In this document: piece by piece, positions 1 through 64,000 of the stretch
Layout: every line of letters begins with the position of its first letter
Position numbering within the stretch: the stretch's first letter is position 1
Assembly (NCBI RefSeq): GCF_000373265.1
Contig: NZ_KB890762.1
Span: 243,705-307,704 of the forward strand
Length of the DNA: 64,000 bases
Source: Pontibacter roseus DSM 17521
Lineage (GTDB): Bacteria > Bacteroidota > Bacteroidia > Cytophagales > Hymenobacteraceae
Direction of reading: 5' to 3'
Program-made: the position numbers and the translations under genes
Notes under the pieces: generated by a model
The model's database searches: none
What the model was told of the DNA's origin: nothing
The model's input: the letters and a program-made list of their open reading frames with translations, nothing else

Positions 1-189
1 GGTGCCACGCCGCCCAAAATAGAGAACCACAGGATTTCGGATGTCAACCTGCTGCAATACCCCGACTATGTGCAGGGCTACAAGGAGCAGGCGCACAGAC
101 GTAAAAAAGGAAAGGTCCTGGCAGGAGTGGGAATTGGCGTCGGTATTCAGCTCACAGCCATGATGCTGCTGATGGCCGTCATGTACTAG
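1..189 (+). CDS. C-terminal fragment of an unknown protein ending in a membrane helix
   Basis: The reading frame is open from the first base to a TAG stop at 187-189, giving the last 62 residues of a protein that begins outside the window. A charged stretch rich in Lys and Arg (around residues 28-40 of the fragment) is followed by a hydrophobic Gly/Val/Met-rich segment of about 22 residues that reaches the C terminus, so the protein is probably anchored by a C-terminal transmembrane helix with basic residues on the cytoplasmic side. The family cannot be named from this fragment. It is convergent with the ars genes across a strong hairpin. Confidence 0.6.
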   Translation, partial: GATPPKIENHRISDVNLLQYPDYVQGYKEQAHRRKKGKVLAGVGIGVGIQLTAMMLLMAVMY

Positions 190-202
190 CTGGAGACGAC
201 AG

Positions 203-238
203 AAAGGAAGGCCACCTCGTACGAGGTGGCCTTCCTTT
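203..238. terminator. Bidirectional terminator-like palindrome
   Basis: A perfect 36-bp palindrome (18-bp arms) lies between the stop of the leftmost gene (189) and the stop of arsM (261). Its position between two convergent genes fits a bidirectional terminator. The T-run is short on both strands, so termination strength is uncertain. Confidence 0.75.
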
Positions 239-260
239 ACTCTTAGAGAGAGTGACAAAT

Positions 261-1100
261 CTAGCAGCAGCCGGGCGCACAGCAGGCGTCTTCCAATGGC
301 TTGACACCATATACCGTGATGCTGTAAATCCCGGTGTTGCTTTCTCGGAAGGCTTGTATACCTGCCTCATCCAAATAGTCGCGCAGGATTTCGTCCGGCA
401 CCTGAATGGCCTTCTCCTTCTGCACCATGATGTTCTCGAATCCGGCCTCACGGATAATCTGCAGGTAGTCCTCTTTCTGGATGGCGCCCGACACGCAGCC
501 GGCGTACATCTCACTGGCCTGCACAATGCCTGCCGGAAGCTCGCCCACCAGCACCACATCCGAAATGCTGAAGTGCCCGCCTGGTTTGAGTATGCGGAAG
601 GTCTCGGCAAAAGCCTTGCGTTTGTCCGGCACCAGGTTGAGCACGCAGTTGCTGATGACCACATCGGCCCGGTTAGCGGCTATCGGCATCGCCTCAATCT
701 CTCCCTGGCGGAACTCCACGTTGTTGAAGCCCAACTTGTCGGCGTTCTCACGCGCTTTGGCCACCATGGCTTCCGTCATGTCCAGGCCAATCACCTTGCC
801 GCTCTCGCCGGTCAGGGCGCGTGCCACGAAGCAGTCGTTGCCGGCTCCGGAGCCCAAATCCACCACCGTGTCGCCCTTTTTGATTTGAGCGAACTCAGTA
901 GGCACGCCACAGCCCAGCCCCAAGTCTGCATCGGGGTTATAACCTTCCAGTTCCGAGTAATTGTCAGCGAAAATGGCGTAGTCCACTGTGCCGCAGCCGG
1001 TGGCGCCACAACAGGAGGCTTCGTTCTGCTCTTTACTTTGCAGCGCTATCTCGCTGTACTTGTCCTTTACGATTTTCTTTAGTTCTTCTGCGTTGTTCAT
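261..1100 (-). CDS. arsM: Arsenite S-adenosylmethionine methyltransferase ArsM
   Basis: ArsM methylates cytoplasmic As(III) using S-adenosylmethionine, giving methylated and finally volatile arsenic species. The 279-residue protein has the class I methyltransferase motif DLGSGAGND near residues 81-89. Four cysteines, C36, C64, C152 (in SNCVLNL) and C202, match the conserved As(III)-binding set of the family in order, and two of the spacings (28 and 50) match those of characterised ArsM proteins. The C terminus is Cys-rich (CCAPGCC), as in many bacterial ArsM proteins. It lies 52 bp downstream of arsR on the same strand with its own operator-like palindrome between them, so it is probably arsenite-induced. 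No arsB, arsC or acr3 gene is adjacent, so detoxification here depends on methylation or on genes elsewhere. Confidence 0.93.
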   Translation of the reverse strand: MNNAEELKKIVKDKYSEIALQSKEQNEASCCGATGCGTVDYAIFADNYSELEGYNPDADLGLGCGVPTEFAQIKKGDTVVDLGSGAGNDCFVARALTGESGKVIGLDMTEAMVAKARENADKLGFNNVEFRQGEIEAMPIAANRADVVISNCVLNLVPDKRKAFAETFRILKPGGHFSISDVVLVGELPAGIVQASEMYAGCVSGAIQKEDYLQIIREAGFENIMVQKEKAIQVPDEILRDYLDEAGIQAFRESNTGIYSITVYGVKPLEDACCAPGCC

Positions 1101-1119
1101 GATTTCCTGAATTTAATTT

Positions 1120-1135
1120 ATCGGTAAATTACGAT
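1120..1135. promoter_or_regulatory. Second ArsR-type operator candidate, in the arsR-arsM spacer
   Basis: ATCGGTAAATTACGAT is an imperfect inverted repeat (ATCG/CGAT ends) that closely resembles the palindrome upstream of arsR (1499-1514). It sits 20 bp before the arsM start. The similarity of the two sites, each followed by GATGATA, suggests both are bound by the ArsR protein. This is inference. Confidence 0.55.
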
Positions 1136-1152
1136 GATATAAGTCAAATTTT

Positions 1153-1485
1153 TTAGCAGCAGCTGCTACCACAGGAGGTATAATCGGCAAAGAAAGCGTC
1201 CAGCAACTGCTGCGCCTGTTTCCAGGTCTGCTCGTTGATGCAGTAGCATACCTTCTTGCCGTCTATATCGCCCTGTATCAGCCCTGCCTCCTTCAGCTCC
1301 TTCAGGTGCTGCGACACCGTAGACTGCGATAGTGGGAGCTCCTCCACAATGTCGCCGCAGATGCAGGCCCTGCGCTCCAGCAGGATGCGCAGAATGGCAA
1401 CACGGGCGGGGTGGGCCATCGCCTTGGCTAAAGCAGCCAACTCGATATCTGCTTTTGTGAACTGTTCTGTCTTCGTCTGTCCCAT
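1153..1485 (-). CDS. arsR: ArsR/SmtB-family winged-helix repressor
   Basis: This 110-residue metalloregulator would repress its own gene and arsM until As(III) binds. Residues about 20-80 form the winged helix, with the recognition-helix motif [18 protein letters not shown] Cys pair C41-x-C43 (ACICGDI) stands just before it, where arsenic-sensing members carry thiols, and the C terminus adds CGSSCC. The start was placed at Met 1485 rather than the in-frame Met at 1533, because the extra 16 residues would read through the palindromic operator at 1499-1514 and are unlike the family. arsM follows on the same strand. Confidence 0.9.
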
Positions 1486-1498
1486 GTGGTTTGTTCTT

Positions 1499-1514
1499 AT
1501 CGTAATTATACGAT
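1499..1514. promoter_or_regulatory. ArsR operator candidate upstream of arsR
   Basis: ATCGTAATTATACGAT is an inverted repeat with 6-bp arms (ATCGTA/TACGAT) and a 4-bp centre, located 13 bp upstream of the arsR start. Its AT-rich dyad form and position fit autoregulation by an ArsR/SmtB protein. A related site precedes arsM. Confidence 0.65.
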
Positions 1515-1771
1515 GATAAAAATATTTTAGCAACTGTTATCTCTGTTTTTTTCGTAGCCGGGCCAGTCGTGTGATACCTATCACATTCCCCTTATAGCAA
1601 TATAGCCCACGCTATACCTGATTTCTACTGCATAATACAAGAGAGTATACCTGCAACAGTTATAGGCAGTACTCAGAAGTGGGTATTATTATGATAAAAC
1701 ATATATTAAATTTTATTAATCCATTGATTAGTTATTCCTTGCAGCACATTTCCTTAACCTAAAGACATATA

Positions 1772-3352
1772 ATGAAGAAATTTTACGCTTTGTGTCTTCT
1801 AGCCTCCTGCTTCGTTGTGAATAGCTGCGAATTAGCCGACGTGAAACCAGAAGACCCCAAATTCGAACGCATCAGTGATGTGAGTCAGGCGCTCCCTTAC
1901 CAGACGGTCGCCTTCGGAGGCAACCGCTATCCGGGTGGGGCAGAGGACTACCGGATGTACTTCGGCAGCACCGAGGTATCGGTCAGCAAACTTAGCGGTG
2001 ATTCCATCTATGCCTTCGTTCCGCTGGAGGTGCAGCCGGGCCGACAGGAGGTGAAACTGGAATACATGGGAAAAGCACATGGACTGGGCACCGTAGAGGT
2101 GCTGGATTGGGAGACGGCGGCACCGCACGGCGTTGCCTATTTCGAGACGGGTGACCCGGAGCATCCCTATCACATCACCGACAAGGATAACAATGGCATC
2201 ATCCCGCACTACACCGCCGGTAAGCTGGACAAGCTCTACATCCACAGCCACAGGGGCGACAATTACGTGATTTACCTCAACGAAGATGGTTTCCCGGCTT
2301 CGTACCATACCGGAAAAGAAACAGTGCTGTTTGGGGGGTATAACCTCGAAAAAGGCACCGTGAACATCGCCCGCTTCCCGAATGACAACATCGATGCCGC
2401 TACGTACCAGTACGGCATTGCGCTGGGCCCCACTGATTTAGCGGTGCTGCTGAACGCCCGCAACGGACGCTTCGCCAACGGCAGGTATGCCGGTGCCGCC
2501 ACGGAAGTCGGAACCGCCCTGTCGCTGATAGGCACGGTCTTCAACATGACGGGCTGCATTGTGGGAGTGGGCCTAGCGGTTGGTGCTCCTCCGCTCACCT
2601 TGTTGGCGGGTGCCGGTCTCGCGGTTACCTGTGCTTCTGCGGTCTATGATGTGGTGAAACTCATCAACCCGGAGCAGGACAACATACTAGGTAGCCACTT
2701 GCAGTCCTACTATGGCGTGAAAATGAGCCTGATAGACTGCCTGAGCCTGGCCTCAAAACCGAAGAATGCGAAAGACCTGTACGATGGTATGTACGGCTGC
2801 TATAGTCTGGCACTGGAGGCCGCCAAAGGAGCAGATTACGTATACTCGGAGCTCACCAAGACGCGTGCCAAGGACTTCCAGCGTATGGATGCCATCCTGG
2901 CCTCCGGCTACGGCGACATCAAAATAACGCTGGACTGGAACACAGACGCTGACATCGACCTGTGGGTAATTGACCCCTATGGCGAAAAAATATATTACGG
3001 CAACCCCAAGTCCATCGTCAGCCAGGGGGAACTTGATTTGGACGACACCGATGGCGGTGGTCCTGAGAACGTGTTCTGGCCAACGAACCAGGCACCATTC
3101 GGAACCTATCGGGTACAGGTACACTATTTCGGACCTTCAACAGGCGGCAGAACCTCTTATCGGGTCATCATCAACAACTTCGGCAAATCCAAGACCTTCA
3201 CAGGCGCCTTGTCTTACGAACAAGTGGCGACGGTGGCTATCTTCAACGCGAACCAACCTTGGGGTGGTGCCGGCGGCAGAGTGGCAGCCCCAGTGATTGA
3301 ACTGGTAGACAGGAACGGACTGCCGCGCAAACTATACCCCACAAAGCCTTAG
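1772..3352 (+). CDS. Lipoprotein with hydrophobic Gly-rich segment and C-terminal DUF2135/YfaP-like domain
   Basis: The 526-residue protein begins with a lipoprotein signal peptide ending in VVNSC (Cys19). Residues about 30-110 look like an IPT/Ig-type beta domain. A long hydrophobic Gly/Ala/Leu-rich stretch (about 250-295) could form a membrane hairpin. The end (about 383-500) carries a DUF2135/YfaP-like beta domain with the acidic motifs DADIDLWVIDP and DLDDTDGGGPE, a pattern typical of calcium-dependent extracellular domains. The exact function is not known. Nothing in the neighbours explains it: it is monocistronic, with a bidirectional terminator behind it at 3378-3418. Confidence 0.65.
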   Translation: MKKFYALCLLASCFVVNSCELADVKPEDPKFERISDVSQALPYQTVAFGGNRYPGGAEDYRMYFGSTEVSVSKLSGDSIYAFVPLEVQPGRQEVKLEYMGKAHGLGTVEVLDWETAAPHGVAYFETGDPEHPYHITDKDNNGIIPHYTAGKLDKLYIHSHRGDNYVIYLNEDGFPASYHTGKETVLFGGYNLEKGTVNIARFPNDNIDAATYQYGIALGPTDLAVLLNARNGRFANGRYAGAATEVGTALSLIGTVFNMTGCIVGVGLAVGAPPLTLLAGAGLAVTCASAVYDVVKLINPEQDNILGSHLQSYYGVKMSLIDCLSLASKPKNAKDLYDGMYGCYSLALEAAKGADYVYSELTKTRAKDFQRMDAILASGYGDIKITLDWNTDADIDLWVIDPYGEKIYYGNPKSIVSQGELDLDDTDGGGPENVFWPTNQAPFGTYRVQVHYFGPSTGGRTSYRVIINNFGKSKTFTGALSYEQVATVAIFNANQPWGGAGGRVAAPVIELVDRNGLPRKLYPTKP

Positions 3353-3377
3353 TGTAAGCATACCTTCCGTTTTGATG

Positions 3378-3418
3378 AAAAAACACAGGCAGCCATCCCA
3401 TAGCTGCCTGTGTTTTTT
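3378..3418. terminator. Bidirectional rho-independent terminator
   Basis: Perfect 16-bp arms (AAAAAACACAGGCAGC and its complement) are separated by a 9-nt loop. The stem begins with six A and ends with six T, so it can terminate transcription on both strands. It sits between the convergent genes ending at 3352 and 3437. Confidence 0.9.
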
Positions 3419-3436
3419 GCGCCTGCCACCCAAATG

Positions 3437-4309
3437 CTATACCTGCGCCACCTCCCGGATGTTCCTGAAGAGGAACACACTGCTAAGCACGGTGAGGAGG
3501 TTGAAGGTAGGAATGATAAAGATGACTGGAATCACGTTGTAGTCCAGCAGGGCAATAGCCACGACCTTAGCGGTGAGGGCCGTCATCAGCAGGGAAAGAA
3601 ACACGAAGTAGACGGGCGCGAAGAGATAGCCCCAGGTACGCTTGCGGATGAATAGCATACCTGTCACGAAGCCAGAAGGAAGTAACAATCCCAGGTCCAG
3701 CCCCTGCACCACCAGCGTCGTGTAATGCTCCACCTGCACCGGCACCACCGTGCCCTCCAGCAGCGGCGGCACCACAATTCCCAGCCAAAGCAGGGCAATG
3801 GAAACGGTCACGAAAATGAGAAAGCCACCAGTGAGCCGATTCGGGGTGGAGGCCAGGAAGGCGGAAGGAAGCTGCTTTCTGTCCAGAGAAAACAGGGTGA
3901 GCAAAAAGGAGAAGAAGGTAGTGCCGAGCAGGAACACGTACACCAGGAAGAGCGCGTTGTACATGCCCATGAGCAGGTAAAAGAGGTATGTCACCAGGAA
4001 GTAACCCAGAATACCGGCCAGCAGAAGCCGACCTTTGAGGGAGCCGGACCTAGCCCATAGCAAGGCAAGCAATAGGAGCGGGATACCCAGCAACAGCGTC
4101 ACGTAGTCTTGTGCTATACCTTGCGGCGCCACCTCAGCTGACATGTGCTGGTATACGCCGCGCCCATAAATGGTCACGGTTTCGCCTCGGATGGACTCGT
4201 GCTGGTAAGGTCCCGGACCTTCCGTGGACAAAATGCCAGTGAGGGTGGCTACAGCTGCCGCCAGGGCAATCAGGACCACCAATAGGCTGATAACCGATTT
4301 CTGCTTCAT
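3437..4309 (-). CDS. Polytopic inner-membrane protein of unknown function
   Basis: The 290-residue protein has about eight predicted membrane helices: one near residues 7-27, then an external loop of roughly 45 residues, then helices from about 70 onwards to near residue 280. The loop after the first helix is rich in Gly, Tyr and His (GPGPYQHES, YGRGVYQHM), which places it outside the membrane. No transporter signature or catalytic motif was recognised. It has its own upstream gap of about 100 bp before the next feature and shares the bidirectional terminator at 3378-3418 with the lipoprotein gene on the other side. Confidence 0.6.
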   Translation of the reverse strand: MKQKSVISLLVVLIALAAAVATLTGILSTEGPGPYQHESIRGETVTIYGRGVYQHMSAEVAPQGIAQDYVTLLLGIPLLLLALLWARSGSLKGRLLLAGILGYFLVTYLFYLLMGMYNALFLVYVFLLGTTFFSFLLTLFSLDRKQLPSAFLASTPNRLTGGFLIFVTVSIALLWLGIVVPPLLEGTVVPVQVEHYTTLVVQGLDLGLLLPSGFVTGMLFIRKRTWGYLFAPVYFVFLSLLMTALTAKVVAIALLDYNVIPVIFIIPTFNLLTVLSSVFLFRNIREVAQV

Positions 4310-4410
4310 GGAAGAGGTGCTACAGCAGTCAATATAGCTCCGTACAACCGCCTAAAAAATGACGAAAATCAGCGACAACGTCCAGTAGGGAAATATTCCG
4401 TTCCCGTACC

Positions 4411-4860
4411 TTAACGTTCCAACTGGCGCATCATCATCTGCAGGCAACCGGAATCCATGGAGCCGCGGCGTTGCATGCGCTGCATCAGGTGGCCCATGAT
4501 GGCACGGTTATCCAGCATCATATCCGACAGCATGCTGCAGGCGGCGGTGTCGGTGGCGCAGAGTGTTGTTAGCTGCTGCAGGTGCACCTGCATTTGTTGC
4601 CTGTTCATGGCAGCCATACCTGCTGTGTCACCGGCCATGCCGCGGCCCTGCATCTGCCCTCTGCTGCCGGGTCCGCCCATGTTGTAGTCGCGCATCCGTG
4701 CCATCATCTCTTCGCGCAGCTGTTCATCTTCCAGTATGGCCGTGTAAACCTGCGTGCGTTTTTCCTCGTCCTGCAGCATTTCCTTCGCATTGCCTGAGCC
4801 CTGGCAACCGGCCATGGCCAGCAAGAGGCAGGAGAGCAGCGTCAGGTATACCTTGTTCAT
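4411..4860 (-). CDS. Small methionine-rich lipoprotein
   Basis: The 149-residue protein has a lipoprotein signal peptide ending in LLAMAGC. The mature part is strongly enriched in Met and Gln, with clusters such as EEMMARMR, QGRGM, NRQQMQVH, SDMMLD and LQMMMRQ. Such Met-rich periplasmic proteins often bind Cu(I) or Ag(I), but this is inferred from composition only and no established copper domain is seen. The start was placed at Met 4860, because the longer in-frame start at 4920 would put 20 charged residues before the signal peptide. It lies 69 bp downstream of the sugar dehydrogenase start region, on the same strand, and could be co-transcribed with it. Confidence 0.65.
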   Translation of the reverse strand: MNKVYLTLLSCLLLAMAGCQGSGNAKEMLQDEEKRTQVYTAILEDEQLREEMMARMRDYNMGGPGSRGQMQGRGMAGDTAGMAAMNRQQMQVHLQQLTTLCATDTAACSMLSDMMLDNRAIMGHLMQRMQRRGSMDSGCLQMMMRQLER

Positions 4861-4929
4861 GGTTTCGTGTTTATCTGTTCTTACAGCTTTGCAATAGCGT
4901 TTTGTAACACATCCCTTCAATCTGAGTAC

Positions 4930-6186
4930 TTATTGGGCGCGTGGCGCCACCTTCCAGAGCTCCCCGTTCTGCTGGTCTGTCACAAGAAAGAGCGCGCCGT
5001 CTGGTCCCTGTTTCACGTCGCGGATGCGCTGCTTGCGGTCTGTGAGTAGGTGCTCTTCGCCTTTCACCCGGCCGTTTTCCAATACCAGTCGCACCAGGCG
5101 CATCTCTTTGAGCGCCCCTACAAACAGACTGCCTTTCCAGTCAGGGAAGGCGTTGCCGCTGTAGAATTGCGCACCTGAAGGAGCAATTACCGGGTCCCAG
5201 TAATAAACGGGCTGCACAAAGCCTTCGCGCTGGGTCACGGCATTGGGTATGGGTTGACCAGAGTATTCAGTGCCATAGGTGACCAGCGGCCAGCCATAAT
5301 TCTTGCCTTTCTCCACCAGGTTCAGTTCATCGCCTCCTTTGGGGCCCATCTCCACCACCCAGAACCTGCCTTCCGAATCGACGGCGGCGGCCTGTACGTT
5401 GCGGTGCCCCACGCTCCATATTTCAGGCAGCGCGCCCTTCTCGTTTACGAAAGGATTGTCCTTCGGCACGGAGCCATCTGGGGCGATGCGCACCACTTTG
5501 CCCATGTGGCTGTCCATGTGCTGCGCCTGCGGACGAATCTCGATGTCAGAACGCTCACCTAAGGTCACGAGCAGCATGCCGTCCCGGTCAAATGCGATGC
5601 GGGAACCGTAGTGCATAGTGCCATCATAAGTGGGCTGTGCCTGGAAAATCACCCGGACCTGCTCCACCCGGCTGCGGTCTTCGGAGAGTACGCCGCGCGC
5701 CACACTGGTGCCGTTCCCTCCCTTGCGGGGTTCCGTAAAACTCCAGTAAATGGTGCGGTCTGAGCTGAAGTCGGGGCTGAGCGCCACATCCAGCAGGCCT
5801 CCCTGTCCGCGGTCATCCACCTTGGGCACACCTGTGATGGGATTGCCCACCTGGCCCGAGGCCGAGATGATGCGCAGACGGCCGGGCTTCTCGGTCACGA
5901 GCAGGTCGCCGGTTGGAAGTGGCTCCACCGCCCAAGGCTTCTCCAGTCCCTTCGTAATCACTTGCACATCAAAGGCTACATCGGACTTGATGCCGCAGGC
6001 GCGGGTCTGTCCTTCAAAGGCGGGCTTCTGCGTAGGGTCACTTGCCTCACGGGTTTCCAGCGGCTGACAGTCCTGGGGTGTCTCGACCTCTGCCTGTGTC
6101 GTGTTGTCTTCCGGGCTGTTGGTGCAGCCAAACGTCATAGTGGCCAGCAGTACGGCAGGTAGGAGAATTCTTGTAGAAAGGCTCAT
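4930..6186 (-). CDS. PQQ-dependent sugar dehydrogenase family lipoprotein (YliI/Asd type)
   Basis: The 418-residue protein has a lipoprotein signal (TMTFGC) followed by a linker and the six-bladed propeller of the glucose/sorbosone dehydrogenase family. Visible family motifs are GLEKPWAVEPLPTGDLLVTE near the start of the domain, GGLLDVALSPDF, GRFWVVEMGPKGGDELN and NYGWPLVTYG. Characterised members oxidise aldose sugars at the cell surface with PQQ as cofactor. Two cysteines precede the domain (QDC, ACG) and may be disulfide-bonded. No PQQ synthesis genes are nearby, so PQQ would have to be imported or made elsewhere. Its substrate cannot be predicted. Confidence 0.88.
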   Translation of the reverse strand: MSLSTRILLPAVLLATMTFGCTNSPEDNTTQAEVETPQDCQPLETREASDPTQKPAFEGQTRACGIKSDVAFDVQVITKGLEKPWAVEPLPTGDLLVTEKPGRLRIISASGQVGNPITGVPKVDDRGQGGLLDVALSPDFSSDRTIYWSFTEPRKGGNGTSVARGVLSEDRSRVEQVRVIFQAQPTYDGTMHYGSRIAFDRDGMLLVTLGERSDIEIRPQAQHMDSHMGKVVRIAPDGSVPKDNPFVNEKGALPEIWSVGHRNVQAAAVDSEGRFWVVEMGPKGGDELNLVEKGKNYGWPLVTYGTEYSGQPIPNAVTQREGFVQPVYYWDPVIAPSGAQFYSGNAFPDWKGSLFVGALKEMRLVRLVLENGRVKGEEHLLTDRKQRIRDVKQGPDGALFLVTDQQNGELWKVAPRAQ

Positions 6187-6441
6187 AGTTTTATGTTGGT
6201 TGAGGTGGTCTTCTATATATCGTCTTCATTTTACTGTTTTGGGACAGGTAAAGTTTAAGCGACAGGTTGGTTGGGGTTTAGTGCATCCAGGTACGGCAAA
6301 ACAGAAGGTCTTGGGAAAGCGGCCGATTACGGGTTAGTGGGGGAGAGGCAAGCGGGTAGCGATGCACACACAAGTGTAAGGATATCTCTATACCTGTTGC
6401 ATCCAGTGTCGGCTTATCCCTTCTGGCTGGAGCGGGATAGG

Positions 6442-6858
6442 TCAGGTATCCACCTGATGGCTGAGCCACTCCAGGGCATCCATTTTATGGGAAAAGAACC
6501 TGATTTCAGGGCTGCTGTCATTTCCTTCTACCGGCTCTGGCAGCTCTTCCTCTGGGGGCAGCACATGGGCAATGTAGCGCACGCCGGCCTTGCTGGCCAC
6601 TTCTTTGTACCAGCTAGAGCGTGTCAGGTCGGCCAACACCTCAGTAGGTGCTTCAAAAAACTCCTGCTCATCGCTGATGATAGCACTGCAACCATAGCGT
6701 TGGAGCATCTCCATTAACCCGGCTTCCACTTTCTGGATGCTCTCGGCTGGAGCGGTGCCTTTCCAGATGATGCTCAGCGTATTGTTCATTTCCAGGTAGC
6801 GGAGTGTGCAGTACCGGCGGCCCAGGCTGTTGCGGTAGTACTTGTAAGGTCGCTTCAT
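6442..6858 (-). CDS. STAS/SpoIIAA-like small protein
   Basis: The 138-residue protein starts with a basic N terminus (KRPYKYYRNSLGRR) and then reads like the Bacteroidota SpoIIAA-like group: a beta strand with SIIWKGTAPAES, a helix with VEAGLMEMLQRYGCSAIISD, a Trp-rich turn (SSWYKEV) and a C-terminal helix with HKMDALEWLS. These proteins resemble STAS anti-sigma-antagonist folds, but few have been studied. No partner anti-sigma or kinase gene is adjacent. The protein may start at Met 24 (EMNNTLSII), which would remove the basic segment. The 255 bp between it and the dehydrogenase gene hold only two copies of the iterated TATACC motif. Confidence 0.55.
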   Translation of the reverse strand: MKRPYKYYRNSLGRRYCTLRYLEMNNTLSIIWKGTAPAESIQKVEAGLMEMLQRYGCSAIISDEQEFFEAPTEVLADLTRSSWYKEVASKAGVRYIAHVLPPEEELPEPVEGNDSSPEIRFFSHKMDALEWLSHQVDT

Positions 6859-7026
6859 AAGTAGGTATAACGGCAGGGCAGTGGCTGATGGTTATCGATA
6901 GCCTCCATACTCCGCAAATAAGCCATACCTATACCTGCATTACGAACAGTCCTGAAGGTGGATTGGACATTCCAGCAGAACCCTGAATTACGGGTGGAGC
7001 AGCAGCAGCATCCGGTTCAAATTCCG

Positions 7027-7034
7027 TACCTTTG
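7027..7034 (+). promoter_or_regulatory. Bacteroidota -7 promoter element
   Basis: TACCTTTG matches the Bacteroidota -7 consensus TAnnTTTG and lies 16 bp before the ATG at 7051. No clear -33 TTG box was seen at the expected distance, so the call rests on the -7 box and its position. Confidence 0.45.
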
Positions 7035-7050
7035 CAGGGTGAAGTACCCC

Positions 7051-7413
7051 ATGCGATACATGCTGCTGCTTGTTGCCATCCTGCTTGCCTGTGCAGGTAT
7101 TCGGCTGCCCAGCGACAGCCAAATGTACTACGGAGTGCAGCAGCAGGGTCAGGAGGCAGCTGCCAAGGCAAGCCTTTCGGGCGGCGAACTGCTCAAGTTC
7201 CCGTACCTGGCTCGGGCCGAAGAGCACCTGGGCGTGTTGCGTCACCTGCCCACGCCGCCCTTCCAGCCTCAGCCCAATGGGCTCATCTTAAACTCCAGCG
7301 CCTTCGAGTTGCGGATACAACGCCTGATGGCGCAGTACCTGTCGCAGGCAAGGTTCCTGCATCGGAGTCTAACGATTCGCGACATCATTTTCCCCTTCCA
7401 TTATTTCTGGTAA
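7051..7413 (+). CDS. Small secreted protein of unknown function
   Basis: The 120-residue protein begins with a signal peptide (MRYMLLLVAILLACAG) and has no recognised domain. The middle is Gln/Ala-rich (GVQQQGQEAAAKAS) and the end is aromatic (DIIFPFHYFW), a pattern seen in small Bacteroidota secreted proteins. The start at 7051 was chosen because it directly precedes the signal peptide and follows a TAnnTTTG element. The longer frame from 6958 would add 31 non-hydrophobic residues. A rho-independent terminator follows at 7437-7460, so the gene is monocistronic. Confidence 0.55.
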   Translation: MRYMLLLVAILLACAGIRLPSDSQMYYGVQQQGQEAAAKASLSGGELLKFPYLARAEEHLGVLRHLPTPPFQPQPNGLILNSSAFELRIQRLMAQYLSQARFLHRSLTIRDIIFPFHYFW

Positions 7414-7436
7414 TCCCGCTTTTACTTTCGTAGTGC

Positions 7437-7460
7437 GACCGGTCTGTCACCGGTCTTTTT
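7437..7460 (+). terminator. Rho-independent terminator
   Basis: A 7-bp GC-rich stem (GACCGGT/ACCGGTC) with a 5-nt loop is followed directly by five T. It lies 24 bp after the stop of the gene ending at 7413. Confidence 0.85.
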
Positions 7461-7543
7461 AAGCATCCGGACGCACGGGCAGCCTGTTATGGGGCTGCTT
7501 TGCGGTCAGGTGCATGTATTTGCATGTTAACCGAATTTTAAAA

Positions 7544-8041
7544 ATGGATTTAGAAACTATAGTCATCGGGCTTTTCGCATTGGCGGTGTTTGTGCTGCCT
7601 ATCTTGTACATCCAACGAAAACAAAAGGCGAAAGCGGGGAAGGCGCTGGGTAATTTCCTGGCTTTAGGCGAGCAGCACCAACTCCGGCTTACCCAACACG
7701 AATCATGGAACGAGTTCTACGCCATCGGTCTGGACGAGGGACAGCGGAAGCTGTTCTACCTGAACCAGCAGGAGGCGCAGGTGCCACCCATTGTAGTTGA
7801 CCTGACAGAGGTGAAAAAATGCGAGGTGGCCAACGAGTACCGGGAGCTGAACGGCAACCGCATCATCGACTTGATAGGCCTGCGCCTCACGTTCCGCAAC
7901 CCAGCGCAGCGGGAGCAGATTCTGGAGTTCTACAGCAAAGAGGGCAACACGATGCTGAGCGTCGAGTTGCAACTGGCCCGCAAGTGGAGCGACCGCATCA
8001 ACGCAGCCATCGCCACCCTGGCTCGGGTTGCGGTGAAATAA
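7544..8041 (+). CDS. Single-pass membrane protein of unknown function
   Basis: The 165-residue protein has one N-terminal membrane helix (residues about 5-25, IVIGLFALAVFVLPILYI) followed by a basic stretch (QRKQKAKAGK) and a soluble cytoplasmic domain with alternating beta strands and helices. The soluble part contains GLDEGQRKLFYLN and VDLTEVKKCEV, which suggests a PH-like beta fold as in several Bacteroidota membrane proteins of this size, but this is a guess. The start at 7544 removes ten upstream residues and places the helix at the N terminus. It is monocistronic with a terminator at 8074-8107. Confidence 0.6.
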   Translation: MDLETIVIGLFALAVFVLPILYIQRKQKAKAGKALGNFLALGEQHQLRLTQHESWNEFYAIGLDEGQRKLFYLNQQEAQVPPIVVDLTEVKKCEVANEYRELNGNRIIDLIGLRLTFRNPAQREQILEFYSKEGNTMLSVELQLARKWSDRINAAIATLARVAVK

Positions 8042-8073
8042 ACCTGTACCTGGCGCCTGTGCAGGCGATAGCT

Positions 8074-8107
8074 AAAACGGCTTCGGGTTTTTATCCGAAG
8101 CCGTTTT
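8074..8107. terminator. Rho-independent terminator
   Basis: Arms AAAACGGCTTCGG and CCGAAGCCGTTTT pair perfectly around an 8-nt loop, with a T-run on the plus strand. It lies 33 bp after the stop at 8041. Confidence 0.88.
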
Positions 8108-8213
8108 TATTTACTTAGAATATGGGTTTTGCTATACCTAGGGCAGGCATACCTAAGGCTTTTGGGCTATGACAACAGCTTGCCATATGCGGGGTTATTC
8201 CGTACATTCAGGT

Positions 8214-8429
8214 ATGAATGGAGCAGCTATGCAGGCATCGTTACTTTTGCTAAAACGCGAATCGACCTTCTCTTTCCCAGATGATGCCCGGAAACTGGTG
8301 CCGCTGTACAAGCTCCGTCACCAAACGCGCCTGCAGCCGCAGACCCGGCCGGAAGGGCAGCGGGAGAGCAGCAGCCCTGTGTGCTACGCCCACCTGAAAG
8401 ACCTGCGGGAAGGCTTTGAGGGTTATTGA
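8214..8429 (+). CDS. Small conserved-looking protein of unknown function
   Basis: The frame encodes 71 residues from ATG 8214, or 66 from ATG 8229. The C-terminal motif SSPVCYAHLKDLREGF resembles a PVCYA-x-S/K-x-x-R ending that recurs in short Hymenobacteraceae proteins of unknown role, and this is the main reason for accepting it. There is no signal peptide, and the middle is polar (Gln/Arg-rich). The adjoining 375 bp (8430-8804) hold no gene: they contain short GTCATT repeats and one A-family palindromic element. Confidence 0.45.
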   Translation: MNGAAMQASLLLLKRESTFSFPDDARKLVPLYKLRHQTRLQPQTRPEGQRESSSPVCYAHLKDLREGFEGY

Positions 8430-8522
8430 AGTGTGTCAGCTTCTTTTATTGTCACTCCACTTTTTGTCATTCCGCTTCTATCTCTTGTCATTCCTCTCTT
8501 ACTGTCATTCCAACCCCTCCCT

Positions 8523-8694
8523 GTCATTTCGACGAAAGGAGAAATCTATTACCATGACCACCGCCGGTGCGAGCGGAGCGGGAACCGGCGGTGAGGCATG
8601 CGAGGGTTACTTAAGTCCTCAGAAAAGCCGCATCGGCGCTGGCGCTGGATGTACGGCTGGAAGGGTATAAGATTTCTCCTATCGTCGAAATGAC
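8523..8694 (-). repeat. A-family palindromic element, copy A1
   Basis: This 172-bp element has about 25-30-bp terminal inverted repeats (outermost GTCATTTCGACGAAAGGAG on the left and its near complement on the right) and two internal hairpins. One hairpin has the arms ACCGCCGGT/ACCGGCGGT and the other is centred on GGCGCTGGCGCTGGATG. It is in the opposite orientation to A2, and the pair brackets the GIY-YIG gene. Upstream, GTCATT is repeated several times within 70 bp (8467-8526), as if partial ends had accumulated. Confidence 0.9.
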
Positions 8695-8804
8695 AGGGGA
8701 AGCTTGTGGTATTGTGAGGGGAGAGGATTGATACAGTCGGGAACCGAAAGGACTAGGAGGATTGGCGGATGGCGGAAGTGGGCAGAACTTGAATCAGCTG
8801 CTTC

Positions 8805-9113
8805 CTATTCATGCTCTTTAACTTCCTCATTGAGGAAATTCCAAGTGGGGTTCATAGATTGGATAAGGGCTTCTTTCTTTTTCCGGCTCCACTTTTTGAG
8901 TTCCTTTTCACGGTCTATGGCTTGTTGCACATACGTGAAGCGCTCGTAGTACACTAGGTAGTGGCAGTGGTATTTACCGGCAAAGGTGTCCGGAATACCC
9001 GCGTTTGCGCCGTGCTCCTCCAGCCGCCGTTGCAGCGTGTTGGTCATGCCGATGTAAAGCACCTTTTTTGTCCTGTTGGTCGTGATGTACACAAAGTAAT
9101 TGTGGTTTGGCAT
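8805..9113 (-). CDS. GIY-YIG nuclease family protein, flanked by A-family repeats
   Basis: The 102-residue protein is a stand-alone GIY-YIG domain of the short UvrC-N/UPF0213-like type. Visible motifs are YFVYIT (residues 6-11, the GIY strand), LYIGMTN (19-25, the YIG strand), the catalytic Arg pair R29/R30, His34, and the metal-binding Glu E69 in AIDREKELKKW, followed by NPTWNFL. All residues expected for activity are present. The start at 9113 was chosen because the longer frame to 9191 runs into repeat A2. Inverted copies A1 and A2 of a 170-bp palindromic element lie 110 bp after the stop and 73 bp before the start, so the gene appears to be associated with that repeat family. Confidence 0.88.
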   Translation of the reverse strand: MPNHNYFVYITTNRTKKVLYIGMTNTLQRRLEEHGANAGIPDTFAGKYHCHYLVYYERFTYVQQAIDREKELKKWSRKKKEALIQSMNPTWNFLNEEVKEHE

Positions 9114-9186
9114 GCGGAGAGTAACGGGGCAGACACGGATTAGGTTTGCAGTGACCATTGATACCTTATAAGCCTCTTCTACTCCT

Positions 9187-9363
9187 GTCATTTCGACGAA
9201 AGGAGAAATCTGTTACTCTTCTGGCCGAACATCCAGCGCCAGCGCAGATGCGGCTTTTGTGGGAGCCTCTTCTGTAGCCTACCCGCATCCTTCACCGCCG
9301 GTTCCCGCTGCGCTCGCACCGGCGGTGGTCATGGTAACAGATTCCTCCTTTCGTCGGAATGAC
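9187..9363 (+). repeat. A-family palindromic element, copy A2
   Basis: This 177-bp copy has terminal inverted repeats (about 30 bp each) and two internal hairpins: an ACATCCAGCGCCAGCGCAGATG stretch flanked by GCCG/CGGC-type bases at 9227-9254, and ACCGCCGGT/ACCGGCGGT arms at 9294-9326. It stands 73 bp before the GIY-YIG start and 37 bp after the stop of the gene at 9401, and has the opposite orientation to A1. Confidence 0.9.
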
Positions 9364-9400
9364 AAAAAAGGTATTTGGAAAGACAGGGAAGTTGAACGGC

Positions 9401-9796
9401 TTAGTCCTGTTGAGCGGGGAGTGGGTGGCGGAAGAGCGTGAGGCCGAACCAGGCGGCCAGCCCATAATACACGACGCTCAGGCCCCAGAGGATGGCCGGC
9501 TGCTCCGGGTACTGGAACATGAACTTGAGCAGCGCCATACCGCCTATGAAAAAGTGGGCGAAGTTGGCGATGCAGATGGGCCGGTTGTATATTCCACCTA
9601 TCCGGCTGCCCTTGGACATCCAGTTGAGCATGGCCATGCCGGCGTACAAAGCGCCCACCACCTGCAGCACCAGCACAAAAAACGGGTCCGGGTTCGAGCC
9701 CAAAGCGGTCGCCAGCTCGGCGGGCAGAAACGTGAGGGCTATACCCAGCGCGGCCAGCACGACGGCGCTCAAAATCATCATGGTTTTCGTTTGCAT
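9401..9796 (-). CDS. Four-helix membrane protein of unknown function
   Basis: The 131-residue protein has four predicted membrane helices (about residues 7-27, 40-60, 75-93 and 102-122) and a short polar C terminus (HPLPAQQD). The size and layout resemble small DoxX-like or DUF4345-like proteins, but no diagnostic motif was found, so the family is left open. The gene lies between two A-family repeats (A2 37 bp beyond its stop, A3 158 bp upstream of its start). This may be chance, or the gene may have been carried as a passenger. Confidence 0.6.
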   Translation of the reverse strand: MQTKTMMILSAVVLAALGIALTFLPAELATALGSNPDPFFVLVLQVVGALYAGMAMLNWMSKGSRIGGIYNRPICIANFAHFFIGGMALLKFMFQYPEQPAILWGLSVVYYGLAAWFGLTLFRHPLPAQQD

Positions 9797-9953
9797 GCGG
9801 TTGAAGGATTAAATGAATGTATAGGCTATACCTGTTTAATGCGTATGGTGAATAAAAATAGCTGTTACTAGGGCAACTGTATTATTGATTCTTCTCTCAC
9901 CATCCCGATCGCCATTCCTACCGCTCCAATCACAGTCCCTGTTTACACTCCCT

Positions 9954-10129
9954 GTCATTTCGACGATAAGAGAAATCTGTTACCTTACTAGCCGCACATC
10001 CAGAGGCAGCGCCGATGCGGCTGGATGTGAGCCTCTTCTGCAACCTGCCTGCATCCTTCACCGCCGAATCCCGCTGCGCTCGAACCGGCGGTGGCTATGG
10101 TATGAGATTCCTCCTTTCGTCGGAATGAC
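9954..10129 (+). repeat. A-family palindromic element, copy A3
   Basis: This 176-bp copy is in the same orientation as A2, with terminal inverted repeats and both internal hairpins, and has diverged more than A2 (for example GACGATAAGAG in place of GACGAAAGGAG at the left end). It lies in a 609-bp gene-free stretch (9797-10405). The rest of that stretch holds two TATACCTG motifs and no convincing ORF. Confidence 0.85.
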
Positions 10130-10405
10130 ATTAGCGCGCTACGGGTGCGAGTTGGCTGCTCGTTCTCAATGTATGCGTGGCCGTAACAGAACACGGACTA
10201 TAGACCCGCGCCAGCGGGCATGAGTCCTGAACCTGCCATTTTATACCTGAAAACCGCTATGTGTCTGGCTGGCTATACCTGCTTTATAGGTCACTCCTTC
10301 AGTTGTATGTACTAATATACTGATTTGCCGCGGGCTATCACTATACGTCGGTATGGTAGCTGCCATTTAGAGTGGTATCTTAGCCTTGAAATCACTTTAC
10401 ACATA

Positions 10406-10672
10406 ATGAAGAAATTACTTTATGTAGCCATCGTTTTAAGCGCTACATCCTGCTCCTCAGACAACAACCTGCAAGACACCCTGTACAATATAGCGGAATC
10501 CGGTGCCAACATGGCCATCGACTCGCTGCACCATACCGCCAACAAAGAGCTGGAACGCTACACCGGAATCGACTCGCTGGCGAACAAGGTTCGGGCAATC
10601 GACACCATAAACGTGGAGCGTGAGATTGAGCGCGGCGTGAAGCGCAGGCTCATCGAAGAACTCTCCAGATAA
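10406..10672 (+). CDS. Small lipoprotein of unknown function
   Basis: The 88-residue protein starts with a lipoprotein signal peptide (KKLLYVAIVLSATSC, Cys18). The mature part is a single amphipathic helical stretch, rich in Asp, Glu and Arg, with a repeated IDSL motif (AIDSLHH, GIDSLANK) and an acidic/basic end (VEREIERGVKRRLIEELSR). The start was placed at 10406 so that the signal peptide is N-terminal. No operon partner is seen. The 336 bp after it hold the left B-family repeat and no other gene. Confidence 0.6.
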   Translation: MKKLLYVAIVLSATSCSSDNNLQDTLYNIAESGANMAIDSLHHTANKELERYTGIDSLANKVRAIDTINVEREIERGVKRRLIEELSR

Positions 10673-10876
10673 CGGCCGCATACCTGGCGGGTGCTACCAC
10701 TTTTTTGCTGTGCTTATACCTGCTGCTTTGGGATTCTCATATCCGGAAGAGTGGGCTGTTTTATGCAATAGGCAAATGCGTTTGTCTTCTTCTATTTTTG
10801 GGATGGTGTATAATCATTGTCTTAGGTATAGCAGCGTGAGTAAAGCAGTATTGCATTAGGTATAGCTATACCTTAT

Positions 10877-10930
10877 CTATACCTGTACCGGGTCCAACCA
10901 TCCCTGCCCCTCCTTGTCTAAGGAGGGGAG
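10877..10930 (+). repeat. B-family inverted repeat, left end of the DUF559 unit
   Basis: This 54-bp sequence starts with the iterated 9-mer CTATACCTG, continues with GGGTCCAACCA, and ends in a hairpin (CCCCTCCTT-GTCT-AAGGAGGGG, 10907-10928). Its inverse copy lies at 11373-11432. Apart from a 6-bp difference after TGTACC and one mismatch, the outer arms match. Confidence 0.9.
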
Positions 10931-11008
10931 TCGGCCGTTACTTCTTTTTCTTTCTCTCGTTTACTATACACTTCTCGGGTAGCATGACTTTTGAGGAGTA
11001 GAACAAAG

Positions 11009-11368
11009 ATGAAGGCATTACATAATAGAAAGTATTTGAAGGAGAGCCGGGTGCAGTTGAGGAGTAGTCTGACACCTGCTGAGGCGGAGCTATGGAAGCA
11101 CCTGAAAAGCGGGAACTTAGAAGGCAGAAAGTTTAGAAGACAGCACAGCGTGGGAAACTACATACTAGACTTTTATTGTCCATCTGAGAGATTAGCAGTA
11201 GAACTTGACGGACAGATTCATTACAGTGCGGCTCATGACCGATACGATACTGAGCGTGACGATACCCTACAAAAGCTAGGTATACACGTGCTGCGTTTCG
11301 AAAACAAAGAGGTATTCGATAATCTGGAAGCTGTTCTACAGGAAATTAGCAGCAGCTTCAGTAAGTAA
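11009..11368 (+). CDS. DUF559 (Vsr-like) nuclease-fold protein bracketed by B-family repeats
   Basis: The 119-residue protein is a DUF559 domain, related to very-short-patch-repair endonucleases. Visible family features are LTPAEAELWKHLK (residues 21-33), KFRRQHSVGNYILDFYC with Asp54, LAVELDG with Glu65 and Asp67, and RDDTLQKLGIHVLRF. Asp54 and the ELDG acidic pair form the expected metal site. The start at ATG 11009 was preferred over an in-frame TTG at 10991. The stop is 4 bp before the right B repeat and the left B repeat ends 78 bp before the start, so the gene and its two inverted repeats make a unit of about 556 bp. The biochemical role of such stand-alone proteins is unknown. Confidence 0.88.
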   Translation: MKALHNRKYLKESRVQLRSSLTPAEAELWKHLKSGNLEGRKFRRQHSVGNYILDFYCPSERLAVELDGQIHYSAAHDRYDTERDDTLQKLGIHVLRFENKEVFDNLEAVLQEISSSFSK

Positions 11369-11372
11369 GAAG

Positions 11373-11432
11373 CTCCCCTCCTTAGAAAAGGAGGGGCAGG
11401 GGTGGTTGGACCCGGCAGAGGTACAGGTATAG
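11373..11432 (-). repeat. B-family inverted repeat, right end of the DUF559 unit
   Basis: This inverted copy of 10877-10930 has the hairpin CCCCTCCTT-AGAA-AAGGAGGGG at 11375-11396, then GGTTGGACCC, and ends with the iterated 9-mer CAGGTATAG at 11424-11432. It lies 50 bp beyond the stop of the restriction-modification gene (11483). Confidence 0.9.
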
Positions 11433-11482
11433 CCGAGGCTTTGGGCCAGACGCTCGCGGGAGCTGCGCGCACCGCGAGGTCT

Positions 11483-14400
11483 TTACTTCACATACTGCTC
11501 CTGCTCCGTTTTCCGTAGCAACCCCAGGCCATGCAGCGTCTGCAGCAGGCTGTCGATTTGCTGGAGGCGCTGGCCTTGCTGGGGCTTGGCGACGGGCTTG
11601 AACTGGAAGAGCAGGTCTTCGGCTGTGGCCGGGCGCTCGTGCAGCTGCAGGGCGCGCTGCACGGCCTGCGCCTGCTCGGCCAGCGTTTTTGGCCAGGCCA
11701 GCACTTCTTTGGCGGTGGCTTTCACGGCTTTGGTTTTGGTGCTGAGGCCGATGTCGGTTTGCTGCGTGCCCTGCGGGTTCTGGTAATCGGGGCGGAGCCA
11801 GCGGATGAGGCCGCGTGCCTCTTCGGCGGCGCGCTCTTTGTTCAGGGCGACCAGGCGCTCGAGTATCTCTTCTTCGGGCAGGTGGGCAGACCAGCCGTAG
11901 GCGGCGGCCACTGCCGCGTCGAGTTCAGTGTGCAGCTGCAGCAGAATACTCACCAGCCCCTGCTCGTGGGTTTTCTGCTCTTTGGCCGAAAGCGCTTCGC
12001 CCGACCGCAGTTTCTCGAGCACGTTGTACATGTCGGTGATGGTGAGCGTAGGGTGCTGCGCCTGCCGCTGCTTGCGGTGCGCGTCCAGCTGCTCGGCTAT
12101 ACCTCGAATCTGCTCTTTCTGTGCTTCAGTTGGGGTAGGGAAGGGGAAGGTGTCAAAGCATATTGAGTTATTATAGCGAGGTGTATTTCCTCCTAAGTCG
12201 CTACCAGCAGCTAATGCCCATTTTTTAAAAATATCAGATGATAGTACTCCTAAAAGGAAAGTATCTTCACTGCCTATAACTATTATTTCACTTTCAATCT
12301 GATTTCCCGCACTTAGTTTTTGAAAAATTCTATGTTTAGCTGTTCTTGAAGTTGCAATGAAGGTTGTTAAACCTTTAAGTGTTTGCCTTAATTGTGGTCG
12401 CGTCTTGCCATATAACCACCACTCTTTGGCATATTTCTCTGCATCTTTTGAGTTTGCAGCTTTTGCAATCCTGTCTGGCCTCACTCTTAAGGAAATGAGT
12501 TGGTATACTTCTGGGTACTTTTGAAGTACTTCACTTTCTTCAAGGCCATATAAATCAACTACATATTTCTCCTTAATGCCTTGAGCTAAATCTCTACTCG
12601 TCAGGTATGGCCTGATGATATTCTGATTTGATTCGTTTTGCTCTATTAAAGTCAAAGCTTCTTTGGGCTCCAATACAAAACCTAGACCGTGGAGCTTTAC
12701 TCCCATACTACTTATTCCCTCATTAGATATTAAGGCAACAGCTTTTAGTACTTCTGCTCCTATAGATAAATCAGCATGTACCTTACCATGCTTTTCTGTA
12801 AAGTTGACATGTACTTCAAGTCCATCGGATTTACTCTCTGAAACTACAGACAAAAGCCTGCCATTTGTTTCTCCTTTTTCAGCAACACTTATCGCAATTT
12901 CAACAGCAGCACCATCAGCACTATCTACCCAAGGGTGGTCAGGTATAGCAAGCGTGATGGAGAGCGGAGGATTCGCCTGCATTTGCGCTTCAATCACCCG
13001 ACGATTAAAGGTCTGCTTAATACTATTAGTTGTAATGAAACCAAAACGTTCAGCCTTATCTGCACGCACCAATTCAGCGGCTTTATGCCACCAATACATC
13101 ACGAAGTCGGCACTATCCGGAACAGCGCCTTTGTATACCTTGCGGAGTGCTTCGGTATAGCCATCTCCTAAAGCATCGCGCATACGCTTGTTGCCTACAA
13201 ACGGCGGATTGCCGACAATAAAATCGGCTTCGGGCCAGGAGGCGGGTTTGGGGTCGAGGTAATCGTAGACGATGGTGCGGGCGGTTTCGTCGGGCACTTC
13301 CTGTCCGGTAACCGGATGCGGTTTGGTGCTGTGGCCGTCCCAGCGGGTAACGGGCTGTCCGTTGGCGTCGAGGCGCGGTTTGCGCTCACTATAGTTCAGC
13401 ACCGCGTCCTGCTGCTTGATGTTGCCGTACTCGCGCAATATCGGGTTGCTGAGGCGGGTGGCCGAGCCGTGCGCCCGGAAGTGCCACTGCAGGTAGCCAA
13501 TCCAGAGCACCACATCGGCGATGGCCGCAGCCCGTGGGTTCACCTCCAGGCCCAGCAACTGCGCCGGTGTCACGGTATAGCCGCCCGTCATATCCAGTAT
13601 TTTCTGCCCCGGGAAATGGTCGAGGTGCTCGGTCACTTCCCCCTCCAGTCGCTTGAGGTGCTCCAGCGTCACGTACAGGAAATTGCCGCTTCCGCAGGCC
13701 GGGTCCAGCACGCGCACCGAGCACAGGCGGCGGTGGAAATTCTCAATCTCTTTGCGGGCTCCGGCTTCGTCGCCACTGTCCTCGAGTATGGCCGATGCCG
13801 TGCGGGCCGCTTCCCACTCTTCGCGCAGCGGCTCAATCACGGTCGGCATCACGAGGCGCTCCACGTAGGCGCGGGGCGTGTAGTGGGCACCCAGCTTGTG
13901 GCGCTCGCGCGGCTGCAGCGCCCGCTCCAGCAGAGTGCCGAAAATGGCAGGCTCCACCTCGGCCCAGTCGGCTTCGGCGGCCAGTATGAGCAGGTCGAGC
14001 TGCGCCTCCGAAATCGGCAGCGCCTCCGGCTCCTTGAACAGGTAGCCGTTGAACTGCGGGATGTTGGTGCGCAGGGCCGCATCGAAACCGCCCCGGTCCA
14101 TGCTCTGCCACAGCGCCTGCAGGGCATCGGGGAAGAACCGGATGTTCTGGCGGTAGTCCTGCAGCAGCTTGGTAAAGGAGTTGTCGGGCAGCAGCTGCAC
14201 GTCCTCGGCAAACATCGTGAAGAGGCAGCGCATCAGGAAACCCGACACCTGCTCGGGCGTATGGCCGGCCAGCTCCAGCGAGGAAGCCAGCTTTGCCAGC
14301 CGCTCGGCCAGCTCACGGGTAACACGGGCCGCGCGGCGGCTCGGGTCCAGTTCCAGCGGCTCCGTGAAGAGCAGGCGCAGGCGCTCGCGCACCTCCGTGC

Positions 14401-14965
14401 GGTGCAGCTCGTCGAGCGTGATTCTATAGTTCTGCGGGTCCGGAAACGGCACATAGGTTCTTCCTTGCCGCGCAAAATCAGCATATAAGTCAATGCAATA
14501 ACCCACATCCACCACCGCCAAAAACGGTGGCCAAGCTTCTGTGCCTGGCAACGAGCGGGCGTAGCGCAGGGCCTGTTCCTTGGCCTTTTTCATTTCGCGC
14601 TCCCAGGTGCGGGTGTCGCGGGTGGCGGTGCCGGTCTTGGTCTTGATACGTTCGCCACCCAGTTGTTCGGCCTCGGTTATACCTGCCTTGTCGGCGCCCT
14701 GCTTGGCCTCCAGCACAAAGCAGTCCTTCTTGTAGAGGTCGATGAAGTTGGTGCTCGTCTTGCCCTCGCCATCGTCAAACACCACGGGCCGCTCAAAGGT
14801 ATAGGTCGCCTCGTGCACCTTATCCGAAGCCGGCCGCGGCTTCTCCACGCCCAGCAACTCGCACAACTCCGTCAGAAACAGCTGGTAATTGGCTCTTTCG
14901 GAAGCACCGGAGGCCTTCCAGCGGGTGATGAAGTTGGTGATGGCAGGGGTAGAGGTGTGGGGCAT
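11483..14965 (-). CDS. MmeI-like single-chain (type IIL) restriction-modification enzyme
   Basis: The 1160-residue protein combines nuclease, methylation and recognition functions, as in MmeI. The N-terminal nuclease site is D-x9-E-A-K (IDLYKKDCFVLEAKQ, about residues 75-90). A helical connector follows, then an N6-adenine methyltransferase with motif I DPACGSGNFLY (about 438) and motif IV NPPFVGNKRM (about 585). The region around residues 590-930 corresponds to the target-recognition domain, and a helical C-terminal domain ends the protein. Such enzymes cut DNA at a fixed distance from their site and methylate one strand of it to protect the host. DNA encoding about residues 590-930 (12170-13190) is visibly richer in A+T than the rest, which suggests a swapped recognition domain. 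No partner subunit is adjacent. PglX or another Eco57I-type fusion is less likely. Confidence 0.85.
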   Translation of the reverse strand: MPHTSTPAITNFITRWKASGASERANYQLFLTELCELLGVEKPRPASDKVHEATYTFERPVVFDDGEGKTSTNFIDLYKKDCFVLEAKQGADKAGITEAEQLGGERIKTKTGTATRDTRTWEREMKKAKEQALRYARSLPGTEAWPPFLAVVDVGYCIDLYADFARQGRTYVPFPDPQNYRITLDELHRTEVRERLRLLFTEPLELDPSRRAARVTRELAERLAKLASSLELAGHTPEQVSGFLMRCLFTMFAEDVQLLPDNSFTKLLQDYRQNIRFFPDALQALWQSMDRGGFDAALRTNIPQFNGYLFKEPEALPISEAQLDLLILAAEADWAEVEPAIFGTLLERALQPRERHKLGAHYTPRAYVERLVMPTVIEPLREEWEAARTASAILEDSGDEAGARKEIENFHRRLCSVRVLDPACGSGNFLYVTLEHLKRLEGEVTEHLDHFPGQKILDMTGGYTVTPAQLLGLEVNPRAAAIADVVLWIGYLQWHFRAHGSATRLSNPILREYGNIKQQDAVLNYSERKPRLDANGQPVTRWDGHSTKPHPVTGQEVPDETARTIVYDYLDPKPASWPEADFIVGNPPFVGNKRMRDALGDGYTEALRKVYKGAVPDSADFVMYWWHKAAELVRADKAERFGFITTNSIKQTFNRRVIEAQMQANPPLSITLAIPDHPWVDSADGAAVEIAISVAEKGETNGRLLSVVSESKSDGLEVHVNFTEKHGKVHADLSIGAEVLKAVALISNEGISSMGVKLHGLGFVLEPKEALTLIEQNESNQNIIRPYLTSRDLAQGIKEKYVVDLYGLEESEVLQKYPEVYQLISLRVRPDRIAKAANSKDAEKYAKEWWLYGKTRPQLRQTLKGLTTFIATSRTAKHRIFQKLSAGNQIESEIIVIGSEDTFLLGVLSSDIFKKWALAAGSDLGGNTPRYNNSICFDTFPFPTPTEAQKEQIRGIAEQLDAHRKQRQAQHPTLTITDMYNVLEKLRSGEALSAKEQKTHEQGLVSILLQLHTELDAAVAAAYGWSAHLPEEEILERLVALNKERAAEEARGLIRWLRPDYQNPQGTQQTDIGLSTKTKAVKATAKEVLAWPKTLAEQAQAVQRALQLHERPATAEDLLFQFKPVAKPQQGQRLQQIDSLLQTLHGLGLLRKTEQEQYVK

Positions 14966-14984
14966 GGTCTGTTTCCTTCGGCTG

Positions 14985-14992
14985 CAAATGTA
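14985..14992 (-). promoter_or_regulatory. Promoter element for the restriction-modification gene
   Basis: On the minus strand this reads TACATTTG, matching TAnnTTTG, 19 bp before the ATG at 14965. An upstream TTTT about 17 bp further could serve as a weak -33 box. The leader would be very short. Confidence 0.5.
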
Positions 14993-15057
14993 ATAGTATG
15001 CAGTTTAGGAAAATTTGGGGAGAAAGTATAGGGGAAAAGCTATTTAAAGTACGCCAT

Positions 15058-15092
15058 CGTAGGGACAGGTCGCGACCTGTCCGAATCGTGCA
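15058..15092 (+). repeat. C-family REP element, copy C1
   Basis: The core GGACAGGTCGCGACCTGTCC is a perfect 20-bp palindrome, flanked by CGTAG on the left and GAATCGTGCA on the right (35 bp in total). It stands 198 bp upstream of the RAYT start. Confidence 0.9.
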
Positions 15093-15202
15093 CAGGAAAT
15101 CGGTCGACGGTAAAAACGGCAGAAACAGTATTTGCATGATTAATAAATATAAGGATCAGGCAATACTGCGTGAACCGTTCTTGTTTCATTGACCGGCCTG
15201 TC

Positions 15203-15233
15203 GCGCGGACAGGTCGCGACCTGTCCCTACGAG
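15203..15233 (-). repeat. C-family REP element, copy C2
   Basis: The same 20-bp palindrome as C1, here with CCTACG on the right side, so it is inverted relative to C1 and C3. It ends 23 bp before the RAYT ATG at 15257. C1 and C2 together form a REPIN-like inverted pair. Confidence 0.88.
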
Positions 15234-15256
15234 GGGGCTTGTCGTATACCTGCTTT

Positions 15257-15805
15257 ATGGCATTACAGAATCGGAAACGGAACAGGTTGATGGGGTACGA
15301 TTACAGCAACGAAGGTCTGTATTTTGTGACCTCCTGCGTTCAGGATAAGTTGTGTGTTTTTGGGCACATAGACGGAGGGGAAATGCTTCTGAATGGCTTC
15401 GGAGAAATCGCAGAGCGACAGTGGCATTGGTTGGAACAGCAGTATCCCTATGTGTTTCTACATGCTTTTGTCATTATGCCAAACCACGTACATGCCCTTA
15501 TCGAAATTGATACTGGTTCTGTACCTGTTTTGCCGGGGAATGCTTCGGCTTTACCCGTGCACGATTCAGACAGGTCGAAACCTGTCCATACGAAGGTTAA
15601 ATCAATTTCTGAACTGATGGGGGTATATAAGACGACTACTTCCAAAAGAATCAGACAAGCAGGACTGGAGGGATTCGCCTGGCAACGTTCCTTTCACGAC
15701 CACATCATCCGCCACGAACAGGCTTTTCAACGGATTGAGCAGTACATCCATAACAACCCGGCTCTATGGAAGGATGACGTGTTCTACCAGCAACCAAGCC
15801 CGTAG
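15257..15805 (+). CDS. REP-associated tyrosine transposase (RAYT, Y1/HUH family)
   Basis: The 182-residue protein is an HUH single-strand transposase of the TnpA-REP group. Seen in the sequence are GYDYSNEGLYFVTSCV near the start, the metal-binding HUH motif NHVHAL (His77 and His79), and IEQYIHNNPALW with the expected catalytic Tyr163. Such proteins bind and cut REP palindromes and are thought to spread them. The start at 15257 was chosen because the longer frame from 15170 reads through repeat C2. C-family REPs flank the gene (C1 and C2 upstream, C3 overlapping the stop), and a degenerate REP lies inside it (15558-15592). Confidence 0.9.
   Translation: MALQNRKRNRLMGYDYSNEGLYFVTSCVQDKLCVFGHIDGGEMLLNGFGEIAERQWHWLEQQYPYVFLHAFVIMPNHVHALIEIDTGSVPVLPGNASALPVHDSDRSKPVHTKVKSISELMGVYKTTTSKRIRQAGLEGFAWQRSFHDHIIRHEQAFQRIEQYIHNNPALWKDDVFYQQPSP
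15558..15592 (-). repeat. Degenerate C-family REP inside the RAYT coding sequence
   Basis: Aligned with the reverse complement of C1, 31 of 35 bases match, with changes in the palindrome centre and at two outer positions. It is read in frame as HDSDRSKPVHTK (residues 102-113), between the HUH motif and the catalytic Tyr. Confidence 0.8.
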
Positions 15806-15836
15806 GGACAGGTCGCGACCTGTCCGAAACGTGCAT
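15801..15836 (+). repeat. C-family REP element, copy C3
   Basis: It contains the 20-bp palindrome core with CGTAG on the left and GAAACGTGCAT on the right, in the same orientation as C1. It begins within the last codons of the RAYT gene (stop at 15803-15805), so the stop codon itself comes from the repeat (CCCGTAGGG). Confidence 0.9.
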
Positions 15837-16027
15837 GAACAATTTGTTTGAGTCAGGTTTTTTAAGGATGAAAGGATATTCAGGCTTCCTGCAGCCACAG
15901 GTCCTATTTTGCTCTGCATACCGTCAGTTTGAGCGCAGCGGGAACAGGTGGTATAGACGTGAAACTTACGATATGGAGCGCCTGACACTACAATGCTTCT
16001 ATACCTGGCCTACCGTAGTTGCCGAAA

Positions 16028-16053
16028 GTCCCCTCCCAAGGAGGTAGGCGGAG
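16028..16053. repeat. B-like intergenic repeat remnant
   Basis: GTCCCCTCCCAAGGAGGTAG resembles one half of the B-family hairpin. It lies just downstream of the VIT1-type gene (stop 16070). Its partner half is missing. Confidence 0.4.
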
Positions 16054-16069
16054 GCTGTTTTAAGTCCTA

Positions 16070-16798
16070 TCACATAAAAACCCGCTCCAGCACATCGCCT
16101 ACCACATAGGCCAGCGAGGCGGCCAGCCCACCGAGCAGCAGCGTTTCAGCTATACCTGCCACCATGTTTCTTTCCGTCACAATGCTCTTGAGGCTCCCCA
16201 CCAGGGTTAGGGCGATACCGGTCAGCAGGCTGGAGTAGAAGAAAAGTTCAGTGCCGTCCATGCCTTTGCCGCTCCCCGCAAAAATGTACGCCAGTAGCGG
16301 TATGGCCCCTACCACAATGAAACTCAGAAAGGTGACGGAGGCGGTTTTGATGGGTGTCTTGTCGTCCTGGGTCATTCCCAATTCCTCCTTCATCATGGTA
16401 TCCACCCACACGTCTTTGTCAGAGGTGATGACTTCCACAACGTTTTCCAATAAATCACCTTTAAAACCTTTAGCCGCATAAATCTCCCTGATTTCGTTTT
16501 TCTCTGTTTCGCCCAGGTGCTCCACTTCCCAGTATTCAATGGCCTTTTGCCGGTCGAAGTTGTCGCGCGAAGCCTTGGTGGAGAAGAAATTGCCTACCGA
16601 CATGCTGAAGCCATCGGCAATGAGATTGGCCAAACCCAATATGATGACCACGGTAACTCCCAGGCTGGCGCCTTCGGCTCCGGCCACCACGGCAAAGGTG
16701 GTGATGGCCCCGTCGATGCCGCCGTACACAAACTCCGAGATGTATTCCTTTTTGAAAAAGAGGATTTTGTCTGTCGCGTGTATTTTGCTTTCCTGCAT
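16070..16798 (-). CDS. VIT1/CCC1-family divalent metal transporter
   Basis: The 242-residue membrane protein matches the VIT1/CCC1 family of iron and manganese exporters. Seen are [26 protein letters not shown] in the first helix (residues 21-46), [19 protein letters not shown] in the second, a cytoplasmic metal-binding helical domain rich in Glu (about residues 80-145, [12 protein letters not shown] and MMKEELGM), and three C-terminal helices. Members move Fe(II) or Mn(II) out of the cytoplasm using a proton gradient. No regulator or binding site is evident. It is monocistronic. Confidence 0.9.
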
Positions 16799-17162
16799 AG
16801 CGGTTGGGCCAAGTTCGGGGATTCAGGTGCTAACGGAATCTAAGTTAACCAATTTAGTCAATCCGCCAGCTGTTTCTATACCTGGTTTTGTCAGTTACTC
16901 GCAAAGCTTTGCTTCACTAGTTGCCCGACCGAAGCTGTATACCTGCGCCAACCAACAGCCGGGGGAATGGAGATTTCTTTCCTACCAGGTATGGCCTAAC
17001 AACAACAGCCCCCAGTTTTTGCTGAGGGCTGCTGAAAGATTAAGCCATGTTTTCTTTCTTCTTGGACTTTATGTGTTTTGGTGTGCCAGGTATGTTAGGT
17101 TCAGCGCATCCTGTGAGGTTTTTTGAAGTTTCATCTAATGGTATCGGACCACAGCCCATCGC
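16799..17162. other. Gene-free stretch of 364 bp
   Basis: No credible ORF was found. It contains TATACCTG motifs at 16876 and 16937 and an imperfect hairpin (CAGCCC/GGGCTG, 17006-17031). The hairpin could be a weak terminator for the small gene at 17163-17345, but the arms are short and the loop is long. Confidence 0.4.
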
Positions 17163-17345
17163 TTAGCTGCTTGCTGCAGCCTCGTTGTCCATGAGTTCGC
17201 GCTCAAAGTACACGAGTTCCTTTTCTTGGGGGTGCGCTACGTTGGTGCAGTAATAGATGCGCTTTGCGTACCGCCTTACCGCTAGCCTGAGACTGGGGTT
17301 GACTTTTGCAAACACGATAGATCCCTCAGGATATTTATTTTCCAT
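17163..17345 (-). CDS. Small conserved cytoplasmic protein
   Basis: The 60-residue protein has no signal peptide. The sequence SIVFAKVNPSLRLAVRRYAKRIYYC followed by KELVYFEREL is a pattern that recurs, with small changes, in short Cytophagales proteins of unknown role. It looks like a compact beta-rich fold. It stands 24 bp downstream of the next gene's stop on the same strand and could be read from the promoter of 17369-17740. No function can be given. Confidence 0.65.
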   Translation of the reverse strand: MENKYPEGSIVFAKVNPSLRLAVRRYAKRIYYCTNVAHPQEKELVYFERELMDNEAAASS

Positions 17346-17368
17346 GGATAGGTAGGTATACCGGTAAT

Positions 17369-17740
17369 TTAGTTGTTCTCTGACTTAGTGGTAGCTTTGG
17401 CCGCTTTTTTGGCCTGCTTGTCCGCGTCGGCACGGTTACGTTGTGCCTTGGCCTCCATTTTGTCGGCACGCTTTGCATGTTTCGCCGCGTAGGCTGCTTC
17501 CTTGTCTATGCGTTTTGCTTCTTTTGCGTTCGCTTTGGCAACCCGTGCATCCGCCTTGGTGTCTCTTCTCAGGTCATTCGAGTCATCGAGACGTTGTTTA
17601 TCCGCCTTCTTCTTGTCCTTTGCTTCCTGTTGTTCGGTTTTGTTCTCATGCTCCGTCTGCGTTGTCTGGGCAAAAGCATACGTGGAGCCCAAGGTCAGCA
17701 ATCCGGTGAGCAGCGTAATGGTTAGGGTCTTTATTTTCAT
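17369..17740 (-). CDS. Secreted Lys/Ala-rich helical protein
   Basis: The 123-residue protein has a clear signal peptide (residues 1-24, ending TYAFAQ). The mature part is composed almost only of Lys, Ala, Asp, Glu, Arg and Gln in a repeated AKxAKxxDK pattern, and would form one long charged helix in the periplasm. This resembles small Bacteroidota stress or envelope proteins, but no family is known. The low complexity makes any homology claim unsafe. The 335-bp gap upstream holds its likely promoter. Confidence 0.65.
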   Translation of the reverse strand: MKIKTLTITLLTGLLTLGSTYAFAQTTQTEHENKTEQQEAKDKKKADKQRLDDSNDLRRDTKADARVAKANAKEAKRIDKEAAYAAKHAKRADKMEAKAQRNRADADKQAKKAAKATTKSENN

Positions 17741-18075
17741 GATGGCAGGAAAAGGTATATTCTATTATCCTGTATATAGGTATACGACTATTAATTTTAA
17801 TAAAACGTAAATGTTTGATAATAAACGATTTATATTTTAAATAGCCATCCTGGTCATCTGAGAGCACATAAAGAGGCATACCTGAAGTGGTTTTATTTCA
17901 GGTAGGTCTGGCTACCGTCATTTACCAAGGGATAAATACGTAGATAACTAAACTAATACCGGTAGCGTCCCTGTTACGAAGGTATACACTCACTCACACG
18001 CACACTGTCCGATGGCCTGAATCTACCAGTAAATTAGCTGACCCTGCATTTTTATCCCGCTGTTAATCCGCAACT
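17741..18075. other. AT-rich divergent intergenic region (335 bp)
   Basis: The region lies between divergent genes (start at 17740 on the minus strand and at 18076 on the plus strand). It is AT-rich and contains the dyad TATTAATTTTAATA, GTATATAGGTATAC and further TATACC cores. No -7/-33 promoter could be assigned with certainty. Confidence 0.45.
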
Positions 18076-18504
18076 ATGATTGTTAACCGTGTTCCTTACA
18101 GCGACCATTCAGCCTATCTAGCGCAACTAATAGGTCATCAGCCTTCCCCAGCCGAACTCAGCGCTTTCACTAATAATCAGGACCTCTTGCTGATAAACAG
18201 GCGGTCACCACTGAACGCAGTGTACCCCATCACATTCGCCAACACCACAGCCAAGCAGCAGCTGACTGACGGGGTTATCCTTGGCGACTGCTTACAATTG
18301 CACAGCCAGAAGGGCGTCCACTGGTTTTTCTCCGTCTTGTTTGAGGCGCAGGGTGCAGCGGAAGAAATTTACCTGATAATGGACGCCACTGTTGAGTCGG
18401 CAGTAGTGGGCGGCCTGAGAACTACGCTAGTGCAAAGCGTGCGGCTTATTACTATTGAGGACTTGGTTCTGGGGTTCAACCCTAACATGTACACCCTTAT
18501 TTAA
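18076..18504 (+). CDS. Protein of unknown function, first of a pair
   Basis: The 142-residue protein has no signal peptide or membrane helix. It is a mixed alpha/beta sequence with several buried-looking strands (DLLLIN, EIYLIMDATVE, SVRLITIEDLVLGF). No family was recognised. The stop is 10 bp before the start of the following gene, so the two are probably co-transcribed. Its content of Gln, Asn and Thr is higher than in the neighbouring housekeeping genes, which may reflect recent acquisition. Confidence 0.5.
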   Translation: MIVNRVPYSDHSAYLAQLIGHQPSPAELSAFTNNQDLLLINRRSPLNAVYPITFANTTAKQQLTDGVILGDCLQLHSQKGVHWFFSVLFEAQGAAEEIYLIMDATVESAVVGGLRTTLVQSVRLITIEDLVLGFNPNMYTLI

Positions 18505-18514
18505 AGCGCGACAA

Positions 18515-18874
18515 ATGAAACAGGATCAATTTTACTACTGCCTGAGCAGGATTTTGGAGCTTAGAGAGAAGCTTGGTGGGACTTGTACCATACGCAGAAG
18601 GGAACAAGTGTTGGAAGCTGCACAGGCTGAAGTGCAGCAAGTGGATTATGAGGCGCTAAGGCGTTTTGCTGAAAACAAGGATTACACGGACAAAAATACG
18701 GCCGAGACGCGGGCGCTACTTAAAGAGTTAGGTGCGCAGGAGGCGAAAATCAGGGCTTTTGTGCCTTTGTCATTCTACCGTATGCGGATAAAGGCGACTC
18801 AGCCTGGGCAGCCTCCGCTCTGCTTGCTAGTGGAAGCTGATTTGATACAGGTAGAACGAGCCGCCAGACAATAA
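18515..18874 (+). CDS. Protein of unknown function, second of a pair
   Basis: The 119-residue protein is helical and charged (LELREKLGGT, VLEAAQAEVQQVDYEALRRF), with a C-terminal beta stretch (CLLVEADLIQVE). No family was recognised. ATG 18515 is used because the longer frame from 18455 overlaps the preceding gene and is unlike a signal or membrane start. The pair 18076-18874 is not linked to any known toxin, nuclease or transporter motif. Confidence 0.5.
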   Translation: MKQDQFYYCLSRILELREKLGGTCTIRRREQVLEAAQAEVQQVDYEALRRFAENKDYTDKNTAETRALLKELGAQEAKIRAFVPLSFYRMRIKATQPGQPPLCLLVEADLIQVERAARQ

Positions 18875-18995
18875 GCCTTGTATAATGGTGCTTAACACAC
18901 AGGGAGACCAAAAACGGGTGGGTGAGCCGCTCAAAACCTAGAGTAATGTTGGCAGGTATACAGGATTATCTTTTGAATAGTATTCAAGCGGAAGT

Positions 18996-19205
18996 ATGAA
19001 AGATACGCTACACATTCCTATGTTTTGTGCAGGTCTCATGGTTCTTTTCCTGCTACTCAGCTTGCCGGCATTAGCCTGCACCACCTGCAACCGCCCGCTG
19101 CAGGCGGCTATTTTCGATGCCAGTTTTACCAGACTTTTCTTTTACATGCTGCTTCCCTTTGCGCTGGTATGGGGCATTGCCAACCGGCTTCACAAACTAA
19201 AGTAA
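18996..19205 (+). CDS. Small two-helix membrane protein with a CxxC motif
   Basis: The 69-residue protein has a signal-like first helix (residues 8-27), then CTTCNRPLQAAIF with a CxxC pair, then a second helix (about 45-62). The CxxC follows the first helix directly and would face outside, where it could bind metal or heme or form a disulfide. It is 9 bp before the DUF2243 gene, so the two are probably one transcript. The specific role is unknown. Confidence 0.65.
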   Translation: MKDTLHIPMFCAGLMVLFLLLSLPALACTTCNRPLQAAIFDASFTRLFFYMLLPFALVWGIANRLHKLK

Positions 19206-19214
19206 GACAAGGCA

Positions 19215-19724
19215 ATGGAGACAAGGAACCAGTATTTTGAAGAGGCAGCAGCACCCCGCACAGGTCCGCTCATTGCCGCCGCCACGCTCATAGGTATAGG
19301 TATGGGCGGATTTGTGGATGGCATTGTGCTGCACCAGATTCTGCAGTGGCACCAGATGCTATCGGCCAAGCTGCCGCCGGACACGGTCATCAACAAAGAG
19401 GTGAACATGTTCTGGGACGGCATTTTCCATGCCTTCACCTGGCTTACCACGGCCCTGGGCGTCTACCTGCTGTGGCGTGTGGCCTATGAGCGCAAGTCCA
19501 TACTGTCGAACAAAGTGTTTGGCGGGAGTCTGCTGCTGGGCTTCGGGCTCTTCAACATTGTGGAGGGCATCCTCGACCACCACATCCTGGTGCTGCACAA
19601 CGTGCGGGAAATCAGCTCCAACCCCTCGGCCTGGAACTTCGGCTTTTTGGGTATTTCCGTGCTCCTGTTGCTGGCAGGTTGGCGGCTGCTGCAACAGGGC
19701 AGGAGAGAGGCAGGGGTGAAATAG
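19215..19724 (+). CDS. DUF2243 domain membrane protein
   Basis: The 169-residue protein has four membrane helices (about residues 18-36, 75-93, 102-122 and 145-163) and the DUF2243 signature GFVDGIVLHQILQWHQM, with a second His-rich site FNIVEGILDHHILVLH. The histidines suggest metal or heme binding in the membrane plane, but no activity is known for the family. The upstream CxxC protein is its likely partner. The start at 19215 follows the preceding stop by 9 bp. Confidence 0.85.
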   Translation: METRNQYFEEAAAPRTGPLIAAATLIGIGMGGFVDGIVLHQILQWHQMLSAKLPPDTVINKEVNMFWDGIFHAFTWLTTALGVYLLWRVAYERKSILSNKVFGGSLLLGFGLFNIVEGILDHHILVLHNVREISSNPSAWNFGFLGISVLLLLAGWRLLQQGRREAGVK

Positions 19725-19865
19725 CCTCCAGGTTGGTTCCTGCTGCAGCAATTTACGGGTATAAATAATTTTATATTTATTTAATATTCAATTATCCATT
19801 ACACGTATAGAATGAATCAAGTAGAAAGTCATCGTCTTTAACCTCAACAGCCATTAAAAGTTACG

Positions 19866-20138
19866 ATGGAGGGTGCAAAATATGTATTAGTTACAGGCAG
19901 TGCAGGTTTCACCGGGCACCACCTCGTACAGGCTTTGCAGCTGTTAGGCCACCATGTATTGGGCCTGGATACTATAAATGGCTATTATGACCCTGAACTG
20001 AAATACGCACGCCTGGCGCTTCAGGACTTTGGACGTTCCTCTATTGGACCGCATACCCTTGCCCGCGGCGTACATGCACCCGCTCTCTCGTTCAACCAAC
20101 TAGACAGCACTGACAAAGCCTCCTGCTATGCTACCTGA
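19866..20138 (+). pseudogene. Remnant of an NAD-dependent nucleotide-sugar epimerase
   Basis: The frame encodes 90 residues that begin like a UDP-glucuronate 4-epimerase: LVTGSAGFTGHHL is the Rossmann motif (family form GSAGFIGxHL) and LGLDTINGYYDPELKYARL is the expected next segment. The last part (SFNQLDSTDK) matches the following strand of the family, then the frame stops, against about 320-350 residues in intact members. The catalytic SxnYxxxK residues are absent, so it cannot be active as an epimerase. It overlaps the next gene by 11 bp, which suggests a deletion fused this N terminus to the glycosyltransferase. Confidence 0.8.
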
Positions 20139-20904
20139 AAGTCCAACTACTTCACCACAAATGCAATCGCTGACTGTTTTGGTGCCCGTGTATAATGAGG
20201 TAGATTGCCTGGTCCGGCTCACCGAAGCACTGGATGCCTTCCTGCTTCAGTCGCCTATGGCCACGGAGATACTGTTCATCAACGACGGCTCCACAGACGG
20301 GAGCCTGGCCTTGATTCAGACAATTTGCCACAGCCGGAGTGGCTACAGCTACATTTCCCTGAGCCAGAACCATGGACTCAGCACCGCCATCAAGGCTGGC
20401 ATTGACCACTGCAGCAGCACCTACATCGGGTACATAGACGCTGACCTGCAGACATCTCCTATGGACTTGCTGCTGTTCTTTGAGCACCTGCCACAGTACC
20501 AGATGGTGAACGGCATACGCATGCACCGTAAGGATACCTTCGTCAAGAAAATCTCCTCTAGAATAGCGAACGGCTTCAGGCGCCGGATGATACAGGATAA
20601 CATCGCAGATACCGGCTGTCCACTTAAGATTATGGATGCGGTCTATGCCAGGCGGGTGCCGTTCTTTGATGGCATGCACCGCTTTTTGCCGGCACTCATA
20701 CAGTTGCAGGGGGGAAAGGTGAAACAGGTGCCGGTGCAGCACTTTGAGCGCTACGCTGGCACTTCCAAATACCACCTGTTCAACCGGCTGTGGGGCCCGT
20801 TGAACGATACATTCGCTTTCCGGTGGATGCGCAAGCGCTATATCCGGTATACCGTTGCAGAGGAGTTTGTGAATCAAAAGGCGGTAAGGCATGAGCAGGT
20901 CTGA
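20128..20904 (+). CDS. Glycosyltransferase family 2, ArnC/DPM1-like
   Basis: This cytoplasmic-face enzyme would transfer a sugar from a nucleotide to undecaprenyl phosphate. The 258-residue protein has the GT-A motifs LVPVYNEVDCL (about residue 18), EILFINDGSTDGS (about 47), DADLQTSP (the DxD site, about 108) and GCPLKIMDA. It lacks the two C-terminal membrane helices of typical ArnC/GtrB. An alternative start is Met 12 (20161). The stop overlaps the LAB_N gene by 14 bp, and the set continues with an ArnT-like enzyme, so its product is probably the lipid-linked donor for lipid A decoration. Confidence 0.88.
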   Translation: MLPESPTTSPQMQSLTVLVPVYNEVDCLVRLTEALDAFLLQSPMATEILFINDGSTDGSLALIQTICHSRSGYSYISLSQNHGLSTAIKAGIDHCSSTYIGYIDADLQTSPMDLLLFFEHLPQYQMVNGIRMHRKDTFVKKISSRIANGFRRRMIQDNIADTGCPLKIMDAVYARRVPFFDGMHRFLPALIQLQGGKVKQVPVQHFERYAGTSKYHLFNRLWGPLNDTFAFRWMRKRYIRYTVAEEFVNQKAVRHEQV

Positions 20905-21535
20905 GATGGGGGTATATGGCTTAGGCCTGGTTGCCCAGGGTCTTTTCTCTGCCCGGATTCTGGTGCAATGGGTAAAATCGGAGCGGGCGGGGCAAGTGCT
21001 GTCGCCTACTTCTTTCTGGACCTTCAGCCTGATGGCCTCCTTTCTGCTGATGGTATATGGCGCCTTGCGCAACGATTTGGTTATCATTGGCGGCCAGGTC
21101 ATCTCCTATTTCATCTACATGCGCAACCTGCAGTTCAAGGATGTGTGGGTTGAATTGCCGGGCTGGGTGCGGTGGTCTTCTGTGCTGTTTCCGGCTATGG
21201 CTGTCATCTGGCTGATTTTCGGGGACGAATACAGTTTGGGGTCCATCTGGGAGCACAGCAAGGCATCGGGTGCGCTGGTAGCCTGGGGCGGGGCGGGACA
21301 GGTTATCTTCACGCTCCGGTTTGTATACCAATGGTATTTCTCTGAGCTGGCCCAGGAGTCTGTCCTTCCCAATGGCTTCTGGGTAATCAGCTTGATAGGC
21401 AGCCTCATGATAGTGTCTTACGCCGTCCTGCGCCTGGACCCCGTGTTGTTCCTGGGGCAGGTAGTGGGGGTGGTCGCCTATACACGGAACCTATACCTGG
21501 GCCTGCGTCAGCAGGCAGCGGGGCAACGCACCTAG
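20891..21535 (+). CDS. Membrane protein with two LAB_N (lipid A biosynthesis N-terminal) domains
   Basis: The 214-residue protein contains two LAB_N copies. The first (about residues 8-80) has FSARILVQWVKSERAGQVLSP and GGQVISYFIYMRNL. The second (about 130-205) has TLRFVYQWYFSELAQESVLPN and GQVVGVVAYTRNLYL. Each copy has three helices. LAB_N domains accompany glycosyl transfer to lipid A, but their molecular role is not settled. The double arrangement and the overlaps with the genes on both sides suggest it works with the GT2 and ArnT-like enzymes. Confidence 0.88.
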   Translation: MSRSEMGVYGLGLVAQGLFSARILVQWVKSERAGQVLSPTSFWTFSLMASFLLMVYGALRNDLVIIGGQVISYFIYMRNLQFKDVWVELPGWVRWSSVLFPAMAVIWLIFGDEYSLGSIWEHSKASGALVAWGGAGQVIFTLRFVYQWYFSELAQESVLPNGFWVISLIGSLMIVSYAVLRLDPVLFLGQVVGVVAYTRNLYLGLRQQAAGQRT

Positions 21536-21545
21536 CACACATCCC

Positions 21546-23174
21546 ATGCTACCTCTGTTGACTGGCAAGCGCAGCCATACCCTCTTTTTTGCCCTGTTTA
21601 TACTACTCCTACCGCTGCTGCTCTACAATCTGGGCGGCTGGGGGGTGATGGAGACCAGTGAGGCCCGCTATGCGGAGATAAGCCGGGAGATGCTGCAAAG
21701 CGAGGATTGGCTGCACCCCCGCCTGTTAGGTATCCAGCACTACCACAAACCGCCCATCACTTACCTGATTACAGCATCAGGCATGGGTATACTGGGCGTG
21801 AACGAAGCAGGCGCCCGCTTCTTTCTGCAGCTCTCGCTTCTGGCGCAGGCCTGCCTGGTGTACCTGATAGGGCGTGGTCTTTTCAGAAACAACACCATCG
21901 CAATGACGGCCATGGCCGTGTACATCACCATTCCGGCGGTGTTGCTCTCTACCCGCAACCTGACCACTGATTCTTTCCTGACTACGTTCGAGTTGCTGGC
22001 TATCTGGGCGTGGATTCGCTACAAACCACGAAAAACAGCAGGCTGGCTATACCTGTTCTATGGCGCGCTGGCGCTCGCTTTTCTGACCAAAGGCCCGGTA
22101 GGATTGATATTTCCACTACTGGTCGTGGTAGGGTATAGGGTAGCCACTCCTGTTAAGCCCAGCATTCCGCACCATGTCATAGGGTTTCTTTTCTTCCTGC
22201 TGTTGGCCTCGTCCTGGTATGTATACTTGATGCTGAAGAATGCGCAGTTCGTAGACTATTTCATCATCAACCATACCGTGAACCGTTATGCCAGTCCGGA
22301 AACATTTGGCCGATCGCAGCCCTGGTGGTTCTACCTCGTGCTGGCGCCTGCCCTGAGCTTGCCCTGGTCCTTGTTGCTGCTGTTGCAAATCAGGAAGCTG
22401 AAATCGTTAGATAAGCCATACAAACGCCTGTTCGGATGCTGGTTACTGATTCCGCTGGTCTTTTTCTCGTTTTCAGGTTCAAAACTCCTCCCTTACATCC
22501 TGCCGCTGTTTTCGGGGATGGCGCTGTTGGTCGCCTGGCTGCTGCAACAGTTGCCTGAAACCACCCTCAGAAGAGCTTCTACATGGACCTTAGGCTACTT
22601 TGTGGTGCTGACACTCTCGCTCGCCGTCCTGCATGTGCTGAAGACAGAGATTCCGTTACCCCTCTGGACGCTCGTCTTTCCCTTGCTGATGCTGCTTGGT
22701 CTGCTCCTAATCTGGCGGAAAGCGCAGAACCTGCTGCTCCGGACACTAGGTTCTGCCTTGCTGTTTACCTTTCTTCTGGTCCCTTACTCCAGCCATTTGC
22801 TGGGTGCTAACCCTTCCTTCTTCAACAGCACGGCACAGCTGGCGGCGGTACTGAAGCAGGAGGGCCTGCACCACCGGCCCATCATTGTGTACGACAGGCT
22901 GCTCCCGTCCCTTGCGTTCGCACTTGAGCGGGACCTACTGACGCTGCAGGACAGGAGCAAGAAGCTGAACCGGGAGACGCAGTTCGAAGCCAATGAATCC
23001 TGGCGTACTACCCTGTTGCAGATGAAGCGGCCTGAAGATATGGCCACGTTGCGGCGCCTGTTGAAACAGGAAACAGTGCTAGTTGTGAAAAGGGACCTGC
23101 CGAAGGACAGAGCCTGGCTGGTAGCACAGTATAGACATAAAAAGACCGTCGGCCTATGGACTGTCTATTATTGA
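21546..23174 (+). CDS. ArnT-like glycosyltransferase (GT83 family)
   Basis: This membrane enzyme transfers a sugar from an undecaprenyl carrier to lipid A on the periplasmic side. The 542-residue protein has an N-terminal helix followed by the family signature METSEARYAEISREM (residues about 35-50), with the acidic catalytic residues in the first loop, then HYHKPPITYLI and about twelve membrane helices. The C-terminal soluble domain (about 420-542) is shorter than in E. coli ArnT. The start follows the LAB_N stop by 10 bp. Such sugar additions lower the charge of lipid A and raise resistance to cationic peptides, but here the sugar is unknown. Confidence 0.87.
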   Translation: MLPLLTGKRSHTLFFALFILLLPLLLYNLGGWGVMETSEARYAEISREMLQSEDWLHPRLLGIQHYHKPPITYLITASGMGILGVNEAGARFFLQLSLLAQACLVYLIGRGLFRNNTIAMTAMAVYITIPAVLLSTRNLTTDSFLTTFELLAIWAWIRYKPRKTAGWLYLFYGALALAFLTKGPVGLIFPLLVVVGYRVATPVKPSIPHHVIGFLFFLLLASSWYVYLMLKNAQFVDYFIINHTVNRYASPETFGRSQPWWFYLVLAPALSLPWSLLLLLQIRKLKSLDKPYKRLFGCWLLIPLVFFSFSGSKLLPYILPLFSGMALLVAWLLQQLPETTLRRASTWTLGYFVVLTLSLAVLHVLKTEIPLPLWTLVFPLLMLLGLLLIWRKAQNLLLRTLGSALLFTFLLVPYSSHLLGANPSFFNSTAQLAAVLKQEGLHHRPIIVYDRLLPSLAFALERDLLTLQDRSKKLNRETQFEANESWRTTLLQMKRPEDMATLRRLLKQETVLVVKRDLPKDRAWLVAQYRHKKTVGLWTVYY

Positions 23175-23256
23175 AGTCCGGAAGGTATAGCCTGATAGCT
23201 AGCAGCGTATAGTGGCAGACCAAGCCTAAAATATCCCTTCAATAGCAATGCTTGCA

Positions 23257-23276
23257 TATATTTTGTGCAAAATATA
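23257..23276. promoter_or_regulatory. Perfect inverted repeat upstream of the secreted SGNH gene
   Basis: Arms TATATTTTG and CAAAATATA (9 bp each) are separated by TG. It lies 89 bp before the start at 23366 and has the form of a regulator binding site. No regulator gene is adjacent, so the partner is unknown. It is not followed by a T-run. Confidence 0.5.
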
Positions 23277-23365
23277 GAACCCCATCTATCCATTTTCGTT
23301 TACCCTCTGAGCTTTCGCTGCAGTCTTACTATTGGGCTGCCTTCAAAATTCCCTTGTACTAGAAA

Positions 23366-26300
23366 ATGGAAAAATTTTATTTCTCAGGTGCTTCCAGGCT
23401 ATATTGGCTTCTTGGCATTTGTATCTTTTTCTTCAACTCCCATAACTCCTCAGCCACCTCTGAACGTCCTGCTTCTCTATCTTATCTGCCTGTTGCCTCT
23501 GGCCCTACGGTGCAAGCGCGTGCCTCGCTGGTAGGAGCCGTCACTTTGGAGTGGAACGCCCTCTCCGGTGCGACGCAGTACGTGGTAGAGTCCTCCCTAC
23601 AGCGGGACGGTGGTTTCCAGCCCCTTGCCACTGTAACAGCAGTCGCCGGTAAAATCAGGTATAGCCACCGCGTGACGGGTCTAGGGTATGGCGAGACGCA
23701 CTATTACCGTGTAAAAGCCGTGACGGGCTCCGGCGATACGGAGTACAGCAGTCCGGTCAGCGCAACAACGCATGTACAGGGCAAGGTTTTCAACATCATG
23801 CCGCTCGGGGATTCCAATACACATGGCGCCAACTCAGCCGGCACACGCCCTGAGGCTGAAAAGATAGCCTACCGCAAGCAACTCTATGATTTGCTGACCG
23901 GTGCCAAAGCCAAAGTCAGTTACGTGGGCAGCGAACGGTCGGGCAGCAAGTACCTGGCAAACGACCAGCACGCCGGTTTCTCCGGAGCCCGCACCATGGA
24001 CATCCTGAGCCTGCTCAAAACAAGTAGCTATCGCAATCAAGCGAACGAACTTGTTTCAAGAGGCTCTGGCACCTACCTTGACAAGTATAACCCTGACATC
24101 ATCCTACTGCACATCGGCACGAATGGAGGCAAGTTCGGGGTATACGACGACGAGGCAACCATAGCGGAGGTAGGGGCGATTCTGGACGAGGTGGATGCCT
24201 ATGAAACCAGAGCGAAAAAGGAGGTCACGGTGGTGCTGGCGCGCATCATCAACCGGGTCCCTAAAGATGCGAATGACCCTGACATTGGCCATACCACCCG
24301 CTTCAACGAGAAAGTGGCTGCCCTGGCAGAGAAACGCATCCGGGAGAAGAGCGACCGCATCGCTGTGGTGGACATGGAAAAGGGCGCGGGCATCGTCTAC
24401 AAATTCGTGGGCCAGGGAGGTGACATGGAGGATTACCTGCACCCGCACACAACCGGTTTCCAGAAAATGGCCAACACCTGGTTCAAAGCACTCAAACCGC
24501 TGCTCGAGCCTGTCGCTGCCGATACCAAGGCACCGGAGACCACTATCACCGAAAAGCCTGCCGCTGTCTCTAAGAGCAAGACGGCTACTTTTGCTTTTTC
24601 CAGCAACAAGAGCCCGGTCTTTTTTGAGATGAGCCTGAATGGCGCCGCCTATACCACTACAGGCAGTCCCATCACGCTGAACAACCTGGCCGACGGAACC
24701 TATACCTTCTCGGTGCGCGCCGTGGATGCCGCCGGAAACAAGGATGCCACACCCGCCACCTATACCTGGACCATCATCACGGCTCCGCCCACAGCTCCGG
24801 TTTTCACAGCCGTTTCAGAAGATAGAGGCGCTAATCAGAACGACCAGGTAACCTCAGACAACAGCATCCGCTTGTTGGGTAAGGCGCAGGCGGGCGTGGA
24901 GGTGAGCGTGAGCCTGGAGGGGAAAGGCGAACTGGGCAAGACCAAAGCCAACAATGTAGGCGACTGGGTTTTCAATTACGAAGGCACCTCCCTGGCTGCC
25001 GGAACCTACCGCTTCACCGCCACCGCCACCGACATAGCCGGCAATGTGAGCGCAGTCAGCAAGGCCTTCCCAGTGACGATTGACACGACTGCGCCTGATG
25101 CCACTCTTTCTACACAAGCAAAAAGCCCGGTGAAGGAGGCCTTCTCCATCCAGCTGGAATTCTCAGAGGAAGTATATGGACTAACCGCAGCGGACATCAC
25201 CGTGACGAACGCGACGCTAAGTGATTTGACCGCTGTAGACAAAGCCACCTATACCGCTACCATCACGCCGCCAACCACTGGGCAGGGCAACAGCACGGTC
25301 GCGCTGGCGGCCTCGAAAGTGGCTGATTTAGCAGGCAACGCCAATACCGCCTCCAACAAATTGGAACTGAGCTACGATAGGCAGCGTCCCAAAGTAGTGC
25401 TGCAGTCTTCGGCTCCCGCCATCATCAAAAGCCCCTTCACCGTGACCTTCACATTCGATGAAGCAGTGGCCGGGTTTGCAGCCGCCGACATCACCGTAGA
25501 CAACGGAGCAGTAAGTGACTTTACCGCCACGAGCGGCAGCGTGTATACGGCCCAGGTGACGCCTGTTTCTGACGGGGAGGTGCGTGTGAGTGTGGCCGCT
25601 GACAAAGCGGCCGATGCCGCCGGCAATGGCAACCAGGCTTCAGCGGTGCTCCAGCGGCTGTACGATGTGGCGCCTCCAGCCGTGACTTTGAGTACCTCCG
25701 CCAAAAATCCTATCAACGGTGCTTTCCCGGTGAAGGCAGAGTTCAATGAGCAGGTGACCGGCTTTTCGCTTAGCGCCATCACGGTGACCAATGGCCGAGC
25801 CAGCGACTTGCAGAAGTCGGGCGATACGGGCTATACCTTCATGGTAACGCCTATTGCCGATGGGGAGGTGACGGTGGCGGTGAAAGCCGACGCGGCCAAA
25901 GACCAGGCGGAAAATGGCAACAAAGCCTCTAACGTGCTAAAACTACAATATGATGGCACCAAGCCAAGCGTCGAGCTGAGTACCGATGCACCGGAACTTT
26001 CCAATACGGTTTTCACGGTTTCCATACGCTTCAGTGAGGCAGTGGAGGGATTTGCGCTGAATGACTTGAGCCTAGGTAACGCCACTGCGGGCAACTTCAA
26101 ACAGGTCAGCAAAGACAGGTATACTGTGGAAGTAACTCCTACAGCTGATGGTGAGGTGACGGTGCAGGTGGCCGCCGCCAAGGCAGCAGACGAGGCAGGC
26201 AACTCCAATACGGCTTCCAATCTCCTGAAGCGCCGGTATGACGCGACAGCTCCGAGCGGCTACGCTATCCGTTTCGACACCGAGAAAGTAGACGTGGCCA

Positions 26301-27373
26301 ACCAGCAGAATGTATCGCTCACTGTGGCGGGAGCCGAAGAGGGAGCGACCTATTTCTACAGCATCTCCAGCAACAACGGCGGCGAAGCCTTATCAGGTAC
26401 GGCTACAGCCGCAGCAGCAGGCTTCAAGATTCCCGGCCTGAACCTGCAGCGGCTCAACGACGGCACCCTGACAGTGACCTTCTACCAGGTGGATGCCGCA
26501 GGCAACCGGGGCAAAGAGGTGTCGGCCCAGGTGGTGAAGAACACGAAGAACGTGGTGTCGGTGCAAGTGCCCGGGCGCATTACCGTTCCCTTCCGAACTG
26601 CTTTTGAGAAACTGGGCCTGCCGGGGCAGCTGGAGGTGACCTTCTCCAACGGGGAGAAAGAGCCGCTTCAGGTAAGCTGGCAACGCGGTGACTACGATGG
26701 CATGAAACCAGGAAGCTACACACTGAAAGGCGACCTGGTGCTCCAACCGAACTCCACGAACGAGCAGAACCTGAAAGCCAGCATCAACGTGGTGGTAGAG
26801 CCCAACCTGGCACCCACTATACTGAACCTGAGCACCAATACCTTCAAGCCCAATGCAGGACCAGCGGATGTGATTGGTCTGTTCAGTACCGTCGACCCGG
26901 ATGACGGGGAGCATACCTATACCTTGGTGGATGGTGCGGGAGCCCAGCACAACAGCCGCTTTGAAATCAGGGACAACCAGCTATACCTGAAGTCAAACGC
27001 TGGCTTGTCCGGCACGCCCTCGCTCAGCATCCGCGTCCGCAGCACCGACCCCTACCAGAACACACTGGAGCAGACCTTCACCCTGAAAAAGGAGGTATAT
27101 CAGCCCGAGAAACTCAAATTGGTGAATGCCTTCTCACCGGATAACGATGGCGTGAACGACACCTGGACGGTGCCGGAGCTCAAGTTCTACAACGAGGTCA
27201 GCATACAGGTGTTCGACAGAGCCGGGGTGCGCCTGTTCCATACCACCAACCCCGAAGAAGGCTGGGATGGAAGAGGGCAGAACGGGCAGGTGAAGCAGGG
27301 GTCGTATTTCTACATCATCGAGGTGAAGGACATTAACCTGGTGCAAAAAGGTGTATTAACAGTATTGAAGTAA
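23366..27373 (+). CDS. Secreted SGNH hydrolase with Ig-like repeats and type B T9SS sorting domain
   Basis: The 1335-residue protein has a signal peptide, a fibronectin III-like domain (about residues 50-135), an SGNH/GDSL hydrolase (about 140-385), and an Ig-like domain (about 390-470). Four Big_12-like Ig repeats of about 95 residues (about 575-960) follow, and the CHU_C gliding-type domain (about 1250-1335, FSPDNDGVND) is the type IX secretion signal. Catalytic parts of the hydrolase are GDSNTHG with Ser150, LHIGTNGG, and D356-x-x-H359. Members act on polysaccharide acetyl groups or on esters, so an acetylesterase role outside the cell is likely but not certain. The next gene is a PorP/SprF partner, 6 bp away. 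Confidence 0.9.
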   Translation: MEKFYFSGASRLYWLLGICIFFFNSHNSSATSERPASLSYLPVASGPTVQARASLVGAVTLEWNALSGATQYVVESSLQRDGGFQPLATVTAVAGKIRYSHRVTGLGYGETHYYRVKAVTGSGDTEYSSPVSATTHVQGKVFNIMPLGDSNTHGANSAGTRPEAEKIAYRKQLYDLLTGAKAKVSYVGSERSGSKYLANDQHAGFSGARTMDILSLLKTSSYRNQANELVSRGSGTYLDKYNPDIILLHIGTNGGKFGVYDDEATIAEVGAILDEVDAYETRAKKEVTVVLARIINRVPKDANDPDIGHTTRFNEKVAALAEKRIREKSDRIAVVDMEKGAGIVYKFVGQGGDMEDYLHPHTTGFQKMANTWFKALKPLLEPVAADTKAPETTITEKPAAVSKSKTATFAFSSNKSPVFFEMSLNGAAYTTTGSPITLNNLADGTYTFSVRAVDAAGNKDATPATYTWTIITAPPTAPVFTAVSEDRGANQNDQVTSDNSIRLLGKAQAGVEVSVSLEGKGELGKTKANNVGDWVFNYEGTSLAAGTYRFTATATDIAGNVSAVSKAFPVTIDTTAPDATLSTQAKSPVKEAFSIQLEFSEEVYGLTAADITVTNATLSDLTAVDKATYTATITPPTTGQGNSTVALAASKVADLAGNANTASNKLELSYDRQRPKVVLQSSAPAIIKSPFTVTFTFDEAVAGFAAADITVDNGAVSDFTATSGSVYTAQVTPVSDGEVRVSVAADKAADAAGNGNQASAVLQRLYDVAPPAVTLSTSAKNPINGAFPVKAEFNEQVTGFSLSAITVTNGRASDLQKSGDTGYTFMVTPIADGEVTVAVKADAAKDQAENGNKASNVLKLQYDGTKPSVELSTDAPELSNTVFTVSIRFSEAVEGFALNDLSLGNATAGNFKQVSKDRYTVEVTPTADGEVTVQVAAAKAADEAGNSNTASNLLKRRYDATAPSGYAIRFDTEKVDVANQQNVSLTVAGAEEGATYFYSISSNNGGEALSGTATAAAAGFKIPGLNLQRLNDGTLTVTFYQVDAAGNRGKEVSAQVVKNTKNVVSVQVPGRITVPFRTAFEKLGLPGQLEVTFSNGEKEPLQVSWQRGDYDGMKPGSYTLKGDLVLQPNSTNEQNLKASINVVVEPNLAPTILNLSTNTFKPNAGPADVIGLFSTVDPDDGEHTYTLVDGAGAQHNSRFEIRDNQLYLKSNAGLSGTPSLSIRVRSTDPYQNTLEQTFTLKKEVYQPEKLKLVNAFSPDNDGVNDTWTVPELKFYNEVSIQVFDRAGVRLFHTTNPEEGWDGRGQNGQVKQGSYFYIIEVKDINLVQKGVLTVLK

Positions 27374-27379
27374 TCTAAA

Positions 27380-28375
27380 ATGAATAAGCTTAACTTTTTA
27401 CCTTTCCTGTTGCTTTTTGTAGTGGCCGCCCAGGCGCAAAGCATCAAGCATGTAAGTAATTTCTCCGCCTACCAACAGTTCTACAACCCCGCACTCACGG
27501 GCAATGAGGGCTCTGTGGCGAAGTCTTTTTACAGAAACCAGTGGACCGGTTTTGAGGACGCACCCAAGACGATTTTCTTTTCCGCCGAAATGGATGCGGC
27601 TGATTTCAGCAAATCGGTTGACAAACGGAAGAACTTCCAGTTTCGGGATTCCGGAACAGGCTACCAGGGAGCCAAGCATGCCTTTGGCCTGACGGCGCTA
27701 CAGGACCGGTTTGGGCCTGCGCGGGAGACGCAACTGCAGCTGAATTACGGCACAGGCGTGCGGCTCTCCGAGAAGCTGAGCCTGCGCTGGGGCGGTGCCC
27801 TGACTTACCACAACTACCGTGTGGATGGCAGCAGCCTGGTGGTGGACGAGGAGAGTGATCCGCGCTACCAGGACCTGTACGGACAGGACGCCCGCAGCAG
27901 CAAAGCGGACCTGAACCTGGGCATTGCCCTGGCTTCGGGCAACTACTACCTCGGTTACGCCATGCAGGACGTCACCAGAGGGCATTTCAACTTCAACGGC
28001 GATACCTTCTCCAAGGAACTCTATACCCGCAAGCACGTGGTGCAGGCAGGCTTCCGGACCGATTTGACTGACCAGTTCGGGATGATTGTGAACGGGCTCT
28101 ACCAGTACGACCAGCAGGTGAAAAGTACCACCGAGGCACAGGTGAAACTGGTCTACCAGAACATGGTTTGGCTGGGTGGGGGCTACCGAAACGAGCTGGC
28201 CTACAACCTGGCGGCAGGTGTCAACTTCAGCCAGCTGCGCATCAGTTACGCCTATGAGTCACCTATACAGGAGGCCCGTTCCATCCAGAAATCTACGAAC
28301 GAAATCGGACTTTCCTATACCTTCCGGCCAGCCACCCAAACCCGTACCGGTAGCTATAGTGTCTCGTTCTGGTAA
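27380..28375 (+). CDS. PorP/SprF family outer-membrane protein
   Basis: The 331-residue protein has a signal peptide (ending AQAQS) and the family start of mature PorP/SprF: SNFSAYQQFYNPALTGNEG near residue 27. The rest is beta-barrel-like with alternating polar and aromatic strands and ends in a Trp/aromatic residue (SVSFW). PorP/SprF proteins help anchor or export partners with CHU_C type B sorting domains through the type IX system. It begins 6 bp after the SGNH gene, which fits that partnership. An alternative function apart from this pairing is not suggested. Confidence 0.9.
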   Translation: MNKLNFLPFLLLFVVAAQAQSIKHVSNFSAYQQFYNPALTGNEGSVAKSFYRNQWTGFEDAPKTIFFSAEMDAADFSKSVDKRKNFQFRDSGTGYQGAKHAFGLTALQDRFGPARETQLQLNYGTGVRLSEKLSLRWGGALTYHNYRVDGSSLVVDEESDPRYQDLYGQDARSSKADLNLGIALASGNYYLGYAMQDVTRGHFNFNGDTFSKELYTRKHVVQAGFRTDLTDQFGMIVNGLYQYDQQVKSTTEAQVKLVYQNMVWLGGGYRNELAYNLAAGVNFSQLRISYAYESPIQEARSIQKSTNEIGLSYTFRPATQTRTGSYSVSFW

Positions 28376-28391
28376 GCGGGAACTGTTTGCC

Positions 28392-29732
28392 TTACCTTTT
28401 GAAAAGCTTTAGGAACAGCTGTTGGCGCTGTCCAGGGTATAGCTGCTGTAGCTGTTGCATCATCCAGTAGCCAAGTAATCCAGAAGCAGGTACCAGCACA
28501 TAAAACCAGTCAGACACGAAGAGCAGCAGAAAGCATGAGCTGATGAGCAGCAGGACCAGGCTGGCCACGGAAGAGGTATTGGCTTTCATGGAGACGGGCT
28601 TGTCGATATAGATGGGTCTGGCGCTCGACCAGTACAAACTCATAGCCGTGAAGAGAAAGGCACAGCATACGTACATGCTCATTCCTGCGGTAAACAACTC
28701 GTCTGTTGAAAAGCTGAAATAAAGTAGCGAGATGGTAAAGTCCAGTGCCAGGGGCCATTTGATGAGCTGGAGCAGCAGCTTGTGCAGTTCCTTCCCATCG
28801 GTAGCGGTTCTATCGGCCAGCAGCCAGAAGTGGCGCAAATAGCCCCAGATGTTGTTGAAGACGTAGGTGAAAATGATGGCAGGAGAGGCTAATAGCCAAA
28901 TCATGGCAAAATTGCCGTACATGTGCTTGCCTTGCTTGGCATAGAAGAAAGCATCCAGCGACAGGAAGACGACTTTGAACACCAGCGCCATCAGCAGCGC
29001 GATTCGGGCAGACCTGTTCTGCAAAAGTAAATCAGTGGAGAAGGACCTGCCCGCTTTTGCATTTTCCTGTACTCTCACCGACTCGCGCCAAGTATATTCT
29101 TCCAATACAAGCCCCGCCAGCAGTAGCGCCACAAAGGCCGTCGTGCTCACCAGGAGCGTAAAATTTTCCTGCACCGTCAACAGCACAAGCGATGAAACTA
29201 CCACCGCAAGCAATATCGCCAGCAGCAGTCGGGTAAGGGAGGTATAGCGCAGCTTGTTCTCCAGCACCGTTTGCAGCATGCGTTGGGCGGCATGGGTGCC
29301 AATCAGCACATAGCCCATCCGTAGCCCGAAGGTATAGTCGAGTGTAGTGGAAAGGGACGTCATCGCAAGCAGGAAACCCGACATGGCGAAGAAATAGGTG
29401 GCCACCAGGTCGTTGCTGTAGTTGAGCAGAAAGCGCTGCCACGGATGGAGCGCATGGAAGCCTTTGAACCAGGTCTGCAAAGGGCGATAGCTCGGGGTGT
29501 AGTTGCGTATCAGCGTCATAAATGCGACAAGCACCAGCAATGCCTGCCGAAACACAACCTCAAAGTCCGGCGGAAACCCCTCAAACGTACCGTCTACTGC
29601 GGCCGCTGCCACCCAGCCGTAGAACAGTCCCATCAATACAAAACCAATCAGGCTCACAAAGCCCCAGGTGTTTTGGAAAGGGCTGAAAGCCTGCCTTATT
29701 TTCAGCGAGAGGTAGTAAAGAATTACAGCCAT
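28392..29732 (-). CDS. ABC transporter membrane subunit
   Basis: The 446-residue protein has about ten membrane helices, with long polar loops near residues 60-75 and 215-245. It has no ATP-binding motif and overlaps the ABC ATPase gene by 10 bp, so the two form one exporter of the ABC-2 general type. The sequence is not close to a named drug or polysaccharide exporter. Possible substrates are lipids, peptides or an antibiotic, and nothing nearby decides between them. Confidence 0.78.
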   Translation of the reverse strand: MAVILYYLSLKIRQAFSPFQNTWGFVSLIGFVLMGLFYGWVAAAAVDGTFEGFPPDFEVVFRQALLVLVAFMTLIRNYTPSYRPLQTWFKGFHALHPWQRFLLNYSNDLVATYFFAMSGFLLAMTSLSTTLDYTFGLRMGYVLIGTHAAQRMLQTVLENKLRYTSLTRLLLAILLAVVVSSLVLLTVQENFTLLVSTTAFVALLLAGLVLEEYTWRESVRVQENAKAGRSFSTDLLLQNRSARIALLMALVFKVVFLSLDAFFYAKQGKHMYGNFAMIWLLASPAIIFTYVFNNIWGYLRHFWLLADRTATDGKELHKLLLQLIKWPLALDFTISLLYFSFSTDELFTAGMSMYVCCAFLFTAMSLYWSSARPIYIDKPVSMKANTSSVASLVLLLISSCFLLLFVSDWFYVLVPASGLLGYWMMQQLQQLYPGQRQQLFLKLFKR

Positions 29733-30472
29733 TCGATTTTCTTTTTCTGTTGTGTCTCCGGTTGTAACAGGTCCAGCAGGGCCGAGTTGATGTGGGTGGT
29801 TCCTCCGGCCGTGAAAGCCTCCATCGAACCCGCGAAGGTCAGTTGTTGGTTGTGCAGCACCGCCACATGCGTGGCTACCTGTTGTACATAGCTCAAATCG
29901 TGTGAAGACAGGAAAATCGCTCTGCTGTCGCTGCGGTAGGAGTTGAGGAAGTCGATGCTCTGCTGCGCCGCCAATGGGTCGAGGCCCGAGAAGGGCTCAT
30001 CCAGGATGAGTAGGTCGGGGGTATGCAGGATGGCCGCTATTAGCCCTATTTTCTTTTTCATGCCAGTGGAGAAACCCGACAAACGCCTGTGCAGGATGTC
30101 CTCGTCAAAGAAGTAAGCCACCAGGTCCTGTATCCGCACGGGCAGCAGCCCGGCGTCAACCTGGTAGAGTTTTCCGGTGAGCTGCAGAAACTGAAAGGCA
30201 GTGAGTTCCTCTATCACTGGGTTGTTCTCTCCCATTACGCCTATCCGCCGCTTCACCGCCTGGGGCAACTGGTGGTATACCTCGCCATCGTAGGCGACAG
30301 AGCCCACTTCCGGCCGTAGCAGGGTAAGCAGTATGTTGATGAGCGTCGTTTTTCCAGCGCCGTTTGTGCCCAACAAGCACCAGACTTCTCCGTTCCCAAT
30401 GGTCAGGTTGAGGTTGTCTAATATGACCTTGTTCCCAAATGTTTTATGTAAATCCGTCAGCTGTATTTCCAT
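29723..30472 (-). CDS. ABC transporter ATP-binding subunit
   Basis: The 249-residue ATPase drives the membrane subunit encoded just downstream. Visible motifs are Walker A GTNGAGKTT (residues 35-43), a Q-loop region near GVMGENNP, the ABC signature variant LSGFSTGMKKK, Walker B DLLILDEPFSGLDP and the switch His in LSSHDL. The signature has F in place of the usual G in LSGGQ, as in many ABC-2 exporters. The first gene in this two-gene operon is this one, and its upstream region (30473-30701) holds several iterated TATACC motifs but no clear promoter. Confidence 0.93.
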   Translation of the reverse strand: MEIQLTDLHKTFGNKVILDNLNLTIGNGEVWCLLGTNGAGKTTLINILLTLLRPEVGSVAYDGEVYHQLPQAVKRRIGVMGENNPVIEELTAFQFLQLTGKLYQVDAGLLPVRIQDLVAYFFDEDILHRRLSGFSTGMKKKIGLIAAILHTPDLLILDEPFSGLDPLAAQQSIDFLNSYRSDSRAIFLSSHDLSYVQQVATHVAVLHNQQLTFAGSMEAFTAGGTTHINSALLDLLQPETQQKKKIEWL

Positions 30473-30701
30473 GCGTGGCGTGTTTAGCGGCTATAACTCA
30501 GGCCAAAATACATCTTCGCCGGGGAAATAACCAGTCGCCGAACGGAGCAGGTATAGGTATTAGACGAAAAGGCGAATTGCCTCTATCAATAGAAGTATTA
30601 AATGATACGATTCACTTGGTTCTTTTACTATCAGGCGAAGCCAAGTGCACAGGTATAGCCTTTGCAGTTAGCTAGACACATTGCAGCTTCTGCGACCAAA
30701 C

Positions 30702-31778
30702 CTACATTTTCTTCACCTGCAGGTATTCCTGCGAGGAGGAATAAGCGACTGCCCTTGAGCCCACCTTTGACTGGTGCACCGCCAGCACGGCCAACCCGAA
30801 CAGCAGCGCTGCCACGAGTTGGTGCAGCACACCAAGTACCAAGGGCACAGCCAATACCAGCGTCGCTATGCCGAGCGCGACTTGCGCTATACCTGTGAGG
30901 AGCAGCAACTGAATGGTGCGTTGTCCGGAAGCGGCGATTGGGGTGCGGGTGGACTTGTACCAGAACCAGCATAACAGGCCAAGCACCAGCAGCGCGAACC
31001 AGCGGTGCAGAAACTGCACGGCCACTCCATTCTCCCACACGTTCTGCCAGGTGAGGTGCCCGAGCAAATGGGTAGGAAAAATCTCTCCCTCCATGAGCGG
31101 ATAGGTGTTGTAGGAGAAACCCGATTTGAGTCCGGCTACAAAGGCACCCAGCACTATTTGCAGTAAAATGGCGGCCAACACCCACCATGACAGTTTATAT
31201 AGAGGAGCAGGACTTGTAGAACGCTGCTGGGCAGGGGTGAGGAGGTCAGCAACCGTCCAGAGGATGACCCCAATAAGGGAGAAAGCCAGCACGAGGTGTG
31301 CGGCCAGCCGGTAGTGGCTCACATGCGGCATGTCGCTGAGTCCGCTTTTCACCATAATCCAACCCATGGCTCCTTGGGCCATACCCAAGAGCAGAATCAG
31401 AAGCAGGCGTTTGAGGAGCCAGCCGGAGAGCCTTCCACGGATGAGGAAGTAGAGGAGAGGGAGAATGAAAACCATGCCGATGAAGCGGCCCAGCAGGCGG
31501 TGCAGGTACTCCCACCAGAAGATGCCCTTGAACCCGGAGAGCGTCATGCCCTGGTTGAGTTTCTGGTACTCTGGGAACTGCTTGTACTTCTCGAACGTCA
31601 GCAGCCACTCGGCTTCCGAGAGCGGGGGAAGGGTCCCGGAGATGAGGTTCCACTCCACAATGGACAGGCCTGACCCGGTCAGCCTGGTTATGCCTCCTAT
31701 CACCACCATGGCCAGTATCAGGAACACGCCACTGAGCAGCCACAGCACGATAGGCATACTGTCTTCTTTCTTTTGCAT
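30702..31778 (-). CDS. ctaA: Heme A synthase (COX15/CtaA)
   Basis: This membrane enzyme oxidises heme O to heme A for aa3-type cytochrome oxidase. The 358-residue protein has about eight helices and the family features GGITRLTGSGLSIVEW near the start, EYLHRLLGRFIG with a heme-ligand His, HVSHYRLAAHL, and FLHRWFALLVLGLL, with further His in GVLHQLVAALLF. The presence of His pairs in both four-helix halves fits type-2 CtaA. The start could be Met 8 (MPIVLWLL). Neighbouring genes are not respiratory, so its oxidase is encoded elsewhere. Confidence 0.93.
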   Translation of the reverse strand: MQKKEDSMPIVLWLLSGVFLILAMVVIGGITRLTGSGLSIVEWNLISGTLPPLSEAEWLLTFEKYKQFPEYQKLNQGMTLSGFKGIFWWEYLHRLLGRFIGMVFILPLLYFLIRGRLSGWLLKRLLLILLLGMAQGAMGWIMVKSGLSDMPHVSHYRLAAHLVLAFSLIGVILWTVADLLTPAQQRSTSPAPLYKLSWWVLAAILLQIVLGAFVAGLKSGFSYNTYPLMEGEIFPTHLLGHLTWQNVWENGVAVQFLHRWFALLVLGLLCWFWYKSTRTPIAASGQRTIQLLLLTGIAQVALGIATLVLAVPLVLGVLHQLVAALLFGLAVLAVHQSKVGSRAVAYSSSQEYLQVKKM

Positions 31779-31890
31779 CGTCCGTAAAACCGCAAAATTG
31801 CAGACGACTGCTATACCTGCTGATGATGCATCTCTTTTCAGTTAGTGATTTTCGTCAGTGCGATTCCGGAGATTTTTACAGGTGTTCTTT

Positions 31891-32349
31891 TCAGGTGCTG
31901 CGCACGGTCTTGAGCACCTCGGTTGGCGTACTGCTTGAGGTCACTTCCTTGAAATCGCCTCGCATGGCTTTGAGCGCATAGCGCTCCTCATCAATCTCGC
32001 GCCTGGACCGGATGCCCATGGCCCGCATAACGGGCAGGGGCGGGCACCAACCCTGCAGCCCGTGCTGGAGCAGGAAAGTAGACACAATGCCGGGAAGCAG
32101 GAACCAGCGCCTGTTCACGAAGGCACCCAACAAAGTGCCGGTCAGTGCCAACGAGGCAGCGTTCACCTCCAGGGTGCGCTCAATGCTCCATTCCTTGTCC
32201 AGTTCCCGGAGCCGTTCCGTGATGGCGTCGCTGCTCTTCACCTTGTAGCGCGAAATGCTACTTTTTATAGAATCGTCCACGGCTTCATTCGCACTGTCCA
32301 GTGAGCTTTCCCGCACGCGTCCCTGTACCTCCTGTTGGTTATTTTTCAT
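31891..32349 (-). CDS. DUF2892 (YgaP transmembrane-like) protein
   Basis: The 152-residue protein has a helical polar N-terminal half (DEAVDDSIKSS-type residues, probably a coiled helix) and a C-terminal DUF2892 region: RTLEVNAASLALTGTLLGAFVNRRWF followed by LLQHGLQGWCPPLPVMRAMGIR. The ending resembles the two-helix hairpin with C-P-P-L seen in YgaP-type proteins. A rhodanese partner is not present. The start at 32349 was used because 23 extra residues in the longer frame look unrelated. The role is unknown. Confidence 0.78.
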   Translation of the reverse strand: MKNNQQEVQGRVRESSLDSANEAVDDSIKSSISRYKVKSSDAITERLRELDKEWSIERTLEVNAASLALTGTLLGAFVNRRWFLLPGIVSTFLLQHGLQGWCPPLPVMRAMGIRSRREIDEERYALKAMRGDFKEVTSSSTPTEVLKTVRST

Positions 32350-32491
32350 ATTGATTGTCTGATAGCTGTCGTATTCTGCTATACGCAGCAGGGTGACTTC
32401 AAAGTTGTACAAAAGCAAGGGTAGGAGGGAAAACGAAATTGATTGATATAGTTCTTACTCCTTTCAGGAACAGAACTGGAAACGATTGACA

Positions 32492-32563
32492 TCCCTATAC
32501 TCCTCCGAGGAGGAGTATAGGGAACACTGAACATCCCCCTGCCCCTTTCGAAAAAGGAATTCC
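32492..32563. repeat. Hairpin plus B-like repeat
   Basis: A hairpin with 14-bp arms (TCCCTATACTCCTC and its complement) and a 4-bp centre is followed by CCCCTGCCCC and CCTTTCGAAAAAGG, which match the general CCCCxTTCxxAxxGGGG form of the B family. It belongs to a 630-bp gene-free stretch (32350-32978) that also holds repeat A4. Confidence 0.6.
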
Positions 32564-32612
32564 TGCTACGCTAGCTGTCATTCCTCCCTTAGCTGTTTTT
32601 TATACCTCATCT

Positions 32613-32785
32613 GTCATTTAGGCGATAGGAGAAATCTATTACCCTACTGGCCGCACATCCAGCGCCAGCGCAGATGCGGCTTTCTATGAGCCTCTTCTGT
32701 AACGGGCCCGCATCTTCCACCGCCGGTTCAAGCGCAGCGTGAACCGGCGGTAGGTATGGTAATAGATTTCTCCTATCTAAATGAC
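32613..32785 (+). repeat. A-family palindromic element, copy A4
   Basis: This 173-bp element has the family ends (GTCATTTAGGCGATAGGAG on the left) and both internal hairpins, including ACATCCAGCGCCAGCG and ACCGCCGGTTC/GAACCGGCGGT arms. It has no GIY-YIG gene next to it and lies between a DUF2892 gene and the Cu-efflux operon. Confidence 0.88.
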
Positions 32786-32930
32786 AAGAAAAAGTATCGA
32801 AATGACAGAAATGGGTAGAGGAATGATAAGAGTGTGAGCAGGTATAGCAGAAAGGGATGCGTATAGGTATAGCAGGTATATATGTAAAACTTCTTCAGAA
32901 ATCTGTAAACGGCTGTTAAAGTTTATGCGG

Positions 32931-32938
32931 TACTTTTG
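32931..32938 (+). promoter_or_regulatory. Promoter -7 element before the copper operon leader gene
   Basis: TACTTTTG matches TAnnTTTG. It lies after ATG 32925, so transcription would begin downstream of that codon, which is why the later start at 32979 was chosen. No clear -33 box was found. Confidence 0.5.
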
Positions 32939-32978
32939 CAAAAGAAACCGTACATTCGCTATACCTGAAGCAGACGCC

Positions 32979-33386
32979 TTGAGTCCATTACGCACCATAC
33001 TGACCTTAGCACTCGCCTTGCTAGTCGTTTTCTCCTCGCTGGGGATGACCATGACGCGGCATCTGTGTGCTGGTGAGGTGATGTCGTTTTCCTTGTTTTC
33101 GCATACAGCTGAGTGTGAGATGGAGCAGCAGAAAGAAAAGCTGCCGCCCTGCCACCAGCCTGCTGCTGACGAGGATTGCTGCCAGGACCAGACCATCGAA
33201 CTGGAGGTAGAGGACCAGCAGACCTTCAAGCTCTCACTTCCAGATATGACCTTTATTGCTGCCTTTGCAGCGGTTTGGACTTCCCTCTTCGAATTATATG
33301 AACCGGCCTCCGCTCTGGTTCTGGACTATTCCCCCCCCTTGCTCGCCCTGGACATACCGGTGCTCGTGCAATCCTTCCTGCTATAA
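32979..33386 (+). CDS. HYC_CC_PP-family protein
   Basis: The protein (135 residues from TTG 32979) has a hydrophobic N-terminal helix and the Cys/His pattern of the small Bacteroidota HYC_CC_PP proteins: RHLCAGEVMSFSLF, ECEMEQQ, PPCHQ and DCCQDQTIELE. The cysteines and histidines suggest periplasmic metal capture. The TTG start was chosen because the earlier ATG at 32925 lies upstream of the -7 promoter box and would add residues unlike a signal sequence. The gene is 98 bp in front of cusA, as commonly seen, which supports a role with the efflux pump. Confidence 0.75.
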   Translation: MSPLRTILTLALALLVVFSSLGMTMTRHLCAGEVMSFSLFSHTAECEMEQQKEKLPPCHQPAADEDCCQDQTIELEVEDQQTFKLSLPDMTFIAAFAAVWTSLFELYEPASALVLDYSPPLLALDIPVLVQSFLL

Positions 33387-33484
33387 ATCCGCTTATTCGT
33401 TTGCGCTTAATCCCTATGGGGTTGGGCTGATTTTGTTGCTGCCTACCGGTCAGCCACTCTTTCCTGTATTCAATCGAATAAAGC

Positions 33485-36400
33485 ATGTTAAACAGCATCA
33501 TTAAATTCTTCCTGGAGCAGAAGCTGGTCACCGTACTGCTTTTGCTCCTTATCGTGGGCTGGGGCATCATCGTGGCGCCCTTCAACTGGAACGTGAGTTT
33601 CCTGCCCCGCGACCCTGTTCCAGTAGATGCCATTCCGGACATCGGCGAGAACCAGCAAATCATTTTCACCGAGTGGATGGGCCGCTCGCCTCAGGATGTA
33701 GAGGACCAGATTACGTACCCGCTGACCACCTCGCTGCTCGGTATGCCGGGCGTGAAAACCATCCGCTCCACTTCCATGTTTGGCTTCTCCAGCATCTATG
33801 TCATTTTTGATGATAAGGTGGAGTACTACTGGAGCCGTTCCCGCATCCTCGAAAAACTCAACTCGCTGCCCGCTGACCTGCTGCCGGCGGACGTCACGCC
33901 CAAACTGGGACCTGATGCCACCGCTCTGGGTCAGGTATACTGGTATACCCTGGAGGGACGTGACGAAGAAGGCAAGCCTGCCGGAGGCTGGGATTTGCAC
34001 GAATTGCGCAGCGTCCAGGATTTCTATGTGAAGTATGCCTTGGCGGGTGCCGAAGGCGTGGCCGAGGTTGCCTCGGTAGGCGGCTATATCAAAGAGTACC
34101 AGGTTGACCTGGACCCGGTGGCTATGAAAGCCAACAACATCACCATGATGGAGGTGATGAACGCCCTGCAGGGCAGCAACCAGGAGGTAGGGGCCAGCAC
34201 CATAGAGATAAACCAGGTGGAGTACCTGGTGCGCGGGCTAGGTTACGTAGAGGAAATCAGTGATATAGAGGAGGCCACGGTGCGGGTGAACAACAACGTG
34301 CCCATCCGCATCCGCGACATCGGGCGGGTGAACATTGGCCCCGCCGACCGCTCTATGCTGGGCGTGCTCGACAAGGGCGGTGCCGAGGCCGTGGGCGGTG
34401 TGGTCATTGCCCGGTATGGCGACAATCCGCTGGCGGTCATCAACAACGTGAAAGAGAAGCTGGACGAAATCGCGGCCGGTCTTCCCTCCAAAAAGCTGGC
34501 CGACGGGCGCACTTCCAAGGTGACGGTGGTACCTTTCTACGACCGTACCCAGCTGATAAACGAGACTTTGGGCACATTGAACTCCGCCATCCTGCTGCAG
34601 ATTCTCATCACCATCATCGTCATCATCGTGCTGGTGTACAACCTACGTGCCTCGCTACTGATTTCGGCGCTGCTACCGCTGGCTGTGCTCATGACCTTCA
34701 TCCTGATGAAACACTTCAACGTGGATGCCAACATTGTAGCGCTCTCAGGTATAGCCATTGCCATCGGCACCATGGTGGACTTGGGCATCATCCTGAACGA
34801 GAACATTCTGCGGCACATGGACGAGGCGCCCCTTGGCCAATCGCTGCTGAAGACGGTGTATGAGGCCACTGCCGAGGTTTCCTCCGCCATCCTGACGGCA
34901 GTCTCAACCACGGTTGTCAGCTTCTTGCCTGTGTTCACGCTGGAGGCGGCGGAGGGCAAGCTGTTCGGTCCGCTGGCCTACACCAAAACGTTTGCACTTG
35001 TGGCCTCTCTGGTATTTACGCTCCTCATCATGCCAGCCTTCTCGCACTTCATATTCGGACTGAAGTCGCGCAATATCGCTTGGTCCAAAATCATGAACTG
35101 GCTGCTGTTAGGGCTGGGGCTAGTTGCGCTGTTTATTTTGCCGCTAGCGGGTGTTACGCTGCTTCTGATTGCAGCCAACAACCTGCTCAAGTACTACCAG
35201 CCGGAGCGATTTGGGCCTTACCATACCTTGGTGATGGTATCGGTGGCCGTGCTGGCGGTGTCGTGGTGGCTGGCCTCGGAGTGGGTGCCGCTGGGGGTGT
35301 CGGTGAGTCTGTTCGTCAATTTCCTGTTCATCCTGCTGGTCATCGGGCTGTTCCTGGGCATGTTCACACTCTTCATTCGGGTATACCCGCGGGTGTTGAA
35401 CTGGTGTCTGGCGAACAAAGGCACTTTTCTGCTCATCCCGGCTTTCATCATGCTGCTGGGCCTCACCATCTGGGTGGGCTTCAACGGGGTGTTCGGTTGG
35501 GTGGCCACCGGCTTTGACAAGGTAGGAGTGAATGTTCGCACCTCGTCGCCCTGGAGCGGCTTGGTGCATACCTTCCCGGGTATGGGAGAGGAGTTCATGC
35601 CCTCGCTGGACGAAGGTGCCTTCCTGCTCATGCCCACTTCTATGCCGCACACGGGCGTAGAGGCCAACACACGCTACCTGCAGCAGCTCGACATGCTCAT
35701 CTCAGCCATACCGGAAGTGGAGATGGTAGTAGGCAAGGCAGGTAGGGCGGAGACGGCGCTGGATCCGGCTCCAATGTCGATGTACGAGAACGTGATTCAG
35801 TACAAGTCGGAATTCATCACGGATGCGAACGGTCAGAAGCTGCGCTTCGAGGTAGACGACGAAGGAAACTTTGTGCGCGACGAAAAAGGCGATTTGATTA
35901 AAGACAGCAATGGCGAGTACTTTCGACAGTGGCGCGACCACATCCGCACACCCGATGACATCTGGAATGAGATAGTGACGGTGGCGGACCTGCCCGGTGT
36001 GACGTCAGCTCCTAGATTACAGCCCATAGAAACTCGCTTGGTGATGCTGCAGACAGGTATGCGCGCCCCTATGGGGGTGAAGGTATACGGGCCGGACCTG
36101 CAGACCATAGAGGACTTCAGTATGCAGTTGGAGCGCTTCCTGAAAGAGGTGCCTTCCGTGAAACCTGAGGCTGTTTACGCAGACCGCTCCCTGGGCAAGC
36201 CTTACCTCGAGATAGACCTGGACCGCAGGGCCCTGGGCCGGTATGGCCTGAGTGTAGCTGATGTGCAGGAGTATATCGAGGTGGCCATGGGCGGAATGGC
36301 GCTGACCACTACCGTGGAAGGACGCGAGCGCTACTCCATCCGGGCACGTTACGCCCGCGAGTACCGCAACGACCCGCAGTCGGTGAGCCGTATTCTCATC

Positions 36401-37246
36401 AGCACATCCTCTGGTGCCCAGATTCCCCTGGCCTCGGTGGCGAAGGTGGAGTTCCGTCCGGGACCCATGATGATACGGGGCGAAGATTCCTTCCTTACAG
36501 GTTACGTGCTGCTGGATAAGCGCGAGGGATTTGCCGAGGTGTCGGTGGTGGAGGATGCGCTGCGCTACCTGCAGGAGAAAGTGGAGAAAGGGGAACTGGT
36601 GGTGCCGGCTGGCGTGAGCTACAAGTTCTCTGGCAACTACGAGAACCAGGTGCGGGCCGAGGAGCGACTCGCCTTCATCGTGCCACTCAGCTTGCTCGTC
36701 ATTTTCCTGATACTGTACTTTCAGTTCCGGTCAGTGGCAACCACGTTCTTTATCTTCACCTCCATTGCCATGGCCTTTGCCGGCGGCTTCATGATGCTCT
36801 GGCTCTACGGGCAGGATTGGTTCCTGAACTTCTCGTTCGGTGAGACCAACATGCGGGAGCTCTTCCAGATGCGCGCCTTCAACCTGAGTGTGGCGGTATG
36901 GGTGGGCTTCATCGCCCTCTTCGGCATCGCCACAGACGATGGCGTGGTGATGGGTACCTACCTGAAACAGAGCTTTGAACGCAACACTCCCAATACCAGA
37001 GCAGGCGTTCGGGAAGCCGTGTTAGAGGCCGGTATACGCCGCGTTCGTCCCTGTATCATGACGACGGCTACCACCTTGCTGGCGCTGCTGCCGGTGCTCA
37101 CCTCTTCAGGCCGTGGCTCCGACATCATGATTCCGATGGCTATACCTTCTTTCGGCGGTATGACGGTGGCCTTGATTACCCTGTTCATCGTGCCGGTGCT
37201 GTACAGCTGGCGCGAGGAACTCAAACTTAAAAAAGAGACCCTATGA
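33485..37246 (+). CDS. cusA: Heavy-metal RND efflux pump, CusA/CzcA family (Cu/Ag-type)
   Basis: This inner-membrane proton-driven pump exports metal ions through the outer membrane with CusB and CusC. The 1253-residue protein begins with [21 protein letters not shown], and the fourth-helix proton-relay segment GIAIAIGTMVDLGIILNEN matches the CusA-type (monovalent Cu/Ag) form GIAIAIGxMVDA rather than the CzcA-type form. It is about 200 residues longer than E. coli CusA: residues about 520-690 hold extra membrane helices and loops, and this long form is common in Bacteroidota. Its stop overlaps cusC by 4 bp (ATGA). Confidence 0.93.
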   Translation: MLNSIIKFFLEQKLVTVLLLLLIVGWGIIVAPFNWNVSFLPRDPVPVDAIPDIGENQQIIFTEWMGRSPQDVEDQITYPLTTSLLGMPGVKTIRSTSMFGFSSIYVIFDDKVEYYWSRSRILEKLNSLPADLLPADVTPKLGPDATALGQVYWYTLEGRDEEGKPAGGWDLHELRSVQDFYVKYALAGAEGVAEVASVGGYIKEYQVDLDPVAMKANNITMMEVMNALQGSNQEVGASTIEINQVEYLVRGLGYVEEISDIEEATVRVNNNVPIRIRDIGRVNIGPADRSMLGVLDKGGAEAVGGVVIARYGDNPLAVINNVKEKLDEIAAGLPSKKLADGRTSKVTVVPFYDRTQLINETLGTLNSAILLQILITIIVIIVLVYNLRASLLISALLPLAVLMTFILMKHFNVDANIVALSGIAIAIGTMVDLGIILNENILRHMDEAPLGQSLLKTVYEATAEVSSAILTAVSTTVVSFLPVFTLEAAEGKLFGPLAYTKTFALVASLVFTLLIMPAFSHFIFGLKSRNIAWSKIMNWLLLGLGLVALFILPLAGVTLLLIAANNLLKYYQPERFGPYHTLVMVSVAVLAVSWWLASEWVPLGVSVSLFVNFLFILLVIGLFLGMFTLFIRVYPRVLNWCLANKGTFLLIPAFIMLLGLTIWVGFNGVFGWVATGFDKVGVNVRTSSPWSGLVHTFPGMGEEFMPSLDEGAFLLMPTSMPHTGVEANTRYLQQLDMLISAIPEVEMVVGKAGRAETALDPAPMSMYENVIQYKSEFITDANGQKLRFEVDDEGNFVRDEKGDLIKDSNGEYFRQWRDHIRTPDDIWNEIVTVADLPGVTSAPRLQPIETRLVMLQTGMRAPMGVKVYGPDLQTIEDFSMQLERFLKEVPSVKPEAVYADRSLGKPYLEIDLDRRALGRYGLSVADVQEYIEVAMGGMALTTTVEGRERYSIRARYAREYRNDPQSVSRILISTSSGAQIPLASVAKVEFRPGPMMIRGEDSFLTGYVLLDKREGFAEVSVVEDALRYLQEKVEKGELVVPAGVSYKFSGNYENQVRAEERLAFIVPLSLLVIFLILYFQFRSVATTFFIFTSIAMAFAGGFMMLWLYGQDWFLNFSFGETNMRELFQMRAFNLSVAVWVGFIALFGIATDDGVVMGTYLKQSFERNTPNTRAGVREAVLEAGIRRVRPCIMTTATTLLALLPVLTSSGRGSDIMIPMAIPSFGGMTVALITLFIVPVLYSWREELKLKKETL

Positions 37247-38670
37247 ATAAGATACTGGCTTTCCTAATCCTGTTGCTGGCGGCCATGCCCCTGGCACAGG
37301 CCCAGACGCTGGACGAATACCTGCTGACAGCGGGTGAGAACAACCCGACGCTGAAGGCACGCTATGCCGAGTATGAGGCTGCCCTGCAGAAGGTGCCGCA
37401 GGTCGGTGCTTTACCTGACCCGGAGGCGAACTTCAACTTCTTCCTCAAGCCCATGGAACGCTACATGGGCAACCAGGTGGGGGATGTGTCGGTGATGCAG
37501 ATGTTCCCCTGGTTCGGCTCATTGGGCGCGGCCAAAGACGAGGCCCATTCCATGGCGCAGATGAAATTCTCCTCTTTCATAGAGGCCAAAATCAACCTGT
37601 ACCACGACGTGCGTACCGCCTGGTACCAGCTATACCAGATTGACCAGGAGTCAGAGCTGATGGAAAAGGAACTGCAAATCATGCAGACGCTGGAGCGGCT
37701 GGCACTGGCCAAGTATAAAGCTGCCCCAGCGGGAGGCAGCAGTTCCAGTGCCGGGACCCCAGCCCGTTCCACCACCTCTGGTACCGGCTCCAGCGCAGCC
37801 GCAGGAGGCTCCTCAGGTATGGCCGGCATGGGTGGCTCTGGCAGTGGCACGCCTGCCACCAGCAGCAATATGAGCAGTGGGGCAAGCATGGGTGGTATGG
37901 CCAGCACCGGAGGCAACTCCATGGTGGACGTCATGCTAATTCGATTGCAGGTGAAGGACCTGGAAAACAGGATGCAGCTGCATCACGATTCGCGCAGGCC
38001 TCTCGAAATCAAATTCAACAACCTGCTGCACCGCAACCCTTACCTGCCGGTGGCTTCAGCCGATACTTTGCTCCCGGCGGCAATGCCGGCTTCCGTCTCA
38101 CTCATACAGGATTCCATCCGCCTCAACCACCCCATGCTGAAGATGTATACCTGGGATGAAAAGGCGCGGGAGTCGCAGCTGCGCATGGCGCAGCTGATGG
38201 GCAGACCGATGATTGGCGTTGGACTGAACTACATGGTGTTCCAGTCCCGCATGGATGCCATGTCGGGCGAGATGGCCGGCGGCAATATGGTGATGCCCAT
38301 GGTGAGCGTGTCGCTGCCGATATACCGTAAAAAGTACAACGCGGCCAAGAAGGAAGCGGAGTTTGCGCAGCAGGCTGCGGGCTACCAGCGGGAGGCGACG
38401 GAGCGACAGCTCTTCACGGAACTGGAGAACCTGCTCTATGACTACCAGAGCGCCGAGAGCCGCATGAAGCTGCTGCAGGAACAGGTGGCGCTGACGGAGC
38501 AGGCGCTGCTTCTGCTCACCACTAACTACTCCGTATCCGGTACGGGTATAGAGGAGATTATACGTCAGCGGCAGTCGGTGCTGAGTTACCGGCAGGAGTT
38601 GGTGCAGGCCGTCACCAACCAGAACATCACCGTCTCCGCCATCAACAGACTGATGCAGGGCGATAACTAG
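37243..38670 (+). CDS. cusC: TolC-like outer-membrane efflux protein with a Ser/Gly/Met-rich insert
   Basis: This outer-membrane channel completes the efflux complex. The 475-residue protein has a signal peptide (ending AQAQ) and two TolC-type helical repeats, the first from about 20-155 and the second from about 235-470 with PMIGVGLNYMVFQSRMDAM and PIYRKKYNAAKKEAEF. Between residues about 160 and 228 is a low-complexity insert of Ser, Gly, Ala, Thr and many Met (SSSSAGT, GMAGMGG, SNMSSGASMGGM). Met-rich inserts could bind copper or silver, which is inference. It overlaps cusA by 4 bp and is 46 bp before cusB. Confidence 0.87.
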   Translation: MNKILAFLILLLAAMPLAQAQTLDEYLLTAGENNPTLKARYAEYEAALQKVPQVGALPDPEANFNFFLKPMERYMGNQVGDVSVMQMFPWFGSLGAAKDEAHSMAQMKFSSFIEAKINLYHDVRTAWYQLYQIDQESELMEKELQIMQTLERLALAKYKAAPAGGSSSSAGTPARSTTSGTGSSAAAGGSSGMAGMGGSGSGTPATSSNMSSGASMGGMASTGGNSMVDVMLIRLQVKDLENRMQLHHDSRRPLEIKFNNLLHRNPYLPVASADTLLPAAMPASVSLIQDSIRLNHPMLKMYTWDEKARESQLRMAQLMGRPMIGVGLNYMVFQSRMDAMSGEMAGGNMVMPMVSVSLPIYRKKYNAAKKEAEFAQQAAGYQREATERQLFTELENLLYDYQSAESRMKLLQEQVALTEQALLLLTTNYSVSGTGIEEIIRQRQSVLSYRQELVQAVTNQNITVSAINRLMQGDN

Positions 38671-38716
38671 ATTTAAGCAAACGAGCATTCGATATACGAC
38701 AAAAGACATTCATACC

Positions 38717-40492
38717 ATGACATCAAGAAATAAAAGAATCGGCACCTATATCCTGGTCGCGCTGGGAGGTCTGCTGCTGGGCTGGCTGATTTTCGGGGGC
38801 CGCACCGCGGACCAATCGCACGAACACGCCGCCGGGGAAGTGGCTGGTGCCACAGAGTATACCTGCTCCATGCACCCGCAAATCAGGCAGGATGGCCCGG
38901 GCAAATGCCCGTTGTGCGGCATGGACCTCATACCCGTGAGCAATGGCGGCGGTACCTCCTCTAAAGCTAACCGCTTCGTACTGGAAATGACACCCGAGGC
39001 CATCGCGCTCGCCAACATTCAGACCACCCCGGTGGAGCTGGTGAACCCGGAGAATGAGCTGACGCTATCAGGCAAGGTAAGTCTGAACGAGCAGGAGGTA
39101 TCCTCCATCACGGCTAAATTCCCTGGTCGCATCGAGCGGCTGTACGTGAACTTCACGGGGCAGGAAGTACGGCAGGGGGAGCGGTTGGCTTCCATCTATT
39201 CGCCGGAGCTGATTTCAGCGCAACGGGAGCTGCAGGAGGCCGCCCGCGCCAGAGACCTGATGCCCGAACTATACGAGGCGGCCAGAGGCAAGCTGAAGCT
39301 GTGGAAGCTGACCGATGCACAAATCAAACGCATTGAGAACGCTTCTGAGCTGATTACGAATTTCGACATCTATGCCAATACCTCCGGTGTGGTGACGGAG
39401 CGGCTGGTGGCAGCCGGAGACTACGTGACGACAGGCTCGGTGCTGTTCCAGGTGGCCAACCTTTCCTCGGTGTGGGTGGTGCTGGATGCCTACGAGGCAG
39501 ACCTCGCCTGGATAAAGCAGGACGCCAACATCACCTTCACGGTGCCAGGTATACCAGGTAAGGAGTTCACGGCTAAAGTCGCTTTTGTGACCCCGGTGCT
39601 GGACCCTACCACCCGAGCCATAGAAGTGCGCGCCGAAGTGACGAACCCGGACAAGCAATTGAAGCCAGGTATGTTCGCTGATGCCCGCATCAAGACTTCG
39701 ACTGGTGCTAAGGAACAATCATTAGCCGTTCCGAGCAATGCCGTGCTATGGACTGGCAAGCGCTCCGTGGTGTACGTGAAAGCGGAGGGGCAGGAGATGC
39801 CTGCTTTTGAGATGCGGGAAGTGACGCTTGGTCCTCGATTGGGCAATCTATACCTGGTGGAATCTGGCTTGCAGGAAGGGGAGGAAGTGGTGAGCAACGG
39901 AGCCTTCGCCGTAGACGGCGCTGCGCAGCTGCGGGGTAACTACAGCATGATGTCGCCACCGCCAGCAGGTGGACCAAAAGCACCCGAAGCTTTCCAGAAA
40001 CAGCTGACAGAGCTGGTGAACCAGTACTATACCTTGAAAAATGCGTTGGTCGCCTCGGATGTCCCCGCCGCCCGACAGGCTGCCGGCACCTTTGTGGTGA
40101 AATTGGGGAAAGTAGACATGGGCCTGCTGGAGGGTCCGATGCACGAGCAATGGATGCAGCTGCTGCCCGCGCTGAAATCGAATGCGGAAGCCATACAGAA
40201 AAGCCGTGATTTGGACAAACAGCGGGCAGCTTTTTCCACACTTTCCAATCACCTGATTGAGGCGGTGGAGGTATTCGGGACTCAGCACGCAGTGGCCTAT
40301 AAGCAGTCGTGCCCGATGGCTTTTGGGGACAAAGGCGCATTCTGGCTGAGCGAGAAGCAGGAAATTCGGAACCCATACTTCGGGGAGGCGATGCTGGCCT
40401 GCGGCGAGACAGAAGAAACCTATAGAAACGGACAGGCAAGTGGCGCTACAGAAGCTAAACAGCCTTCCGCACCGCAGGGGCATCAGCATTGA
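38717..40492 (+). CDS. cusB: Periplasmic adaptor CusB-like protein with metal-binding and DUF3347 domains
   Basis: The 591-residue protein links the pump and the channel. After a membrane anchor (residues 8-28) it has a heavy-metal-binding domain YTCSMHPQIRQDGPGKC-PLCGMDL (about 50-75), a membrane-fusion core with a helical hairpin and beta-barrel (about 100-390), and a C-terminal DUF3347 domain (about 430-570) with MHEQWMQL, QSCPMAF and LACGETEETY. His, Met and Cys in both end domains suggest it passes Cu/Ag to the pump. The three genes in this order and with small gaps form one operon. Confidence 0.92.
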   Translation: MTSRNKRIGTYILVALGGLLLGWLIFGGRTADQSHEHAAGEVAGATEYTCSMHPQIRQDGPGKCPLCGMDLIPVSNGGGTSSKANRFVLEMTPEAIALANIQTTPVELVNPENELTLSGKVSLNEQEVSSITAKFPGRIERLYVNFTGQEVRQGERLASIYSPELISAQRELQEAARARDLMPELYEAARGKLKLWKLTDAQIKRIENASELITNFDIYANTSGVVTERLVAAGDYVTTGSVLFQVANLSSVWVVLDAYEADLAWIKQDANITFTVPGIPGKEFTAKVAFVTPVLDPTTRAIEVRAEVTNPDKQLKPGMFADARIKTSTGAKEQSLAVPSNAVLWTGKRSVVYVKAEGQEMPAFEMREVTLGPRLGNLYLVESGLQEGEEVVSNGAFAVDGAAQLRGNYSMMSPPPAGGPKAPEAFQKQLTELVNQYYTLKNALVASDVPAARQAAGTFVVKLGKVDMGLLEGPMHEQWMQLLPALKSNAEAIQKSRDLDKQRAAFSTLSNHLIEAVEVFGTQHAVAYKQSCPMAFGDKGAFWLSEKQEIRNPYFGEAMLACGETEETYRNGQASGATEAKQPSAPQGHQH

Positions 40493-40570
40493 TTTTCGCT
40501 GCTAAAGCTTTGTGTCATTCCAACAAAAGGATGAGTTCTGCTGCACTGACTGCCATTCCACTTCCTTTTT

Positions 40571-40772
40571 GTCATTTCGGCGATAGGAGAAATCTTATTA
40601 TTATCTAGCCGCACATCCAGCCCCAGCGCAGATGCGGATTTTCTGGGGTCGGCTAGGAAGGAAACAGAGGAAAACGCAAGATGCGGATTGGCTCGCATGG
40701 CTCACCGCCGGCTCCCGCTGCGCTCGCACCGGCGGTAGTGTCATAACAGATTCCTCCTATCTTCGGAATGAC
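40571..40772 (+). repeat. A-family palindromic element, copy A5 (expanded form)
   Basis: This 202-bp copy has family ends (GTCATTTCGGCGATAGGAG on the left) and the ACCGCCGGCTC/ACCGGCGGT hairpin. About 30 bp are added between the two internal hairpins, where a second ATGCGGAT appears (40632 and 40681), so the element has been partly duplicated. It lies in the 344-bp gap between cusB and the convergent greA-like gene. No other gene or promoter is seen there. Confidence 0.82.
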
Positions 40773-40836
40773 AGGAATGGTGAGAAGGAGTAAAGGACTG
40801 AGGAGAAACGACAGTATACGGAAGTGACAATTTCAA

Positions 40837-41379
40837 CTACTCTCCACCCGCTGCATCACCTCCTTCATAGGCGATTTCCGTTACCTCCACTTCTTCCTCC
40901 ACACGGCCCATGCGGAGTTTGACTGTTTGGCCGAGGCGGGCTCCTGTAATGGCGCGGGCGATGGGGGCTACAAAGGCAATGCGTCCTTCTGCAACGGACG
41001 CCTCATCCACGCCAACTATAGTGAATTCGCGCATTGTGCCAGGCTTGCCGCCGCTGCGGGTAATAAGCGTGACGGTGGCTCCGAATCGAACTTCGTCAGA
41101 AGTTTGGCTGAGCGGGTCAACCACCTTGGCCGAGGCTAGTCGGCCGGAGAGGGCACTGAGCCTCGCGTTGAGGACGGTGAGTTGACGGGTACGGTCTGCT
41201 TCGTTTTCCCGGTTCGCCTCCACGAGGGAGCGTTCGGCTTCCAGTTCCGCTAGTTCTTCGCGTAGCTTTTCCAGGCCGCGGGGGGTGACGTAATTGGGAG
41301 TGCCGGGCGGCAGGGCGGCACGAGGCGGTATGATGGGCGCTTCGCCTGCATCATCTTCTTTTACAAAAGCTCTGCTCAT
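40837..41379 (-). CDS. GreA/GreB-family transcription elongation factor
   Basis: These factors restart RNA polymerase stalled by backtracking. The 180-residue protein has an N-terminal coiled-coil (about residues 28-95, LEKLREELAELEAERS) and a C-terminal FKBP-like domain (about 105-170, VRFGATVTLITRSGG, YTIVGVDEAS-type residues and AITGARLGQTVKLR). The first 27 residues are Pro-rich and acidic and not typical of E. coli GreA. The start at 41379 was chosen because the longer frame from 41409 overlaps the strong terminator. The GreA/GreB assignment within the family is open. Confidence 0.87.
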   Translation of the reverse strand: MSRAFVKEDDAGEAPIIPPRAALPPGTPNYVTPRGLEKLREELAELEAERSLVEANRENEADRTRQLTVLNARLSALSGRLASAKVVDPLSQTSDEVRFGATVTLITRSGGKPGTMREFTIVGVDEASVAEGRIAFVAPIARAITGARLGQTVKLRMGRVEEEVEVTEIAYEGGDAAGGE

Positions 41380-41391
41380 GAGAGCGTATAC

Positions 41392-41430
41392 CGAAAGGGG
41401 GCGGTCCAAGTTGTGGACCGCCCCCTTTCG
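41392..41430. terminator. Rho-independent terminator
   Basis: Perfect 17-bp arms (CGAAAGGGGGCGGTCCA and its complement) flank a 5-nt loop. It stands downstream of the transglycosylase stop (41481, minus strand) and upstream of the greA-like gene. There is no long T-run on either side, but the stem is very stable. Confidence 0.75.
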
Positions 41431-41480
41431 TGTTTCCGGCTATACCTGTTTTTGGTTCAGGTATGGCGGGTGTGTTGCTG

Positions 41481-42401
41481 TTACATCGGCATTCTCAAAT
41501 CGTATTCCTTGCCTTCCGCAACAGTGAGTTTGTAGCCTCTCAGCCAAGGGTTGAACAGGCGCAGGGTCTTGTAATTGGTACCCTGTTCCAAAGCGTAAGT
41601 AGCAAGGTCAGGTATAGACGATGTAACGGTCACGTTGCGGGAAGGCAGCGGATTATAGCCTTTATCCTCGGATAGCTCAAAGCCATATTTCTGCGGATTG
41701 CCCAGCACCTCTTTCAGCGCCAGTATGCGGAAAATGTAGCGGGAAGTTTCGTCATTGAGGTATAGGTCGTAGAAGGAGGAGACGCCCTGCTGCTTCATGG
41801 CACGGTCAATGCCGGCCATACCCCGGTTGTAGGAGGCGGCGGCATCGGTCCAGTTACCGAATTTCTTTTTGGCGGTATGGAGGTAGCGGCAGGCAGCGAG
41901 GGTAGACTTCTGTACATGGAAGCGCTCATCCACCTCTCCATTCACGACCATGCCATAGCCGCGGGCGGTGTCGGGCATCAGCTGCCAGAAGCCGGAGGCG
42001 CCGGCAGAAGAGGTCACCTGGCTGAACAAGCTCTCGGCGAGGGCCAGGTAGATGAAGTCTTCCGGTATGTCGTTCTCATTCAGGATTTGCCGTATCTCCG
42101 GCAAGTAGCGCTGCATGCGTTTGAGGCCGAGCAGGGTACTGGTATGCAGGTAGGTGTTGGCCAGCAGCTCGCGGTCCAGCCGCTCCGCCACATCAGGTAT
42201 GTGCAAGGGCACCGGCTCACCGGCAAAACTGATGGCATCGGGCAGGGCAGGCGAACTGAACATCTGCCGCATGGAATTCATACCCCCCTCCCCATCTTTG
42301 GAGGGAGTGGCGTTCAGTTTGCGGCTATTCTGGCTGCAAAGCTGCAGCGTGAGCAGAAGAGCCACTAAAACCCAACCGTACTTTAAAAACTGCTGTCCCA
42401 T
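41481..42401 (-). CDS. Lytic transglycosylase, MltD-like (SLT domain)
   Basis: This enzyme cleaves peptidoglycan with formation of 1,6-anhydromuramic acid. The 306-residue protein has an N-terminal signal/anchor (about residues 8-24) and an SLT domain (about 105-235) with the catalytic Glu123 in ALAESLFSQV, then GASGFWQLMPDTARGYG and AAASYNRGMAGIDRAM. There is no LysM domain, only a short tail (about 240-306). Residues 31-41 (ATPSKDGEGGM) are encoded by DNA that resembles a B-type repeat (42284-42310). A good Shine-Dalgarno (AAGGAGAA) lies before the start. Confidence 0.88.
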   Translation of the reverse strand: MGQQFLKYGWVLVALLLTLQLCSQNSRKLNATPSKDGEGGMNSMRQMFSSPALPDAISFAGEPVPLHIPDVAERLDRELLANTYLHTSTLLGLKRMQRYLPEIRQILNENDIPEDFIYLALAESLFSQVTSSAGASGFWQLMPDTARGYGMVVNGEVDERFHVQKSTLAACRYLHTAKKKFGNWTDAAASYNRGMAGIDRAMKQQGVSSFYDLYLNDETSRYIFRILALKEVLGNPQKYGFELSEDKGYNPLPSRNVTVTSSIPDLATYALEQGTNYKTLRLFNPWLRGYKLTVAEGKEYDLRMPM

Positions 42402-42562
42402 AATGTTCTCCTTTCTTGTTATGCTACCTATAATCTATAACTGTATTCTGATGCCATTCATTTTCAAGTTAAGGAAAAATCCTATCAAGCCCTAGGTGCT
42501 GGGGGGTAATTCTATGCTGAGTGCAGGTTTTGGAGCCAAAGATACCACCACCCGCACTTCTG

Positions 42563-43708
42563 TCACTTCCCTTTCCTGCCGAGGCAGAGCTTCAGCGCCA
42601 ACGGCATCCGCTTGGCCCAGGCCGACTCAAAATGCGGTGCTTTCGGGTCTTTCACCCAGTAGTAATCCTTGCCGGGGCGGTAGCCTTTCTGTTGCAACGC
42701 CTGCAGCATGGCATCTATACCTGGCTGCAGCTTCGCCTCTAACTCAATGCCGCCGTTGTCGATGTAAAGGAACAGCTTCTTCTTTTCGCCTGCATAGTTC
42801 TGCACCTCCTGTACGTAATCGATGTGCATGATTTGAAAGGCAGGCGACATACAAATGGCCTTTGAGAAAACATCCGGATGCTCCCAAGCTAACATGAAGG
42901 AGATAGTGCCGCCGGCAGAGGAGCCGCCTACCAGCGTATGCTTCGGGCCGGGCTTGGTGCGGTAGGTCTGGTCGATGAGCGGCTTTACCGTGTGCAGCAC
43001 AAAGTCCATGTAAGCTGTTCCTTTTTCGCCGGGGGTATACTCTTCCATCCGATCAGCGGTGTTGTTGATGCCGACTATAATCACCGGCGCAATCTCGCCT
43101 TTCCGGATGAGGCTGTCGGCTGTTTCATCCACCTGCCAGTCGACGCCAAATGAGCTGGTGGCAGGGTCGAAGATGTTCTGTCCGTCGTGCATGTAGAGCA
43201 CCGGGTAGCGCTTTTTGCCATGCTCATACCCCGGTGGCAGCCATACCACAAGGTCTCTGTTCTGCAAACCTTTTCCGGCCACATCCCGGTGGTAGCGCAG
43301 CTCTCCCGTCACGCCTCCTGTCACTTTCCGTCCCCTTTGCTCCAGCCAATACTGCACCTCATCGGTCACAATGGTATCCTTATGTATGCTGATGCTGAAG
43401 TTTGGCAGCGGCTGTCCATTCGTGTCGGTTCCCTGCCGCTCCCAGGAGCCGAGCGTGTATTTGTATTGCACGGCGCTATCCTGCAGTTGCAGGGTCTTGG
43501 TCCATGTCTTGTCTCCGTTATAGTCCAGCAGTACCCTGGCCGGATTCCATTCACCCAGCTCCGGTGTGCTGCCGGTCAGGTATACCTGTGCTGTATCTGG
43601 CAGCGAGGGGGCATGCAGCCGGAAAGTGACGCGCAGGCCATCGGACTTGACTTGGGCGAGGACGGCTGTGCCAAGCAGGGACAGCAAAAGCAGCAACAGG
43701 TATCTCAT
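42563..43708 (-). CDS. Secreted esterase with N-terminal CBM20-like starch-binding domain
   Basis: The 381-residue protein has a signal peptide (ending AVLAQ), a CBM20-like domain (about residues 22-120, with YLTGSTPELGEWNPARV and TWTKTLQL) and a putative esterase domain of the Fes/IroE/esterase D type (about 140-375) with DLVVWLPPGYE, VLYMHDGQN and the nucleophile motif GGSSAGG. The combination suggests an esterase bound to glucan or a siderophore/phosphate ester hydrolase. The exact substrate is not determined. The stop is followed by a short gap of 161 bp without a gene before the transglycosylase start. Confidence 0.85.
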   Translation of the reverse strand: MRYLLLLLLSLLGTAVLAQVKSDGLRVTFRLHAPSLPDTAQVYLTGSTPELGEWNPARVLLDYNGDKTWTKTLQLQDSAVQYKYTLGSWERQGTDTNGQPLPNFSISIHKDTIVTDEVQYWLEQRGRKVTGGVTGELRYHRDVAGKGLQNRDLVVWLPPGYEHGKKRYPVLYMHDGQNIFDPATSSFGVDWQVDETADSLIRKGEIAPVIIVGINNTADRMEEYTPGEKGTAYMDFVLHTVKPLIDQTYRTKPGPKHTLVGGSSAGGTISFMLAWEHPDVFSKAICMSPAFQIMHIDYVQEVQNYAGEKKKLFLYIDNGGIELEAKLQPGIDAMLQALQQKGYRPGKDYYWVKDPKAPHFESAWAKRMPLALKLCLGRKGK

Positions 43709-43717
43709 AGGCGGAGT

Positions 43718-44683
43718 TCAGAGGCATCTAATGTCCAAAGTAAGGGTATCTTTCGGGCTCAATTTGTCTGTGCTGACCAGGTAGTACCCGTACACGTTGA
43801 GCGCGCTCCGGTGCAGCGCTTTGTATACGTAATCATCGGGCTGACAGCAAATCTGCAGGTAGTTGATGCCTTCTTTGTACAGTTGCAGGGCCACCGCTGG
43901 CAGAGTATGGATATTGGTTTCGTTCAGGTTGAAGGCTGTCATGGTTTTAAGCACCACATCCGGCTCAGGCATGACGCGCTGATTGTTTTTGAGCAAGTTC
44001 TCCATCCAGAAACTGGCACGGGCAAGAGGACTGATGGAAGTGATTTTCAGTTGGTATACCTGGTACGTCTTCCAGAGGCCCAGACCGTCGTCCGTCATCT
44101 GGAAGTAGTCCTGCAGCCGGGTATGGCAGGAAAGCAAATCGATGTGGAAGTTTGGCTTTGCATCTGTCACCGGTTGCACCTTGATTCCCCTGGCCGTTGA
44201 GAAGGTGAGGTAGGCGAACTCATACTGAGAAGTGTTCCGGTAAGACTTTGACAGCAGCTTGAGCACGGGCAGGTTGCTGGTGCGCAGGGTGGTGAACTGG
44301 GGGCGCAGCTGCTTGGGCTCGAAAAAGTGCGTGGCCAGATGCGCAGCCAACTCACGTCCCAACCCGTGATTCCGGTAGCTGGGCGCCACCCGCGCATTGA
44401 ACCCGTAACCTGCATCCGTGAGCTGCCCGTTGTGGAGCATGGGTACCTGTGCCCCGATGGCGGAGGCTATTGGTGTGCCTGCCTGGTCTAGGGCGACATA
44501 GGACTGGTAATCGTCGAAAAGTTGCGCCCTGCTGTGAAAGTGTTCGCGTACCGTTTGTAGCTTGACCAGGTACCCCTGTGGCGACGTGCGCTCCAATTCC
44601 AGTAAGGCCTCCTCGTACTCCGGACTGTAAGGTACAATCTGGAAAGATTCCTGCATCCTGTTTTCTACAAGTGTCGAGCCCAT
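43718..44683 (-). CDS. GNAT-family N-acetyltransferase
   Basis: The 321-residue protein has an N-terminal GNAT domain (about residues 10-165) with the acetyl-CoA pyrophosphate-binding motif VAPSYRNHGLGREL (about 98-111), and a C-terminal half (about 170-321) that may be a second, degenerate GNAT copy (FHIDLLSC, VALQLYKEGINYLQIC). The substrate is not predictable. Met 10 (44656) is an alternative start. It lies 9 bp from the stop region of the CBM20-esterase gene on the same strand, so both could be in one transcript. Confidence 0.8.
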   Translation of the reverse strand: MGSTLVENRMQESFQIVPYSPEYEEALLELERTSPQGYLVKLQTVREHFHSRAQLFDDYQSYVALDQAGTPIASAIGAQVPMLHNGQLTDAGYGFNARVAPSYRNHGLGRELAAHLATHFFEPKQLRPQFTTLRTSNLPVLKLLSKSYRNTSQYEFAYLTFSTARGIKVQPVTDAKPNFHIDLLSCHTRLQDYFQMTDDGLGLWKTYQVYQLKITSISPLARASFWMENLLKNNQRVMPEPDVVLKTMTAFNLNETNIHTLPAVALQLYKEGINYLQICCQPDDYVYKALHRSALNVYGYYLVSTDKLSPKDTLTLDIRCL

Positions 44684-44730
44684 ACCTGCTGCCTTTAATG
44701 GATGTGAAACCTTCTATATCAAGGTTGTGG

Positions 44731-45309
44731 TTATCTGTTGGTTTGAGACTGTAACCTTTGTTTTGAGACGTATGGCTCCAGTGTGTTCCGCTTTTGCCTA
44801 TAAGTCTCCTGGTCTCCGTAGAGATACACGGTGCGGCGGGAGCGGCTAGCCAGTGCTCCTATACCTGCTCCGGCCACGGCTCCCAATCCAGCCCCTATGG
44901 CTGTAGAACCGGTTTGGTCAATGATTTCCAGGCAGTCGATGAATCCGCCCTGCCCGGTAGGCTCACATGGACTGTAAGCCACATACCCAACAACCGCCCC
45001 AAGAACCAATCCAGCCAATCCGCCCAGTAGAGCGCCGCCGCCTGCTGCGTTTTTGCGGCTGATGCGCAGCAGATAGACGTCTTTCACGGCATAAGATAAA
45101 GCTGCAGCCCTGTTGTCAGGTATAGCCTTTTGCGATTCCGGGAGGGCCAGCAGGTGCAGTGTGGAATCACCTAGCGAAGTCAGGATGCCGTCTACTTTCA
45201 GACCCTTTTTCGTCGTAATTTGTGTCTGGTAGATGGGTAGTTTTCTGCTCTGCCCAAAGCCAGTTTGCAGCACCATAGAAAACAGCAGGGGCAGTAGCAA
45301 CCATTTCAT
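44731..45309 (-). CDS. Secreted glycine-zipper protein of unknown function
   Basis: The 192-residue protein has a signal peptide (ending GFGQ), a beta-rich first half (about residues 25-85, TQITTKKGLKVDGILTSLGD) and a glycine-zipper region (AGGGALLGGLAGLVLGAVVGY and GAGLGAVAGAGIGALASRS, about 90-155). Glycine zippers insert into or pack at membranes in outer-membrane stress proteins. The two cysteines (CEPTG, DCLE) between the zipper halves probably form a disulfide. No function can be named. The upstream region (45310-45510) has no other gene. Confidence 0.6.
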   Translation of the reverse strand: MKWLLLPLLFSMVLQTGFGQSRKLPIYQTQITTKKGLKVDGILTSLGDSTLHLLALPESQKAIPDNRAAALSYAVKDVYLLRISRKNAAGGGALLGGLAGLVLGAVVGYVAYSPCEPTGQGGFIDCLEIIDQTGSTAIGAGLGAVAGAGIGALASRSRRTVYLYGDQETYRQKRNTLEPYVSKQRLQSQTNR

Positions 45310-45510
45310 ATGGAGGAGATAAAAAAATTTGAACAGGCACAGGGGTGGTTGCTAAATTATACGCTTTTCTGAGCATGATAGCCGAGGCACAAGAGGTTTA
45401 AAATCAGGTATAACGTGCCTTTTTATCTGCTAATTTAAAAAAGGTAGAGAGCGTAATTATTAAAAGAGGCTGCACTCTGATGGACGAGAAACGGCGTATG
45501 TTCGGGAAAA

Positions 45511-45541
45511 GAAAAAAGACCCTTCACAATGGGCCTTTTTC
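45511..45541 (-). terminator. Rho-independent terminator of the nuo operon
   Basis: On the minus strand a stem of GGGxCTTTTT-type arms (AAAAAG and CCC against GGG and CTTTTT, one mismatch) ends in six T. It stands 24 bp after the nuoN stop (45565), so it terminates the complex I transcript. Confidence 0.75.
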
Positions 45542-45564
45542 TTTAACGTTCATTCTGCTGATTT

Positions 45565-47019
45565 CTATGGCGTAGCTACCGCAAGCATGCCTTCAATAAC
45601 CTGCAACAGACCTGTTGGATAGACCCCAATGTATACCAGCAGCAACGTCAGAATCGTGAGTGTACCCACGCTCGCCAGGTAGATAGAAGGCCGCAATCTG
45701 CCACGTGGTTCCATTTCAACCTCCGCATCCGCTTGCTGGAACATGACGGCCACGATGCGGATGTAGTAGAAGAGACCTATCACGCTGTTAAGCGCCAGCA
45801 TGACCACGAGCAGCCACAACTGGGTATTCACGCCAGCAGCCAGAATGTAGAATTTGCCTACGAATCCCGCCGTGAGCGGTATACCTGCCAGCGAGAGTAG
45901 CATGACCGTGAACACCGCCGCTGTCCACGGCCTGCGCCAGAGCAGGGCGCGGTAGTCTTCGAGTTGTTCTGCATCGCGCTCTTTGTCCGAGAGCATGGCC
46001 ACGACTCCAAAGGCCCCAACTGTCGTAATAAAGTAGGCTACGAGGTAAAAGGTCACTGCTTCCACACCCATCTGGTTGCCGGTCAGAAAGGCCACCAGCA
46101 GGTAGCCGAGGTGCGCGATGGAAGAGTAAGCCAGTATGCGCTTGACGTTGCGCTGCAGCAAAGCTAGCAGGTTACCGGCCAGCATAGAGGCAATCGCCAC
46201 GATGGTGAAAATGAGCACGAGAGTAGGGTAGCGGAAACCGTCGACCTCCATGAAAAAACGAATCAGTACGCCCAGTACGCCGCCTTTGGAGACGGTGGCG
46301 ATAAAAGCCGTAACCGGAGCAGGGGCGCCTTCATACACATCCGGTGCCCACATATGAAAAGGCACAACACTCAACTTGAAACCAATACCGACTATCATCA
46401 GTCCGAAGCCTGTTAGGAGCAGCAGCGGCAGCTCTGTGAAGTTGGCAATGGCCGTGGCTATACCTGCGAACTCCATGGTGCCTGTGCTGGCGTAAACCAG
46501 CGCCATGCCGAAGAGCAGAAAGGCCGAGGAGAAAGCCGCCAGAATGAGGTATTTTATACCTGCCTCGTCAGAGCGTTCACGTGTGCGGAGATAGGCGATT
46601 AGAGCATAAAGCGAAACGCTGAGAATTTCCAGACCCAAGAAGAGCGAGGCGAAATGAGTGCTGATGACCAGTACGCAGGCCCCGATAGTCGCCAGCAACA
46701 GCAGGATGTAATACTCTTCCTTGCGCTCTTCCCGTTGCTCGAAATACGCATAAGACAGCATGCTGATGAGCAGCGCCGTGAGCAAAATCATTCCAATGTA
46801 GAAAACCCCAAAACCGTCTACCACCAACAGAGGCTCGATGGTATAGCGCCCGACATCCCGCAGTTCAAACAGTGAGGCAAAAGCCGCTAGAAAAGAGACA
46901 GCCGTAATCACGTACATGATTTTGTGGTTGCGCCCCACGGCAATCACCAGCATGGATACCAGCACCGCAAAGGTGAGGATGAGCAGCGGCATGAGGTGTT
47001 GAAAATCAGTCAGGGTCAT
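45565..47019 (-). CDS. nuoN: NADH-quinone oxidoreductase subunit N
   Basis: This is one of the three antiporter-like membrane subunits that translocate protons in complex I. The 484-residue protein has about 14 helices and typical features: HFASLFLGLEILSVSLYALIA, GFKLSVVPFHMWAPDVYEGAP with the conserved Lys and His in the proton path, LAYSSIAHLGYLL and SLAGIPLTAGFVGKF. Its start overlaps nuoM by 14 bp. It is the last gene of the operon and is followed by a terminator at 45511-45541. A second, unlinked nuo cluster elsewhere in the genome is possible but cannot be judged here. Confidence 0.96.
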   Translation of the reverse strand: MTLTDFQHLMPLLILTFAVLVSMLVIAVGRNHKIMYVITAVSFLAAFASLFELRDVGRYTIEPLLVVDGFGVFYIGMILLTALLISMLSYAYFEQREERKEEYYILLLLATIGACVLVISTHFASLFLGLEILSVSLYALIAYLRTRERSDEAGIKYLILAAFSSAFLLFGMALVYASTGTMEFAGIATAIANFTELPLLLLTGFGLMIVGIGFKLSVVPFHMWAPDVYEGAPAPVTAFIATVSKGGVLGVLIRFFMEVDGFRYPTLVLIFTIVAIASMLAGNLLALLQRNVKRILAYSSIAHLGYLLVAFLTGNQMGVEAVTFYLVAYFITTVGAFGVVAMLSDKERDAEQLEDYRALLWRRPWTAAVFTVMLLSLAGIPLTAGFVGKFYILAAGVNTQLWLLVVMLALNSVIGLFYYIRIVAVMFQQADAEVEMEPRGRLRPSIYLASVGTLTILTLLLVYIGVYPTGLLQVIEGMLAVATP

Positions 47020-48583
47020 GGCGTGAGGCTTTTAAAATTTGGTTTAAGCGTATCGTATCAGTTAGCTGCACCTGCGGGGTGAGTTGGCTCATAGCCACAG
47101 GCGGAGGTGGCGAAGCAGTATAAGCCTGCAGTTGCTCCTGTATACTCGGCCGGGCGGTGTCGAGGAAAGGTTGCGGGTATAGTCCAAGCCAGAGAATCAT
47201 GGCAACCATAGGTATAGCAATCAACATCTCACGGGCGTTCAGGTCCGGTAGGGCTTGCTCCATGCGGTTGGCTTCGAAGAAGATTTTCTGCATGATGCGC
47301 AGCGAATAAATGGTGGCCATTACCAGACCGATGGTTGCGAAAACCGTTAGCCAGTTGTTCGCCTGCCAGGAGCCGACCAGCGTCAGGAACTCCGCGATGA
47401 AGTTGCCGAGTCCGGGCAGACTGAGCGAGGCCATGACAAAGACAAGCGCAATGACGCCCATCTTGGGAGCCGTGGTCCAGAAGCCACCCATTTTCTGGAT
47501 ATCGCGGGTATGGAGTCGTTCGTATAGGAAGCCCGCTATAATGAAAAGCGCGCCGGTACTCAAACCGTGGGTAATCATCTGCATGACCACGCCCTGCAGC
47601 GCCCACTCGTTGAAGGAAAATACCCCCAGAATCACAAAGCCCATGTGGCTCACGCTGGTATAGGCCACCAGTCGCTTGAGGTCGGTCTGTGAGAAGGCTA
47701 GAATGGCTCCATAGATGATACCGATTACCCCCAGCAGCATGGCCCAAGGCGCGAACTCTACCGTGGCCGTCGGGAAGAGCGGAAGCACGAAGCGGAGCAA
47801 ACCGTAAGCACCTGTTTTGAGCAGCAATCCCGCCAGAATCACACTGCCGGCTGTGGGCGCCTGTGAGTGCGCATCGGGGAGCCAGGAATGGAAAGGCACA
47901 ACCGGCAGTTTTACCAGGAAAGCAGCCAGAAACCCGAACATGAGCAGACGAGCCGCTTCGGGTGCCAGCGTGGTGTTGAGCAGTTCGAAGTAGCTGAAGG
48001 TATAGAGGCCGGTTTGCCTGCCGTGAATGAAGTAAAGTCCAAGGATGGCTAGCAACATGAGCAAGCCGGAAGCCTGCGTGAAAAGGAAGAATTTGAAGGC
48101 GGCATAACGGCGGTTTTCGTGTCCCCAAATGCCGATGAGAAAATACATCGGGATGAGCATGACTTCCCAGAAAAAGTAAAACAGGAAGAGGTCCATGGTG
48201 AGGAACACGCCGGTTATACCTGCCAGCACCCACAGCAGATTGAAGTGAAAGAAAGCGACCTTAGTCTGAATCTCGCGCCACGAAATGAGCACCGATAGCA
48301 AGCCCAGAAAAAAAGTGAGCAACAGCATGAGGAGACTCAAACCATCCAGCGCCAGACGAAAATCAATGCCCCATTGCGGAATCCAGGGTTGGTTGAACTG
48401 AATCAGCCAGGCCGAGTCCAGAACAGGTATAGGGTTGCTCAGCCACAGGTATAGCGTCATCCCGAAAACAGCTAGTACCGAGCCCAGCGCTATCCAGCGG
48501 GGCAGAGCACGGTTGATTTTTCCGGAAATCCAGGCCAGCACGCCGCCGGCCATCAATATCACAATCAGCCAGACCAGTATCAT
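47006..48583 (-). CDS. nuoM: NADH-quinone oxidoreductase subunit M
   Basis: This antiporter-like membrane subunit is the middle proton channel. The 525-residue protein has about 14 helices, with FYFFWEVMLIPMYFLIGIWG (the conserved Glu in helix 5), KLPVVPFHSWLPDAHSQAP, AYTSVSHMGFVILG and LPGLGNFIAEFLTL. Its start overlaps nuoL by 4 bp and its end overlaps nuoN by 14 bp, so the three antiporter subunits are translationally coupled. The C-terminal tail (after about residue 480) is a hydrophilic extension of about 45 residues, longer than in E. coli. Confidence 0.96.
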   Translation of the reverse strand: MILVWLIVILMAGGVLAWISGKINRALPRWIALGSVLAVFGMTLYLWLSNPIPVLDSAWLIQFNQPWIPQWGIDFRLALDGLSLLMLLLTFFLGLLSVLISWREIQTKVAFFHFNLLWVLAGITGVFLTMDLFLFYFFWEVMLIPMYFLIGIWGHENRRYAAFKFFLFTQASGLLMLLAILGLYFIHGRQTGLYTFSYFELLNTTLAPEAARLLMFGFLAAFLVKLPVVPFHSWLPDAHSQAPTAGSVILAGLLLKTGAYGLLRFVLPLFPTATVEFAPWAMLLGVIGIIYGAILAFSQTDLKRLVAYTSVSHMGFVILGVFSFNEWALQGVVMQMITHGLSTGALFIIAGFLYERLHTRDIQKMGGFWTTAPKMGVIALVFVMASLSLPGLGNFIAEFLTLVGSWQANNWLTVFATIGLVMATIYSLRIMQKIFFEANRMEQALPDLNAREMLIAIPMVAMILWLGLYPQPFLDTARPSIQEQLQAYTASPPPPVAMSQLTPQVQLTDTIRLNQILKASRHDPD

Positions 48584-50466
48584 AGCAGTAGACTTATGGT
48601 TAGAATCATAATCGCACCGACGACAATGCCCGCCACATAATTGCGCATCACGCCCGTTTGGGTGCGGGAGAAGAGCTCGTGAAAGTTTTGTGTCACGTTG
48701 GCAATGAAGGTATAGATGGAGTCGATGAAGTCTTTTTTATTCACCTTCGACAGGTAGACATAAGGCCGCACAAAAAGCGTGTCGTAGAGCTGGTCGAAGC
48801 CCCAGCCCGAATGCCAGAAACGGTGAATCGCCATGGCAAATTCGGAACGGTGAATGCTCTCAATAAGCTCCGGTTTTTTGTAGTAATAAAGGTAGGCGAT
48901 GAAAATTCCGCCCAACGATACGACAGCCGCCAGCAACTGCAACATCCACTCATACTGGTTGAAATCTGGTACCATCGTGACGGCTGGCAGGATAGGAGCC
49001 AGAAAGTCTGAGAAGAGCACGACGTGCCCGAAGTTGTGCGGCAGCTCGATGAAACCACCCGCGAAGGAGAGCACGCCCAGAATGATAAGCGGTACCGTAA
49101 TCGCCCAAGTCGGTTTGTGTCCGACGTGGGTTTTCTCTTCACCATAAAAAGTGAGGAAAACCATCCGGAAGGTATAGATGGAGGTGATGAAAGCGCCCAG
49201 CAAACCCGCCAGGTATAGCCAGATGTTTCCGTTCTCTCCGGCCAGTTGCAGCCACAGAATCTGGTCCTTGCTGTAGAAGCCCGCCGACACCAGCGGGAAG
49301 GCCGCCAGCGAGGCAGCGCCTATCAGGAAGGTATAGAATACTACAGGAAGTTTCTTACTCAGGCCACCCATTTTGCGCATGTCCTGTTCGTGGTGCAGCG
49401 CCAGAATTATCGCTCCGGCACAAAGGAAAAGCAGCGCTTTGAAGAAGCCGTGAATCATGAAGTGGAACACCCCCGATGACCAGGCACCCACACCCAAAGC
49501 CAGGAACATATAGCCCACCTGACTGATGGTGGAGTAGGCCAGTACACGCTTGATGTCGTACTGTGTGAGTGCCGCAAAACCCGCGATGAGCAAGGTCACA
49601 GCGCCAATCACCGCCACGGCCGTCATGGCCACCGGCGACAGTGCAAAAATCACATGCATGCGGGCAATCAGGTATACCCCGGCCGTCACCATGGTGGCCG
49701 CGTGTATGAGCGCACTGACCGGCGTCGGACCCGCCATCGCATCAGGTAGCCAGGTCTGCAACGGCAACTGACCAGACTTGCCTACCGCACCACCCAAGAG
49801 GAGCAGTGCAATAATCATCGCCGTTTCATTGCCGATGCTCCATACCTGCGCCGCTTCTGTAGAGATACTCTGGATGTGCAACGTGCCGAATTGCTGGAAG
49901 AGCATGAACAAACCAATGGCCATGGCCGTGTCACCGACACGGGTGATAATGAAAGCTTTTCGGGCGGCATAGCCGTTTTCGGGCTCCTTGTACCAAAAGC
50001 CGATGAGCAGGTATGAGCAGAGCCCCACGCCTTCCCAACCCAGGTATAGCAACAGCAAGTTATCGGCCATCACGAGCATGAGCATAGAGCCCACAAAGAG
50101 ATTCATGCAGGCAAAAAATCTTGCGTAGTCCTTGTCTTCGGCCATGTACTCGGTGGAGTAAATGTGGATGAGAAACCCGACGAAAGTGATGACGAAAATG
50201 AAGACCATCGAAAGGGCGTCGAGGTGGAAAGCAATAGAAGGACTGAAGCCCGCCACATCAAACCACTGCCATACTTCCTGCCGGATAAAAGCCGGCCGTG
50301 AGCTGAGGTATTCTATACCCAACACCAGTGTAACAGCGGCTGAAATGCCGACGCTCCCGACCCCGATGACCGAGACCAGCGCACGGGAAATGCGGTTGCC
50401 AAAGAGTACCAGCAAAAGGGCGCCGGCAAAGGGCAGGGCGGGGATTAACCAGAGTAATTCTCCCAT
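48580..50466 (-). CDS. nuoL: NADH-quinone oxidoreductase subunit L
   Basis: This is the distal antiporter-like subunit with the long lateral helix. The 628-residue protein has about 16 helices; features seen are LLYLGWEGVGLCSYLLIGFW (helix 5 Glu), GKSGQLPLQTWLPDAMAGPTPVSALIHAATMV and AYSTISQVGYMFLALG, with the amphipathic helix HL near residues 530-575 and the final membrane helix (GIVVGAIMILTISLLL). The start is 4 bp from nuoK. No defect was found. Confidence 0.96.
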   Translation of the reverse strand: MGELLWLIPALPFAGALLLVLFGNRISRALVSVIGVGSVGISAAVTLVLGIEYLSSRPAFIRQEVWQWFDVAGFSPSIAFHLDALSMVFIFVITFVGFLIHIYSTEYMAEDKDYARFFACMNLFVGSMLMLVMADNLLLLYLGWEGVGLCSYLLIGFWYKEPENGYAARKAFIITRVGDTAMAIGLFMLFQQFGTLHIQSISTEAAQVWSIGNETAMIIALLLLGGAVGKSGQLPLQTWLPDAMAGPTPVSALIHAATMVTAGVYLIARMHVIFALSPVAMTAVAVIGAVTLLIAGFAALTQYDIKRVLAYSTISQVGYMFLALGVGAWSSGVFHFMIHGFFKALLFLCAGAIILALHHEQDMRKMGGLSKKLPVVFYTFLIGAASLAAFPLVSAGFYSKDQILWLQLAGENGNIWLYLAGLLGAFITSIYTFRMVFLTFYGEEKTHVGHKPTWAITVPLIILGVLSFAGGFIELPHNFGHVVLFSDFLAPILPAVTMVPDFNQYEWMLQLLAAVVSLGGIFIAYLYYYKKPELIESIHRSEFAMAIHRFWHSGWGFDQLYDTLFVRPYVYLSKVNKKDFIDSIYTFIANVTQNFHELFSRTQTGVMRNYVAGIVVGAIMILTISLLL

Positions 50467-50470
50467 CGTT

Positions 50471-50779
50471 TTATCCTTTCATAAAATTAGCTGCGTCGCT
50501 GTTGAGCGTCTTCAGCTGGTGATGAATCTGCAGTATCAAAGCCAGCCCAACCGACACTTCAGCGGCGGCCATCGTGAGGATGAAGATGAACATGATTTGT
50601 CCGTCCGGCTGCGCCCAGTGACTGCCCGCCACGATAAAGGCCAGCCCGGCGGCATTCAGCATTATCTCCACCGAAATGAGCATGAAAATGATGTTGCGGC
50701 GAATCATCACACTGATAAGCCCGAGCATAAACAGCACGCCTGCGAGCAACAAACCTGTTTCCATAGGTATAGCACTCAT
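50471..50779 (-). CDS. nuoK: NADH-quinone oxidoreductase subunit K
   Basis: This three-helix subunit (102 residues) of the membrane arm links the hydrogenase-derived part and the antiporters. The two conserved helix glutamates are in [13 protein letters not shown] (Glu38) and [12 protein letters not shown] (about Glu72). It overlaps nuoJ by 4 bp. Sequence and length are normal for the family. Confidence 0.95.
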
Positions 50780-51333
50780 AGCACGGTGCTCCTTTCTTTT
50801 TTCGGTTCCTTTTCCTGCAGGAAGCGGTGGATGACTTTCTTCTTCTGTCTACCCAAGTGATAGGCCCCGACTATACCTGCCATCAGGAGAATACCCGATA
50901 GCTGCACACCCAGCACATAGGGGCCGTACAGCGCCAACCCGACAGCCCGTGCATCAACATAGCTGCCAGCGGCAGGATCGGCAGGCATTTCAGCGATGAC
51001 CAACAGGTATACCAACTCAGCCAGCAAGACAAAGGAAAGCAGAGCAGGACCCATCCAGAGTTTGGGCTGGAGCCATGCTTTTTCCTGTTCCACATCTTCG
51101 CGGGTAAGGCTGAGCATCATGATGACGAATATGATGAGCACCACAATCGCCCCGGCATAAACAATCACTTCAAGGGCTGCCATGAAAGGTGCGCCCATCG
51201 TCAGGAACACCACGGCCACTGCCAGAAAAGAGACCACCAGGTATAGCAGGGCATGAATCATGTTGAAGCGCGTGATGACCATAATGGTGGCTAGCACGGC
51301 GACGGCTGCGGCTATATAAAATGTGAGTTCCAT
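50776..51333 (-). CDS. nuoJ: NADH-quinone oxidoreductase subunit J
   Basis: This membrane subunit of 185 residues has five helices and the conserved third-helix segment [21 protein letters not shown], including the Tyr and the Gly-rich pi-bulge area important for coupling. The C terminus after about residue 150 is a basic cytoplasmic tail ([21 protein letters not shown]). It is 3 bp from nuoI and overlaps nuoK by 4 bp. No missing residue was noted. Confidence 0.95.
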
Positions 51334-51336
51334 AGG

Positions 51337-51852
51337 CTAGGGGAGTAAGCTTTTGATGTCTACAGGAGGCGCTTCGTTCTCGGCTTCGCCCTTGCCTTTT
51401 CCGCCGATGGCCAGTCCCGCTACCTTGTAGTAGTTGTAGCCGTGGTACTTGCCTTGTCCGTTGATGAGGAGGTCCTTTTTCTCGTAGACGAGGTTTTGGC
51501 GGTTGTATTCGCCCATCTCAAAATCAGGTATGAGCTGAATGGCATAAGTCGGGCAGGCGTCTTCGCAGAAACCGCAGAAAATGCAGCGCGAAAAGTTGAT
51601 GCGGAAGAACTCGGGATAGCGTCGGCCGGTCGGGTCTTCGGTGGCCTGCAGCGCGATGCAGTCTACGGGGCAGGCAGCAGCGCAGAGATTGCAGGCCACG
51701 CAGCGTTCGCCCCCGTCCGGGTCCCGCGACAAGACAATGCGGCCCCGCCAGCGGGTCGGGAGAATGGCCTTTTGCTCCGGATACTGAATGGTTTCCCGCT
51801 TATGAAACGCATGCAGAAACGTGAGCCACATACTGCGCAATAAACTAAACAT
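51337..51852 (-). CDS. nuoI: NADH-quinone oxidoreductase subunit I (two 4Fe-4S clusters)
   Basis: This peripheral-arm subunit carries clusters N6a and N6b that pass electrons to NuoB. The 171-residue protein has both ferredoxin motifs, [12 protein letters not shown] and [12 protein letters not shown], each with CxxCxxCxxxCP spacing. A hydrophilic tail follows (about 130-171). The 308 bp before it, between nuoH and nuoI, hold B-family repeats (51932-52103) and no gene, so the operon is split there. The reason nuoI is still co-regulated is unclear, because no promoter was found in the gap. Confidence 0.95.
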
Positions 51853-51931
51853 ACCTGCTCCTTTCGTTTATTTTATTATTTATTCGTGCTACGAAACTGT
51901 ACATTCGAATCCGATGCACTTCTCTCCGCAA

Positions 51932-52008
51932 ACTCTCCCCTTGAGGGGAGTAAGAGGGGTGTTAATCATGCACGATTGTCATCCCCCTGCCCCCTTCAGA
52001 GGGGACTT
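51932..52008. repeat. B-like palindromic repeat inside the nuo operon
   Basis: Within the nuoH-nuoI gap (51853-52160, 308 bp, no gene) lies a hairpin (CTCCCCTTGAGGGGAG) followed by CCCCCTGCCCCCTTCAGAGGGG at 51983-52005, matching the general B-family form. Between the halves is the spacer TTAATCATGCACGATTGTCA. Confidence 0.7.
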
Positions 52009-52087
52009 TTTGTTGCCTTTTGTTCTCTCTTACCTAATTTATTAGGCGCTTAGCGATAGACTTTCCAACTGGCCTTACACCCCTATG

Positions 52088-52103
52088 GTCCCCTCAAGGG
52101 GAC
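52088..52103. repeat. Short palindrome in the nuoH-nuoI gap
   Basis: GTCCCCTCAAGGGGAC is a 16-bp inverted repeat (7-bp arms) on the other side of the gap from the B-like repeat at 51932-52008. Together they frame about 80 bp, and the remainder up to nuoH is a CT-rich low-complexity stretch (AACTTCTAAACTCCCC type). Confidence 0.6.
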
Positions 52104-52160
52104 AGTCTCGTGTTATCCAATCTTCAACCTTCTAACTTCTAAACTCCCCAACTCCTAAAC

Positions 52161-53132
52161 TCACCTATACCCATCATTCAACCACAACAACGCCCCTGCC
52201 GTCACTACCAAATTCAACAGTGTCAACGGCAGCAAATACTTCCATCCGTACTCCATCAATTGGTCATAGCGTGGTCTTGGCATGGAAGCGCGTAACAGAA
52301 TAAATATACCTAGGAAAAAAGCCGTCTTCAGAATAAACCACACGATAGGTGGTAGGAAATCCGGGCCGAGCCAGCCGCCGAAAAACAGGACTACCATCAT
52401 GCAGGAAATCAGGGTAATGCCCATGTACTCGCCGATGAAGAACATGCCGAATTTCATGCCGGAGTACTCAGAGTGGAAACCGGCTACGAGCTCACTTTCC
52501 GCTTCCGGCACGTCGAAGGGCAGGCGGTGCGTTTCGGCTATACCTGCGATGAAGAAAATGACGAAGCCGATGATTTGCGGCACCACGAACCATAGGCCCC
52601 GCTGCGCTTCCACGATGGTGCTAAGGTTGAAAGAGCCCGCCATCAGCACCACGCCCATAAGCGACAGTCCCATGAACACTTCATAGGAAATCATCTGCGC
52701 CGCACCGCGCATGGCGCCCAGCAAACTGTACTTATTGTTGGAGGCCCAACCACCCAAAATGATGCTGTAAGCGCCCATCGAGGACATGGCCAGGAAGAAC
52801 AGCAAACCGATGTTGAGGTCGGCTACTACAATGCCCGGCGCAAAGGGAATCACTACAAAGGACATCAGCACCGTGACCACGACAATAGCCGGAGCCAGAA
52901 TGAACACCGGCTTATCGGCGAAAGGCGGAATCCAGTCCTGTTTGAAGAACAGCTTGATGGAGTCGGCGGCCACAATCAGCAAACCAAAAGGGCCTGCTCG
53001 ATTGGGTCCATAGCGGTCCTGCAATAAAGCCAGACCGCGTCGCTCTACCCAGATAAGCAATGCCGCCACGTTGAGCATGACAAAAAGCACGCCGCCTATA
53101 ATCAGTAAGTAGTTTGGGGTTGCTGTTTCCAT
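52161..53132 (-). CDS. nuoH: NADH-quinone oxidoreductase subunit H
   Basis: This membrane subunit forms the quinone chamber with NuoB and NuoCD. The 323-residue protein has eight helices and the expected features: [21 protein letters not shown] near the start, [20 protein letters not shown], and [28 protein letters not shown], with the acidic loop residues. The start overlaps the end of nuoG by 31 bp, an unusually long overlap. Met 53132 is the only Met before the first helix that keeps the family N terminus. Confidence 0.95.
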
Positions 53133-55837
53133 TTGAGTTCTCGGTTAAGTATGGCCCAGGCAGGCAGTTCGGCATATGGTATACCCGGCAATCCGGCGGG
53201 CATACCTGCGGTGCCGCTACGGATAATCGGACTTATTTTCACGGGTAGTTGGTATACCTGCCCTTCGATGGTGAAGCTCAGGGTCTGGCCTTCCTGCAGT
53301 TTCATCTGGATGGCGTCTTCTTCGTTGAGTAACACATAAGGCTCCGGCGCCCGCTCCACGATGGGTGGGGAGTGCATGCTGAGTTCTTCGGAACCAAAAA
53401 TGTGGTGGAGCGGCAGCATGTACAGGTGGCCTTCCAGCGGCTGGAATTTCTGAGGCACCGTCTGGGTATAGGGTGCGGTATGGTTGGTATCGGGTTTGAT
53501 TAGGCGCAAGCCCGGGTCCCCGCCTTTTAAGTGACCGCCTACTTCCTGTTGGTACTTGTTGGTGGCCTGCGCCGAGTTCCAGCCCGGTGCCCAGAAGAAC
53601 GGAATCATAGACGAAGGTGGTTGGCCGCGGTAGCCTTCCATGGTATAGGAAAGCGGTGCGTCCGGGTCTACCGGCGGTTTCGGCTCGTTCACATTGATGT
53701 TGGCCAGCATGGCGGTGCGACCACTGAAACGATGCGGCGCCCGCGGTATTTTCTGTCCGGCAATGCGGAAGTCAACTCCCGGAGCTACGGCGTCAACCCC
53801 TTTAAACTCCGGCATTTCTTTCACCATGGCCTGCAGCACGTCGTCGAAGCCGTGCCAGTGACTGATTTGGTCGTGGGCCAGCAAAGTGCCCAGTTCACCC
53901 AGCCAACGCCAGCTTTCCTGCAGGTCTTCGCCAGTCGGGTATACCTGAAAGAAACGCTGCGCCCGTCCTTCGTTGTTAATCAGCGTGCCATCGGCTTCAG
54001 CGAATGTGCCAGCTGCGAGCAAGATGTCGGCTTCTTCGGTAGTGGCATTGTGCAAGTGGTCGAGCACAATCACATTCTTAGCGGTCTTCAGAAAATTGGT
54101 CACCATACCTGCGTTGGCACGTCGGTAGAGGTCATTTTCCAAAATGATAACCGTATCAGCATAGCCATTCAGCACCGCTTCGAGGGCCGATTCCAGTTTG
54201 TGGCCGCCCAGCATGGCGAGGCCCATGCTGTTGCACTCCGGCAGCGTGAGCACAATACCAGCATCCTTTTCTTTAGCTACCAGCGCATTAGTGATGTTGG
54301 CCGTGGCCATCAGTACTCGTTCGCTGCCGGAGTGCGTTCCTGAAATTATGAGTGGTTTTTTTGCTGCCATCAAGGTATCAGCAATCTCTCTAGCCAGCTG
54401 AATTTCGTCTTCATTCAAACCGGACACTTCCGGGAAGTCGGCATTTATGAAATTGGCCACGGCAAAACCCAGTCGTGCAATGGCGTCTGGGGAATCGTGG
54501 TAGGTATGGGTAGCGATTTCGTCGAGCTTGGTGTCGTGGATGGTGGCGATGAAGAGCGGACCCATTTCATCTTGCACGATTTCGCGCACGGCAGCATCCT
54601 GCCATACTGGTATATTGGCTTTTGAAATGTGTTCGAGGGAAGGTTGCATGCGTACCGATTGCCGCACGGCCAGCGCCAGGATGGGAGCGGTGTTGAGTAG
54701 GTCTTCACCCAGAATAAACACGGCGTCGGCTTGCTCCACTTCCCGCAGGGATGGAGTAAGAGCGGCACCTTCTTTCAGAATCTTAAGCGCCAGACAAACC
54801 AAGTCGTGCTCGGTGTCGGATACACCGTGGTGGAAGTTGTCATCACCTACCAGCGTCTTCAGCATGAAGTTCGACTCCAGTGAGGCTCGTGGCGAACCTA
54901 TACCTATCACGCTGCCAGTCCGGAAAGCGGCAGCCGCAGCTTGTAGTGCAGTTAATTTATCGGTCGCTTCAGGTAGTTTTGCCCGTACCAGCGGCTTTCG
55001 GATGCGGCCCACATGGTTCACGTGCTCGTAGCTGAACCGTCCGCGGTCGCAGAGGAAGTAGCCGTTCACTTCGCCGTTATACCTGTTTGTGATGTTGCGC
55101 AAGCTGCCGTAGCGTTCTCCCGCCGTAATGTTGCAACCGAGACTGCAATGGTGGCAAACGGACGGCGCCATGGTGAGGTCCCATTTACGGGTATAGTGCT
55201 GTTTCAGGGTCTTGTCGGTGAACACACCAGTCGGGCAGACCTCCACCAGGTTGCCACTGAACTCACTTTCCAGAACGCCATCTTCGTGGCGACCAAAATA
55301 CAGGTGGTTGTGCGCGGCGAAAACGTCGAGGTCTTTGCCGCCGGCATAGTCTTTATAGTAGCGCACACAGCGGTAGCACTGGATGCAGCGGTTCATTTCG
55401 TGGTTGATGAACGGGCCGAGATACTGGTTAACGTAGGTGCGCTTGTCGAAGCGGTAGGCGCGGTAGTTGTGGCCGGTCATCACGGTCATGTCCTGCAGGT
55501 GACAGGAGCCTCCTTCGTCGCAAACGGCGCAGTCGTGCGGGTGGTTGGTCATCAGCCAGCCAATGACGTGCGCCCGGAATTCCTTGGCTTCCATGTCGGC
55601 GATGGAGATGCGCATGCCGTCGCGCACCTGTTCCATACACGACATAAAGAGCTTGCCCTTGGTATCGTTTTCGTCCTTGTATACCTTCACGGCGCATTGC
55701 CGACAGGCACCGATGGAGCCCATGGCCGGGTGCCAGCAAAAGTAGGGAAGGTCCTTGCCAAGGGTGAGGCAGGCTTCCAACAGGTTCTTGCCTGTAGGTA
55801 CTTCGTAGGGTTTGTCGTCTATATAGATGGTTGCCAT
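53102..55837 (-). CDS. nuoG: NADH-quinone oxidoreductase subunit G (Fe-S/molybdopterin-fold)
   Basis: This is the large peripheral subunit with several iron-sulfur clusters (911 residues). Visible are the 2Fe-2S region [15 protein letters not shown], the cluster with a His ligand ([16 protein letters not shown]), the N4-type [11 protein letters not shown], the CPTGVF site, and the CHHCSLGC motif with a further Cys 27 residues later ([10 protein letters not shown]), which is the extra N7 cluster found in E. coli and Thermus but missing in many bacteria. The rest is a molybdopterin-oxidoreductase fold without cofactor. The start at 55837 follows a GGAG; the frame to 55855 is also open. It overlaps nuoF by 19 bp. 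Confidence 0.94.
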
Positions 55838-57120
55838 ACTTTTGCTTTGCTCCAAGGACAGTGTTGTTCGTGAATGTGTCGTTCAAAATCTTCTCTGAAG
55901 TACTTCAGAGCGCTCTGCAGAGGTTCCATGGCGCCGGGGGCAAGGGCACAAAACGTGTTGCCGGGGCCGAGGTATTTGGTATGAAAGTCAAGTGTGAGGA
56001 GGTGTTCGGGTTTGCCTTCGCCCCGGTCAATGGCGAGAAGGATTTTCTCTACCCAAGGCAGTCCTTCGCGGCAAGGCGTACAGAAACCGCAGGATTCCTG
56101 CGCAAAGAAATGCTGCAGGTTGTGCACAAAGCCAACCGGACAGGTCTGGTCATCGAGGATAATCATCGTGCCCGTACCCATGCGACTGCCGGCGGCCTGA
56201 ATGGCGGTATAATCCATAGGCAAATCCATGTGCTCTTCCACCAGAAAATCCGTGGAAGCGCCGCCCGGCAAAAGGCCTTTGAAGAGGTAGCCGTCTTGCA
56301 TGCCGCCGCCGTGCTCTTCAATCAGTTCCCGGATGGTCGTGCCCATCGGCAGTTCCCAGCAACCCGGCGTTTTCACGCGACCGCTGATGCCGTATAGTTT
56401 GGTGCCGGCGTCTCCGGTTTTGCTCAGGCCCTTAAACCACTCCGCTCCGTTATTAATGATGTGCGGCAGACAGCAGAGCGTCTCCACATTGTTCACGATG
56501 GTCGGCTTGCCAAACAAACCACTCACCTGCGGGAAAGGAGGCTTGGCTCTAGGGTTGGCCCGCTTGCCTTCGAGGGCATTGAGCAAAGCCGTTTCTTCGC
56601 CGCACATATACCTGCCTACGCCGGTGTGCAGGTGCATGTCCAAATTGAAGCCTGAACCCAGAATATTTTCACCCAAGTAACCCGCTTCATAGGCTTCGTC
56701 GAGTGCCTTGATGATTTCTCGTGCCGCCACCTTGTAGGCCCAGCGCATGAAGATGTAGGAAATGCTGGCGTCGATGGCATAGGCCGCCACAATCATCCCT
56801 TCTATCAACTGGTGCGGATTGCCTTCCAGCAACACGCGGTCCTTAAAGGTGCCGGGCTCCATCTCGTCGGCATTAGCCACGAGGTATTTGGGCTTGGCCA
56901 CTTCAGGTCCCATCGGCACGAAACTCCATTTCAGGCCGGTGTTAAAGCCCGCACCACCGCGCCCGCGCAGGTCGGAGGCCTTGACTAAATTCTGCACATC
57001 GGCAGGAGCCATTTCTTTCAGGATTTTTCGCACCGACTGATAGCCGCCCACTTGCTCGTATTCTTTGAGGGAGAGCGGTGCGCGTCCGGGGACAATGTGT
57101 TGGGTCAGGGGCTTCTCCAT
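55819..57120 (-). CDS. nuoF: NADH-quinone oxidoreductase subunit F (NADH- and FMN-binding)
   Basis: This subunit binds NADH and FMN and holds cluster N3. The 433-residue protein has the Gly-rich NADH loop RGRGGAGFNTGLKW, the FMN loop region YMCGEETALLNALEGKR, and the N3 ligands in ESCGFCTPCREG, with a further Cys (FCALAPGA) as the fourth ligand. Its end overlaps nuoG by 19 bp and it lies 19 bp from nuoE. No anomaly was noted. Confidence 0.95.
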   Translation of the reverse strand: MEKPLTQHIVPGRAPLSLKEYEQVGGYQSVRKILKEMAPADVQNLVKASDLRGRGGAGFNTGLKWSFVPMGPEVAKPKYLVANADEMEPGTFKDRVLLEGNPHQLIEGMIVAAYAIDASISYIFMRWAYKVAAREIIKALDEAYEAGYLGENILGSGFNLDMHLHTGVGRYMCGEETALLNALEGKRANPRAKPPFPQVSGLFGKPTIVNNVETLCCLPHIINNGAEWFKGLSKTGDAGTKLYGISGRVKTPGCWELPMGTTIRELIEEHGGGMQDGYLFKGLLPGGASTDFLVEEHMDLPMDYTAIQAAGSRMGTGTMIILDDQTCPVGFVHNLQHFFAQESCGFCTPCREGLPWVEKILLAIDRGEGKPEHLLTLDFHTKYLGPGNTFCALAPGAMEPLQSALKYFREDFERHIHEQHCPWSKAKVWQPSI

Positions 57121-57139
57121 AGGTATGCCCGCTTGGGTT

Positions 57140-57604
57140 TTAGGTATACTTTTCCAGAATCTCGTCCAGTTGTTCCACCGTCAGGTCACGGTACAAATCG
57201 TTGTCAATCATAAGGGCAGGGGCCCGGTCGCAGGTACCGAGGCAGCAATTGGGTAGCAAAGTAAAGCGGCCGTCTTCGGTGGTCTGGCCGTATTGGATGT
57301 TCAGTTTTTCGGAGAGGCGGTCGCGAATGCCTTCGTAGCACATCACCCAGCAACTGATGCTGTCGCACACCAGAATCACATGACGCCCCACCGGTCTGCG
57401 GAAAATCAGGTTGTAGAAAGTGGCCACGCTGTCGAGCTCCGCCGATGACATCCCTACATAATCTGCCACATCCTTCAGGCTCTCGTCCGACACCCAACCA
57501 TGGCTTTGCTGCACGATTTTCAGCGCTTCGATACAGGCGTTCTTCGGCGAAGGCACTAAGCTGATTTCGTGGTCGATTTTGTGTTTTTCTTCGGTTGTGA
57601 GCAT
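57140..57604 (-). CDS. nuoE: NADH-quinone oxidoreductase subunit E (2Fe-2S)
   Basis: This small peripheral subunit (154 residues) carries cluster N1a. The thioredoxin-like C-terminal half has the four Cys ligands expected from the family: a CxxxxC pair in VCDSISCWVMC and a second pair in NCCLGTCDRAP. An N-terminal helical bundle (VSDESLKDVADYVGMSSAELDSVATFY) precedes it. The gene is between nuoCD and nuoF with gaps of 18 and 19 bp. Extra Cys residues (CWVMC, CC) are present next to the ligands. Confidence 0.94.
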   Translation of the reverse strand: MLTTEEKHKIDHEISLVPSPKNACIEALKIVQQSHGWVSDESLKDVADYVGMSSAELDSVATFYNLIFRRPVGRHVILVCDSISCWVMCYEGIRDRLSEKLNIQYGQTTEDGRFTLLPNCCLGTCDRAPALMIDNDLYRDLTVEQLDEILEKYT

Positions 57605-57622
57605 GGGTGTTAAATTTTTGAA

Positions 57623-59371
57623 TTATCTATCAATATCTGCCAATACATAATCCATCGCGCCAAGTATGGAGAGCAAATCCGCTACGGTATAGCCGCGGGT
57701 GATGTAGGGGAGCATCTGCATGTGCGGGAACGAGGGAGTGCGGATGCGTACCCGGTAAGGGGAGGTGTTCCCGTCACTGGTCAAATAGTATCCGTTGGCT
57801 CCTTTGGTCGCTTCAATGCAGCTCATCGCTTCACCCGGCGGAATGACCGGTCCCCACGTTACACCCAAAAAGTGCGTGATTAGGGTCTCGATATCGTGCA
57901 TGGTGTTTTGCTTGATGGGCGGCGTGGTAATCGGGTGGTCAGACTTGTAAGGTCCGGACGGCATATTTTTCACGCATTGTTCGATGATGCGCAGACTCTG
58001 GCGCATTTCGGCTACCCGCACCACGGCGCGGTCATAACAGTCGCCGTTGCTGGCGGTGGGCACTTCAAAGTCGAACATTTCGTAGCCGGAGTAGGGACGC
58101 ATTTTGCGGAAGTCCCATTCAAATCCGCAAGCGCGCAGGTTCGGTCCGGTCACGCCCCATTCTATGGCTTCTTCTTTGGTGAAGATGCCTATACCTACCG
58201 TGCGGGCTTTGAAGATGCTGTTCTTCATTACCATCGCGTCGTACTCTTTCAGGCGTTTCGGGAAGTAGTCAATGAATCGCTGCACCAGTTGTTCCCAGCC
58301 TTTGGGCATGTCCTGCGCTACACCACCGATGCGGAACCAGTTGGGGTGCATGCGGCCACCGCAGATACCTTCGATGATGTCGAAAATTTTTTCGCGGTCG
58401 GTGAACATGTAGAACACCGGCGATAACTGGCCTACGTCCTGCGCAAAAGTGCCGTACCAGACGAGGTGACTTGCAATGCGGAAGAGTTCGCACAGCATCA
58501 CCCGGATATACTTTACCCGCTCCGGCACTTCGATGCCTGCCAGTTTCTCCACTGCCTGCAGATAGGCCAAATTGTTCATTACGCCGCCCAGGTAATCCAC
58601 GCGGTCGGTATAAGGGATATAGGTATGCCACGACTGGCGCTCACCCATTTTCTCGGCACCGCGGTGGTGGAAGCCAATGTCCGGTATAGCATCCACGATG
58701 TCTTCGCCGTCGAGTTGCAGAATAATGCGCAGCACACCGTGCGTTCCGGGGTGTTGCGGACCGATATTGAGGAACATGAAGTCCGTATCATCACTCTGCT
58801 TTGCCAGTCCCCATTCTTCCGGCTTAAACTGCAGGGCTGATTGCTCGAGGTCTATCTTATCGTCATAGAGTTGGAAAGGACCCATCTCGGTTGCGCGGGC
58901 TGGGTGCTCTTTTCGGAGCGGGTGGCCCACCCACGTGCGTGGCATTAAAATGCGGGAAAGGTGCGGGTGCCCTTCAAAGCGGATGCCGAACATGTCGTAT
59001 ACTTCGCGCTCGTACCAATTGGCGTTTTGCCAGAGTCCGCTGATGCTGGGGGCTTTCGGAAAGTCTTCACGGAGTCCGGCTTTCAGTCTGATGAAGGTAT
59101 TGCGCTCAAAAGAGAAGAGATGGTAAATGAGCGTGAAGCTGTAAGGTATATGGCCGTTCTCGGGTTTGCGGGTACGTTCGTCGATGGCCGTCAGGTCGAA
59201 GAGGAGGAGGAAGGGTTGCGGGAGGTCGTGCTTCAGGAATTTGAGCACTTCCGGCACATGGTCCACAGGAAGCCAGAGGGTGAGGATGTCATCCTTGGTG
59301 GTCTGCGTCTTGAACGTATCTTCGCCGTACCGCGACCGGAGTTGCTCCAGTATGCCGCTGTTGTTATTCAT
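57623..59371 (-). CDS. nuoC: NADH-quinone oxidoreductase subunits C and D fused
   Basis: This 582-residue protein joins NuoC (about residues 1-175) and NuoD (about 185-582) as in E. coli. NuoC features are [23 protein letters not shown]. NuoD features are [13 protein letters not shown], with the conserved His pair near the quinone site, [12 protein letters not shown], and the C-terminal [10 protein letters not shown] and [13 protein letters not shown]. The linker (about 175-190) is short. The gene is 18 bp from nuoE, but nuoB lies 479 bp upstream, separated by repeats (59526-59818). Whether nuoB is co-transcribed with it is not shown. Confidence 0.95.
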
Positions 59372-59525
59372 GGGAGGAGGCCGTAAGAAGTTGAAGTAAT
59401 ATGTTAAGTCATGTACTCTCTTTCTTTTTATGCTAAGTTTATACTTGTGTCACTTTGCTAGTGTAGCAACTGCTATAGCTTGTAGCTTGCTAACTTGTTT
59501 CATTGCTTCGCCTGTGCGGCGGGCA

Positions 59526-59768
59526 CCTACTTTTTTCCTTGATGAAAAAAGTAGGCAAAAAAATCAAGACGCTCCAAACTCGCTGACCGCTCAAACAGTG
59601 GAGCGTCGTAAAGTGCACCGTGCTCAGGCTGAATGTTTCATTGCTTCAGGGGCAAGGATATTTTTCGATGCTTGCCAGTGGACTATAAACCACTCGCAGG
59701 ACTTAGACCTGAGCGCTTGTAGCTACAGAAGTCCCCCGTTGAAGGGGGAAGGTGGATGTCAATCATCT
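59526..59768. repeat. D-type and B-like repeats inside the nuo operon
   Basis: The 479-bp nuoB-nuoCD gap (59372-59850) has no gene. It contains a hairpin with 11-bp arms (CCTACTTTTTT/AAAAAAGTAGG, 59526-59555), a conserved-looking stretch with GACGCTCC/GGAGCGTC (59569 and 59600), and a B-like GTCCCCCGTTGAAGGGGGAA at 59731-59750. The D-type hairpin with the flanking GTAGGCAAAAAAATCAAG form looks like a dispersed repeat, but only one copy is in the window. Confidence 0.65.
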
Positions 59769-59801
59769 TCGAGAATCCTATAAATCCTGATACATACAAA
59801 T

Positions 59802-59818
59802 TCGCGACCTGTCCCTAC
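59802..59818. repeat. C-family REP half-copy
   Basis: TCGCGACCTGTCCCTAC is one half of the C-family REP palindrome (right half plus CCTAC). Its partner half is missing. It lies within the nuoB-nuoCD gap, far from the RAYT gene at 15.3 kb. Confidence 0.8.
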
Positions 59819-59850
59819 AACTCCTAAAATCCTCAAACTCCCCAAACTCG

Positions 59851-60489
59851 CTAAAGCTCATCCGGCGACCGGAATTCGTTCATCTGGCTCCAGCGTTCTT
59901 TCTTTCCTGCTTTTACTTCGATTTTCTCCGGTCTAATGACACCCTGATCGCCGATGGTCCAGCTGAGTGGGCGGCGCTCTTTTCCTACACGATCAGCCAG
60001 CAACATCAGGCCTTCCATAAAGGCATCTGGCCGGGGCGGACAACCGGGAACGTAGACATCCACGGGAAGAAACTTGTCGACGCCCTGCACCACGCTGTAG
60101 ATGTCGTACATGCCGCCTGAATTGGCGCAGGATCCCATCGAAATGACCCATTTCGGTTCCATCATCTGTTCGTGCAGGCGCTTGATGATAGGCGCCATTT
60201 TGATGAAGACCGTTCCTGCTATAATCATCACGTCCGCCTCACGCGGGGTGCCCCGGATGACTTCAGCTCCGAATCGGGCCACGTCATACTTAGGCGTCAT
60301 GCTGGTGGCCATCTCCACAAAGCAGCAGGAGAGGCCAAAGTGGAAAGGCCACATAGAATTCTTTCGTCCCCAGCCAATGAGGTCCTGCAGCGTGGTGAGC
60401 ATGATGCTCTGCTGCACAGTTTCCTCGTAGGAACTGGTGCCTTTCACGGCGTTGGCCGGCTCATCTGGTTTGCTTAACCACCATTTCAT
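59851..60489 (-). CDS. nuoB: NADH-quinone oxidoreductase subunit B (cluster N2)
   Basis: This peripheral-arm subunit carries cluster N2, which gives electrons to quinone. The 212-residue protein has the tandem Cys pair in [10 protein letters not shown], then MGSCANSGG and [11 protein letters not shown], the four ligands of N2. The N-terminal 30 residues and a C-terminal tail of about 35 residues are longer than in E. coli. nuoA lies 77 bp upstream. The 479 bp after it (before nuoCD) hold repeats and no gene. Confidence 0.95.
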
Positions 60490-60566
60490 ATCGTAGGGTG
60501 TTTGGTACTATCTCTAAACCTTAGCCTTCTCCAATAGCACTTCATCTATCAGGCTTTTGTCTGGGT

Positions 60567-61001
60567 TCAATTCAATCCTGGTTTGTGTGTCAGGCGTTTA
60601 TAGGCCGCCAGTATCTTTTTGCCATCCGGTCCGAAGTCCAGCGCCCCGTTGCGCCACTCGTATACCAGCACCACAACCAGCATGGCAATAAACACTAGCA
60701 CGCCGAAATAGCCATACCAGCCCAGCTCGGGGAAAGCGATGGCCCAGGAAAAAATAAAGATGGTCTCCACATCGAAAATCACGAACATCATGGCCACCAT
60801 GTAGAACTGGGAGGAGAAACGGATGCGGGCACCTCCTGCACTCACAATGCCCCCCTCGTAGGGTTCGCCGGTGGCACGGGCATTGCCCCGTTGGCCCAGC
60901 ACATAGGAGAGGCCCAGTATCAGCAGGACCAGGCTCAGCACAATGGCTCCATACACTACCATTGGCCAGAGTAACGTCGTGTTTTGAACTGATTCCTGCA
61001 T
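60567..61001 (-). CDS. nuoA: NADH-quinone oxidoreductase subunit A
   Basis: This three-helix subunit (144 residues) of the membrane arm begins the operon. Helices lie near residues 14-34, 66-86 and 96-116. The loop after the first helix reads GEPYEGGI, so the Cys found there in mitochondrial ND3 and in many bacteria (PYECG) is replaced by Gly. The segment MVAMMFVIFDVETIFIFSWAI in the second helix carries the conserved Asp and Glu. The C-terminal tail of about 25 residues is basic. No other anomaly was found. Confidence 0.94.
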   Translation of the reverse strand: MQESVQNTTLLWPMVVYGAIVLSLVLLILGLSYVLGQRGNARATGEPYEGGIVSAGGARIRFSSQFYMVAMMFVIFDVETIFIFSWAIAFPELGWYGYFGVLVFIAMLVVVLVYEWRNGALDFGPDGKKILAAYKRLTHKPGLN

Positions 61002-61069
61002 ACTTTTCTCCTTCTATTAGGCGGTTACATGAAAGCAAGAAAGGGTAGATAAGATATCCGGGCGACTTA

Positions 61070-61504
61070 TTAGACGTGCCCGGTTATGTAGTGCTCGAGG
61101 TCCTCAATAATGCATTTCTGTTCCTCTATCATGTATTTCACGATATCTCCTATGGACACCAGGCCCACTAGTTGCTGTTTGTCCATCACCGGCAAGTGAC
61201 GGATATACTTCTGTGTCATCAGGGCCATGCACTGTTCCATGGTGGTGTCCGGGGTCACGGTGAGAGGATGCTCGCTCATGATTTCCTGTACCAATGTATC
61301 GCGGGAGGCCTTGCCTTTTAATATCACTTTTCGGGCGTAATCGCGTTCTGTGAATATCCCCACGAACTTTTCGCCATCCATGACAAGAAGGGCGCCTACG
61401 TTTTGCTCCACCATCATTTCCAGCGCCTCGAATACGGTGCATGTGGGCTTGATGGCAATCACCTTATTGCCTTTTTTCTGGAGAATATGCCTGACTGTTC
61501 CCAT
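61070..61504 (-). CDS. Two-CBS-domain protein
   Basis: The 144-residue protein consists of a CBS pair (about residues 10-65 and 78-130) that may bind AMP, ATP or SAM and act as an energy sensor. Features seen are GALLVMDGEKFVGIFTERDYARKV and IRHLPVMDKQQLVGLVSIGDIVK. It has no enzymatic domain. It lies 69 bp upstream of nuoA on the same strand, so co-transcription is possible but not shown. Confidence 0.92.
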   Translation of the reverse strand: MGTVRHILQKKGNKVIAIKPTCTVFEALEMMVEQNVGALLVMDGEKFVGIFTERDYARKVILKGKASRDTLVQEIMSEHPLTVTPDTTMEQCMALMTQKYIRHLPVMDKQQLVGLVSIGDIVKYMIEEQKCIIEDLEHYITGHV

Positions 61505-61765
61505 ACTGCCTCCTGCTTTACTAAATTGATAGACTTGATTGTTAGGCTGTTATACGGAGTGAATTGCTAAAGGTATAAGAAATATTAAAAACGTTACAAA
61601 TATGTTCTTTATGTTCTAATGGTGGGGTTGCATAAGTGCAATGTTATGGCGAACTGGTAGCTATACCTGCGGAAGAGAAGGCATGGTATTTAGACAGGAA
61701 TGCCTTGCATAACGACTGATATGTCGCTTGCCAGTTGCTATGTATGGTTTGCCCAAAAAGTTATT

Positions 61766-62614
61766 TTACCTGCCGCACAAGCCAGCTACCTCGTGCAGCA
61801 CGCTGGGCAGGTGTTGTTCCCGTATGCCCACCTGGCGGAGCAGCGCCTCGTTGTGCAACAGTTCTTTGCACAGCACCACTTTGCGGTCCAGCAGTTTTTG
61901 TTTTTCGGTGTGGGATAAGGTGGTGAGGCAGGTGAGTGGGTATAGCTCAAAAGAATCTACCATGTCCTTGATGCTGCCTTTCGCAGGGTAGTCCCAGCCT
62001 ACCAGGTGCATGTGCATGCAGGTGGCGTACCGGATGGCGTCTTCAGTGAAGCGGGTGTTCGTCATCACCCATACCTGGTGGAACCTGATTTCATACTCTT
62101 TCTCCGATGGCCATACCTTCTCCACATCCTTGAACCTGGAGTGGATGTACAGCGGCACCTTGACGTCTGATTTGTTGTGGTTCAGGTTGTGGTACTTGCA
62201 CTCAATCATGATGCGCTGCCCGTCTTTGGAGGCTATCACGTCAATTTCGTGGCGCACGCAATGGCCGTCCACGAACACGCCTATCTCTGTCTGGAAACCC
62301 TGCGCCTGCAGCAACTCGGCCACAAACTTCTCGAAAGGGAAGCCCGAAGGCCCAAGCTCCATGATGCCCTGCCGCAGGCTATACCTGGCAGCGGTCGGTC
62401 TGGAGATTTTTTTGAGTATGCCGTAGGCCAGCTTGTAGATTTTGCGCGTGGGTATACCTTCATACAGGGCGGGCTCCAGTTGCTGAAGCACTTCCTGTAT
62501 CTGTTCCTCGTCGGCTCCCGATTTGCTGAGCGATGAGCGTAGCTTGCCAATGGAGAATGTGACTTTCTCGCCGGTCGATTTAGTCACGACCAATGGGTCT
62601 GTTTTTTCAGCCAT
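61766..62614 (-). CDS. ATP-cone plus Mrr-type PD-(D/E)xK nuclease fusion
   Basis: The 282-residue protein begins with an ATP-cone (about residues 8-88, VVTKSTGEKVTFSIGKLRSSL), the nucleotide-sensing domain of ribonucleotide reductases and NrdR. The next part (about 92-215) is a restriction endonuclease-like domain of the Mrr group: FEKFVAELLQAQGFQT, then HEIDVIA with Asp125 and IMIECKYH with Glu138 and Lys140, the PD-(D/E)xK site. The end (about 225-282) is helical. The fusion suggests a nuclease whose activity is set by ATP or dATP levels. The natural substrate and role are unknown. No methylase is adjacent. Confidence 0.87.
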   Translation of the reverse strand: MAEKTDPLVVTKSTGEKVTFSIGKLRSSLSKSGADEEQIQEVLQQLEPALYEGIPTRKIYKLAYGILKKISRPTAARYSLRQGIMELGPSGFPFEKFVAELLQAQGFQTEIGVFVDGHCVRHEIDVIASKDGQRIMIECKYHNLNHNKSDVKVPLYIHSRFKDVEKVWPSEKEYEIRFHQVWVMTNTRFTEDAIRYATCMHMHLVGWDYPAKGSIKDMVDSFELYPLTCLTTLSHTEKQKLLDRKVVLCKELLHNEALLRQVGIREQHLPSVLHEVAGLCGR

Positions 62615-62704
62615 GTTGTTTGTGTGGTTTGGCAGCAGGAGTTGGCCCGGTTGCTATCCTACAGTTGTGAAAGCAGCCAGCTGGTTCTCACTATCTTGGT
62701 ATGT

Positions 62705-63487
62705 TTATTTTGCTGAAATACGCTCCCAGATTTCGTTCACCTTGTTGCCGGTGCTGCTTTGCCCGGTATGGTGCCACTTGCCATCCTTCACCTCAAAATT
62801 GAAGCTGAGCTGCATGCCTACCCGGCTGGAGTCGCGTGAGAAGAACTCGATGTGCTCGGTGTATTTCCCGTCTTTTGCGGTGTAGGAGCCGCCGCCTGTT
62901 CCGGAGAACTCACCTGTCTCGGAGTTGAAGGCAATCCATTGGAAGCGGGTGCCTGAAAGTACTTTCAGCGTCTTTCGCGGACCGGGTCGCATGGTGTTCA
63001 TCTGTCCGTCACGTTCGCGGCCAGTGATGCGCCAGGTGCCGGCGAGAGGAGAGGTGCCCTGTTCCTGCACTTTCTCCCAAGTTTCGGTTTGGGTCGCGTT
63101 GCTGATGTGCCACTTGCCTTTCTCTAGTTTGTAATTGCTCGTAGTCGGTTTTCCCACTTTGGTGGAGTCCATGGTATCGAACTCCGGAGTAATGGTGAGT
63201 TTGCCGTTTTGGGCAATGAAGGTCCCGCCAGTAGTGCCGAGAAATTTTTTATTGGGCTGGTCGTACACCGCCACCGTAAAAAATCCGTCCTGCACCAGCA
63301 TGATGATGGAGTTGCCGGAGGGGTCCTGCATGCGCCAGGCGCCTTCTAGTTGATTTGTCTGCACCTTTTTCGCGTCTGTGGTGGTTTGCTGTGGCTGCTG
63401 TATCGGGGCAGGAGCCGTAAAGCCCATGAGTAATAGGAGGCCCATACCTGCCAGTTTTAACCTTTTCATTCGTTTTATCTTGCGCAT
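62705..63487 (-). CDS. Secreted protein with two related beta domains
   Basis: The 260-residue protein has a signal peptide (residues about 10-28) and two similar domains. The first (about 45-140) opens with LEGAWRMQDPSGNSIIMLV and ends with GKWHISNATQTETWEKV. The second (about 148-258) opens with LAGTWRITGRERDG and ends with GKWHHTGQSSTGNKVNEIWERI. The repeated WR..., SRVG/TKVG, GKWH and EIWE elements show internal duplication of a lipocalin-like barrel. No ligand is known. Met 63469 is an alternative start. Confidence 0.65.
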   Translation of the reverse strand: MRKIKRMKRLKLAGMGLLLLMGFTAPAPIQQPQQTTTDAKKVQTNQLEGAWRMQDPSGNSIIMLVQDGFFTVAVYDQPNKKFLGTTGGTFIAQNGKLTITPEFDTMDSTKVGKPTTSNYKLEKGKWHISNATQTETWEKVQEQGTSPLAGTWRITGRERDGQMNTMRPGPRKTLKVLSGTRFQWIAFNSETGEFSGTGGGSYTAKDGKYTEHIEFFSRDSSRVGMQLSFNFEVKDGKWHHTGQSSTGNKVNEIWERISAK

Positions 63488-63578
63488 GGTGTAACGGTCT
63501 AGTAAGTACTAAATAAGAACGATCGTAATGCTATGGGGTTGGAGAAAGCGCTTTGGCTCAGCACCTTGGTATAAGAGA

Positions 63579-63610
63579 AGAGCCGCTCTGCAGGAAGGGC
63601 AGGCGGCTCT
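63579..63610 (-). terminator. Terminator-like hairpin
   Basis: Arms AGAGCCGC and GCGGCTCT are extended inside by CTGC/GCAG pairs around a short loop. It lies 3 bp beyond the stop of the gene at 63614 (minus strand). The T-run is weak. Confidence 0.7.
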
Positions 63611-63613
63611 ACA

Positions 63614-64000
63614 TTATTTTATCTTCACAGGAAGCTCTAAATTCTCCCACCGCATCAGAATGCCGTTTTTGGCTACTACGTAGGCAAGGCGTTCCTGCAT
63701 GCGTGGGGATTTCCGTGGCTTCACGTTCACGCGCAGCGCATCGCGGCGCTCGTCGTACTCGGTGCCCCACTGGCCGATAGCCTTGTTGAAAATGACCGTC
63801 CATTGGTTCTCACCGGGAATGGTATAGAGGCTGTACTTGCCCTGGGGTAGGTGCTTGCCTTCCACCAGCACATCGCGGCTGAACTCAATGGTGGTCGCTT
63901 CGTTAGCACCGGCACGCCATACCTTGCCATAAGGTACCAGCTCGCCCCATACTTTGCGGTTCTTCACTGCTGGGCTGCTATAGTCAATCGTCACGGTTGT
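63614..64000 (-). CDS. DUF2911 domain protein (5' end beyond the window)
   Basis: The last 128 residues of a protein that starts outside the window are seen; an internal GTG at 63994 is not a convincing start because the frame continues past the window edge. The sequence matches DUF2911: VTIDYSSPAVKNRKVWGEL, VWRAGANEATTIEFS, LPQGKYSLYTIPGENQWTVIFN and GTEYDERRDALRV. These proteins are normally secreted, with a beta fold of unknown function. A terminator-like hairpin follows the stop. Confidence 0.85.
   Translation of the reverse strand, partial: TTVTIDYSSPAVKNRKVWGELVPYGKVWRAGANEATTIEFSRDVLVEGKHLPQGKYSLYTIPGENQWTVIFNKAIGQWGTEYDERRDALRVNVKPRKSPRMQERLAYVVAKNGILMRWENLELPVKIK

Follow-up and report, generated by a model that had tools for sequence, protein, structure and literature searches.

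Why is a small stand-alone GIY-YIG nuclease gene of Pontibacter roseus DSM 17521 bracketed by a palindromic element that recurs in the same genome and here stands in two opposite orientations? The gene and the repeats were studied in a window of 64,000 nucleotides, the whole stretch of DNA that was analysed, which is part of contig 2 of the 4.58 Mb genome. The original prediction had compared the arrangement to a RAYT gene with its REPs and proposed that a nuclease of unrelated fold cuts and spreads the palindromes. Our analysis partly supports this interpretation. The locus is probably a REPtron-like unit, in which a small Slx1-like GIY-YIG nuclease gene is framed by the CGTC-type REPs that it serves; cutting and spreading by the protein are steps that we infer.

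Table 1. Coordinates of the GIY-YIG gene and of the A elements in the window.
Feature	Position	Strand	Description
Stand-alone GIY-YIG nuclease gene	8805..9113	minus	102 codons and stop; PF01541, translation, alignment, AlphaFold2 model
Element A1	8522..8695	+	Outward TGTC-tagged CGTC-type REP units 8522-8546 (+) and 8671-8695 (-)
Element A2	9186..9364	-	Inverted relative to A1; REP units 9186-9210 (+) and 9340-9364 (-)
Element A3	9953..10130	-	Oriented like A2; far side without GIY-YIG gene
Element A4	32612..32785	-	Solo; right end degraded; left unit with 3 mismatches
Element A5	40570..40773	.	Solo; terminal units at both ends

The position of the gene between inverted A copies is borne out by the complementarity of the arms, which reaches 93% between 8522-8602 and 9284-9364 and 87% between 8620-8702 and 9179-9261. 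All five predicted copies are present, with positions that had been placed about 1 bp off. The copies framing the gene are 174-179 bp long, and the range across copies is about 175-205 bp. Each A element consists of two units of about 25 bp with their tags facing outward, following the pattern TGTC-AT-nnn...n'n'n'-AT-C. Allowing up to three mismatches, nine terminal units are observed in the window (8522+, 8671-, 9186+, 9340-, 9953+, 10106-, 32612+, 40570+ and 40749-), while none is found in 100 shuffles. Terminal inverted repeats had been described for A1 and A2; the degraded right end of A4 shows no terminal match at this threshold.

The element is dispersed throughout the genome. A genome-wide search gave 110 candidates, of which 40 were scored and all 40 are copies (A4 is row G000:C2:276317-276481 of this search), and the terminal pattern has 140 matches compared with none for the reversed pattern. 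All 31 adjacent unit pairs in the own-genome element loci, some of which overlap, face outward. As single-stranded DNA, A1 folds with -53 kcal/mol (z -9.3) through pairing between the units at its two ends; single end units of 25-28 nt fold no better than shuffles. Most A copies flank other genes, an observation that the original prediction would have counted against a link; the solo REPs of RAYT systems behave alike. An Rfam scan of positions 8001-10500 with E up to 1 returned no match.

These repeats share their grammar with a known superfamily. The accessible text of Di Nocera, De Gregorio, Rocco 2013 (PMC3733652) describes CGTC REPs with a CGTC, TGTC or CCTC tag and a stem starting with AT, mostly arranged as head-to-head dimers and dispersed between genes in five phyla including Bacteroidetes. 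Members named there are the Neisseria dRS3 (CGTC-1 REP), RPE-4 and RPE-6 of Rickettsia and many alphaproteobacterial families; the same text reports no association with a transposase gene and apparently no dedicated transposase. The window units carry the TGTC tag, and one of the three tags is found in 15 of 16 loci from a plasmid collection. The stem starts with AT, but the strict motif used in our searches requires AT by design, and some relaxed cases (Sphingobium, Novosphingobium) have a stem without it. Head-to-head orientation accounts for 79 of 168 neighbouring REP pairs at 80 loci from named organisms, the others being inward (46) or tandem (43). A stem of 8-9 bp, a loop of 4-5 and a CCA tail are recognized by eye in the Azospirillum and Neisseria copies, whereas the window units have a perfect stem of 5 bp and no CCA tail. 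From its sequence, we read the A element as a head-to-head dimer of CGTC-type REPs, with the reserve that stem length and tail differ.

The framed gene is intact and matches PF01541 with an E-value of 2.4e-14 and 53.8 bits (cut-off 22.6). Residues Y9, Y20, G22, R30, H34 and E69, which we take to be the catalytic set, show no variation across 13 aligned homologues, and with the domain above cut-off and these predicted catalytic residues retained the protein belongs to the GIY-YIG superfamily. An AlphaFold2 model, predicted with high confidence (pLDDT 90.6, pTM 0.83), was compared with solved structures. The closest is the UPF0213 protein BH0048 (1zg2; profile E 1.9e-10, Foldseek E 1.3e-3), followed by Slx1 as a weaker structural match (Foldseek E 0.04-0.3, probability 0.82-1.00). 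Matches in NCBIfam, PHROGs and PADLOC are all weak and unspecific, and phage homing endonuclease families match the domain weakly. No second stand-alone GIY-YIG gene was found in the P. roseus genome, where the other two PF01541 matches are parts of longer frames (612 and 473 aa).

GIY-YIG genes related to that of the window are associated with CGTC-type REPs across bacteria. A strict REP lies within 400 bp of 145 of 208 such genes (7 of 215 were dropped because of short flanks), and 95 have one on both sides. Among control ORFs of the same loci, which are mechanical and not annotated genes, the counts are 113/834 and 14/834, and an altered tag at the 208 genes gives 8 near and 1 on both sides. 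Within 400 bp, strict REPs are present at 26/30 same-family loci (18/30 on both sides), at 23/29 loci from a search by phylum (15/29) and at 62/80 named-organism loci (42/80). Around the last group, the density is 4.99/kb at 0-100 bp from the gene and 5.15/kb at 100-200 bp, compared with 0.09/kb at 4-7 kb and 0.07/kb at 7-10 kb. Altered-motif controls give 0.00-0.25/kb in the first 200 bp, and the near-gene signal disappears when the tail of the motif is altered (0.06/kb). CGTC REPs are near only 1/22 UvrC-type loci (0/22 on both sides) and 2/27 Y1_Tnp loci in 148 relatives (0/27); Fisher values for this comparison of locus classes overstate the evidence, since homologues are related by descent and not independent. 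The original prediction had asked whether relatives of the gene are always flanked by A copies. They are not: A repeats are absent beside other relatives, most of which carry different members of this repeat superfamily.

Strict cases at named loci come from nine phyla, namely Bacteroidota, Bacillota, Spirochaetota, Verrucomicrobiota, Chloroflexota, Pseudomonadota, Cloacimonadota, Calditrichota and Magasanikiibacteriota, and a cyanobacterium adds a tenth; phyla other than Bacteroidota and Bacillota are mostly represented by one or two loci each. A re-score of 78 of the 80 named loci gave 59 strict cases, 39 of them on both sides, and 62 that are strict or relaxed. The relaxed motif with a scrambled tag still matches 20/78, so that the relaxed motif is informative mainly for the 16 plasmid-collection loci. 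These were hand-picked from 35 records returned for an alphaproteobacterial query, some of which are chromosomes filed as plasmids, and the records include Sinorhizobium meliloti, Azospirillum lipoferum 4B, Novosphingobium aromaticivorans and Neisseria gonorrhoeae. A strict REP is near the gene in 9/16 and a strict or relaxed one in 15/16, compared with 1/16 for the scrambled tag. The Neisseria gene has 11 units of the CGTCATTCCC type, presumably dRS3, within 500 bp. The only one of the 16 loci without CGTC-type REPs is that of Sphingomonas parapaucimobilis (L320), where the nuclease gene and an RNA methyltransferase gene overlap and another type of palindrome is observed in the flanks. On plasmid p1 of Planktothrix agardhii (L309), the gene and its REPs have a type IIL restriction-modification gene on one side and the DISARM gene drmA on the other.

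The local architecture varies from locus to locus. We dropped the notion that the gene is framed by inverted repeats only: in an ungapped comparison with a score of at least 20, direct repeats were found in 40 of 76 scored loci and inverted repeats in 25, with a background of 11/2063 random intervals for the inverted kind. The recurring unit is the REP and not a long inverted element. Some genomes contain triplets of GIY-YIG genes, spread over about 7 kb (G202:C31:267291-274106) or about 1.1 kb (G215:C86:45030-46137). Elsewhere, the gene is located beside a REP array in which TCT and CCT cores alternate every ~59 bp (L137, ~10001-10270) or beside a tandem array with a 63-bp period (L132, downstream of 10252).

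The three-base core of the REPs co-varies with the nuclease. Mapped on the nuclease tree, the core requires 47 changes, compared with a shuffle mean of 92.9 (minimum 84, n=136), and after thinning at 80% identity 45 compared with 66.8 (minimum 59, n=95). The main core is common to 97% of 176 nuclease pairs that are 80-95% identical; gene pairs of the same genome below 70% identity have a core in common in 2 of 31 cases. In 11 genomes with several genes (32 genes), the nearest gene in another genome shares a core for 19/32, and permuting the REP sets within each genome gives 7.7 (p ~0.001). The agreement extends to dispersed repeats: for REPs more than 1.5 kb away, the core is also found beside the gene in 42/74 cases from 28 loci, compared with 12.5 when permuted between loci (maximum 30 in 2000). 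In one genome (G130), the dispersed cores GCT (14/25) and GCC (7/25) are those next to its GIY-YIG genes. These data show that the gene and its adjacent REPs descend together and that the cores agree with those of the dispersed REPs; recognition does not follow from them alone, and joint inheritance of the gene with its flanks could also produce the co-variation. A search of the nuclease alignment columns for a residue-level recognition code gave a best z of 3.5 and no clear code; the motif GFT[KR][KR]Y is present in 9/12 genes with core TGC and in 15/135 with other cores, and is not exclusive. The RAYT/REP-like layout that had been proposed is well supported and goes further than envisaged, with CGTC-type dimers, the same pairing in many phyla and co-variation of the core.

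The comparison of filled and empty sites suggested by the original prediction yielded both states. At the window site, nine of 46 matching genus genomes were examined; the flanking genes align on both sides in eight, with one rearranged. None of these nine relatives has a GIY-YIG gene, which makes the unit specific to its lineage at this site. In A. lipoferum 4B, sufB and sufC are separated by the gene, which has a head-to-head REP dimer on either side; at the suf site of A. ramasamyi, A. oryzae and strain B510 (95-96% identical), gene and dimers are both absent. On Sphingobium plasmids, the gap between fnrL and a regulator gene holds palindrome-gene-palindrome in TomMM7A and TomTYG46, a single palindrome in TomTYG64 and TomTYG74, and neither in TomTYG72. 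Judged by its sequence, the single palindrome resembles a fusion of the outer halves of both flanking palindromes, which would fit insertion into a palindrome and collapse of a cassette alike.

Between two genomes that are 99.1% identical (~367 kb compared), no gain or loss of REPs was found: 41 of 47 are intact at the same place, four are unmapped, one has a broken motif and one is a chance match within a gene. The one GIY site known to differ in this pair does not qualify as a clean empty site, as an unrelated palindrome occupies it in the partner genome. Other intergenic replacements are present in a pair of genomes that are 94% identical. Gaps with a GIY unit or other content at L321 (G132) and L303/L304 hold unrelated palindromes in another genome. 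It is as if some intergenic gaps were insertion hot spots.

Gene and repeats do not always coincide. No strict REP is found within 400 bp of 63/208 GIY-YIG genes, and the genome-level correlation is weak, with a median REP excess, by a crude pattern, of 14.4/Mb in 131 genomes with a match and 11.25 in 67 without (p 0.014). Some REP-rich genomes lack the gene, the most marked case being a genome of the same class (G151) with 369+422 hits to CGTC-type patterns and 17 for the control; its REPs (L397-L404) are mostly GTCATTGCGAGGAACGAAGCAATC next to GCT or CCT units. No stand-alone GIY-YIG gene was found in it, the GIY-YIG matches being in long frames only. The gene profile labelled A1 misses some genes: when 20 unmatched genomes chosen for high REP counts were re-examined with PF01541, two (G306, G166) had stand-alone frames of ~100 aa, two (G233, G330) had frames of 136-141 aa, and 16 had long frames only.

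How could the protein act on these repeats? Slx1-Slx4 processes branched DNA, going by the titles of the structure matches, and the closeness of the fold to UPF0213 and Slx1 makes a hairpin or cruciform REP a natural candidate substrate. A REP dimer, when single-stranded or extruded, would form such a structure. The nuclease would recognize its own REP type by the GTC tag and the core of the stem and nick there; by repair or strand exchange, the dimer alone or the entire REP-gene-REP unit would then be copied into another intergenic site, with no duplication of the target. Solo REPs would be non-autonomous copies that may outlast the gene. Our data show that gene and REPs are associated, how widely this holds, that the unit is present in a lineage-specific way and that nuclease and core co-vary; cleavage, specificity and mobilization are attributed to the protein by inference from these patterns. 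We are close to evenly divided, leaning slightly against, on the wider proposal that, across bacteria, mobilizing the CGTC REP superfamily is the dedicated task of the GIY-YIG protein. It would define a class of minimal mobile elements in which a single-domain, structure-specific nuclease of the Slx1-like kind, instead of a transposase, recognizes the stem core of its palindrome and spreads itself together with up to hundreds of non-autonomous copies.

Among other explanations, the gene could be a homing parasite of pre-existing REPs, cutting at or near them and being copied in as a cassette by repair, with the solo REPs not spread by it. The Sphingobium gap with a single palindrome in two strains, the solo REPs in genomes without the gene and the weak matches to phage homing endonucleases are all compatible with this idea. 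The single-palindrome state may equally be a collapsed cassette, however, and the shared core of gene-adjacent and nearby dispersed REPs, also in G130, fits spread by the nuclease, so that we regard homing as unlikely. Still less probable is a role in host repair, with the enzyme trimming or resolving REP cruciforms and staying close to its substrate, but moving neither itself nor the REPs. Slx1 and UPF0213 are the nearest fold relatives, and prokaryotic Slx1-like proteins are predicted to act in repair in the accessible text of PMC1564403. Nevertheless, the gene is patchily present, sites are filled or empty between close species, several genes with differing REP cores occur per genome, and nine genes have internal stops among the matches listed; together, these features look mobile rather than housekeeping.

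The terminal inverted repeats, the length of the elements and their high copy number would also suit MITEs that depend on an unrelated DDE transposase, the GIY-YIG gene being merely carried along. We consider this very improbable: target-site duplications are seen in 0/29 copies examined (6 with uncertain ends), the framed gene in relatives is repeatedly GIY-YIG, the one framed gene observed in the loci retrieved, and Y1 transposase genes are not framed. A chance encounter, or a common preference for intergenic gaps, is hardly credible. Some control ORFs (113/834) do have a strict REP nearby, and several unrelated repeats collect in some gaps, but framing on both sides is rare for these ORFs and absent for Y1 genes, and the co-variation of core and nuclease argues in the same direction. 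Given these controls, this explanation is disfavoured. The reading that we favour remains REPtron-like, with an Slx1-like GIY-YIG nuclease as the enzyme in place of the HUH transposase RAYT.

CGTC REPs are widespread and in 2013 had no assigned enzyme, as far as the accessible text of PMC3733652 goes; a specific candidate is now available, and the GIY-YIG enzyme of the window is a strong candidate for the missing partner. Nuclease sequence and REP core may fit each other as lock and key. If the reading is correct, many small GIY-YIG proteins named by their domain alone would gain a function, and palindromes would have a second, non-homologous route of spread in genomes. Our searches of open PMC papers found none that links GIY-YIG genes to REPs, as far as the accessible text goes.

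Free-standing GIY-YIG homing endonucleases resemble the present system in that the gene could promote its own spread by cutting; to our knowledge, they have neither framing palindromes nor dispersed solo copies. Prokaryotic Slx1-like and UPF0213 proteins (PDB 1zg2, 1ywl) are likewise single-domain GIY-YIG proteins and are the nearest solved ones by sequence and fold. Their cluster is described as lacking the C-terminal Asn and is given no link to repeats in the accessible text of PMC1564403; the window protein has a nearly invariant N88, which may or may not be the Asn meant there. The CGTC REP superfamily, in the accessible text of PMC3733652, appears without GIY-YIG; here, a GIY-YIG gene is framed by CGTC-type REPs. 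A further parallel is the REPtron, a RAYT gene with GTAG REPs in the same text (PMC3733652). In both, palindromes surround a single small gene of nuclease type that presumably serves them, several repeat-specific versions occur per genome, and solo REPs are numerous. They differ in the enzyme, GIY-YIG instead of an HUH tyrosine transposase, and in the tag, GTC-type instead of GTAG. As the gene framed by REPs is GIY-YIG and not an HUH/Y1 transposase gene, the whole unit is REPtron-like, not a REPtron.
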